Shown: positions 1 through 34,774 of the stretch, piece by piece
Position numbering within the stretch: position 1 is the first letter of the stretch
Layout of the letters: every line of letters begins with the position of its first letter
DNA from: Candidatus Scalindua japonica
GTDB lineage: Bacteria > Planctomycetota > Brocadiia > Brocadiales > Scalinduaceae
Reading direction: 5' to 3'
Assembly: GCF_002443295.1 (NCBI RefSeq)
Contig: NZ_BAOS01000044.1
Coordinates: 1 to 34,774, forward strand
Length of the DNA: 34,774 nucleotides
Made by a program: the position numbers and the translations under genes
The notes under the pieces: model-generated
The model's input: the letters and a program-made list of their open reading frames with translations, nothing else
Databases searched by the model: none
Told to the model about the DNA's origin: nothing

Positions 1-490
1 CAAAAATTGAATGTTGATATCGAGGTTCACACTGTCCCTTGTCATTGAGCGTCTAAAATAATTCGAGCCTGTTCTAACATCCAATGTTATCAGGATAATA
101 AAAAAGTAAAACGATGTTTTACCATAATTAGAAAATATTGATTCTACGATGCCAGATAAACTATGTTGAAACGTAAAATATAGCAACAACTAACTAAAAT
201 AACCCTTTTAATATTGAAACACTACTGCACTAAAAATGTTTCAATAGAAAAGAAAAGATAGCATTTTTTGTCTTCAAGGAAACTGGGGCATATCTCACCT
301 TTTTTATTAATGTAATAAATGATTTGAAACACGTTTTTAAAGAAAATTATTTTAAAAGCTATATTTATAAAACAATAATTTCTCGATTTTAATTTGTTCA
401 CGTACATTATTTTTTCTTGCTTTAATGAATAATGTGTGATAACGTTTATTTAGTTGGTTGTTACGTCGTTCAATATATATATGCTTATAT
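1..490. other. Intergenic, no recognisable gene
   Basis: The stretch is very AT-rich. The reading frames in it are short, lack a ribosome binding site and show no recognisable protein motif. I see no tRNA or rRNA. It probably contains the promoter of the downstream cold-shock gene, but I cannot place one with confidence. Confidence 0.5.
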
Positions 491-527
491 AAAGGCTACA
501 AGGTTTCCGATCTTGTGGCCTTTTTTT
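491..527 (+). terminator. Terminator-like hairpin in the cold-shock gene leader
   Basis: A 12-bp stem pairs positions 491-502 with 512-523 with one G-U pair and a 9-nt loop, and it runs into a seven-T tract (521-527). It lies about 43 nt upstream of the cold-shock start codon. It could be an attenuator in the cold-shock mRNA leader or the terminator of an unseen upstream short RNA. The structure is read directly; its function is inferred. Confidence 0.55.
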
Positions 528-569
528 ATTTTTATACCTTTTTACTATATAAAGGGGGTGATTTTCAGT

Positions 570-770
570 ATGCAAAATGGAACAGTTAAGTGGTTTAACG
601 ATTCAAAGGGGTTTGGTTTTATTACTCCGGAGAATGGGGAAGATGTCTTTGTTCACCATTCCGCAATCCAGTCTGATGGTTTTAAAAGCCTTTCAGAAGG
701 AGACCAGGTTGAGTTTGACGTCGAACAGGGCGAAAAGGGTAGTAAGGCCTCAAATGTTGTCAAAATATAA
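570..770 (+). CDS. Cold-shock domain protein (CspA family)
   Basis: This 66-residue protein is a single OB-fold cold-shock domain that binds single-stranded RNA or DNA and loosens mRNA secondary structure. It opens with [16 protein letters not shown], which contains RNP1 (KGFGFI), followed by RNP2 (VFVHHSAI), and it has the usual length of the family. The start at 570 is preferred because a strong AAGGGGGTG site lies at 552-560. An upstream in-frame start would add an unrelated hydrophobic extension that no family member carries. A terminator-like hairpin lies in the leader and another hairpin follows the gene, so it is probably a single-gene transcript. The family is certain; whether this copy responds to cold is not shown. 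Confidence 0.95.
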
Positions 771-881
771 ATATATAATAAAGCATACTCATATATTTTA
801 TACTGCATAATCTATCGAAAGAGAGTTGTACATAATAATTAATATAGAGATGTTGTAAATATTATTGTAATGGTAACGTAG

Positions 882-917
882 AAGCCCCCGATATCCATGA
901 AAGGGTATCTGGGGCTT
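882..917 (+). terminator. Hairpin after the cold-shock gene
   Basis: AAGCCCC-x-GATA(T)CC at 882-896 pairs with GGTATC-x-GGGGCTT at 904-917, giving a GC-rich stem followed by a weak T-rich tail. It is a plausible terminator for the cold-shock transcript. It overlaps an upstream ATG (897) of the next frame, which argues for the later ATG at 927 as that gene's start. Confidence 0.5.
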
Positions 918-926
918 TGTTTATAT

Positions 927-1811
927 ATGCAGAGAATAAAGAAAACATTTTATATCATCCTTATTGCACTTGGCCTTGCAATCATTCCGGCAGGATCTTT
1001 ATTGCCTGTGTTTAACATATATACTAAGCAGGCATATGCCTCGGCACCTAAAATATCTACTGAAGTTCAATCAGCAATAACCAAAATTAAAAATGAACAG
1101 ACATCGACAGGGAGTATGGTCTCAGAACATTTAAACGTCAAAGAAAATGGACAAACTACAGTAAAGATGCTGGAAATCCCTGAACAACAGCTATCAGACA
1201 TTATTGAACAGTGGAGACAACTTGGGCATAAAATCAGTGAGTATACTATTAATAATAAAGAGTTTATAAAATATTTAATCAACAAAGCCGATATTAAATC
1301 ATTCAGCTATATGGCAAAGATCCCTATGCTCTACTTTCTTGTGAAAAACGAAATAGCAGAACCATTATTATATGGTGGTGTGATAAAGAAAATTTTTAAG
1401 AAAATATCATTTCCCGGATGGTTCACAATTGCAGGTGTAATAGATGCGCATGGTAATTATGCAAGGGGTTATGAACATCTGGGCACACAGAAAGAAGTGC
1501 TTATAGGTTTGTTTGAGGGGGTTTTATCTAAAACGGTAAAAGGCAGCTATACGATTATTGAACTATATACGGATGAAAATGGGGAGAGAAAAGGCCGGTT
1601 TAAGTTCTTTGAAACCTCTGAGCAGACAAATCCTACACTATCACAGCCCATTGATGCTATGGCAGCATTTGTATTAATCTACTTGAATCTGGTACAAGAG
1701 AACCCGGGAGATATTGGTGTGAAAAGAGATCTTACAATACCTATTGTTCAAAGATTATTAACAAAAGCAGAAACACAACATAAAATTACTGCTTTTCATC
1801 TCAAGAAATGA
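927..1811 (+). CDS. Exported protein of unknown function
   Basis: This is a 294-residue protein that I do not recognise. The N-terminus is a clear Sec signal: QRIKK, then a hydrophobic stretch (about residues 8-30) and a likely cleavage site after AYA. The mature part begins with a charged region, followed by a more hydrophobic middle with a KKIFKKISFPGW segment and the motif IDAHGNYARGYEHLGTQKE. The last third is acidic to neutral. I prefer the ATG at 927 over 897 because the upstream ATG sits inside the 882-917 hairpin and would put ten extra residues before the signal peptide. The ribosome binding site is weak (GGGG at 911-914). No neighbour suggests a role: the cold-shock gene lies upstream and transposon debris downstream. 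Confidence 0.7.
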   Translation: MQRIKKTFYIILIALGLAIIPAGSLLPVFNIYTKQAYASAPKISTEVQSAITKIKNEQTSTGSMVSEHLNVKENGQTTVKMLEIPEQQLSDIIEQWRQLGHKISEYTINNKEFIKYLINKADIKSFSYMAKIPMLYFLVKNEIAEPLLYGGVIKKIFKKISFPGWFTIAGVIDAHGNYARGYEHLGTQKEVLIGLFEGVLSKTVKGSYTIIELYTDENGERKGRFKFFETSEQTNPTLSQPIDAMAAFVLIYLNLVQENPGDIGVKRDLTIPIVQRLLTKAETQHKITAFHLKK

Positions 1812-1915
1812 AAATTGAAGTAAGTATATCTCGACGCCACATCTCTGACAACCTGGCCAGTAATATCCATGCGCACCTGGTGTTTAATTACTACAATGGG
1901 TAGCGTCTGATATTG

Positions 1916-2155
1916 TCAAATAAGGGGTCTTGAAGAGGATTCTTCCAGTTCACCACCCGCAGTATTTACTGTCTTATTTATCTCACACAGCAAAGCTTTC
2001 ATCAGTTTGCTCCAGTTTTGGTTATCTTGTTCAGAGCTTCTCTCCAGTTCTCTTAAATGATGACTATTGCATAGTGCGTGAAAACTTCCATATTTATAAT
2101 AAGCCTTATAATAATCATGGCAAAGTATTCCAATGTAAAGCGGAAGTACTCTCTT
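1916..2155 (-). pseudogene. IS66-family transposase (TnpC) fragment
   Basis: Read on the minus strand from 2155, one open frame gives a segment with CHDYYKAYYKYG followed by HALCNSHHLRELER and then a W..LMKALL stretch. This matches the DDE-domain core of IS66 transposases, in which a G-x-L-x-HD segment precedes HALCNAHHLREL. About 79 codons remain, with stop codons at both ends (TGA at 2156-2158 and at 1916-1918) and no start, against roughly 450-530 residues in an intact protein. It is therefore a relic. The neighbouring 1812-1915 may be further decayed debris, but I cannot identify it. The family assignment is from motif memory; a protein search would settle it. Confidence 0.75.
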
Positions 2156-2293
2156 TCATCTATTAACTCGCCAGAAGCTAATGCATACGTCTGAAAAGGT
2201 GGAATAACAGAAACCATTGAGATTACCTGGACCTTCTGTTTTCATGCGTATTTCCTGTCAATAAAAATTTATTTTTTGTACAAAATAATAGTA

Positions 2294-2523
2294 TCCAGAT
2301 TAGGACTGGGAATAATTACGCTCAATAGTTACGATTATATTTTAATGTCAACTGGTGCCGGGCATGATACACAGTTTTTCGCAAGATTGCACCTTCAAGT
2401 ATGATATTCGTCCCCAGTGTCGATGGGATAAGCCATGCCTCTGACGAGTGGACTCATTGGACAGATGTGGAAAAAAGTGCTAATGTATTATTAAATATTC
2501 TGTTGTCAATTGACAGTCTGTGA
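2294..2523 (+). pseudogene. M20-family amidohydrolase C-terminal fragment
   Basis: Two consecutive frames reconstruct the C-terminus of an allantoate amidohydrolase / N-carbamoyl-L-amino-acid hydrolase. The first (about 2294-2399) contains STGAGHDTQFFARL. The second (2401-2523) continues with MIFVPSVDGISHASDEWT and ends in a leucine-rich helix before TGA. In this family the S-G-AGHDA-Q and MIFVPS-x-GISHS-x-E motifs are contiguous, so the junction near 2400 is a one-base frameshift. The N-terminal roughly 330 residues are missing. Together with the adjacent IS66 relic this is a decayed stretch of former gene content. Confidence 0.75.
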
Positions 2524-2601
2524 TTTTCGCACAATCTTTATGCGTTGATCAGGGGTAGGGCTTTAAACATCAGTTAACAAATTATAAGGAGTGTATTACC
2601 T

Positions 2602-4107
2602 ATGAAGAAATCTATATTTATTAGTGTGTTCTCTGCTTTTCTGTTTAGCATTAGCTGCTTTGCAGAAGAGCCAAAAAAATCTGGAGATTTCAAAAAGACT
2701 CAGTTGGTATGGGATCAGCTATTTGACAAAATTAACGAAAGACTTTCAAGTCTTGAGAGAGTTGTAAGAACAGAGAAAGAGCAACAGCAGGAGTTTAATA
2801 GTAAAATTGATAATAACCTAAATAATTTAATAAAAACCGTGAATGAAAGGATCGATAAGGTAGAGAAAACAGGTTCGATTCTTGAGACAAATAATATTGC
2901 AGAATCTTTTAAAAATACAATAGATATATTAAATAAGAAGACATCAGCGATGGAGAAGAAAGTTGAGGATTTAGAAGTTAGCGTTACTACCATTGAAAAG
3001 ATATATCATGTCTCTCAAAAACCATTAGAAACCTTGATGAAGGTAATAGATGAGCAAACGGCAGTTATTAATGAAATCAATAAGAGGCTGGAGAAACAGG
3101 AAGAAATGCTATTGGCAATGAGAAAAGTCCCTGAGGATAGAGCTACACACAGTGAATCAGAGAAAGAACCGAAAACTGTAGCAACCGGTTTAGAAGAAAA
3201 GGCAGTGACATTGCATGAGACGGAAAGCAGAACAGAAAAACCAGATACTAACAAATCTGATATCGGAATACCTTCAAAACCGGAAGAAAGCATTTTTATA
3301 AATAATGTCCGTTTGGGGTCTACTAACACAACTACAAACATAAGCGGTGAAATAATAAACAAGTCTAACGAAGATTATAATGTTTCCAGCTTTAAAATAA
3401 ATCTTTATGATAAAGATGATAACTTGCTGAAAAGCATTGACAGCGTCATAACAGGTTTAAGGATTGGGAGTACACAGAAATTCGTTGAATTAATAATCGG
3501 GGTTGATAGAGAAAGCATTGCGCGATATGTCATCTTATTTCACGATACCGAATTAACTACCTATCAAGAGGAAAAGAAGGTGCAAATAGCAGAAACTAAA
3601 ATAAAAAAGGAAACAAAGGAAACAAAGGAAACAAAGGAAACAACGGAAGCAACGGAAGCAACGGAAGCAACGGAAGCAACGGTAGCAACGGAAGCAACGG
3701 AAGCAACGGAAGCAACGGAAGCGGAAAAAGAACCGGATCACCCGTCTACCAGAGAAAATAGAGTTGAAATGGTTAAAATGACTCAGGATGAAGACGAAGA
3801 ATTTAAGCCTATCGGCAATGATTTTTATTTAGGAAATGTATCCATTACTGAATTCGGTTCTTCAACTACCATAAAAGGGAAGATAAAGAATAACTCAAGG
3901 AATAGTATCTCGAACGCATTATTTGGTTTGAAAGTATTAGGACAGGAGGGTGAAATAAAATTTGAGACAGATTTTACTGTCCTGAATATAAACAGTAATG
4001 AAGTTAAACCTTTCGAACAAATAATAATCGGTCTTCATCCGTCAGAAATCTCAAATTATGAGATTGAATTCAAAAACCGGTTAAAAGTTGAAGGACAGGC
4101 AATGTAG
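2602..4107 (+). CDS. Exported coiled-coil protein with two FxLYD-like domains and a TEA repeat
   Basis: This 501-residue exported protein is of unknown function. It has a Sec signal (MKKSIFISVFSAFLFSISCFA), a long coiled-coil region (about residues 30-175) rich in E, K and N, and a charged linker. Two similar beta-rich domains follow at about 232-330 and 405-495. Both open with an N-x-x-LG-x-x-x pattern, continue through a G-x-I-x-N-x-S segment and end with IIG-x-x-x-x-x-I-x-x-Y. They resemble FxLYD (DUF3426-like) domains of cell-envelope proteins. Between them lies a low-complexity tract of KET and then TEA triplets, coded by tandem 9-bp units (about 3607-3724). The start is supported by AAGGA at 2586-2590. 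A role as an envelope scaffold is inferred only from architecture. Confidence 0.8.
   Translation: MKKSIFISVFSAFLFSISCFAEEPKKSGDFKKTQLVWDQLFDKINERLSSLERVVRTEKEQQQEFNSKIDNNLNNLIKTVNERIDKVEKTGSILETNNIAESFKNTIDILNKKTSAMEKKVEDLEVSVTTIEKIYHVSQKPLETLMKVIDEQTAVINEINKRLEKQEEMLLAMRKVPEDRATHSESEKEPKTVATGLEEKAVTLHETESRTEKPDTNKSDIGIPSKPEESIFINNVRLGSTNTTTNISGEIINKSNEDYNVSSFKINLYDKDDNLLKSIDSVITGLRIGSTQKFVELIIGVDRESIARYVILFHDTELTTYQEEKKVQIAETKIKKETKETKETKETTEATEATEATEATVATEATEATEATEAEKEPDHPSTRENRVEMVKMTQDEDEEFKPIGNDFYLGNVSITEFGSSTTIKGKIKNNSRNSISNALFGLKVLGQEGEIKFETDFTVLNINSNEVKPFEQIIIGLHPSEISNYEIEFKNRLKVEGQAM
3607..3724 (+). repeat. Tandem 9-bp repeat inside a coding region
   Basis: About four units of AAGGAAACA are followed by about nine units of ACGGAAGCA, with one variant unit (ACGGTAGCA). 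The array is in frame and encodes a KET then TEA triplet linker between two beta domains. Because 9 bp is a multiple of three, copy-number change by slippage would alter linker length without breaking the frame. Confidence 0.9.
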
Positions 4108-4526
4108 TTAATCAGCTCCTGGTGAAACATTCTGCTGTTTAGTAAGAATGTTAACTCTACAAGCAATGGGTTATAGTGTGTGAGCTTGTGCCGAGGAATA
4201 AGATGACGAAGGGATTCCGGTATCGCCCATATTCTCCAGCAATGCATTTCGAAAGGTAGAAGCTGGTGAAATCCTGTAAGGAGTGGCCATTTTGTGGTCA
4301 GAATTAACAATGGGTATGGTGAGCAAATTACCATACCCATTGTTTAACTGCTGCAAATACTCTCTCCTTCATTTTTTATTTATCTAGTATTTAATAGATG
4401 TATGATCTTAAAGATTTTTAAATCATTGTTTTATGTTTTAAAAGGCACTTGACATTTTTTGCACTATGGTTATTATGATAATTTGTTGTATGTATAGAAA
4501 TATTTCGGAATTTTACTATTACATCT
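4108..4526. other. Intergenic region with a possible structured RNA
   Basis: There is no supported gene here. Short minus-strand frames exist but have no ribosome binding site or recognised domain. The stretch 4240-4344 looks structured and ends in a perfect 15-bp inverted repeat (listed separately). It precedes the small Cys-rich gene of the metal-efflux locus, so a regulatory leader is possible but unproven. Confidence 0.35.
4306..4344. terminator. Perfect 15-bp inverted repeat
   Basis: AACAATGGGTATGGT at 4306-4320 is exactly complementary to 4330-4344, with a 9-nt loop. The outer bases are A/T-rich on both sides, so it could terminate transcription in either direction. It lies about 200 bp downstream of one gene and 180 bp upstream of the next. 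A transcription-factor site or an attenuator for the efflux locus are alternatives. Confidence 0.5.
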
Positions 4527-4880
4527 ATGACGTTAAATCGAGTTAGCGTGTTCAAAACATGTTTAGTCTTAATATTATGCATTACAATTTTTCCGGAAGT
4601 TGTTTTTTCGTGCACAAATAGTTGCAATGATGTAGAAATAGGCTCTGATTCATCTGAAGGTGCAAATTCTTGTAACGAGCATAACTGTCCAATAATTCCA
4701 GGTGCGCCTTGCCAACAATGCTCTGTTTGTTATACTTTTTCCTCTCTTTACACAAATTTATCACCTAGTATTATTTTTCATTTCAGCAATTCATCCCAAC
4801 TTTTTTCAATACCTGAAAATATTCTTTATAAAAGACTGATTGCAAGAACTCTGTTTCGCCCCCCTCAATCAATTCTTTAG
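4527..4880 (+). CDS. Small Cys-rich exported protein upstream of metal-efflux genes
   Basis: This 117-residue protein has a signal peptide (hydrophobic core LVLILCITIFPEVV, cleavage near residue 28). A short mature region holds seven cysteines in about 40 residues, including CxxC-type spacings (PCQQCSVC) and an NEHNC motif. The C-terminal part is hydrophobic and ends in FRPPQSIL. Small exported proteins with Cys or His clusters and an RPP-type tail are often found at the head of RND metal-efflux operons. From this position a metal-binding or sensing role is inferred; I cannot name a family. There is no clear ribosome binding site before 4527, so the start is uncertain; an in-frame GTG lies at 4548. 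A 370-bp gap separates it from the adaptor gene, so they may not share a transcript. Confidence 0.6.
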   Translation: MTLNRVSVFKTCLVLILCITIFPEVVFSCTNSCNDVEIGSDSSEGANSCNEHNCPIIPGAPCQQCSVCYTFSSLYTNLSPSIIFHFSNSSQLFSIPENILYKRLIARTLFRPPQSIL

Positions 4881-5250
4881 TCAATCCATTTTTATTCAAG
4901 CGATTTCCTTTTTAAGCTACTACCAATCTCACAAAATAGTTTATCAATGATTGTGTATATAGCCATGGAACATCTACACAAATAGTAAACTATTTTTGCA
5001 GCTTAAGTAATAGTATGCAATGAGTTTTTAAGGATATTGCTGACATAACTTAACAGAGCACGGCGAGCATAAATATTAAAAAAAAGGTAATTGCTCAATA
5101 TCAAGTGGAATATTATACAGTTTAACGATAGTGTCAACTGCGGTGGTAACATCACTTTATATGCAGATAGTTCTCCATTCGTTTAATTGTAAAGATTTAA
5201 GTTTTTTTCAATCTTTATATTTGAAATTTATTCATACAGGTATTAATAAA
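4881..5250. other. Leader region before the efflux genes, with inverted repeats
   Basis: No gene is seen here. Positions 4913-4940 (TTAAGCT ... CAAAATAGTTTAT) are imperfectly complementary to 4980-5006 (AAATAGTAAACTATTTTTG ... AGCTTAA). Within the second arm AAATAGT-aa-ACTATTT is itself a palindrome. This could be the terminator of the Cys-rich gene or an operator for the adaptor/pump operon. Which of the two cannot be decided from sequence. Confidence 0.4.
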
Positions 5251-6858
5251 ATGAAAAACAAACAACGTCTGATAAGCAGTGTGTCTTATTTATCAGGGAT
5301 TATTTTTTTAGCATTGCTTTTTATACAAATTAAATCTATGAACTGTTACGCAAATGAAGCTCACAATAAGCAAACGGAAAGTGTTGTCCGAGACCCAAAT
5401 CGATTATGGTGTAATGAACACGGTGTTTACGAAGACGAATGCCTTATTTGCCATCCTGAGTCAGGTTCAAATATTAGCAACAAAGGCAGTGTTCTTCCTT
5501 CAGAAACTGAGAATAAGGATGAATCACCTGCTAAACACCAGGTAGAAATGTCCAATTGCTGTTCAACGCCAGCCAGCAAAGAAGAAAAGACCAGTCGCAA
5601 TCCAAAACGATTGTGGTGTAATCAACATAATGTTTATGAAGACGAATGTTATATTTGCCATCCTGAATTAAAACCCAATAAGAGCGAAGTACCATCAGGA
5701 GAACTTTATTGTGAAGAACACAGAGTGTCTGAGCAGGAATGTGGTATATGCCACCCTGAATTAACAGATTCGCTGTTACCCGGCAAAGGCTTAAAGGTCA
5801 GACTGGAATCTACAGAATCTGCAATAAAAGCAGGTGTGGTTACTGCTTTTCCGGATGAAGATAAACCTTCTTCCACTCATAGTGTTCTATGTCAAATTAC
5901 CTACAACATGAATCACCTTGCTCGTATAACACCTTTAACGTCAGGAGTCATTCGAAGAGTTCTTGTAGATATAGGTGCATATGTATCTAAAGATGATATC
6001 CTGGTCGAGATTGCCTCTCCTGAAATCGCAAATGCAAAAGCAGATTATCTAACTGCTCTGACAAACGAAACGTTAAAGGAGTTAGTTTATAAGCGGGAAA
6101 AAGGGCTTTTTGGAAAAAGAATATCTTCACAACGTGAGTATCAAGAAGTGCAGGCAGAATACCAGGTGGCCACAAACAACACCAATACAAGACGTCAACA
6201 ACTTCTCAATTACGGATTTACAGAAGCAGAAGTTAAAGAGATAGTTGAAACCAGGTCAAGTTCTTCTATTCTTCCTATCCGCGCCCCATTTTCAGGAACG
6301 ATTATTGAGAGAAGTGCTGTTACAGGCGAAGTAGCCGATCCAGGTAATACACTTTTCTCACTGGCAGATTTATCTACAATGTGGCTTGAAATTTCTATCC
6401 CGGAATACATGTTATCGTCTTTCAAGGTCGGAGATACCATTGAAGCAGATTTTAATAGTCTTCCAGAAATCAAACTGCATGGGGACTTAATCTGGTTGGC
6501 TTCTAACATAGAAGAAGAAAGCCGGATGTTAAAGGCTCGCGCAATGGTAAAAAACCCCGATTCTCTTTTAAAACATGGGATGTTTGGTCAGGTTTCACTT
6601 CTATCAGAACAATTCAGCAAAGTGTTGTACTTGCCTGTTGAGTCTATACAGCGGTTCAATAAAAAGTCTTTCCTGTTTGTTGAGCTATCGGACGATCTTT
6701 ATGAAATTCGCAGGGTTGTACCTGGTAGCAGAAAAGATGAAAAAATTGAGATTATTGAAGGAATCTCGATTCATGAAAAGGTAGTTGTTACAGGTAGTTT
6801 TACATTAAAATCAGAATTCCTCAAGTCTCGTCTGGGGGAGGGTTGTGTGCATGAATAG
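5251..6858 (+). CDS. czcB: RND efflux periplasmic adaptor, CzcB type, with three Cys/His motifs
   Basis: This 535-residue membrane-fusion (adaptor) protein links an inner-membrane RND pump to the outer membrane. A signal/anchor segment occupies about residues 15-36. Then come three copies of a W/Y-C-x-E/Q-H-x-V-x-E-x-E-C-x-I-CHPE motif, starting at C54, C123 and C154, each offering three Cys and two His. They are joined by charged linkers, with an extra NCCS segment between the first two. The adaptor body follows: a barrel-sandwich half (LTSGVIRRVLVDIGAYVSKDD), a short helical hairpin, the second half (IRAPFSGTIIERSAVTGE) and beta-barrel and membrane-proximal domains. I chose ATG 5251 over a frame opening at 5131 because the upstream 40 residues precede the signal peptide and look untranslated. 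The stop overlaps the pump gene by 8 bp, so the two are translationally coupled. The substrate is probably a divalent metal, inferred from the partner. Confidence 0.9.
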   Translation: MKNKQRLISSVSYLSGIIFLALLFIQIKSMNCYANEAHNKQTESVVRDPNRLWCNEHGVYEDECLICHPESGSNISNKGSVLPSETENKDESPAKHQVEMSNCCSTPASKEEKTSRNPKRLWCNQHNVYEDECYICHPELKPNKSEVPSGELYCEEHRVSEQECGICHPELTDSLLPGKGLKVRLESTESAIKAGVVTAFPDEDKPSSTHSVLCQITYNMNHLARITPLTSGVIRRVLVDIGAYVSKDDILVEIASPEIANAKADYLTALTNETLKELVYKREKGLFGKRISSQREYQEVQAEYQVATNNTNTRRQQLLNYGFTEAEVKEIVETRSSSSILPIRAPFSGTIIERSAVTGEVADPGNTLFSLADLSTMWLEISIPEYMLSSFKVGDTIEADFNSLPEIKLHGDLIWLASNIEEESRMLKARAMVKNPDSLLKHGMFGQVSLLSEQFSKVLYLPVESIQRFNKKSFLFVELSDDLYEIRRVVPGSRKDEKIEIIEGISIHEKVVVTGSFTLKSEFLKSRLGEGCVHE

Positions 6859-9800
6859 AATTATAGAATTCTCTCTTAAAAACAGGATGCTTATCCTGAT
6901 ACTATTTGCTGTATTCATTGGTATCAGTGTTCGTGCTGTTATGCACACACCTATAGATGCATTTCCTGACACTACTCCTGTACAGGTTCAGATCAATACA
7001 GTTGCGTCTAATCTTAACCCCTCGGAAATTGAACAACAAATTACACTGCCAATTGAACTAACCATATCCGGTTTTTCAGGTCTTATTAACGTGCGCTCTA
7101 TATCAAAGTTTGGCCTGTCTCAGGTTGTTGCAACATTTGATGACAACACTGACATTTATGATGCCCGTCAATTCATTATAGAACGACTCATCAGCGTTGA
7201 TCTGCCTGAAGGGATAGATCGTCCGCAGTTGGGTCCCATCTCCACGGGGCTTGGAGAGGTTTTCCATTATCTTCTGAAATCTTCAAATCCTGACAGGACA
7301 CTTGATGAACTCAGAACCCTTCATGATTGGGTTATAAAGCCAGAACTTCGCAAGGTACCTGGTGTGGCGGAAGTTAATTCCTGGGGCGGTTTTGAACGAC
7401 AATACCAGGTTATCGTTTCTCCTGACTCTCTGGTTAAATACAATCTAACGCTTAGCAATGTGTTTGAAACACTTGTTCAAAATAATAATAACGTGGGTGG
7501 TGGTCGGGTTGTATCAGCAGGGCAATCCCTGCTCGTGCATGGTGTGGGCAGGGTGACAACAATCGAACAGATAGGAAATATCGTAGTGAAAGCATACAAA
7601 GGTGCTCCGGTTTACATCAATGACGTGGCAGATGTAATAATTGGACATGAAATTCGAAGAGGAGCAGTAACTGCTCAGGGTAAAGGTGAGGTTGTTCTGG
7701 GACTTGGTTTCGCTTTAATGGGTGAAAATAGCAAAAAGGTAACTGAAGGATTAAAGAAGAGCCTTGAGGATGTTCGTAAGTCCCTGCCAGAGGATGTAAA
7801 GGTGGAAATTGTTTACGATCGCACTGATCTTATATTTAAGGTAATCAGCACCGTAAAGTATAATCTGGTTTATGGGGCAATACTTGTAGTTTTTGTATTA
7901 TTCCTGATATTGGGTAATTTTCGAGTTGGTTTGCTTGTCGCAATCGCAATTCCAATTTCAATGCTTTTTGCCATGTTCGGCATGTATGAATTTTCTATAG
8001 CTGCCAGTCTGTTAAGTATGGGGGCTATTGACTTTGGTATTATCGTTGACGGTTCTGTTGTAATGACAGAAATAAATATGCGAACATTAAACGAGAAACA
8101 ACGGCATTTGGGAAGGCCATTAACAAATATGGAACGTATTCAGAGCATATCTGAATCCGGCAAAGAGGTTATCCGTCCCATTGTTTTCGGCATGGGTATT
8201 ATCATAATCGTCTTTCTCCCTATCTTAACGCTGGAAGGTATTGAAGGCAAGATGTTCAGGCCAATGGCATGGACATTTATCTTTGCAATGATGGGGGCTC
8301 TGGGAATTGCAATATTTCTCTCGCCCATATTGTCATATTATTTTTTACCGAGAAAACCAAGGGAAAAAGAGAGTTTTATAGAGCGCATCTTAAAAAGGGG
8401 TTATATTGCCGCGCTTACCAAGATTCTCGGGTGGAAATATGTACTATTCTGCACTGTATTTTTTTTGCTGATAGGAGCTGCCTTTATCGGAACCAGGTTG
8501 GGAGGTGAGTTTATACCAAAACTGAAAGAAGGTTCAATCGTCATTAACACTATACGACTGGCTGGAGTATCAATAGAGGAGGCTGCTGCCTACAACACCC
8601 GCATTGAAAAACTCCTTCTTGAACTTTTTCCAGACGAAATCAAAGATGTATGGAGTCGTATTGGAACAGCCGAAGTTGCTACAGATCCAATGGGCATAGA
8701 ACTTACAGATATTTTTATCTCGCTTAATCCCAGAGACCAATGGAAACGCGCAGGAACTCAGGCAGAGCTGATCAATCAAATGGAAAAAGAACTTGAAGAC
8801 CTGCCTGGTGTAAATATGATTTTTACTCAACCCATTGAAATGCGCATGAATGAGATGGTCTCCGGCATAAGATCAGACGTGGGTATTAAGATTTATGGGG
8901 ACAACTTTGAAGAACTGGTTTGGCTCAGCAACAGGGTGCAGGAAATTCTCCAGAGCGTCAAAGGAGTTTCAGATATCGCCGGAGAGCAGATTACCGGACA
9001 GCCTACCCTTCAGGTATTGGTAAACCAGGATCAGATTGCAAGACACGGTATTGCGGCAAGCAACGTGCTTAATCTTATTAAAACAGTTGGCGTTCATCAG
9101 ATCGGCGATATCTTTGAAGGACAGAGGAGATTTCCACTTGTAGTCAGGTTGCCGGAAAAACAGCGCACAGATGTCAATGCCCTGGCGAACACACTGATCC
9201 CCACTGAATCTGGACAAATCTTGCCACTTCGTAATTTAGCTGAAATCAGAGAAACAGAAGATTATTCAACCATAAATCGTGAATGGGGGCGTCGTTTAAT
9301 AAAGGTACAATGCAATGTCAGGGACAGGGATATAGCCTCTTTTGTGCAAGATGCACAAGCTCGTATTGAGGACGAATTGGATTTGCCTGAAGGATATGTA
9401 ATCGAGTGGGGAGGTCAATTTGAACATCTTGAACGCTCCAGAATACGCTTTATGATTGTTGTACCAATAGCACTATTACTAATATTTTTAATGCTGTTCT
9501 TCAGTCTGAAAAATCTTGTTGATGTATTTATTATTTATACAGGGATTCCCTTTGCGTTTATAGGTGGTGTTTTTGCTCTATGGGGAAGAGATTTGCCTTT
9601 CAGTGTAAGCGCGGCTGTTGGTTTTATTGCTTTGAGTGGTATTGCCGTTCTTAACGGTCAGATTTTGGTATCCACTATCAGGATGTTAAGAAAGGAGGGT
9701 CTTGTTTTAGATGAAGCTGTTAAGGTAGCAGCCAGACAACGTTTACTTCCTGTAATGGCAACGGCAATCACTGATGCGGCAGGTTTTATACCAATGGCTA

Positions 9801-9961
9801 TTTCAACCGGTGTTGGAGCCGAAGTTCAACGACCACTTGCTACAGTGGTAATTGGTGGTGTAACTACTTGCACTTTGCTGACATTGTTCGTACTTCCAGC
9901 ATTGTATATTACCATTGGAAAGTATTTAAGGAAGGGGATTAAGATACATAACTCTGCATAA
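6851..9961 (+). CDS. czcA: Heavy-metal RND efflux pump, CzcA type
   Basis: This 1,036-residue inner-membrane proton/metal antiporter is of the heavy-metal (HME) RND class and has full family length. It shows the expected layout: N-terminal helix, large periplasmic loop, TM2-6, second loop, TM8-12. In TM4 the sequence GAIDFGIIVDGSVVMTE places Asp394, Asp400 and Glu407 at the spacing of the proton-relay residues of CzcA (D402, D408, E415). This DFG-x3-DG-x4-TE pattern fits Co/Zn/Cd-type pumps rather than the copper/silver CusA type. The motif is followed by Ile rather than the usual Asn. The second half carries SGIRSDVGIKIYG, a conserved HME segment. ATG 6851 is preferred over GTG 6845. The last 17 codons are duplicated at 11587-11640 as part of a large direct repeat. 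No outer-membrane channel gene is adjacent. Confidence 0.93.
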   Translation: MNRIIEFSLKNRMLILILFAVFIGISVRAVMHTPIDAFPDTTPVQVQINTVASNLNPSEIEQQITLPIELTISGFSGLINVRSISKFGLSQVVATFDDNTDIYDARQFIIERLISVDLPEGIDRPQLGPISTGLGEVFHYLLKSSNPDRTLDELRTLHDWVIKPELRKVPGVAEVNSWGGFERQYQVIVSPDSLVKYNLTLSNVFETLVQNNNNVGGGRVVSAGQSLLVHGVGRVTTIEQIGNIVVKAYKGAPVYINDVADVIIGHEIRRGAVTAQGKGEVVLGLGFALMGENSKKVTEGLKKSLEDVRKSLPEDVKVEIVYDRTDLIFKVISTVKYNLVYGAILVVFVLFLILGNFRVGLLVAIAIPISMLFAMFGMYEFSIAASLLSMGAIDFGIIVDGSVVMTEINMRTLNEKQRHLGRPLTNMERIQSISESGKEVIRPIVFGMGIIIIVFLPILTLEGIEGKMFRPMAWTFIFAMMGALGIAIFLSPILSYYFLPRKPREKESFIERILKRGYIAALTKILGWKYVLFCTVFFLLIGAAFIGTRLGGEFIPKLKEGSIVINTIRLAGVSIEEAAAYNTRIEKLLLELFPDEIKDVWSRIGTAEVATDPMGIELTDIFISLNPRDQWKRAGTQAELINQMEKELEDLPGVNMIFTQPIEMRMNEMVSGIRSDVGIKIYGDNFEELVWLSNRVQEILQSVKGVSDIAGEQITGQPTLQVLVNQDQIARHGIAASNVLNLIKTVGVHQIGDIFEGQRRFPLVVRLPEKQRTDVNALANTLIPTESGQILPLRNLAEIRETEDYSTINREWGRRLIKVQCNVRDRDIASFVQDAQARIEDELDLPEGYVIEWGGQFEHLERSRIRFMIVVPIALLLIFLMLFFSLKNLVDVFIIYTGIPFAFIGGVFALWGRDLPFSVSAAVGFIALSGIAVLNGQILVSTIRMLRKEGLVLDEAVKVAARQRLLPVMATAITDAAGFIPMAISTGVGAEVQRPLATVVIGGVTTCTLLTLFVLPALYITIGKYLRKGIKIHNSA

Positions 9962-10990
9962 AATTCAATGATAATATTAGTTACAGGAGTCTGGAGTTAG
10001 TACCCAAGGTTGCTCCTGAAAGAAACTGATCCCTTGTGATGTTTGTGTAGCCTGTCGATGAGTGTTGGTATATCACAGATTTCAATAGTTGGTGTGGTGG
10101 CCAGAATAACTGCCTGAATAACCATATTTTTCAATTCACACCTGTTTCCAGGCCAGGCATATTACAGAAATTTCTCTATCACTTCAGAGGAAAACCCTAC
10201 TAATTCTTTGGAGAATTCTGTACTCGCTTTTTCCAGAAAATATTGACTCAGTAGGAGCAGATCGTCAATCCGATCTCTCAGAGGAGGGAGTATAATACGG
10301 AATTGGTTCAGACGATAGTAGAGATCTTCTCGAAACGTACGATTGTGTACATTGTCTTCCAGTGATATGTTAGTAGTGGCGATTATTCTAATATCAGCGT
10401 GTTTACACTTTGATGACCCGACGCGTCTGAATTCGCCTTGCTGCAGGACTCGGAGTAGTTTTCCTGTAATTGTGGCGTTGTCTCAACTATTTCATCAAGA
10501 AATAATGTACCCCCTTCTGTTTCTTCTACCAATCCATGTTTTCTGTAGATGCCTCAGTGACGGCCACTCGTTCATGGCAAAAAAGTTCGCTCTCAAGGAG
10601 TGTCTCTTTGAGAACGCCACAGTTTATAGGGACAAAAGGGAAGCTGGTCCTGCTGCACAGTTGGTGAATCGATCTTGCAATGAACTCCTTCCCGGTCCCA
10701 CTCTCTCCGGTAATAAGGACTGATGATTTTGTCTTTGATACCAACCGAACGAGTTTAAGGACTTCATTGATTTTATCAGAATCTCCAATAATTTCCGGAA
10801 AATCAGTTCGTTGCTTTGTGCGTTTTGGAATGTAACCTCCATCCTGGTCCTGGATCACAGACCTCATACTTTTGAGGAGATGTTCCGTCTCAGTTTTGAT
10901 TTGCTCCAACGGTTTTTTTTGACAGTTCTCTGAGCTTCTTTTGTTCTCTCCTGATACGCTCAACTTTTGCGTCCAGTTCCTGAAGATTAC
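9908..10990. repeat. Large direct repeat, copy 1
   Basis: This 1,083-bp segment recurs at 11587-12669 in the same orientation with an offset of 1,679 bp. I saw no difference over the parts I compared, and long encoded frames are identical. It begins inside the last codons of the pump gene and ends inside the response-regulator pseudogene. It is a segmental duplication or an assembly duplication, not a known insertion sequence: no terminal inverted repeats or transposase were found. Confidence 0.92.
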
Positions 10991-11045
10991 TGGACTTTGG
11001 ATTGATCTTTGCTCCCCCATCACCAACGTTGAGCTTTTGTATTTT
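9997..11045 (-). pseudogene. Broken NtrC-family sigma-54 response regulator, copy 1
   Basis: Read on the minus strand, several frames add up to a sigma-54 activator. A helical linker (NLQELDAKVERIRREQKK) is followed by the AAA+ domain with Walker A (LITGESGTGKE), then SELF-x-HE leading into VAVTEAS where GAFTGA is expected. After a frame change come Walker B (GGTLFLDE), FRRVGSS, DIRIIATTN, FREDLYYRLN, LPPLRDR and WPGN-x-CELKN. Lesions include a shift in the A8 tract near the linker, a shift near 10540, another near 10480 and an in-frame stop (TAA at 10162-10164, where CAA is expected before YAWPGN). The GAFTGA loop that contacts sigma-54 is itself degenerate. The product cannot be functional. 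Beside the efflux genes it may once have been their metal-responsive regulator (inferred). Confidence 0.85.
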
Positions 11046-11586
11046 TGTGGCTAATACAGATGATGTTCTGAACACCTGCTAATGGACTCGCTGAGACCCC
11101 TCCCGTTGAACCACCGTAAAAGGTAACAAGCCCTTTAAGGAATTGTTTTTTTGGATGGAATACTCACTCGTTCACTTTTCATCGTGATGAACCATACTGA
11201 GATATCCGTTTGGTGATGGGCCCTCCCCCCCCCCAACTAAAGGGAATGAGAACCGCTCCCCCCCTCTTTTAATTCTCCAAGAAAATGTATATAGCAACTC
11301 CCACAAAGAACTACTGGTTTTTCTCGAAAAAAATTATCAATTTTTTTGGAGTGTTTTTTACGCGACCGACATATTGTATTGAATAAAAAAGGGAGGTTGG
11401 TGCAGGCTGTATGGTAGGCGACTACACTATGAAATGAACTCCCGTGACGCACACCCTCTCTCCGGGTGGAAACGAAAGATGCATTGGTCTTCTATTCCTA
11501 TGCGAAGACGGCGGAGGGAATTCAATGCCTGACTCCAGAAACTCAAATATAACGGAATATAGCGCAGTTGTCTATTCCAGATCTCG
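10991..11586. other. Unique spacer between the repeat copies, with poly-C tracts
   Basis: This 596-bp stretch has no supported gene. It includes a 10-C run (11225-11234), a 7-C run near 11267 and several T runs, unlike the rest of the window. The first roughly 55 bp look like a diverged continuation of the regulator pseudogene. A short open frame near 11465-11560 (plus strand) has no start and no recognisable match. Confidence 0.5.
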
Positions 11587-12669
11587 ATTACCATTGGAAA
11601 GTATTTAAGGAAGGGGATTAAGATACATAACTCTGCATAAAATTCAATGATAATATTAGTTACAGGAGTCTGGAGTTAGTACCCAAGGTTGCTCCTGAAA
11701 GAAACTGATCCCTTGTGATGTTTGTGTAGCCTGTCGATGAGTGTTGGTATATCACAGATTTCAATAGTTGGTGTGGTGGCCAGAATAACTGCCTGAATAA
11801 CCATATTTTTCAATTCACACCTGTTTCCAGGCCAGGCATATTACAGAAATTTCTCTATCACTTCAGAGGAAAACCCTACTAATTCTTTGGAGAATTCTGT
11901 ACTCGCTTTTTCCAGAAAATATTGACTCAGTAGGAGCAGATCGTCAATCCGATCTCTCAGAGGAGGGAGTATAATACGGAATTGGTTCAGACGATAGTAG
12001 AGATCTTCTCGAAACGTACGATTGTGTACATTGTCTTCCAGTGATATGTTAGTAGTGGCGATTATTCTAATATCAGCGTGTTTACACTTTGATGACCCGA
12101 CGCGTCTGAATTCGCCTTGCTGCAGGACTCGGAGTAGTTTTCCTGTAATTGTGGCGTTGTCTCAACTATTTCATCAAGAAATAATGTACCCCCTTCTGTT
12201 TCTTCTACCAATCCATGTTTTCTGTAGATGCCTCAGTGACGGCCACTCGTTCATGGCAAAAAAGTTCGCTCTCAAGGAGTGTCTCTTTGAGAACGCCACA
12301 GTTTATAGGGACAAAAGGGAAGCTGGTCCTGCTGCACAGTTGGTGAATCGATCTTGCAATGAACTCCTTCCCGGTCCCACTCTCTCCGGTAATAAGGACT
12401 GATGATTTTGTCTTTGATACCAACCGAACGAGTTTAAGGACTTCATTGATTTTATCAGAATCTCCAATAATTTCCGGAAAATCAGTTCGTTGCTTTGTGC
12501 GTTTTGGAATGTAACCTCCATCCTGGTCCTGGATCACAGACCTCATACTTTTGAGGAGATGTTCCGTCTCAGTTTTGATTTGCTCCAACGGTTTTTTTTG
12601 ACAGTTCTCTGAGCTTCTTTTGTTCTCTCCTGATACGCTCAACTTTTGCGTCCAGTTCCTGAAGATTAC
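11587..12669. repeat. Large direct repeat, copy 2
   Basis: This is the second copy of the 1,083-bp unit. Its first 54 bp (11587-11640) are the orphaned 3' end of the metal pump gene (last 17 codons and stop), without the rest of that gene. The right boundary lies at GAAGATTAC, after which the two flanks differ. Confidence 0.92.
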
Positions 12670-12800
12670 ATGGTTTGGATATCCAATCTGAGGCGCCTGC
12701 CTTAATTGTACCAAAAAAATCGTAGTTATTGGAGTAGGCGGTACAAATGCTTTCCTGAATAGTGTTATAAGTCCTGATACCTGTATGTCTATTACAAATT
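11676..12800 (-). pseudogene. Broken NtrC-family sigma-54 response regulator, copy 2
   Basis: It carries the same lesions as copy 1, including the in-frame stop (11841-11843), but extends further upstream into a decayed receiver domain. On the minus strand the frame ending at 12669-12709 reads IKAGASDWISKPCNLQEL, the typical end of a receiver domain (GAxDxxxKPxxLxEL). In another frame near 12787 VIDIQVSG resembles the phospho-acceptor Asp segment. This identifies the protein as a receiver plus AAA+ (NtrC-type) response regulator. The C-terminal Fis-type DNA-binding helix is not evident after the last stretch, which ends at a stop at 11676. Confidence 0.85.
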
Positions 12801-12984
12801 TATTATCGGTGAAGATAAAAAAAAGATTAATCTTTTTTTGTAATTTTAAATGACATGCGTAATATATTAAAATAATATCTGGTATTCTGGATGTTCGAAA
12901 GAAATAAAGAATCCGGGAAAGATGTTAGTTTGACACCGGAGTCCTCACGAAAGTCAAAAAAATGTCTTCTTTTTGAAATCTTCT

Positions 12985-13034
12985 CAAAAAGCCATCGGTA
13001 GCTTATGACCGGGGAAAGTCCTCGGTGCTTTTTG
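12985..13034 (+). ncRNA. Candidate structured leader element
   Basis: CAAAAAGC (12985-12992) pairs with GCTTTTTG (13027-13034). Inside this helix ACCGGGGA (13008-13015) pairs with TCCTCGGT (13019-13026) over a three-base loop, stacked directly on the outer helix on the 3' side. A 15-nt bulge (CATCGGTAGCTTATG) remains on the 5' side. A possible alternative pairing of TCCTC (13019) with GAGGA (near 13046) would break the inner hairpin. With the terminator-like hairpin just downstream, this looks like a riboswitch or attenuator leader. I cannot match it to a known class. Confidence 0.4.
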
Positions 13035-13055
13035 TCTGGGGACGAGAGGAGAATA

Positions 13056-13086
13056 TCCTTATTTTCATAAGGAGTCTATTTTTTTT
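13056..13086 (+). terminator. Terminator-like hairpin upstream of the membrane aminopropyltransferase
   Basis: TCCTTAT (13056-13062) pairs perfectly with ATAAGGA (13067-13073) across a TTTC loop. After five bases comes an eight-T tract (13079-13086). It is oriented to stop transcription about 75 bp before the next gene's start, as an attenuator would. Confidence 0.5.
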
Positions 13087-13141
13087 CCTTGCACTCGCAA
13101 GGAATTCAGAATTCTGAACTGGAGTCCTCACGATAGTGAGG
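13087..13141. repeat. Cluster of three small palindromes (REP-like)
   Basis: Three hairpins follow one another: CCTTGC-actc-GCAAGG (13087-13102), the palindrome TTCAGAATTCTGAA (13105-13118) and CCTCAC-gata-GTGAGG (13126-13141). The last, with its flanks (AACTGGA-x-x-CCTCAC...GTGAGGA), recurs at 28089-28112 and in a truncated form near 12937-12955, so it is a dispersed element. Confidence 0.7.
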
Positions 13142-13162
13142 ATGCAATACTCGGAGAAAGAG

Positions 13163-15586
13163 ATGATTCGTGAAAACATGGCGCGGTCTTACATTTTGTT
13201 TTCTATGGTATTTGTCGGATGTTATGCGACGATTGCTCAGATATTAATAATTCGGGAGTTTCTTGTTGTTTTCTTTGGAAGCGAACTATGTATTGCAATT
13301 ATCCTTGGTACCTGGTTCCTTGGTATTACGTCTGGTGCGGCAACAGGGGGAAGGATTACAAACAGACTTAAGGTTCGCCTGTCTCCTTTTATTGTTGTGC
13401 TGGTACTGATGTGTCTGATGCTTCCTCTGGAATTGATCTTAATCAGGGTATTAAGGCTTATCCTCAATGTGCCGCCAGGTCAGTACATTCCTCTGTTGTC
13501 ATTGCTGATTTCGTCAATATGTATCATCACTCCATTCAGCTTCACTATTGGATTAATTTTTCCCTTAGGCTGTAAGGTGATCAGGGGGTTTACACGTGAT
13601 TCCGCTTCCGACATCGGTTTTGTATATATTCTGGAAGCCATTGGCAGTCTCATAGGCGGTCTTCTATTTACTTTCGTGCTTGTTACCAGGTTCCCGCCAT
13701 TAACGATAACACTGATTTTCAATTGTATTCTGTTTTTGAATATATTCCTGCTCCTTCTGCTTTTCGATAAAGGAATATTTAAGAAAGCAGCAGCTTTTGC
13801 TTCTCTTTCACTCTTTGTTATTATTTTCATTTTACTGGTATCGAGTGTAGTCAGCAGAGTCGATAATTATTTTATCAATGTAAGGTGGAACTCTTCAAAC
13901 CCTGATATAAAACTTCTGGAATCAACTGATTCACGGTATGAGAATATTGTAGTTGGTGTGAGAGATGGCCAATACAGTGTGTTTGGAAACGGTCAGTTTA
14001 ATTTCTCTTTTCCCGATGAATATGAGAATGCCCAGATTGCTCACCTGGTAATGACGCAGCATCCTGATCCGAAGAGAGTATTGTTGATAGGTGGTGGATT
14101 GGGTGGCTTGGTCCGGGAGATGCTGAAACACCCGATTGATGAGTTAGATTATATTGAACTGGATCCCGCATTGATAGAATCAACAAAGAAATATTTACCT
14201 TCCGAAGAGAAAGAGGTTTTGTCAGATAAAAGGGTAAAAATAATTCACGCGGACGGGAGATATTATGTTAAGAGAACAAGTGGCAGGAAGAAATATGATT
14301 TAATATTTGTAAATGTGCCGGACCCATCTACGGCATTCCTTAACCGGTTTTATACCGTACAGTTTTTTCAGGAGGGGATCGATATACTCGCGGACAACGG
14401 TGTATTTGCGATAGAGATATCGTCTGCGGTTAATTACTTCGGAGAAGAGGTGGGTAATTATACCGGCTCTATTTACCAGTCTCTGCGTAGCGTATTCCCC
14501 CGTGTAATCATCTCTCCGGGACAGATTAATTACTATTTTGCGAGCAATTCATACGACACCGTCACATTCGATATTGGGACATTATCTAAACGTTATGTTA
14601 AGCGCGGTATCAAATCTGAATATTTTTCTGAGTACATATTTGAGACTCTTCTGCCTCCAGAGAGAGTTGCGTTTGTTGCCAGCGAAATTGAGAAGAGAAA
14701 AGGACTCAGAGTGAACACCGATACAAGACCTGTTACCTATTTCTTAAATATCATGTTATGGGACAAGCTTACCGGCAGTAAATTGGGAGGTGTTCTTCAA
14801 TGGCTCAAGGCAAGTCATCTATTAACATTTCTGATTCCTGTCTTTGTATTCATTGTCTGCCGGTTTGCATATGTTTCTGCTTTCAGATGTGGTCCTGATG
14901 TTCAGTTGAGATTCAACAGTATAGTCGCAATTGCAACAACCGGATTTGCCGGAATGGCACTTGAAATTATACTGATATTTGCTTTTCAAAATATTTATGG
15001 ATATCTTTATGAGAACATAGGGCTCATTATTGCGGTGTTTATGTCTGGTCTGGCTCTGGGAGGTGGGATCAGCAACAGATTGATAATACAAAGCACATCA
15101 GGGAATATTCTTAACAAATTAAACATTATGCAATATTTTTTTGATTCTAAGACACGGAACCACAAAGAAACTCATATTGATTTTGGTAGGCAGAAAGAGA
15201 TGAACTGGATAAAGATTTTCATTTTAATAGAATCCGTTATCGTTATATTTGCCTGCATCATGCCTTTTGTCCTGGATCAATTCTCTTCTATGTTAATTGA
15301 TTCTGAGTATCGATTCATGATACTGGTAGGTATAACCGGTGTGCTTGTGGGTCTGGAATTTCCGATAGGAGGCAAGCTGTACCTAATGCATAAAGGGGAG
15401 TTGGGGGTAACCGCAGGTACGATTGACAGCGCAGATCATGCGGGCGCATTTATCGGGGCGCTGTTTACAGGTGTGATTTTCATCCCTCTATTCGGCATAT
15501 CCGGCTCATGTATAATAATAGCAGCGCTGAATCTGATGAGCCTGCTTTTCTTCCTGCATCTTTACTGTCAGAAGAGGAAAAACTGA
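13163..15586 (+). CDS. Large membrane protein with a central spermidine-synthase-like domain
   Basis: The protein is 807 residues. The N-terminal third has about seven hydrophobic segments (FVGCYATIAQILIIREFLVVFFG, then LEAIGSLIGG), the pattern of membrane spermidine-synthase-like proteins. The central domain (about 250-480) is a Rossmann methyltransferase/aminopropyltransferase fold with VLLIGGGLGGLVREML (about 306-321), the acidic YIELDPALI and the DPSTAFLNRFYT motif (about 387) typical of polyamine synthases. A second membrane block (about 550-800) contains GLALGGGISNR and GLEFPIGGKLY. The expected chemistry is transfer of aminopropyl or a related group from decarboxylated SAM or SAM; the acceptor is unknown. 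I chose ATG 13163 because GGAG lies six bases upstream; earlier in-frame starts overlap a palindrome. It has its own structured leader and no operon partner. Confidence 0.85.
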   Translation: MIRENMARSYILFSMVFVGCYATIAQILIIREFLVVFFGSELCIAIILGTWFLGITSGAATGGRITNRLKVRLSPFIVVLVLMCLMLPLELILIRVLRLILNVPPGQYIPLLSLLISSICIITPFSFTIGLIFPLGCKVIRGFTRDSASDIGFVYILEAIGSLIGGLLFTFVLVTRFPPLTITLIFNCILFLNIFLLLLLFDKGIFKKAAAFASLSLFVIIFILLVSSVVSRVDNYFINVRWNSSNPDIKLLESTDSRYENIVVGVRDGQYSVFGNGQFNFSFPDEYENAQIAHLVMTQHPDPKRVLLIGGGLGGLVREMLKHPIDELDYIELDPALIESTKKYLPSEEKEVLSDKRVKIIHADGRYYVKRTSGRKKYDLIFVNVPDPSTAFLNRFYTVQFFQEGIDILADNGVFAIEISSAVNYFGEEVGNYTGSIYQSLRSVFPRVIISPGQINYYFASNSYDTVTFDIGTLSKRYVKRGIKSEYFSEYIFETLLPPERVAFVASEIEKRKGLRVNTDTRPVTYFLNIMLWDKLTGSKLGGVLQWLKASHLLTFLIPVFVFIVCRFAYVSAFRCGPDVQLRFNSIVAIATTGFAGMALEIILIFAFQNIYGYLYENIGLIIAVFMSGLALGGGISNRLIIQSTSGNILNKLNIMQYFFDSKTRNHKETHIDFGRQKEMNWIKIFILIESVIVIFACIMPFVLDQFSSMLIDSEYRFMILVGITGVLVGLEFPIGGKLYLMHKGELGVTAGTIDSADHAGAFIGALFTGVIFIPLFGISGSCIIIAALNLMSLLFFLHLYCQKRKN

Positions 15587-15744
15587 AAAATAGTTTACCG
15601 CAGAGTGGAAAGAAAAGCCATCTATTGTCGAACACCGCTTCCTGGACCTCACAGTATCAATGATTATATCGGGTTTGTAAGTCCCAACCTGCAAAAAAAT
15701 GGTATTCCTGGATGGTGCGTTTTTATACACGCCTTTTGACTGGT

Positions 15745-16131
15745 TTACAGTTCCCTTCCTTTCCAGACCATTCCCATCAGGGACACCATACCAACCAGTT
15801 CACAATTTTCCATAACCGGTGCCCAGGATACATTGAAGTTTGTAAGATAGCGAGCGGCGTAATGGACCGGCATGTTCGCGTCAACTGTTAAAACCGGTTT
15901 AGACATGATTTCATAAGCGTGGACATCCTCCAGACGTTTTCCTGCCGCAAGAATCTTTGTTGCTATGTCTCTCAGTGTAATAAGACCATACACATCTTCA
16001 TCATTCCGAGGCCTAACCAGTATAGTTTGAATGTTTTCATCCTTCATTATGGTCAGCGCGTCAGATACCTTTGTAATTCCATGAATATTAACTACATACG
16101 AATACATAACGTCTCTAACTCGTTCTATCAT
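15745..16131 (-). CDS. Two-CBS-domain protein
   Basis: The 128 residues form a single Bateman module. The first CBS repeat (about 1-60) includes VRDVM and GLITLRDIA. The second (about 70-125) includes AYEIMSKPVLTVDANMPVHYAARYL and the ending GMVSL. Such modules bind AMP, ATP or SAM and regulate a partner protein. There is no catalytic domain, so it must act on something else. AAGGAG lies six bases upstream of the ATG. It is the last gene of a minus-strand run behind a PII-like protein and two DUF1538 membrane proteins. Control of those membrane proteins is the natural inference. Confidence 0.9.
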   Translation of the reverse strand: MIERVRDVMYSYVVNIHGITKVSDALTIMKDENIQTILVRPRNDEDVYGLITLRDIATKILAAGKRLEDVHAYEIMSKPVLTVDANMPVHYAARYLTNFNVSWAPVMENCELVGMVSLMGMVWKGREL

Positions 16132-16155
16132 TTCTTTCTCCTTGCTTTCTCTGTT

Positions 16156-16500
16156 TTAAATATATTTTTCCTGTGCTGCCTTTTCAAGGGCCTCCATCTG
16201 ACTCTCTGTTCCGATGACCCGGTCAACAGTCCAGGAGAATGCCATACCACGTCCTGTCTTAAATTTGCCGGATTCGTATATGGCATCCATGATAGAGTTT
16301 GCGTGGAAGTCCTCTACGATAAACAGAAGAACTTCACGTTGCTGGTCCATTTGCAGACCAAAAAAGGTTTTTTGTTCACGAATGCCTTCTCCTCTGGCAT
16401 TGAGTATGGTAACGCCTGTAGCTCCCGCCTCTTTTGCCGATGATATAACCGCATCCTGATGTTCCTGTTCAACCATTGCTATTATTACTTTAAAACGCAT
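16156..16500 (-). CDS. PII-like signalling protein
   Basis: This 114-residue protein has the ferredoxin-like fold of the PII superfamily. It has an RFKVIIAMV first strand, an EAGATGVTILNARG segment where PII proteins have their second strand leading to the T-loop, and a GKFKTGRGMAFSWTVDRVIG stretch corresponding to the nucleotide-binding B-loop and fourth strand. The T-loop region (EGIREQKTFFGLQMDQQR) lacks the GlnB uridylylation tyrosine context, so this is a PII-like protein rather than GlnB/GlnK. The start is MRFKV because AAGGAG lies six bases upstream; a longer frame from 16515 would begin inside that site. Only 24 bp separate it from the CBS gene, so they are co-transcribed. The effector is unknown; adenine nucleotides are usual for the family. 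Confidence 0.88.
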   Translation of the reverse strand: MRFKVIIAMVEQEHQDAVISSAKEAGATGVTILNARGEGIREQKTFFGLQMDQQREVLLFIVEDFHANSIMDAIYESGKFKTGRGMAFSWTVDRVIGTESQMEALEKAAQEKYI

Positions 16501-16515
16501 ATATTTCTCCTTCAT

Positions 16516-16667
16516 AAAAAAATAAATTAAATGTAATCACTCTAAATTTGTGTTTATGAACTTCAATGTTATAACACTTCGACTTTGCTTAGAAAGACGT
16601 CATCCTGAGCAGACTCGAAGTCAAGCCTTTCGCCGCGATGGCGATTTAAACTTGGTGAAATGAGTGT
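16516..16667. repeat. Intergenic hairpin repeat (GTCATCCTGAGC type)
   Basis: Positions 16577-16592 (CTTCGACTTTGCTTAG) and 16605-16620 (CTGAGCAGACTCGAAG) are complementary at 13 of 16 positions. The TCATCCTGAGC...TCGAAG sequence is of a kind common as dispersed repeats between genes. It sits between the second DUF1538 gene and the PII-like gene and could reduce read-through between them. Confidence 0.55.
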
Positions 16668-17468
16668 CTATACTTTTACTCTCCTGCTCCTTTTTACAAT
16701 CCATTCTGATGTTATACCATAACCAAGTACCGTTATAATCGGGAATAGAGATGCGAAGGCTATAAGTCCAAAAGCGTCAACAATGACAGAACGTCCGGGT
16801 ACGTTAGACGCCAGACCAATCCCGAGAGCCGCGACAAGCGGCACGGTCACGGTAGATGTGGTAACCCCTCCGGAATCATAAGCCAACGGAATAATCATCT
16901 TAGGGGCAAAGTATGTCAGGCAGACGACAACCAGGTACCCTGCTACAATATACCAATGAAGGGGGGAGCCGGTAACGATCCTGTAGCAACCGAGTGAGAT
17001 GCCGATTGCCACACCAAATGCTACTGCCAGACGAAGTCCCCATGGTGATATGGCTCCCGTTGAAACATCCTTAGCCTTGAGGGCTACTGCTATCAGAGCA
17101 GGTTCTGCTATCGTTGTAGAAAAACCGATGCAGAAGGCGAATAGATACGTCCAGAAATATAGTGTAGGATGTACAGTTTGGGTTCTGTCGATCTCTTTAA
17201 GAATGGCAGCGTTTCCCTTAGCCAGAAAATAGAAATTGGTCAATTGCCTCGACATAGTCTCTCCAAGAGGAAAAAGCCCTTCTTCCAACCCGATCATAAA
17301 TATAGCCAAACCTACAATTACCAGGCAGAACCCATAAATTAATCGACCCGGACGATCAATTTTTTTTCTGATAATGACCAACTGAAAGAAGACAATTACT
17401 CCTATAATCGGAAGTACATCCTTCAGTGTGCCAAGCAGCACTTTCGCTGAGTGGTATAATAGTTCCAT
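16668..17468 (-). CDS. DUF1538 membrane protein B
   Basis: This 266-residue integral membrane protein has about seven or eight hydrophobic segments. It shares the DUF1538 signatures with the upstream gene: GFSTTIAEPALIAVA (about 115-130), an SPLHWYIVAGY segment and AYDSGGVTTSTVTVPLVAALG (about 195-215). The polar, conserved SGGVTTST and TTIAEPA motifs within membrane segments suggest a re-entrant substrate or ion site, as in transporters (inferred). The family has no assigned substrate that I know of. It begins 30 bp after the stop of protein A, so the two are co-transcribed. A heterodimer of half-size proteins is plausible because DUF1538 proteins can also occur as double-length fusions. There is no clear ribosome binding site. 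Confidence 0.88.
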   Translation of the reverse strand: MELLYHSAKVLLGTLKDVLPIIGVIVFFQLVIIRKKIDRPGRLIYGFCLVIVGLAIFMIGLEEGLFPLGETMSRQLTNFYFLAKGNAAILKEIDRTQTVHPTLYFWTYLFAFCIGFSTTIAEPALIAVALKAKDVSTGAISPWGLRLAVAFGVAIGISLGCYRIVTGSPLHWYIVAGYLVVVCLTYFAPKMIIPLAYDSGGVTTSTVTVPLVAALGIGLASNVPGRSVIVDAFGLIAFASLFPIITVLGYGITSEWIVKRSRRVKV

Positions 17469-17498
17469 CTGTTTGTGTTATTGTAAAAAAATAAATAA

Positions 17499-18236
17499 TC
17501 AATAAATAATAAACCCGTATAGCATTACAAAAAATATGGGGGTCAAGCTTGCAAAGGCTATCAGTCCAAAACCATCTACTATGGGATTTCTTCCTCTTAT
17601 GCAGGAAGCAAGGCCTACACCAAGAGCCGCGACTAAAGGCACGGTAATTGTTGATGTTGTAACACCTCCGGAATCATAAGCTATTCCAACAATTTCTTCA
17701 GGTGCAAAGGCTGTAATAATAGCAACACCAATATATCCTATGATAATGAACCACTGGATTGGCCAGCCTTTAACTATACGAAAAACCCCTATGGAAATTG
17801 CTAACCCAACTGAAAATGCAACAGTTATTCGAAGCCCTAACGCATAGTTCGCTATGGATTTACTTGTGTGTTTAATGGCATTTGCCTCAGCCGCTATTTC
17901 ACCGGCTTTTTTTGAAACTGCTATAAGGGCAGGTTCAGCAATCGTAGTGGAAAAACCGATTGTAAATCCAAAAATGAGTAGCCACCAGATGTTCCCCTTG
18001 GCAGAAAACTGGAAGGCCATCTTTTCACCAAGTGGAAATAATCCAATCTCCAGGCCCTGAATAAAGAGGAACAACCCGACTAAAACAAAGATCATGCCTG
18101 AGATAGTAGCGGCAAGGTCCGGAAATGGCTGCTTAATAACAAATAGCTGAAAGGATGTAACAACAACCAGGATCGGGAGGATATTCAAAAAAACACTGAA
18201 GATATTTTTAGCTAATGTTATAAGAAATTCAATCAT
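17499..18236 (-). CDS. DUF1538 membrane protein A
   Basis: This 245-residue paralogue of the next gene has the same order of motifs: GLFLFIQGLEIGLFPLGE in an early membrane segment, GFSTTIAEPALIAVS, a WPIQWFIIIGY segment and AYDSGGVTTSTITVPLVAALG, then GRNPIVDGFGLIAFASL near the end. Both copies are clearly homologous, but each differs in the loop after the TTIAEPA motif, where A has an insertion (AGEIAAEANAIKHTSKS). The gene heads the DUF1538-DUF1538-PII-CBS series. About 150 bp with a hairpin repeat separates it from the radical SAM gene. Its function is presumably transport across the inner (or an intracellular) membrane; the substrate is unknown. Confidence 0.88.
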   Translation of the reverse strand: MIEFLITLAKNIFSVFLNILPILVVVTSFQLFVIKQPFPDLAATISGMIFVLVGLFLFIQGLEIGLFPLGEKMAFQFSAKGNIWWLLIFGFTIGFSTTIAEPALIAVSKKAGEIAAEANAIKHTSKSIANYALGLRITVAFSVGLAISIGVFRIVKGWPIQWFIIIGYIGVAIITAFAPEEIVGIAYDSGGVTTSTITVPLVAALGVGLASCIRGRNPIVDGFGLIAFASLTPIFFVMLYGFIIY

Positions 18237-18260
18237 GGTAACAGGTTGTTAAGAGGTTTG

Positions 18261-18360
18261 AAGTGAGCTAAAGTTTAAAGAGACTAAAGTTAGTGAACAT
18301 GTTTTTTTTCTTTTTAACCTACATTATAGTTTTTATAACTTAAGGCACTTTAGTTCACTT
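18261..18360. repeat. Hairpin repeat (AAGTGAGCTAAAGT type)
   Basis: AAGTGAGCTAAAGT (18261-18274) is complementary to ACTTTAGTTCACTT (18347-18360), apart from one G-T pair. The flanking GTTTGAAGTGAG resembles the element at 29595-29659, so it is a dispersed family. It lies between the radical SAM gene and DUF1538 A and could separate their transcripts. Confidence 0.65.
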
Positions 18361-18384
18361 AAGTCACTTTAAATTTGGTTGCGG

Positions 18385-19521
18385 CTAATCCGCACTTTGC
18401 CAGACTCCAGGTATCGGATGTTTACAGTTTCCGCATTCATTCCCATTCAGGGAATTCTGAAGAATATGGTATCCTACTCTTTTAATGACTGTTTTCTTAC
18501 AGCCGGGACAGTACGTACTCTCTCCGGGATGACCCGGTACATTGCCGGTATAAGGAAAGTTCAAACCCGCTTCCAGCGCTATATTTCTCGCCTTTTCCAA
18601 TGTCTTTGTAGGGGTAGGGGGAAGGTTCATTATCTTGTATGTAGGGTGAAAGCGTGTGAAGTGGATTGGAACATCAGGACCAAGGTTTTTATTTATCCAT
18701 TTGCACATATCCCTGAGCTCTTTTTCGCTGTCATTCAGTGTTGGTACCATGAGCATTACAACTTCGAACCATATGCCTGTCTCTTTTAATGTGATGAGAG
18801 TTTCAAGTACAGGCTTCAACTCACCACTACAGGTTTCTTTATAGAATTTTTCTGTAAACGCTTTAAAATCTATTTTGACAGCACTCAATTCCCTGCATAA
18901 TTTCACCAGAGGTTCTTTCTTTATGTATCCGTTAGAAATCATAACACTCCCAACGCCTTCCTGCTTTCCGATTCTGGCGGTATCATACATATATTCATAG
19001 AAAACCACGGGTTCGGAATATGTGTAAGCGATAGTATCACATTTTCGCTCTCGGGAGAATTTTACCACTTCTTCAGGTGTGATTTTAATGCTCTCTATCT
19101 GCTCTGGACGGAATTGGGATATTTGCCAATTCTGGCAAAATTTACACTCTATATTACATCCTGCTGTCGCAATCGAATATGCTTTTGTACCAGGCAGGTA
19201 GTGGAACAACGGTTTCTTTTCAATGGGATCAGCGTTTAAAGAACATACGCGGGAATGGACCAGAGTATAGTATTTACCATCTTGGTTTTCCCTCACACCG
19301 CAATAACCTCTTTCAAGATCAGCGACCTTACAACCTCTGGGACAGAGTTCGCACTCTACACGCATCTCAGGAAGTTGCTTATAGTACATTGCCTCTTTTG
19401 CCGAAAACTCTTCCTTTGACTGACCTGAAGCATTAATTGTAGATACGAACGGTAAGTAGCCTGTGCATAGTGCGCAAGTACCTGTAATGCTTGTCTTTAT
19501 AAATCCTCTTCTTGTGATCAA
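18385..19521 (-). CDS. Tat-signal radical SAM enzyme, AmmeMemoRadiSam (AmrS) type
   Basis: This 378-residue protein opens with a twin-arginine signal (TRRGFIKTSITGTCALCTGYL). Then comes a cysteine-rich segment CELCPRGCKVADLERGYCGVR (residues 57-77) typical of the AmrS group. The radical SAM cluster motif is C122-x3-C126-x2-C129 (GCNIECKFCQNW). The barrel follows with YTYSEPVVFYEY and SNGY, and a C-terminal zinc-ribbon-like YCPGCKK...CGNCKHPI. The start codon is TTG (19519-19521) with GGGG eight bases upstream; it is needed to include the Tat motif, which supports it. The usual partners (AMMECR1 and Memo proteins) are not in the window. An exported radical SAM enzyme is unusual because SAM and a reductant would be needed outside the cytoplasm. 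The reaction of this family is not established. Confidence 0.88.
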   Translation of the reverse strand: MITRRGFIKTSITGTCALCTGYLPFVSTINASGQSKEEFSAKEAMYYKQLPEMRVECELCPRGCKVADLERGYCGVRENQDGKYYTLVHSRVCSLNADPIEKKPLFHYLPGTKAYSIATAGCNIECKFCQNWQISQFRPEQIESIKITPEEVVKFSRERKCDTIAYTYSEPVVFYEYMYDTARIGKQEGVGSVMISNGYIKKEPLVKLCRELSAVKIDFKAFTEKFYKETCSGELKPVLETLITLKETGIWFEVVMLMVPTLNDSEKELRDMCKWINKNLGPDVPIHFTRFHPTYKIMNLPPTPTKTLEKARNIALEAGLNFPYTGNVPGHPGESTYCPGCKKTVIKRVGYHILQNSLNGNECGNCKHPIPGVWQSAD

Positions 19522-19620
19522 ATTATTACCCCGTCTAAGATTCTATTTTATTTGATACATAAAGTCAAGTTGCATGTAGCGTCTCTAAGAATTTCTAAGT
19601 ATATATTCTAACATCATTTG

Positions 19621-19649
19621 TTGACAGTATATTATCAAAGTGATACACT
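19621..19649 (+). promoter_or_regulatory. Candidate sigma-70 promoter
   Basis: TTGACA (19621-19626) is a perfect -35 box, followed by a 17-base spacer and TACACT (19644-19649) as -10. It lies about 90 bp before the exported protein at 19739 in the right orientation. Confidence 0.5.
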
Positions 19650-19738
19650 TCTTTAATATTATTTTGTACTTTATAAATCTACGTATTTAATGTTTTTTTC
19701 TGTGACAAAATATTATTGAAAGGAGGGTTTGAGGAAGG

Positions 19739-20305
19739 ATGAAGAAGAGTGTAAGTTATTTCATATACTTACTGGGTTTGATTATATGTGTTACTTTTTC
19801 TGGTGTCTCTTATGGCATTGAATTAAATCCGATTGAAGAACGAATAAATGATACAATTAAACTTGGCGAATCAAATCCGGGTAAGAAGATATTTGAGACT
19901 GATCTTGTAAAAGCTGCAATCTTTGGTAACTGGCCAAATTATGGCGGTGGTCTGATAAAAACCAAACTGGTTAACCTTGCCGTAGTGTCAGCTATGACGA
20001 GAAAGGCAAGAAAGACTTTAACAAAACAAGACGCTTTGGGGATGATGGGGTCAGACGTGCTTACAATCAGTTATAGAGGCGGTGAAGATGTTTTCAAGAT
20101 TAAAATGAGCCAGAATGGAAGAGAAATTGAACCTGTAAAAATGGTGAGACCTAATCTTGAGAGGAAAGGTGTAAAAAACCACGTAGTTTTCTATTCAGTA
20201 AGTTTTTTGTATACAAAACTCAATCTTGAGGAAAAAGCTACAATTTTGGTTTTAAAGAATTTTGGGGACGAGAAGCATGTAGTGGATTTTTCAAAAATAA
20301 AATAA
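19739..20305 (+). CDS. Exported protein of unknown function
   Basis: This 188-residue protein has a Sec signal peptide (MKKSVSYFIYLLGLIICVTFSGVSYG). The mature part has an amphipathic start (NPIEERINDTIKLG), a FGNWPNYGGGLI segment and a beta-rich, basic second half. I recognise no domain. A strong AGGAGGG site lies at 19721-19727, 12 bases before the ATG, and a further GAGGAAGG abuts the start codon. A good promoter candidate lies upstream. It is followed after 130 bp by a lipoprotein gene, so the two may act in the same envelope compartment, but there is no direct evidence. Confidence 0.75.
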   Translation: MKKSVSYFIYLLGLIICVTFSGVSYGIELNPIEERINDTIKLGESNPGKKIFETDLVKAAIFGNWPNYGGGLIKTKLVNLAVVSAMTRKARKTLTKQDALGMMGSDVLTISYRGGEDVFKIKMSQNGREIEPVKMVRPNLERKGVKNHVVFYSVSFLYTKLNLEEKATILVLKNFGDEKHVVDFSKIK

Positions 20306-20435
20306 TTTGTGCAGTTAGAGTGGTTTCTGATTCTGGTTTCTACACACCGGTAATATTTCTTTTAGATAGATAGTAAATAAGCTGTAGCGAATAAATGTTT
20401 GTAGATAGTTGGCTTTTAATAAGGCCTGGTGATAA

Positions 20436-20870
20436 ATGAAAACTAATAAATATATACTGGTATTTCTTGTGCTTGTACTGTTTTCTGTTGGTTGTATGAG
20501 TACGAATTTTGCCAGGATATCCAGTAACGAGTATCCACAAAGGAGCGATAGCGTTGTGATTCCGATATCATCGGGAGGTTCTGATTCGGTTTATGAGAGA
20601 ATTGGAGTCGTTTTCGTTTTTGGGAAAGATACATTAACAGAGAAGATTATAAATAAGAGCATGAGGGACCAGGCGGTAAAGGTGGGCGCTGACGCAATAA
20701 TTTATGCCAGGTATAAAGATATTGAAACTGACAGATATTTTGAATCTTTTGGCAGCGCCTTTGTAGATTTTGATTGGGCAAAGAAACAGGGAACAGGCAA
20801 TTGGTTGATGAAAGGGAGGCCCGTAGGAGCGGGGCTTGTCATTAGTTACAAAGCTTCACAAAAAAAATAA
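20436..20870 (+). CDS. Small lipoprotein
   Basis: This 144-residue protein has a lipoprotein signal: NKYILVFLVLVLFSVGCMS, with the lipobox cysteine at residue 20. The mature domain includes RIGVVFVFGKD, then a helix with MRDQAVKVGADAIIYARYKD. This arrangement is seen in small envelope lipoproteins in which a helix before GAdAI supports a beta sheet. The residue after the cysteine is Met, not Asp, which fits outer-membrane sorting (inferred). No function can be named. It is preceded by the exported protein at 19739 and followed after 34 bp by a cytosolic ACT protein. Confidence 0.78.
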   Translation: MKTNKYILVFLVLVLFSVGCMSTNFARISSNEYPQRSDSVVIPISSGGSDSVYERIGVVFVFGKDTLTEKIINKSMRDQAVKVGADAIIYARYKDIETDRYFESFGSAFVDFDWAKKQGTGNWLMKGRPVGAGLVISYKASQKK

Positions 20871-20904
20871 TAAGAATTCTAACATCAATAAGGAGCGAGA
20901 TGAA

Positions 20905-21297
20905 ATGCCAATCGTAAAACAACTAACAATTCTTCTTGAAAACAATCCTGGAGCACTGTCAAACGTATGTTCTGATCTGGCCGGTAAAGATATAAATATT
21001 TTAGCGATGTCTGTCCTAGATACAATAGATTCGGGCCTTATTCGAATGGTAGTTGATGATCATGAGCACGCGGTAAAAAAGCTTGCCGATTCAGGGCTTA
21101 ATGTTATTGAAACAGAAGTATTATCACTTGAAATGTCACATAAACCGGGGACCCTGGCAGAGATCACAAGGCAGCTTTCTAAAGCAAAGATAAACATTGA
21201 ATATGCGTATGTCAGCGTCCCACCCGGTGAGGGAACCTCCATAGGAATTTTCTGGGTTTCAAACCTGAAAAAGGCATCAGAGATATTGGAGCCGTGA
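20905..21297 (+). CDS. Double ACT-domain protein
   Basis: These 130 residues consist of two ACT domains only: the first (about 3-67) reads QLTILLENNPGALSNVCSDLAGKDINI, the second (about 70-130) SLEMSHKPGTLAEITRQLSKAKINIEYAY. ACT domains bind amino acids or related ligands at dimer interfaces and regulate metabolic enzymes. With no enzyme attached it is a stand-alone regulator. The start ATG at 20905 is preferred because AAGGAG lies at 20890-20895; a longer frame from 20836 overlaps the lipoprotein gene and adds a non-homologous basic tail. The pathway it serves cannot be told from this neighbourhood. Confidence 0.9.
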   Translation: MPIVKQLTILLENNPGALSNVCSDLAGKDINILAMSVLDTIDSGLIRMVVDDHEHAVKKLADSGLNVIETEVLSLEMSHKPGTLAEITRQLSKAKINIEYAYVSVPPGEGTSIGIFWVSNLKKASEILEP

Positions 21298-21651
21298 GTG
21301 TTATTCGTTAGATTGTCCAGGGATTTCTATTATTAATCATGGTAAAATCCAGCGTCATCAGGTCAGGTTTTTGCATATTACAAAACTAATATTCTAAAAC
21401 TGTCATTCCCGCCGGCAATCCGTTCGCCAGCCCGACAGGGCTGTTATGACGGGGACGGGTAGCTATTCGGGCGGCATGCTTTAAGCTGGAATATAGATTA
21501 AAACGAGCCATCTGGATACCAGATAAAGGAATTCTGGTATGACAAAATTTGTGTGAAAAAGATGGTTGTAAGGAATTGCTCATGAGGTTGTGGTTACTTA
21601 TTGACAATCTGTACGAGGACAGGTTATAGCAGCACTTGATACAATAAGAAA
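21298..21651. repeat. Intergenic region with a 144-bp MITE-like element
   Basis: From 21401 to 21544 the DNA starts with TGTCATTCC and ends with GGTATGACA, imperfect terminal inverted repeats of nine bases. It contains inner hairpins such as ATACCAG...CTGGTAT (21516-21540). It resembles the TGTCATTCCCG-type dispersed repeats of many genomes. A partial relative (TGTCATTCTCG) lies at 25619. There is no gene in the gap. It separates the ACT gene from folC, whose ends converge here. Confidence 0.6.
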
Positions 21652-23001
21652 TTAATAACTTTCTTTCACTTTGCCAGCCAAAAAGAAAGATCCGGTTATA
21701 CAGATCAGGTCGTCTCTCTCTGCAATTCTCCGGGCCTCTTTCAATGCTTCATCGATATCTTCAATTACCATTAGATTGTTCTGAGAGAAACGTTTTGCCT
21801 TAATAGCCATCTGTTCAGGCTCTGCTTCGCGAGGGTTGCCCGTTCTTGTAAGAATTAAAATGTCAGCGATACATATTATCTCTTTTAAAACACCTTCAAT
21901 GTCCTTGTCTTCAGATAAGCCTATTACTAAAACTATTTTATTGTAAGAGAAGTTTTCCTGTATTGATTCCCTCAATATTTTCATTGATGCGACGGTATGT
22001 GCTGTGTCCAGTACTATTAACGGGTTTTCTGATATTACCTCAATCCTTGCCGGGCACCTGACATTTTCCAGCGCATTTATTACTATTTTATTCTCAGCTT
22101 GTATTATACCGGTTTCAGATAAAACCTCCAGGGCTCCTATGACTGAAGCACAGTTCTCTGCTTGATGCCGTCCGATAATGGGTAAAAAGATGTTTTTGTA
22201 GATATTGTTCTCTGTCTTTATTTCACACTCTGTGCCATAAACCCCTTTTCTCTTGGCCACTTTAACATTATTTATCAATATATCATCTCCGACGATATAC
22301 AATCGTGATTTTTTGTCTAAGCATGTGTTTGAGATAACGGCTTGAGCTTCAGGTTCCTGTATTGATGAGACAACGGGGACACCCTCTTTGATTATCCCTG
22401 ATTTTTCATATGCGATCTTGTCTAAAGTCTCTCCCAGTCTGTCTGTATGGTCATATCCAACAGGAGTTATGATAGAAACTTCAGGTAAAATAATATTTGT
22501 TGAGTCAAGCCTTCCACCAAGTCCGACTTCCAGAACCGATATGTCCGTTTTCTCTCTTTCGAAGAAGAGAAAAGCTATTGCAGTGACTATTTCAAAGAAC
22601 GTCGGCATAAGAATGGGGTTTTCAAGCATTATTCGATCGATATACGGTTTGAGCATATTTATTAATTGTACAAACACCTCTTCTGAAATCATTTTGTCAT
22701 TCACTTTGAATCTTTCACCCAGATATACAAGATGGGGTGAAGTAAAAAGGCCCACTTTCAGGCCAAGCGATTGCAAAGCAGAGGCAATGATTATGGCCGT
22801 TGATCCCTTGCCTTTGGTTCCTGTTATATGAACCGCTTTTCTCTTTTTATGAGGATTTCCCACAGATGACATCATCTCTTCCATCCTGTTGAGGTCAAAT
22901 GTGGAAGTATCGTATTTATACTGTGTAAGTTTCTCGTAATCTATGGTCTGTAATAAGAACTCTTGTGCCTGTTTATAGGAATTAAAAACGTTTTGTTTCA
23001 T
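21652..23001 (-). CDS. folC: Folylpolyglutamate / dihydrofolate synthase
   Basis: This 449-residue Mur-ligase-family enzyme adds glutamate to (dihydro)pteroate or folates using ATP in the cytoplasm. The P-loop is GTKGKGST (about residues 60-67), followed by LFTSPHLVYLGERFKVN, the second conserved segment VLEVGLGGRLDSTN, ITPVGYDHTDRLG with the metal-binding His, and LDTAHTVASM for the C-terminal domain, where the family usually has DGAHN. The length is normal. The start is supported by an AGAGAGG-type site. It is divergently oriented from aroB with a 56-bp gap holding a promoter candidate for aroB. Confidence 0.95.
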   Translation of the reverse strand: MKQNVFNSYKQAQEFLLQTIDYEKLTQYKYDTSTFDLNRMEEMMSSVGNPHKKRKAVHITGTKGKGSTAIIIASALQSLGLKVGLFTSPHLVYLGERFKVNDKMISEEVFVQLINMLKPYIDRIMLENPILMPTFFEIVTAIAFLFFEREKTDISVLEVGLGGRLDSTNIILPEVSIITPVGYDHTDRLGETLDKIAYEKSGIIKEGVPVVSSIQEPEAQAVISNTCLDKKSRLYIVGDDILINNVKVAKRKGVYGTECEIKTENNIYKNIFLPIIGRHQAENCASVIGALEVLSETGIIQAENKIVINALENVRCPARIEVISENPLIVLDTAHTVASMKILRESIQENFSYNKIVLVIGLSEDKDIEGVLKEIICIADILILTRTGNPREAEPEQMAIKAKRFSQNNLMVIEDIDEALKEARRIAERDDLICITGSFFLAGKVKESY

Positions 23002-23019
23002 AGAATCCTCTCTTTTTAC

Positions 23020-23048
23020 TTGACAAAAAAATCAACATAATTTACAAC
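23020..23048 (+). promoter_or_regulatory. Candidate promoter for aroB, possibly leaderless
   Basis: TTGACA (23020-23025), a 17-base spacer and TACAAC (23043-23048) precede ATG 23058 by only nine bases. Transcription from it would start at about 23055, giving almost no leader. No ribosome binding site is visible before the ATG, which fits a leaderless mRNA, but the -10 match is only partial. Confidence 0.4.
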
Positions 23049-23057
23049 GTTACCATC

Positions 23058-24137
23058 ATGAAAGAAATATTAGTTGATCTCGGTAAGGACAGCTACAATA
23101 TAATCGTTGATAAGGGTATCCTCGATCAGGTTGGTACACTTATATCAAAAGTAATCAGTCCACGGAAAGCTATTGTTGTAACGGACAATATTGTAGAGCC
23201 GCTTTACGGAAAAATTGTTCTCGATAGCCTATCTGAATGTAAATTTGATGTCAAGCTGGTTTCATTGGCTCTTGGGGAAGAACAGAAGACTCTGGCAAAG
23301 GCGGAGGAGTTGTACGAACATCTGTTTGACCATGAGATGGACAGGAAATCACTCATAGTCGCGTTAGGAGGCGGAGTACTGGGTGATCTGGCCGGTTTTG
23401 TTGCCGCGACGTTTATGAGGGGCATTCCATTTGTCCAGGTGCCTACTACACTGCTGGCTCAGGTTGACAGCAGTGTTGGAGGCAAGGTCGCCGTAAACCA
23501 TCCGAGAGGAAAAAACATGATCGGCTGCTTTTATCAGCCCAAAGCTGTCATCATAGATACTGAGACCCTCCGTACACTGCCAAAGGCAGAAATTACTGCA
23601 GGTATGGTTGAGGTAATGAAATATGGAATGATTAAAGATGCAACTTTTTTTGAATACATAGATAAGCATCTTTCGCAAATTCTGAATCTTGATTCCGATG
23701 CTTTAGAGGAAATTGTATACAATTCGTGCAAAACCAAGGCACAGGTTGTCGAGCTTGATGAGACGGAACAGGGAATCAGGGCTATTTTAAATTACGGTCA
23801 TACAATCGGGCATGCATTGGAGGCCCTGACATCATACAAGAAATATAGACATGGGGATGCTGTCGCCATGGGTATGATATATGTGAGCAAGATAGCCATA
23901 GAAATGGGTCTTGCGGATGAGACTGTATTAAAAAGGCAGGTGTCGCTGTTCTCGAAATTAGGATTAAGCTTGAAAGATACTGAATTGGACCCTCATGATA
24001 TTGTAAGGAAACTATATCAGGACAAAAAGACGATTGCCGGAAAACTGAGATTTGTTCTTCCTACCAGAATTGGAAATGTCATAATTGATGATAGTGTAAC
24101 TGAACAGACTATTCTGAATGCTCTTATATCTGATTAA
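23058..24137 (+). CDS. aroB: 3-dehydroquinate synthase
   Basis: This 359-residue shikimate-pathway enzyme converts DAHP to 3-dehydroquinate with NAD+ and a divalent metal. The NAD-binding GGGVLGDLAGFVA motif lies at about residues 103-115, followed by VPTTLLAQVDSSVGGK, the HPRGKNMIG loop and the metal-binding NYGHTIGHALE with its histidines; HGDAVAMGM comes soon after. The length and motif order are typical. It is transcribed alone, divergent from folC. The start is fixed by the conserved N-terminal strand rather than by a ribosome binding site. Confidence 0.96.
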   Translation: MKEILVDLGKDSYNIIVDKGILDQVGTLISKVISPRKAIVVTDNIVEPLYGKIVLDSLSECKFDVKLVSLALGEEQKTLAKAEELYEHLFDHEMDRKSLIVALGGGVLGDLAGFVAATFMRGIPFVQVPTTLLAQVDSSVGGKVAVNHPRGKNMIGCFYQPKAVIIDTETLRTLPKAEITAGMVEVMKYGMIKDATFFEYIDKHLSQILNLDSDALEEIVYNSCKTKAQVVELDETEQGIRAILNYGHTIGHALEALTSYKKYRHGDAVAMGMIYVSKIAIEMGLADETVLKRQVSLFSKLGLSLKDTELDPHDIVRKLYQDKKTIAGKLRFVLPTRIGNVIIDDSVTEQTILNALISD

Positions 24138-24451
24138 CGAAATGCGGTATGGTGTTGCGCATATGCTGAGCGGATTAATCAAGTCTTTGTAAATAATTGA
24201 ATCAGCTCCCTACTGGCGGACTCGTAATATATTGACGTAGGCCACGTTTTCCAAACGAACCCTAAGTAGTTTATACAAAATTGCATCTCATTGCAATATG
24301 TGCAGTTAAAATGAAAATTCCTATTTAAACTAATGATAGCTTAAACTTTGAACTCCGAACTATAGCGTTAATCTTCCGGGATTGATGATTTATCACAAAA
24401 TCAATGGCTAATTTAAGATTAGGCATTAGCGAGTGGAATAAGGTATTAATC
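24138..24451. other. Intergenic region before dprA
   Basis: No gene is seen. A short hairpin ATTGCA-tctcat-TGCAAT lies near 24281-24298. The region presumably carries the dprA promoter, but no clear boxes can be called. Confidence 0.4.
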
Positions 24452-25552
24452 ATGGATCATTTTGAAGGTCTCCTTCGATTAAATATGATAAGCGGTATAG
24501 GTACGATAACCTACCGCCGGCTTATAGAGCATCTTGGCTCAGTCAAGTCAATATTGGATTGTCCAAAAAGCAGATTGGAAAAAATCCCCGGTATAGGGCC
24601 AAAAATAGCTGCAAAGATTGTAACCGGTTCAAAGGAGGCTGATATTGATAAAGAGATTAAACTGGCAGAAAAGAATAATGTAAAGATAGTCCCTTTCTCA
24701 AGCGATCAATTCCCTCAAAACCTCAAACAGATCTATGACCCGCCTATTCTGCTTTATATAAAAGGAGATATAAAAAAGAGTGATACGCTTGCCATTGCTG
24801 TGGTTGGTGCTCGCAGGTGCAGTTATTATGGACGAACACAGGCGGAAAGGTTTGCGCGGCAGTTGGCACAGGTTGGATTTTGTGTTGTAAGTGGAATGGC
24901 AAGAGGTGTCGATACTAACGCTCATATAGGGGCAATTAAGGGAAATGGCAGGACGATAGCTGTGCTGGGTAGTGGTCTTGGAGTAATTTACCCAAGTGAA
25001 AATAAAGATCTTTCCGAAAAAATAGCATCTCATGGCGCGGTGATTTCGGAATTACCAATGAGCACACCACCCAATAATCGTAATTTTCCTCCACGAAACA
25101 GGATAATCAGTGGATTGTCACTTGGAGTTCTGGTGGTAGAATCTACACTCAGGAGCGGATCATCCATTACGGCAAAATGGGCGCTTGAGCATGGAAAAGA
25201 GGTTTTCGCGGTTCCTGGTAATATAGATAGCAATTACAGCAGGGGTACCAATAAGCTTATCAAAGATGGTGCTAAGCTTGTTGAGGACATAAGTGACATT
25301 GTAGAGGAGCTGGGTCCGCTTGCAGAGTCTATACACATAAAGGACAGTGAAAAAGTTGTGGACATTAGAAGCCTTACACTGAATTCACAGGAAAACAAGG
25401 TCTTTTCACTCCTTTCAAGCACACCAGTAGCTATAGACGACATTACTAATAAATCTGGTTTACAGTCATCAAACGTAGCAAGTATATTAATGATATTGGA
25501 AGTGAAGAAGCTGGTAAAGCAGCTTTCGGGTAAAAGGTTTGTGAAAGCTTAG
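24452..25552 (+). CDS. dprA: DNA processing protein DprA
   Basis: This 366-residue DprA/Smf protein binds incoming single-stranded DNA and loads RecA during natural transformation. The N-terminus has a helix-hairpin-helix (about 10-60, with IPGIGPKIAAKIV). The Rossmann-like core carries VVGARRCSYYG, VVSGMARGVDTNAH, IAVLGSGLGVIYPSEN, FPPRNRIISGLS and SGSSITAKWALEHGKEVFAVPG. A C-terminal winged-helix domain is visible (about 305-366). ATG 24452 is preferred over 24404 because AAGG lies eight bases upstream and the family normally begins close to the first helix; the longer frame would give 382 residues. Whether the organism is transformable is not shown; dprA is also kept by many that are not. 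Confidence 0.94.
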   Translation: MDHFEGLLRLNMISGIGTITYRRLIEHLGSVKSILDCPKSRLEKIPGIGPKIAAKIVTGSKEADIDKEIKLAEKNNVKIVPFSSDQFPQNLKQIYDPPILLYIKGDIKKSDTLAIAVVGARRCSYYGRTQAERFARQLAQVGFCVVSGMARGVDTNAHIGAIKGNGRTIAVLGSGLGVIYPSENKDLSEKIASHGAVISELPMSTPPNNRNFPPRNRIISGLSLGVLVVESTLRSGSSITAKWALEHGKEVFAVPGNIDSNYSRGTNKLIKDGAKLVEDISDIVEELGPLAESIHIKDSEKVVDIRSLTLNSQENKVFSLLSSTPVAIDDITNKSGLQSSNVASILMILEVKKLVKQLSGKRFVKA

Positions 25553-25618
25553 CCAGGGGATGTTTTTGACGGGGCTTGCAGGATTAACAGGGATGAATGT
25601 AAGAAAAAATGGCAAACC

Positions 25619-25679
25619 TGTCATTCTCGTTTCCGCCCGGATGAATACATCTTCGCTGGTTCAATCTTTCAGATTGAAC
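25619..25679. repeat. Partial TGTCATT repeat and hairpin
   Basis: TGTCATTCTCG at 25619 matches the start of the element at 21401. It is followed by the perfect hairpin GTTCAATC-tttca-GATTGAAC (25659-25679). The hairpin lies 14 bp beyond the stop of the convergent phosphoesterase gene and could end that transcript, although no T tract follows on the minus strand. Confidence 0.5.
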
Positions 25680-25692
25680 TAAACATTATAGC

Positions 25693-26412
25693 CTATACAC
25701 CTCTTGCAAGCCTCTCAGCAAGGAACAATGGCAAATTGGCTTTCTTAATTTTTTCCATTGTTTTTTGATAGTCGTATTCTAACCTGATTATCTCAATATT
25801 CCAGTCCTTATCATCGAATATAGCGAATGACAGTAGTGGAGAGCCATCACGTGGTTGCCCAACACTTCCGACGTTGACTATAGTTTTATCATCTTTTGAC
25901 AATGTTGCTTTTTTGCTGTTCCTCTGTAGTTGACGATAAGAATATATCCCAGGCCTGTGTGAATGCCCGACAAAGCATAGAGCGTGATTCATCTCGATCA
26001 GGCTTGAATACGCTTTGCGGGCATTGGAAATATATCTCCATAGCATTGGCTGGTCGGGTGTTGCGTGTGAATATAATATATCGTTTTCCTCTATCTGAAA
26101 GGGTAACTTAGTAGTTGCCTTTTTTATCTCTTTGTCTAGAACACCTCTTGTCCATCTGATTGCTTCTAGTGCGTACTCTGTTATCTGGTAATCGTAATTT
26201 GTGTTCAAGACAGAATCTTCGTGATTACCAAGGCATATTTGGTCTGTGAGTGATTCAACTATTTTGAAACACTCAGCCGGGTTTGGGCCATAACCAACAG
26301 TATCACCGAGGCAGACAAAACGTTTATCTCCCTCAAGCTTGCCAGTATATTCCAATACCTTATTCAGCGCTTCCAGATTCCCGTGAATGTCTGAGATAAC
26401 AATTACTTTCAT
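25693..26412 (-). CDS. YfcE-like metallophosphoesterase
   Basis: This 239-residue enzyme of the calcineurin-like phosphoesterase superfamily hydrolyses phosphodiesters or phosphomonoesters with two metal ions. The metal ligands are visible in order: SDIHGNLEAL (about 7-16), GDTVGYGP, GNHE, a SHATP stretch and GHSHRPG. The closest group is the diadenosine-tetraphosphatase-like or YfcE-type proteins; the natural substrate cannot be told. ATG 26412 is chosen because the family starts a few residues before SDIHGN; a TTG at 26421 is the only upstream option. A strong inverted repeat lies directly upstream (26436-26483). Confidence 0.9.
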   Translation of the reverse strand: MKVIVISDIHGNLEALNKVLEYTGKLEGDKRFVCLGDTVGYGPNPAECFKIVESLTDQICLGNHEDSVLNTNYDYQITEYALEAIRWTRGVLDKEIKKATTKLPFQIEENDILYSHATPDQPMLWRYISNARKAYSSLIEMNHALCFVGHSHRPGIYSYRQLQRNSKKATLSKDDKTIVNVGSVGQPRDGSPLLSFAIFDDKDWNIEIIRLEYDYQKTMEKIKKANLPLFLAERLARGV

Positions 26413-26435
26413 CGTATACAAAATTGGAAACCCTG

Positions 26436-26483
26436 CCTCTCTTCCAAGAGGGCTCCAGAATTGGAATCCTCTCGGAAGAGAGG
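26436..26483. repeat. 16-bp inverted repeat upstream of the phosphoesterase
   Basis: CCTCTCTTCCAAGAGG (26436-26451) pairs with CCTCTCGGAAGAGAGG (26468-26483) at 15 of 16 positions, with a 16-nt loop that can itself pair partly (CCAGAATTGG). It is too long for a simple operator and has no T tract. A dispersed repeat or the leader hairpin of the minus-strand gene are the options. Confidence 0.6.
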
Positions 26484-26679
26484 TTTACCGTTATATTTTC
26501 GAACAATGTCTGCACGAAGGACATTAAATGTTCTGGCTCCATAATTTTATTAATAGATACTAATTGCTTTTGGTTGAAAACACAAAGAATAAAAGTAAAA
26601 AAAAGTAGAAAAAAAACTTTTATCGTGTTATGTATGATTAAAAGAAAAATTTATTTTCTTACAGTTTTTGTAATCATTT

Positions 26680-28134
26680 ATGGAGCATAATATTTATAAT
26701 AGCGGGATTCAACCCGAGGTATTTAAGGAGTTGTGTGATACAATTGGCAGGGAGAATATCGTTGGTAGTATCAAGGGGGGTGAATGTTACTTTTTTGATA
26801 CGACAAAGGAAAATTCAACACACGGCCTGGTAGCGAGACCTCATTCGACAAAGCAAGTATCAAATATCGTTTCAATAGCAGAGAAATATAACATTCCGGT
26901 TTTTATACGGGGGGGTGGGGCAGGAATGTCAAAACGATCTGTTTACATTGAAGACGGAATATCGTTGGATCTGAAAAACATGAATTGCATAGAGGATCTT
27001 AATGCAAGAGATCTTACAGTGACCGTGGAGCCGGGTGTTGTTGCAAAAGATTTGCAGAATGAGGCTGCAAAATTTAGCCTTTTTTATCCTTATTGGTCAG
27101 GCAGTAATGTATTCTCTACTATTGGTGAAAGTGTGGCAGAGTGTACAGGAGGTATGGCAGGTATGAAACATGGAGTAACAAGAGACTATGTTCTTGCACT
27201 GGAGATTGTTCTCCCTGATGGTTCTATCATAAACACTGGTCGCAAAACACTCAAGAGTGTTGCAGGGTATGATTTAACCAGGTTTTTTGTCGGTTCTGAA
27301 GGGACTCTTGGCGTTTTGACAAAAATAACATTAAAACTATTACCAATGCCGGAAAAGAGATGCACAATTATGTCATATTTTAAAGATATCGATAGCGCAC
27401 TGAATGTGACAGATTCTATCTTAATAAAAAATCACCTACATCCCTGTTCATTAGGGTTTGCTGATAAAGCGGCTATTGCTGCTGCCAGAGATTCTATAGA
27501 AGGAATATCGGAAGAAGCTGAAGCAATGTTGTTTATTGATATAGATGGAAATGAGAAAAATGTAGTTAATGATGTTTCCGTGATAGATTCTATTTGCAGG
27601 GAGAACAGTACATTAAAGACTTCTGTAACGAATACAGATGAAGAACGAAATACTTTATGGAATATCAGCAATTCTGTCTCACCGTTTCTCTTTAATGCTG
27701 TGTCCTGTGGTTTTGAAGAAGATTTCACTGTTCCAGGAAGTAGGGTTAGAGAGGTACTGAAAAAGGTGTATGAACTCAGCAGGGTACATTCATTACAAGT
27801 AGCGTTATTTGGAAATATTGGAGAGGGTCATATCCATCTCAGTTTATATGGTAACGGGGAAGAAGGAGATGCGTCTGCTAATAATCTTTTGTCTGAAATA
27901 TTGAAAGGAGTAGTGCGCATTGGAGGAAACATCGTAACAGAACTTGCCCCCCATGAGATTGAAATAATGAAAGACATGAAGAATATGTTTGACCCGAAAG
28001 GAATTATGAATCCGGGAAAATTGTTGATTAGAGATGGTTTCCTTTCGAAAAAAAGGAATATATCCTTGTTTTCAAAAGACTTCCGAAACTGGAACCCTCA
28101 CAAAAGTGAGGAGATTACAAATATACAAAAATAA
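26680..28134 (+). CDS. GlcD-like FAD-fold protein lacking the family's key motifs
   Basis: This 484-residue protein is a clear paralogue of the next gene (FAD-binding PCMH domain about 50-225, FAD-oxidase C-terminal domain about 230-460). Three conserved sites are changed. The FAD pyrophosphate loop GAGSGLTGGA reads GGGAGMSKRSV. FGHIGDGNIH, with metal or substrate histidines, reads FGNIGEGHIH. The GEHGIG-x-KK segment is deleted: GGNIVTE runs straight into LAPHEIEIMK, 14 residues short. Catalysis is doubtful; a structural role like that of GlcE beside GlcD is inferred. The C-terminal tail after the IMNPGKLLIR end has about 35 extra residues, partly coded by a palindromic repeat. The next gene starts 13 bp later, so they form an operon. 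No ribosome binding site is evident at 26680. Confidence 0.85.
   Translation: MEHNIYNSGIQPEVFKELCDTIGRENIVGSIKGGECYFFDTTKENSTHGLVARPHSTKQVSNIVSIAEKYNIPVFIRGGGAGMSKRSVYIEDGISLDLKNMNCIEDLNARDLTVTVEPGVVAKDLQNEAAKFSLFYPYWSGSNVFSTIGESVAECTGGMAGMKHGVTRDYVLALEIVLPDGSIINTGRKTLKSVAGYDLTRFFVGSEGTLGVLTKITLKLLPMPEKRCTIMSYFKDIDSALNVTDSILIKNHLHPCSLGFADKAAIAAARDSIEGISEEAEAMLFIDIDGNEKNVVNDVSVIDSICRENSTLKTSVTNTDEERNTLWNISNSVSPFLFNAVSCGFEEDFTVPGSRVREVLKKVYELSRVHSLQVALFGNIGEGHIHLSLYGNGEEGDASANNLLSEILKGVVRIGGNIVTELAPHEIEIMKDMKNMFDPKGIMNPGKLLIRDGFLSKKRNISLFSKDFRNWNPHKSEEITNIQK
28089..28112. repeat. CCTCAC...GTGAGG hairpin inside the end of a coding region
   Basis: AACTGGA-ac-CCTCAC-aaaa-GTGAGGA recurs from upstream of 13163 (AACTGGA-gt-CCTCAC-gata-GTGAGGA). 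Here it lies in frame within the last codons of the GlcD-like paralogue, encoding NWNPHKSEE, so the repeat has become protein-coding. Confidence 0.7.
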
Positions 28135-28147
28135 AACAGGTAAATTA

Positions 28148-29557
28148 ATGAAACTTTTTAAAAAAACTGAAAAAGAGATCAATAAATATCAGAAAGCGTT
28201 TGATGAACTGCTTATGGTTCTGGGTAAAGAAAGGGTGCTTTCGGCTATTGAGGACCGGATTTGTTACTCTTTTGATGCTACAAAGCAGAAGGCACTACCT
28301 GATATAGTAGTAAGGCCCGGAAGCACAACTGATGTTTCAAATACACTAAGAATTGCAAATAAATATGAAGTCCCAATATATGCCAGAGGCGCCGGTTCCG
28401 GCCTTACCGGTGGGGCAGTGCCACTTATGGGTGGAATTGTTTTTGATCTGAAAAATATGGACAAAATAATTGAAATCCGTCCTGATGATTTTACCGCAAC
28501 GGTTGAACCAGGTGTAGTTACAAAGCAGTTACAGGATGAAGTTGCGAAGTTCGACCTGTTTTATCCACCAGATCCTTCAAGCGCCGCATTTTCAACTATT
28601 GGAGGCAATGTCGCGGAATGTGCAGGGGGGATAACCGGGTTGAAATATGGAGTTACGCGTGATTATATACTTGCTCTGGAGATAGTTCTTCCTGATGGAT
28701 CTGTAATTAAAACTGGGGGGAGAAAGCTAAGGGGTGTTGTCGGATATGATTTGACGAGGCTTTTCACAGGTTCAGAGGGTACGTTGGGAATCTTTACTAA
28801 AATAACGGTAAAACTTATTCCAAAACCGGAGAAGATTCGAACACTTGCTGCTTATTTCCGTGATAGAGATGATGCCATTGATGCTGCTGATCAGATTATA
28901 GATAATAATATACTTCCGCGTACGTTGGAATTTCTGGACTATATGACCATAAACGCGGTACGGAGTTATAGTGGAACAGATATTGATGAAGATGTAAAAG
29001 CGCTACTGTTAGTAGATATTGATGGTACTGATGAGAGTATCAGCTATGAGATGCCAATTATTGAGAATGCGTGTAAGGGAAGCGGGGCATTTAAAACTAA
29101 AATTTCTGAAACAGGAAAGGAGAGAGATGCTATCTGGGCTGACAGACGTTCAATTTCTCCCGCATTATACAACATTGCTCCTCATAAAATAAATGAAGAT
29201 ATATGTGTTCCCAGAAGCAAGATAAAGGAGGCATTGCAGAGGATTGACCGGATTAATGACCAACAGACAATCTATATCGCAAATTTTGGACACATAGGAG
29301 ACGGTAATATACACGTAAATATAATGTATAATAATGACCCTGGCCAGGAGGAGCTTGCAGAGAGGATTGTAAACAGAGTTATGAAGGAAGTTGTTGCGTT
29401 GGGGGGTTCTATCTCAGGTGAACACGGTATAGGAAATAAGAAATCTCAATTCATGGAGTTTGAGATTCCTCCACGGGAATATGATATTATGAAGAGATTT
29501 AAAAATTATTTTGATCCTAAAGGGATTATGAATCCCGGTAAGATGTTTATTAGATAA
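28148..29557 (+). CDS. glcD: FAD-linked oxidase, GlcD type (glycolate/lactate dehydrogenase subunit)
   Basis: This 469-residue flavoprotein is expected to oxidise a 2-hydroxyacid such as glycolate or D-lactate. The PCMH-type FAD domain contains VVRPGSTTDVS and RGAGSGLTGGAVP (about 80-95), then FSTIGGNVAECAGG, GVTRDYILALEIVLPDG and GSEGTLGIFTKITVKL. The C-terminal domain has FGHIGDGNIHVN, with the conserved histidines, and SGEHGIGNKK near residue 430. The end DPKGIMNPGKMF is the family signature. ATG 28148 is chosen because it follows AGG at 28138-28140 and gives the family's usual N-terminus; a frame open from 28034 overlaps the previous gene. An Fe-S partner follows, so electrons would pass to the membrane quinone pool. 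The substrate is not determinable. Confidence 0.92.
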   Translation: MKLFKKTEKEINKYQKAFDELLMVLGKERVLSAIEDRICYSFDATKQKALPDIVVRPGSTTDVSNTLRIANKYEVPIYARGAGSGLTGGAVPLMGGIVFDLKNMDKIIEIRPDDFTATVEPGVVTKQLQDEVAKFDLFYPPDPSSAAFSTIGGNVAECAGGITGLKYGVTRDYILALEIVLPDGSVIKTGGRKLRGVVGYDLTRLFTGSEGTLGIFTKITVKLIPKPEKIRTLAAYFRDRDDAIDAADQIIDNNILPRTLEFLDYMTINAVRSYSGTDIDEDVKALLLVDIDGTDESISYEMPIIENACKGSGAFKTKISETGKERDAIWADRRSISPALYNIAPHKINEDICVPRSKIKEALQRIDRINDQQTIYIANFGHIGDGNIHVNIMYNNDPGQEELAERIVNRVMKEVVALGGSISGEHGIGNKKSQFMEFEIPPREYDIMKRFKNYFDPKGIMNPGKMFIR

Positions 29558-29594
29558 TGCGGCATAGGAGGAATCAAAGTGTCTATAATGCCTA

Positions 29595-29659
29595 AAGTTT
29601 GAAGTGAGGCAAAGTTGGGAAAAAAACTTTTGTTTTTTTACTTTAGACACTTCAAACTT
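29595..29659. repeat. Hairpin repeat (AAGTTTGAAGTG type)
   Basis: AAGTTTGAAGTG (29595-29606) is perfectly complementary to CACTTCAAACTT (29648-29659). The loop contains A and T runs and an inner AAAGT/ACTTT pairing. It shares GTTTGAAGTGAG and the CTAAAGT segment with the element at 18256-18360. It fills the gap between the FAD and Fe-S subunit genes and ends 12 bp before the next start codon. Confidence 0.7.
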
Positions 29660-29671
29660 AGTTGAACAACA

Positions 29672-30916
29672 ATGACTACTGATTGGAAAACAGAAGTAAA
29701 TAAATGTTCGAAATGTGGTAAATGTCAAACCGTCTGTCCTGTTTTTCTGGAAACCGGTGACGAGTCGACAGTTGCGCGTGGACGAATCAGCCTGGCGGAA
29801 GCGTTGCGGGATAAACAGATAGTGTACACTGATAAACTGCGTGATTATGTATATACGTGTAAAAAGTGTATGAGGTGCAGGACAGTTTGTCCATCAGATG
29901 TGGATTATGAGGTAATTATTTCTGCCCTGCTTCGTGGAGTGGCTGATGAGATGGGCATCCCACTATTACCGAAGATAGTCTTTCGGTATATATTGCCAAG
30001 AAGGATACTATTTGATCTCATGCTCAAAATAGGCTCTAAAATCCAGAGGTTCATACCTGGGAAAAGAAGGGGGCAGATGCGCCACCTTCCACTCATGTTT
30101 ATGGGTAAAAGGTGGATACCTGTTTTAGCGAAAAAGACAGCATTGAAAAAACTACGTACAACAAGGAAATTGAAAAATCCAAAAATGCGGGTAGGGCTGT
30201 TTACCGGATGTTTGATTAATTACATTTATGTGGATATAGCGGAATCCGTGGTAGACGTTCTTAACCGGATGAATATAGAGGTCGTTATACCACAAGGCCA
30301 ATTGTGCTGTGGAACACCATCATCTACCATGGGAGATCATAAATCCACGAAAAAACTTGCAGAGGTAAATAAAGAAGTATTTGAATCTCAAAACCTCGAT
30401 GCGATAGTAAGTGCCTGTGCAACGTGTACCAAGAGTATTAAACTCGATTATCTGCGCACCCTTGGCCCATCATGGCAACAGATGTCTGATAGAATTTATG
30501 ATATTTCAGAGTTTATTGAGAAGTACTGTGGCGATGATTATAAAACAAAGCCGGTTGATGAAAAAGTGACCTATCATGATCCATGTCACCTTATGTGGGT
30601 ACGCGGTATCACTGATGAACCGAGAAATGTTTTAAAGAAATCTGCTGATTTTGTTGATATGGATATGGCAGGATCATGCTGTGGTGGTGGAGGAATTTTT
30701 ACCATAATACATTACGACCTTACCTTAAAGATGCTCGAAAGAAAAGTGAACTCTATAGAGAGGAGCGGGGCGGACACAGTTGCGACTAACTGCCCGGGTT
30801 GTATCATGCAGATAGCCGATGGATTTGCGGGTAAAGATTCTAAAATTAAGACTACCCACTCAATTCAAATACTTCAAAAGGCATTGGTAAACGGCAACAT
30901 TGATAAGAGCGTATAG
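29672..30916 (+). CDS. glcF: Fe-S subunit, GlcF/HdrD type
   Basis: This 414-residue electron-transfer subunit begins with two [4Fe-4S] motifs: C12-x2-C15-x2-C18-x3-CP and C63-x2-C66-x2-C69-x3-CP. A C-terminal half with two CCG domains follows. The first has LFTGCL, LCCGTPSS and CATC; the second has YHDPCHL, CCGGGGIF and NCPGC. This is the layout of GlcF, LldE-related and HdrD-type proteins, which take electrons from a flavin subunit and pass them to quinone or another carrier. With the two FAD-fold genes upstream it forms a GlcD-GlcE-GlcF-like trio. No ribosome binding site is clear before 29672, and a repeat hairpin lies directly upstream. Confidence 0.9.
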   Translation: MTTDWKTEVNKCSKCGKCQTVCPVFLETGDESTVARGRISLAEALRDKQIVYTDKLRDYVYTCKKCMRCRTVCPSDVDYEVIISALLRGVADEMGIPLLPKIVFRYILPRRILFDLMLKIGSKIQRFIPGKRRGQMRHLPLMFMGKRWIPVLAKKTALKKLRTTRKLKNPKMRVGLFTGCLINYIYVDIAESVVDVLNRMNIEVVIPQGQLCCGTPSSTMGDHKSTKKLAEVNKEVFESQNLDAIVSACATCTKSIKLDYLRTLGPSWQQMSDRIYDISEFIEKYCGDDYKTKPVDEKVTYHDPCHLMWVRGITDEPRNVLKKSADFVDMDMAGSCCGGGGIFTIIHYDLTLKMLERKVNSIERSGADTVATNCPGCIMQIADGFAGKDSKIKTTHSIQILQKALVNGNIDKSV

Positions 30917-31387
30917 TGTTGCGGCAAAACAGTGCAGGTCAATTCCATTTGTATATTTAAGTATTTTAATCCGTAATTTCACAGGCATTTTCTTGTTGAA
31001 CTGACAAACTGTTTATAATATTATGCGGCTGACACAATGCAATAATGCATATTTTTTAGTACGCAAATAGCTGAATAGGCGAAGCCAAAAGAAGAAGAAG
31101 ATGAATTGGAGCAAGTTTAATAATAACCTGAGATGCTATGCTCTTCCGAAACCGAGTATCAAACATAATCTGTACACGCTGTCACATGTAAAGTGAGTTA
31201 AGTTGAAGAGCCGAATGTCGGAAATCGACAAGTTCGATTCTGTGAGGGGCGTTGGAATTTCTCATACATAGTTTTAATATTGTGACACTATGCAATCGAA
31301 AGAGTAGAGAAACAGGGAAAACAAAATAGACCTAATTGGAGGAGTCATACTATGCCTGCTCGACAAAATATCTGGTGGCAATTCAAT
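30917..31387. other. Intergenic region containing a group II intron relic
   Basis: There is no intact gene. The right part has a domain V-like hairpin (listed separately). Further left, 31080-31200 may be remaining intron sequence, but I cannot fold it into known domains. A good TATAAT box lies at 31014-31019, without a convincing -35. Confidence 0.4.
31208..31268 (+). mobile_element. Degenerate group II intron domains V and VI
   Basis: GAGCCGAATGTCG-GAAA-TCGACAAGTTCGATTC (31208-31240) has the form of group II intron domain V: a GAGCCG 5' strand, a GAAA tetraloop and a GUUC-type 3' strand. The following GTGAGGGGCGTT...TCTCATAC could be domain VI. One base differs from the canonical pairing, in that the C of the AGC triad faces A instead of G, which should disable splicing. 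No reverse transcriptase gene is present. It is a truncated relic. Confidence 0.5.
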
Positions 31388-31596
31388 TGGGGGCACACTA
31401 CTCTGAACTTGATTTGTCTGATAAAGATATTGAAGGGGGAAGGCTTAATGATGTTACACTTGGTCTCAACTGGCACCTCAATCCTAATACAAGGGTGATG
31501 TTGAATTATGTGCATGCAGGCGTTGATTTAAGTGATATCAACGTTAAGGATGGAAATGCCGACATTTTTGCAATGCGTTTCCAGGTAGATCTATAG
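31388..31596 (+). pseudogene. Phosphate-selective porin (OprO/P type) C-terminal fragment
   Basis: The last about 70 residues of an outer-membrane porin remain. They include an AHYSELDLSDKDIEGG segment, LTLGLNWHLNP-type strands (VTLGLNWHLNPNTRVMLNYVHA) and a terminal beta strand IFAMRFQVDL ending in a hydrophobic residue. These match the final three strands of OprO/OprP-type 16-strand porins (about 400-500 residues). Everything upstream is missing and is replaced by intron-like sequence. A frame opening at about 31336 fuses unrelated residues in front. It cannot form a barrel. It lies just before a PhnD-like binding protein gene, which hints at a former phosphate or phosphonate locus. Confidence 0.75.
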
Positions 31597-31671
31597 AATT
31601 TGGTTAATTAAGGGATTAAAGAATTGGGAAATTTCACAATCTTTCAGAAGCATCCGGTCAGGTTTTTGCGT

Positions 31672-32679
31672 ATGAAGATATATAAGGCGGTATTACTTTG
31701 TTTTTCAATTGGATTTGTTTTGCTGTCTGCTATGACGTGTGCAGAGGTTAAAAATGAGGTTCTGTCTTCCGGGACATTTAAGAATGTTCATAGCGATGAA
31801 TTGAATCAGTCAGAACATGTGAAGGTAAAAGACGAGAGAAATAAAACGCTGATTATAGGGAGGGTAAGTGAAAGGCCTAAAAAACACTATAAAAAGCTTA
31901 AACCCATGGTTGACTATGTAGCAGACGGTATGAAAGATTTAGGCATCATACGTGGTTCAGTTTTAATTGCTGAAGATAACAATAAAATGATTAAATACTT
32001 GAAAGAAGGGAAGGTTGATTGGGTGACGGAAACAACCTTTTCGGCTGTTATATTTTCTGAAGAAACCGGTGCAGAGATAATACTAAGAAGATGGAAGCGG
32101 GGGGTTCCTGAATACTATTGTGTTTTTATTACACGGAGAGATAGCGGCATAAACTCCCTTGCTGATCTTAAGGGTAAGAAGATAGCCTTTGAGGATCCCG
32201 GTTCGACAACAGGATTTTTATTTCCTCTTTTTCGATTAAAAATGGAAGGTTTTGAACTGGTAGAGCTTGAAACACCAAGAGGGAAACCTCCACTTGACAA
32301 AGTAGGGTATGCTTTTGCTTATGGGGAACAAAACATCTCAACATGGGTAGTTAAATGCCTGACTGATGTTGGTGCGTATAGTAATCTGGATTGGGAAAAC
32401 TCTAATGTTACTCCTGAGAGTGTAAAAAATGATCTAAAAATAATTTATCAGACAAAACCATTTCCGAGATCGGTTGAATTGCTGAGGAAAGACCTGAACC
32501 CTGAGATAAAAAAACGATTAAAAGAAATGCTATTGAATGTTCACAATGATCCTGATGCTGCAGAAATATTAGAGCGATATGCGTATACAACAAAATTCGA
32601 TGCATTGAATGGAGAAGCGAAAGAGGGATTAAATGGAGTAATCAGAATGTTGAGTTATATTCGTGGGGAAATAGAATAG
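31672..32679 (+). CDS. PhnD-like phosphate/phosphonate periplasmic binding protein
   Basis: This 335-residue secreted solute-binding protein of the type-2 periplasmic family has a signal peptide MKIYKAVLLCFSIGFVLLSAMTCA. The binding fold shows IGRVSERPKKHYKKLKPMVDYVADGM near the start, DWVTETTFSAVIF, and SLADLKGKKIAFEDPGSTTGFLFPLF, the segment that in PhnD holds the ligand phosphonate. There is no permease or ATPase gene nearby. The stop codon is followed at once by the histidine kinase start, so it most likely delivers ligand information to that kinase rather than feeding a transporter (inferred). ATG 31672 is chosen because the longer frame would place 16 residues before the signal. A short GGTCAGGTTTTTGC stretch upstream also occurs at 21360. 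Confidence 0.85.
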   Translation: MKIYKAVLLCFSIGFVLLSAMTCAEVKNEVLSSGTFKNVHSDELNQSEHVKVKDERNKTLIIGRVSERPKKHYKKLKPMVDYVADGMKDLGIIRGSVLIAEDNNKMIKYLKEGKVDWVTETTFSAVIFSEETGAEIILRRWKRGVPEYYCVFITRRDSGINSLADLKGKKIAFEDPGSTTGFLFPLFRLKMEGFELVELETPRGKPPLDKVGYAFAYGEQNISTWVVKCLTDVGAYSNLDWENSNVTPESVKNDLKIIYQTKPFPRSVELLRKDLNPEIKKRLKEMLLNVHNDPDAAEILERYAYTTKFDALNGEAKEGLNGVIRMLSYIRGEIE

Positions 32680-34638
32680 GTGAAGTTAAAGTTAAAATTT
32701 ACAGTAACTATTACAGTTCTAATCATCTCCATAGTCCTGATTTTGTCTGGGGCACTCTTGTTCCGATTCAGAACCTCAATGCATGAGGTATCGCAAAAGA
32801 GTTCTGAAATTATGGAGGATTATTTATTGGAACAATTTAAAGAGAGAGGGGTGATATTAACACAAAACCTTGCAGATAATCTCATAAATCCTGTTTATAA
32901 ATATGACATGGAAACAATTTATGAAATTACACATGCGGCAAAAAAACAGAAGGATATCAAATATATTTATGTTTATGACAAAACAGGCAAAATAATACAT
33001 GATGGAACAAAGGATATTTCTCTCTTTAATAAAAATTTTGATGAAATAAGCAAAACAACAGCAAGATCAAAAAGCCTTTTAATACAGTTTACGGCAGATA
33101 TGCTGGATGTTTCTACGCCGATAATGCTATATGATGAACTACTGGGAGGGGTCAGGATTGGCTTGTCTTTATCAGGGATGAGAAGTAACGTTAGCAATAT
33201 GACCAGACAGTTAGGCAATATAAGTGATAAATGGAAGAAACGTAATCTTTATGCCATAATTATTACCGCTTTAGGGTTATCTGTTTTTGGTTTTGTATTG
33301 GCATGGCTGTTAGGTTATAGCTTGATTCATCCTCTTATAAAATTGAGTAAAGCGGTGGAAAGAGTAGCAAAAGGTGATTTGTCCGGTAAAATTGAGGTTA
33401 AATCCAGAGATGAACTTGGTGATCTTGCTATTTCTTTTAACAAAATGACAGAAAATCTGAAAAAAACAACGGTATCCCGTAATGATTTAATAAATGAAAT
33501 GAAAATGCGGGAAAAAATGGAAGAGGCACTCTTGCAATCAGAGAAATTAAAATCTATAGGAACAATTACTGCCGGAATATCTCATGAGTATAATAACATT
33601 CTTACCATTATATCCGGCACGGCACAGTTGATGGAAATGGATCACAAAAATGATAAGAAATTGGCGGAATCACTTGGTACTATCAAGAGGGCTACTGACG
33701 ATGGTGCAGAAATATCGAGAATGATGTATAGATTTACAAAGGTTGATAAAGGTGTATCGTCTTTAGAGGTTCATCAGGCAACAGATTTATTAAAACAGGC
33801 GATAGACTTTACAATGCCAAGATGGAAGAGTATGGCTCAGGCTAATGGGATTAATTACCATTTGGATCAGGAAGATATGAAAGATGCTATATCCATATTA
33901 TGTAATCCAACCGAAATAAGAGAGGTATTTATTAATATAATAAACAATGCTCTTGATGCAATGCCTGAAGGTGGTCGTCTTTCTTTTCGTTCGTGGAATA
34001 AAGAAAACGCTGCATTTATCAGCATATCTGATTCAGGTAAAGGTATGGTTGAAGAGGTACAGAGGAATATATTTGATCCGTTCTTTACCACGAAAAGGCC
34101 AGAAGGGACAGGATTAGGATTGAGTATCGTTTACGGTATAATAACCAGACATGGTGGTAAGATAGAGGTAGAAAGTAATGTTGGAACTGGCAGTACATTC
34201 ACTCTTCTATTTCCGGTAACGGTAAATAAGGAAACCTCAATAAAGCGACAAGAACAGGAAATAATAAATAAGGATCTTCACGTTTTGATAGTTGATGACG
34301 AAGAGCCTATAAGCAGAATTCTCGATAAATTTTTTTCAAGAAATGGTAACAAGGTAAAGGTTGTTAACAATGGCGCCGATGCAATAGAACTGGTAAATAG
34401 AGAAGATTTTAATCTTGTGTTGTGTGACATCGCAATGCCTGATGTATTTGGATATGACGTAATAAAGGAACTGAACAGGTTAAAAAAGATACCAAAAATC
34501 GGTATTATTACGGGTTGGGAAGAAAAACTGAAACCAATAGATGAAGAAGGTCTAAAAGTTGACTTTATTATCAAAAAACCTTTTGATTTTTCAATACTAG
34601 AAAAAAAAATTAATGCGGTAATTGATTCTAGGAAATAA
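32680..34638 (+). CDS. Hybrid sensor histidine kinase
   Basis: This 652-residue membrane sensor has TM1 (about 8-28), an extracytoplasmic domain (about 29-185) that looks like a small Cache-type sensor and TM2 (about 190-215). A HAMP segment follows (about 216-270: HPLIKLSKAVERVAKGDLSGKIEV). The phosphoacceptor helix contains TAGISHEYNNIL with His302, of the HEFNN/HDFNN type. The ATPase domain shows NIINNALDAM, DSGKGM, FDPFFTTK and GTGLGLSIVYGI. The C-terminal receiver has VDDEEP and Asp583 in LCDIAMPD. The start is GTG, directly after the PhnD-like stop. The pair probably senses an oxyanion or phosphonate through the binding protein. A downstream histidine phosphotransferase or response regulator with an output domain is not in the window. 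Confidence 0.92.
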   Translation: MKLKLKFTVTITVLIISIVLILSGALLFRFRTSMHEVSQKSSEIMEDYLLEQFKERGVILTQNLADNLINPVYKYDMETIYEITHAAKKQKDIKYIYVYDKTGKIIHDGTKDISLFNKNFDEISKTTARSKSLLIQFTADMLDVSTPIMLYDELLGGVRIGLSLSGMRSNVSNMTRQLGNISDKWKKRNLYAIIITALGLSVFGFVLAWLLGYSLIHPLIKLSKAVERVAKGDLSGKIEVKSRDELGDLAISFNKMTENLKKTTVSRNDLINEMKMREKMEEALLQSEKLKSIGTITAGISHEYNNILTIISGTAQLMEMDHKNDKKLAESLGTIKRATDDGAEISRMMYRFTKVDKGVSSLEVHQATDLLKQAIDFTMPRWKSMAQANGINYHLDQEDMKDAISILCNPTEIREVFINIINNALDAMPEGGRLSFRSWNKENAAFISISDSGKGMVEEVQRNIFDPFFTTKRPEGTGLGLSIVYGIITRHGGKIEVESNVGTGSTFTLLFPVTVNKETSIKRQEQEIINKDLHVLIVDDEEPISRILDKFFSRNGNKVKVVNNGADAIELVNREDFNLVLCDIAMPDVFGYDVIKELNRLKKIPKIGIITGWEEKLKPIDEEGLKVDFIIKKPFDFSILEKKINAVIDSRK

Positions 34639-34708
34639 ATTGAAAAGCTTGCTGATAAGTTTGAATAATAAGTATCCGATTATGTGCTAAATTCAATAGT
34701 TTTTATTT

Positions 34709-34761
34709 CACACATACACACACACACACACACACTCTCTCTCTCTCTCTCTCTCTCTCTC
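34709..34761. repeat. CA/CT microsatellite at the window end
   Basis: About thirteen CA units with one variant are followed by about thirteen CT units, then the sequence ends 13 bases later. Such dinucleotide tracts are rare in bacteria. A contig-end or library artefact is likely, though a real repeat cannot be excluded. Confidence 0.85.
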
Positions 34762-34774
34762 GTCGGTACGTAAG

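Follow-up and report, generated by a model that had tools for sequence, protein, structure and literature searches.

The first of two adjacent GlcD-like genes in an anammox bacterium of the family Scalinduaceae, here termed D', has lost most of its catalytic site and is nonetheless constrained. We put at roughly 0.6 the probability that its product is a maintained, non-catalytic flavoprotein-fold subunit acting together with the second, catalytic-type protein (D) and an Fe-S protein (F), as GlcE does with GlcD and GlcF. Judged from aligned sequences, the decay of the pair is reciprocal, as in five species of one clade D has changed in a loop that D' keeps and D' has lost most of the catalytic residues that D keeps. 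D' would then probably be a second, independent and half-way GlcE-like partner, convergent with GlcE itself.

The window, by which we mean the whole 34,774-nucleotide stretch analyzed, corresponds to contig C44, and the genome it belongs to measures 4.8 Mb. In it D', D, and F are three genes grouped on the same strand, and all coordinates given here are on that (+) strand. D' (gene 1, P0001, 484 aa; 26680..28134) is a GlcD-like paralogue in which four of the five catalytic residues are gone, while D (gene 2, 469 aa with its Met, P0002 being the protein without it; 28148..29557) is a catalytic-type D-2-hydroxyacid dehydrogenase subunit with R/H/H/E/H present. The start of D is likely the ATG at 28148 and not position 28034, which falls within gene 1. 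Both D' and D have the FAD_binding_4 and FAD-oxidase_C domains that mark the 2-hydroxyacid dehydrogenase subfamily of the VAO/PCMH group. F (P0003, 414 aa; 29672..30916) has a 4Fe-4S dicluster domain and CCG domains and resembles the Fe-S proteins GlcF, GlpC, and LdhH. None of the three proteins (P0001, P0002, P0003) reached an NCBIfam Glc equivalog cut-off: P0002 scored 459 bits against TIGR00387 (cut-off 567.9), P0001 scored 101 against the GlcE model (cut-off 284), and P0003 scored 134 bits against the GlcF model (cut-off 333), its top model being LdhH, likewise below cut-off. The closest solved relatives were LctD (7qh2) for D' and a glycolate oxidase (9qgz) for D, and a PDB sequence comparison with E. 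coli GlcE and P0003 as queries returned nothing labeled a GlcDEF complex. A structure of D' predicted from a four-row alignment had a mean pLDDT of 49.9, too poor for placing the loop discussed below, and was not used.

The glycolate oxidase GlcDEF of E. coli and other bacteria is built of two FAD-fold subunits and an Fe-S subunit. The genes of D', D, and F match this composition, and in both systems one FAD-fold protein has the R/H/H/E/H set without the [KR]xVxGY loop and the other the reverse. The systems differ in that D' lies upstream of D, in that the substrate pocket of D is not GlcD-like, and in that D' retains the C-terminal FAD-oxidase_C domain absent from GlcE, as the initial annotation had correctly pointed out. 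D' also branches with the GlcDs of its own order and not with GlcE. A further GlcD-like gene within a glycolate dehydrogenase operon has a precedent in Cupriavidus necator, where the account in PMC7486775 describes a glcD-kch-glcE-glcF operon and suggests that kch, the extra GlcD-like gene (compared here by its description), encodes a further subunit; GlcE is, in contrast, also present in that operon. In the portion of PMC7486775 available we met no statement of what GlcE contributes to glycolate oxidase, and we make no claim that its role is unpublished. Literature searches combining GlcE or GlcD with heterodimer-type terms, Scalindua with glycolate oxidase, or anammox with D-2-hydroxyglutarate dehydrogenase gave no match, and those for anammox with glcD gave matches that were off topic, as judged by title only.

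Activity of human D-2-HGDH is described as abolished when any one of R386, H434, H441, E475, or H476 is mutated, and the five residues as conserved in D-LDH and GlcD (PMC7801405). By alignment, the window's D' retains only H441. The initial annotation had noticed three lesions in gene 1, and each was borne out: the FAD loop region reads RGGGAGMSKRSV (26908..26943) versus RGAGSGLTGGAV in gene 2, with RGAGTGLSGG[SA]V in eight non-degenerate D' copies; the metal motif reads FGNIGEGHIH (27808..27837) versus FGHIGDGNIH in gene 2, so that the first metal-ligand His is Asn; and 14 residues across GEHGIG are absent, which removes the positions of Glu475 and His476 between the bordering codons at 27937..27942. 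A fourth loss had escaped that annotation, as WNIS stands in place of WADR and a Ser (27667..27669) aligns with the catalytic Arg386. For the metal ligands H434, H441, and E475 and the base H476, D' thus has N, H, and two absences, and D has all four. The same annotation had called gene 2 intact, which holds for the catalytic residues, including the metal and substrate motif FGHIGDGNIHVN (29285..29320) and a GEHGIG with the Glu475 and His476 equivalents (29417..29434), both placed by alignment, but not for residues 190-197, where a loop is changed. All five catalytic residues are complete in the 12 of 12 D copies that cover them, a count made without the D of G261, which ends before E475, and that of G250, a fragment.

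Since losses range from none to all five residues among the D' copies, the decay as read from these alignments is graded within the Scalinduaceae. Six of the 14 copies have the full catalytic set (G248, G250, G253, G258, G260, and G261), one residue is lost in G259, two in G247, three in G246 and G257, four in G000 (the window's genome), G252, and G254, and five in G251. D' is thus catalytic-looking in six relatives, and from the sequences its decay looks to have occurred within the family. A 14-residue deletion matching in length and place is also found in G251 and G257, while the E-H pair was lost by substitution in G252, G254, and G246. A single origin of the deletion in G000, G251, and G257 was not rejected (p-AU 0.111), and the best tree splits the three. 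Assembly error was considered as a cause of the D' losses and is unlikely, as the losses are shared with other genomes.

Selection was estimated with a codon model written for this analysis, whose lnL was close to that of an IQ-TREE codon run (-5580.51 versus -5580.79). The degenerate-clade subset comprised G000, G251, G252, G254, and G257, in which D' is strongly decayed; it was compared with five "non-degenerate" species whose D' keeps four or five of the five residues, G259 being included without the Arg. These five-species subsets were made without the D' of G250 and G261 and without either gene of G246 and G247, whereas the D' branch models retained the D' of all four and the D branch models retained G246 and G247; the D of G250 and G261 was left out of codon work. 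In the degenerate clade, D' had an omega of 0.236 and D one of 0.084, and fixing omega at 1 for D' was worse by a 2dlnL of 371.5. In the non-degenerate species the values were 0.123 and 0.117. Giving the degenerate clade its own omega on the tree of 14 D' copies (0.219 versus 0.135) gained 12.3 lnL, and no comparable difference between the species groups appeared in the D branch models. The window's own terminal D' branch had an omega of 0.225, and omega of 1 there cost 38.6 lnL units (2dlnL 77).

That D' is a decaying pseudogene still open by chance is accordingly highly improbable. Such a reading would account for what the window's copy has lost (catalytic residues, the FAD loop, and a 14-residue stretch), and for an omega roughly threefold that of the degenerate-clade D. 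It is at odds with the rejection of omega of 1, on the window's terminal D' branch as well as overall, and with the full-length open frames of all 14 D' copies, the other 13 of which are 55-68% identical to the window's. The ratio of 0.22-0.24 is far from the value near 1 that the initial annotation had associated with a pseudogene, and D' is constrained. Constraint is strongest in a core of 67 codons, M162-C228 (MKHGVTRDY...LLPMPEKRC; 27163..27363), which a pseudogene would not be expected to preserve.

This core had an omega of 0.047 in the degenerate-clade D', compared with 0.285 upstream and 0.263 downstream (2dlnL 82.8). The same split of D in those species gave 0.082, 0.057, and 0.092, an unevenness that was not significant (2dlnL 3.9). 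In the non-degenerate five, the D' core stood at 0.055 versus 0.106 upstream and 0.152 downstream (2dlnL 15.2), and because the core was already this low there, loss of catalysis relaxed the remainder of D' and spared the core. The contrast therefore partly predates the decay, and grew rather than arose. The core, like the loop treated below, was chosen post hoc from conservation in the alignment. Among 27 sliding 67-codon windows on D', the minimum fell at the core (0.055, column 150) and the next separate dip was shallow (0.187, column 255); among 14 such windows on D, the most conserved lay at column 120 (omega 0.009).

The distribution of constraint within D' also bears on whether the protein could still be catalytic, having acquired a new substrate or a new reaction that needs no metal. 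In favor of such neofunctionalization, the D-to-E change in the GDGNIH motif is common to all 14 D' copies, the accompanying N-to-H change being found in 13 (Tyr in G248), and because the D-to-E change is present even in copies with a complete catalytic set, remodelling of the site came early. In degenerate D', however, few segments are less conserved than those forming the substrate and metal sites (mean identity 0.42-0.57), and omega in windows starting at columns 300-390 was 0.30-0.36, although N-terminal windows were about equally high. A site newly placed under selection would not be expected to look like this. We regard a new catalytic function as quite unlikely.

Within the core of D' lies the retained loop GRKTLKSVAGYD (27238..27273 by alignment), which is the same in all five degenerate-clade species. 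The equivalent loop of D, GRKTLRSVTGYD in eight other species, is GGRKLRGVVGYD in the window's D, where the aligned residues 190-197 read GRKLRGVV (28718..28741). Three degenerate-clade species have substituted D loops (GGRKLRGVVGYD, GGKTLRSDSGYD, and GGKALRSTTGYD), and the D of G252 and G254 has a five-residue deletion (GGK-----TGYD and GRK-----AGYD). Of the 159 columns that were near-invariant among 22 reference copies, 12 were changed in the degenerate-clade D, four of them within loop residues 192-196, and 77 in the degenerate-clade D', none of them in the loop. The columns changed in D of at least two of the five species were 74, 192, 193, 195, 196, 288, 319, and 420, again with four in the loop. 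Scored as [KR]x[VAS]x followed by G, the loop motif was found in 14/14 D', in 8/8 D of other species, and in 1/5 degenerate-clade D; this one is the window's, which fits the loose motif and has the basic residue, yet differs at six of eight loop positions.

The same division is seen in the established pair. The motif was present in 22/22 GlcE and in none of the 22 GlcDs beside them (the basic residue alone in one), and it was present in 34/34 GlcD-like proteins taken as single, while R/H/H/E/H was complete in all 22 GlcE-paired and all 34 single GlcDs. The 22 pairs were 17 planctomycete and five proteobacterial ones; 25 GlcE loci had been found, of which the eight lacking a separate GlcD frame were excluded, and two unannotated plasmid regions were left out. 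Planctomycetota GlcE were named by similarity and adjacency, none reaching the model cut-off, and no single GlcD came from the 24 genomes with a GlcE hit, some being from genomes outside that sample. These counts are of sequences and correspond to about two independent events, one origin of GlcE and one Scalinduaceae clade. The GlcDs beside GlcE are of the catalytic type and have no such loop, so it is dispensable in cis for catalysis, and because it is unnecessary in cis, it may serve another protein, at a partner's flavin site or in docking of F.

The change of the D loop might instead be lineage drift, its match with the GlcD/GlcE pair being coincidental and D' being a partner subunit for other reasons. 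Consistent with drift, the change is confined to one clade, the basic residue at -4 persists in three of its five D loops, among them the window's, and the D loop is unchanged in G246 and G247, where D' has lost three and two catalytic residues. We nonetheless consider drift unlikely, as four of the eight columns changed in at least two D copies fall in the loop, D' is unchanged there and changed in 77 of the 159 columns, and the motif is missing from every GlcE-paired GlcD. The G246 and G247 copies indicate that the D' losses and the D-loop loss are not tightly linked, and catalytic loss in D' seems to precede loss of the D loop.

If D' is a partner subunit as we favor, D and D' would form a heteromer in which D oxidizes a D-2-hydroxyacid on its own FAD and electrons exit via F. 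D' would provide the loop once per heteromer, thereby freeing D from needing its own, and this loop would act in trans on the flavin site of D or as a docking face for F. Somewhat doubtfully, one may go further and suppose that in a symmetric GlcD homodimer the loop of either subunit serves the flavin site of the other. Once one twin became non-catalytic, the loop of the other would have no purpose and decay, while the loop of the dead twin would have to stay; the order seen, with D' losses in G246 and G247 and no D-loop loss yet, would follow. GlcE would then be the end of the path, a dead GlcD pared down to its loop-lending part, and the Scalinduaceae would represent the path half-way. Independent of the across-dimer supposition, a graded and younger case, with catalytic-type D' in some relatives and non-catalytic D' in others, would narrow the essential part of the partner to the conserved segment and its loop, and D' may show stepwise how an enzyme twin turns into a structural partner.

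A role of D' independent of D and F, such as regulation or membership of a different complex, would be compatible with the fact that a complex cannot be proven from sequence. It is rendered improbable by the gene neighborhood, by the joint absence of the three genes, and by the change of the D loop in the degenerate clade, for which an unrelated protein offers no explanation. The D'-D pair was found in 14 of 17 Scalinduaceae genomes, and D', D, and F gave no match in the other three (79-86% complete). F was missing in G250, where the contig ends inside D, and is on another contig in G261; the D'-D spacing is loose in G246, G254, and G248, with 299-909 bases between frames. D was matched in 55 of the 62 genomes of the order, with one close D per matching genome outside the Scalinduaceae; weak second matches (28-34% identity) occurred in G106, G122, and G262, and a second fragment in G282. 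F was present in 57 of the 62, and among the loci inspected it was beside D only in the Scalinduaceae and family f88.

FAD_binding_4 searches of the 17 Scalinduaceae genomes found no GlcE. Besides D' and D, they returned a frame of 294-320 aa in 16 genomes (none in G253), the G259 copy being a 218 aa contig-end piece; the frame of the window's genome, the one scanned of the 16, was MurB above cut-off. Extra matches were a DprE1-like protein in G000 (423 bits, cut-off 500) and, in G246, a protein with no GlcE hit.

The initial annotation had proposed a GlcE-like subunit derived independently by duplication and decay of GlcD. The analogy with GlcE is strengthened by the division of loop and catalysis, and the trees placed D' among the GlcD-like proteins of its own order and in no other catalytic family, the FAD-domain tree setting it apart from GlcE; the part of the proposal that fared less well is a duplication at the locus. 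In the main tree, D' (14 copies) and D (13 copies, the contig-end fragment of G250 being left out of trees) each formed one clade, and D' was sister to the single D of family f3 (100/98, or 98/96 in a tree restricted to six slow D' rows). This placement speaks against a local duplication of the adjacent D, as does the test that held D and D' in one clade (p-AU 0.033), and on this phylogeny D' is unlikely to have arisen recently from its neighbor. Loci were taken as best matches, and L029 and L030 were omitted from the main D/D' tree through the loop-motif counts. The sister placement disagrees with RpoB, a quick tree of which put f3 as the deepest branch of the order (SH-aLRT 89 for the fork above it), and because of this position, both a transfer from an f3-like donor and an old duplication with losses are possible origins. 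The D' stem is 0.46, and long branches may mislead its placement.

With regard to the substrate, D has the five catalytic residues as do human D-2-HGDH, mouse LDHD, and Acetobacterium LctD, and both D and D' match these proteins. To our knowledge, the three enzymes act without a non-catalytic paralogue. In the published descriptions, mouse LDHD is a monomer (PMC10589216), while LctD hands electrons to EtfAB and the Ldh subunits of the Acetobacterium Ldh-EtfAB complex form a central dimer (PMC9232219). The residues T390, K401, Y432, and N443 of D-2-HGDH are described as binding the distal carboxylate (PMC7801405), and D has S, K, F, and N there, the placement at 390 and 401 being alignment-dependent. 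The hydrophobic or small residues of the GlcD-type pocket at these four positions are not those of D, whereas the GlcE-paired GlcDs fit the pocket residues described for GlcD (PMC7801405). The glycolate oxidase function assumed in the initial annotation is thus doubtful. From these residues we infer a pocket resembling that of D-2-hydroxyglutarate dehydrogenase, and the substrate of D may be a D-2-hydroxy-dicarboxylate rather than glycolate.

Alignment of the substrate pocket of D (28148-29557), the catalytic-type twin of the degenerate GlcD-like gene D', placed it closer to human D-2-hydroxyglutarate dehydrogenase than to GlcD, the catalytic subunit of glycolate oxidase. The same D-2-hydroxyglutarate dehydrogenase-like pocket was found in the aligned single D copies of the order Brocadiales. 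Because the D-type pockets resemble D-2-hydroxyglutarate dehydrogenase more, the name "glycolate oxidase" applied to these proteins in the order may, judging from sequence, be wrong.

No match to D', D, or the gene F, which encodes an Fe-S protein downstream of D, was found in three incomplete genomes of the family Scalinduaceae (G249, G255, and G256; 79-86% complete), as if the three genes had gone together as one unit. The intergenic gap between D and F holds a perfect inverted repeat with 12-base arms separated by 41 bases (29595-29606 and 29648-29659), and one arm, when searched against the window, gave a single additional match with 2 mismatches.

An exact direct repeat of 1083 bases is present at 9908-10990 and 11587-12669, the copies lying 1679 bases apart, and both hold most of one identical short frame, which we take to resemble a portion of a sigma-54 activator. 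A search of the genome with a 381-base piece of the repeat found no further full copy. Either recent duplication or an effect of the assembly might account for the repeat.

Downstream of F, a frame at 31380-31597 reading ...NWHLNPNTRVMLNYVHAGVDL... presumably resembles the C-terminal end of a porin and looks like a gene remnant. Directly after it come the genes for a protein of the phosphonate-binding type and for a hybrid histidine kinase.
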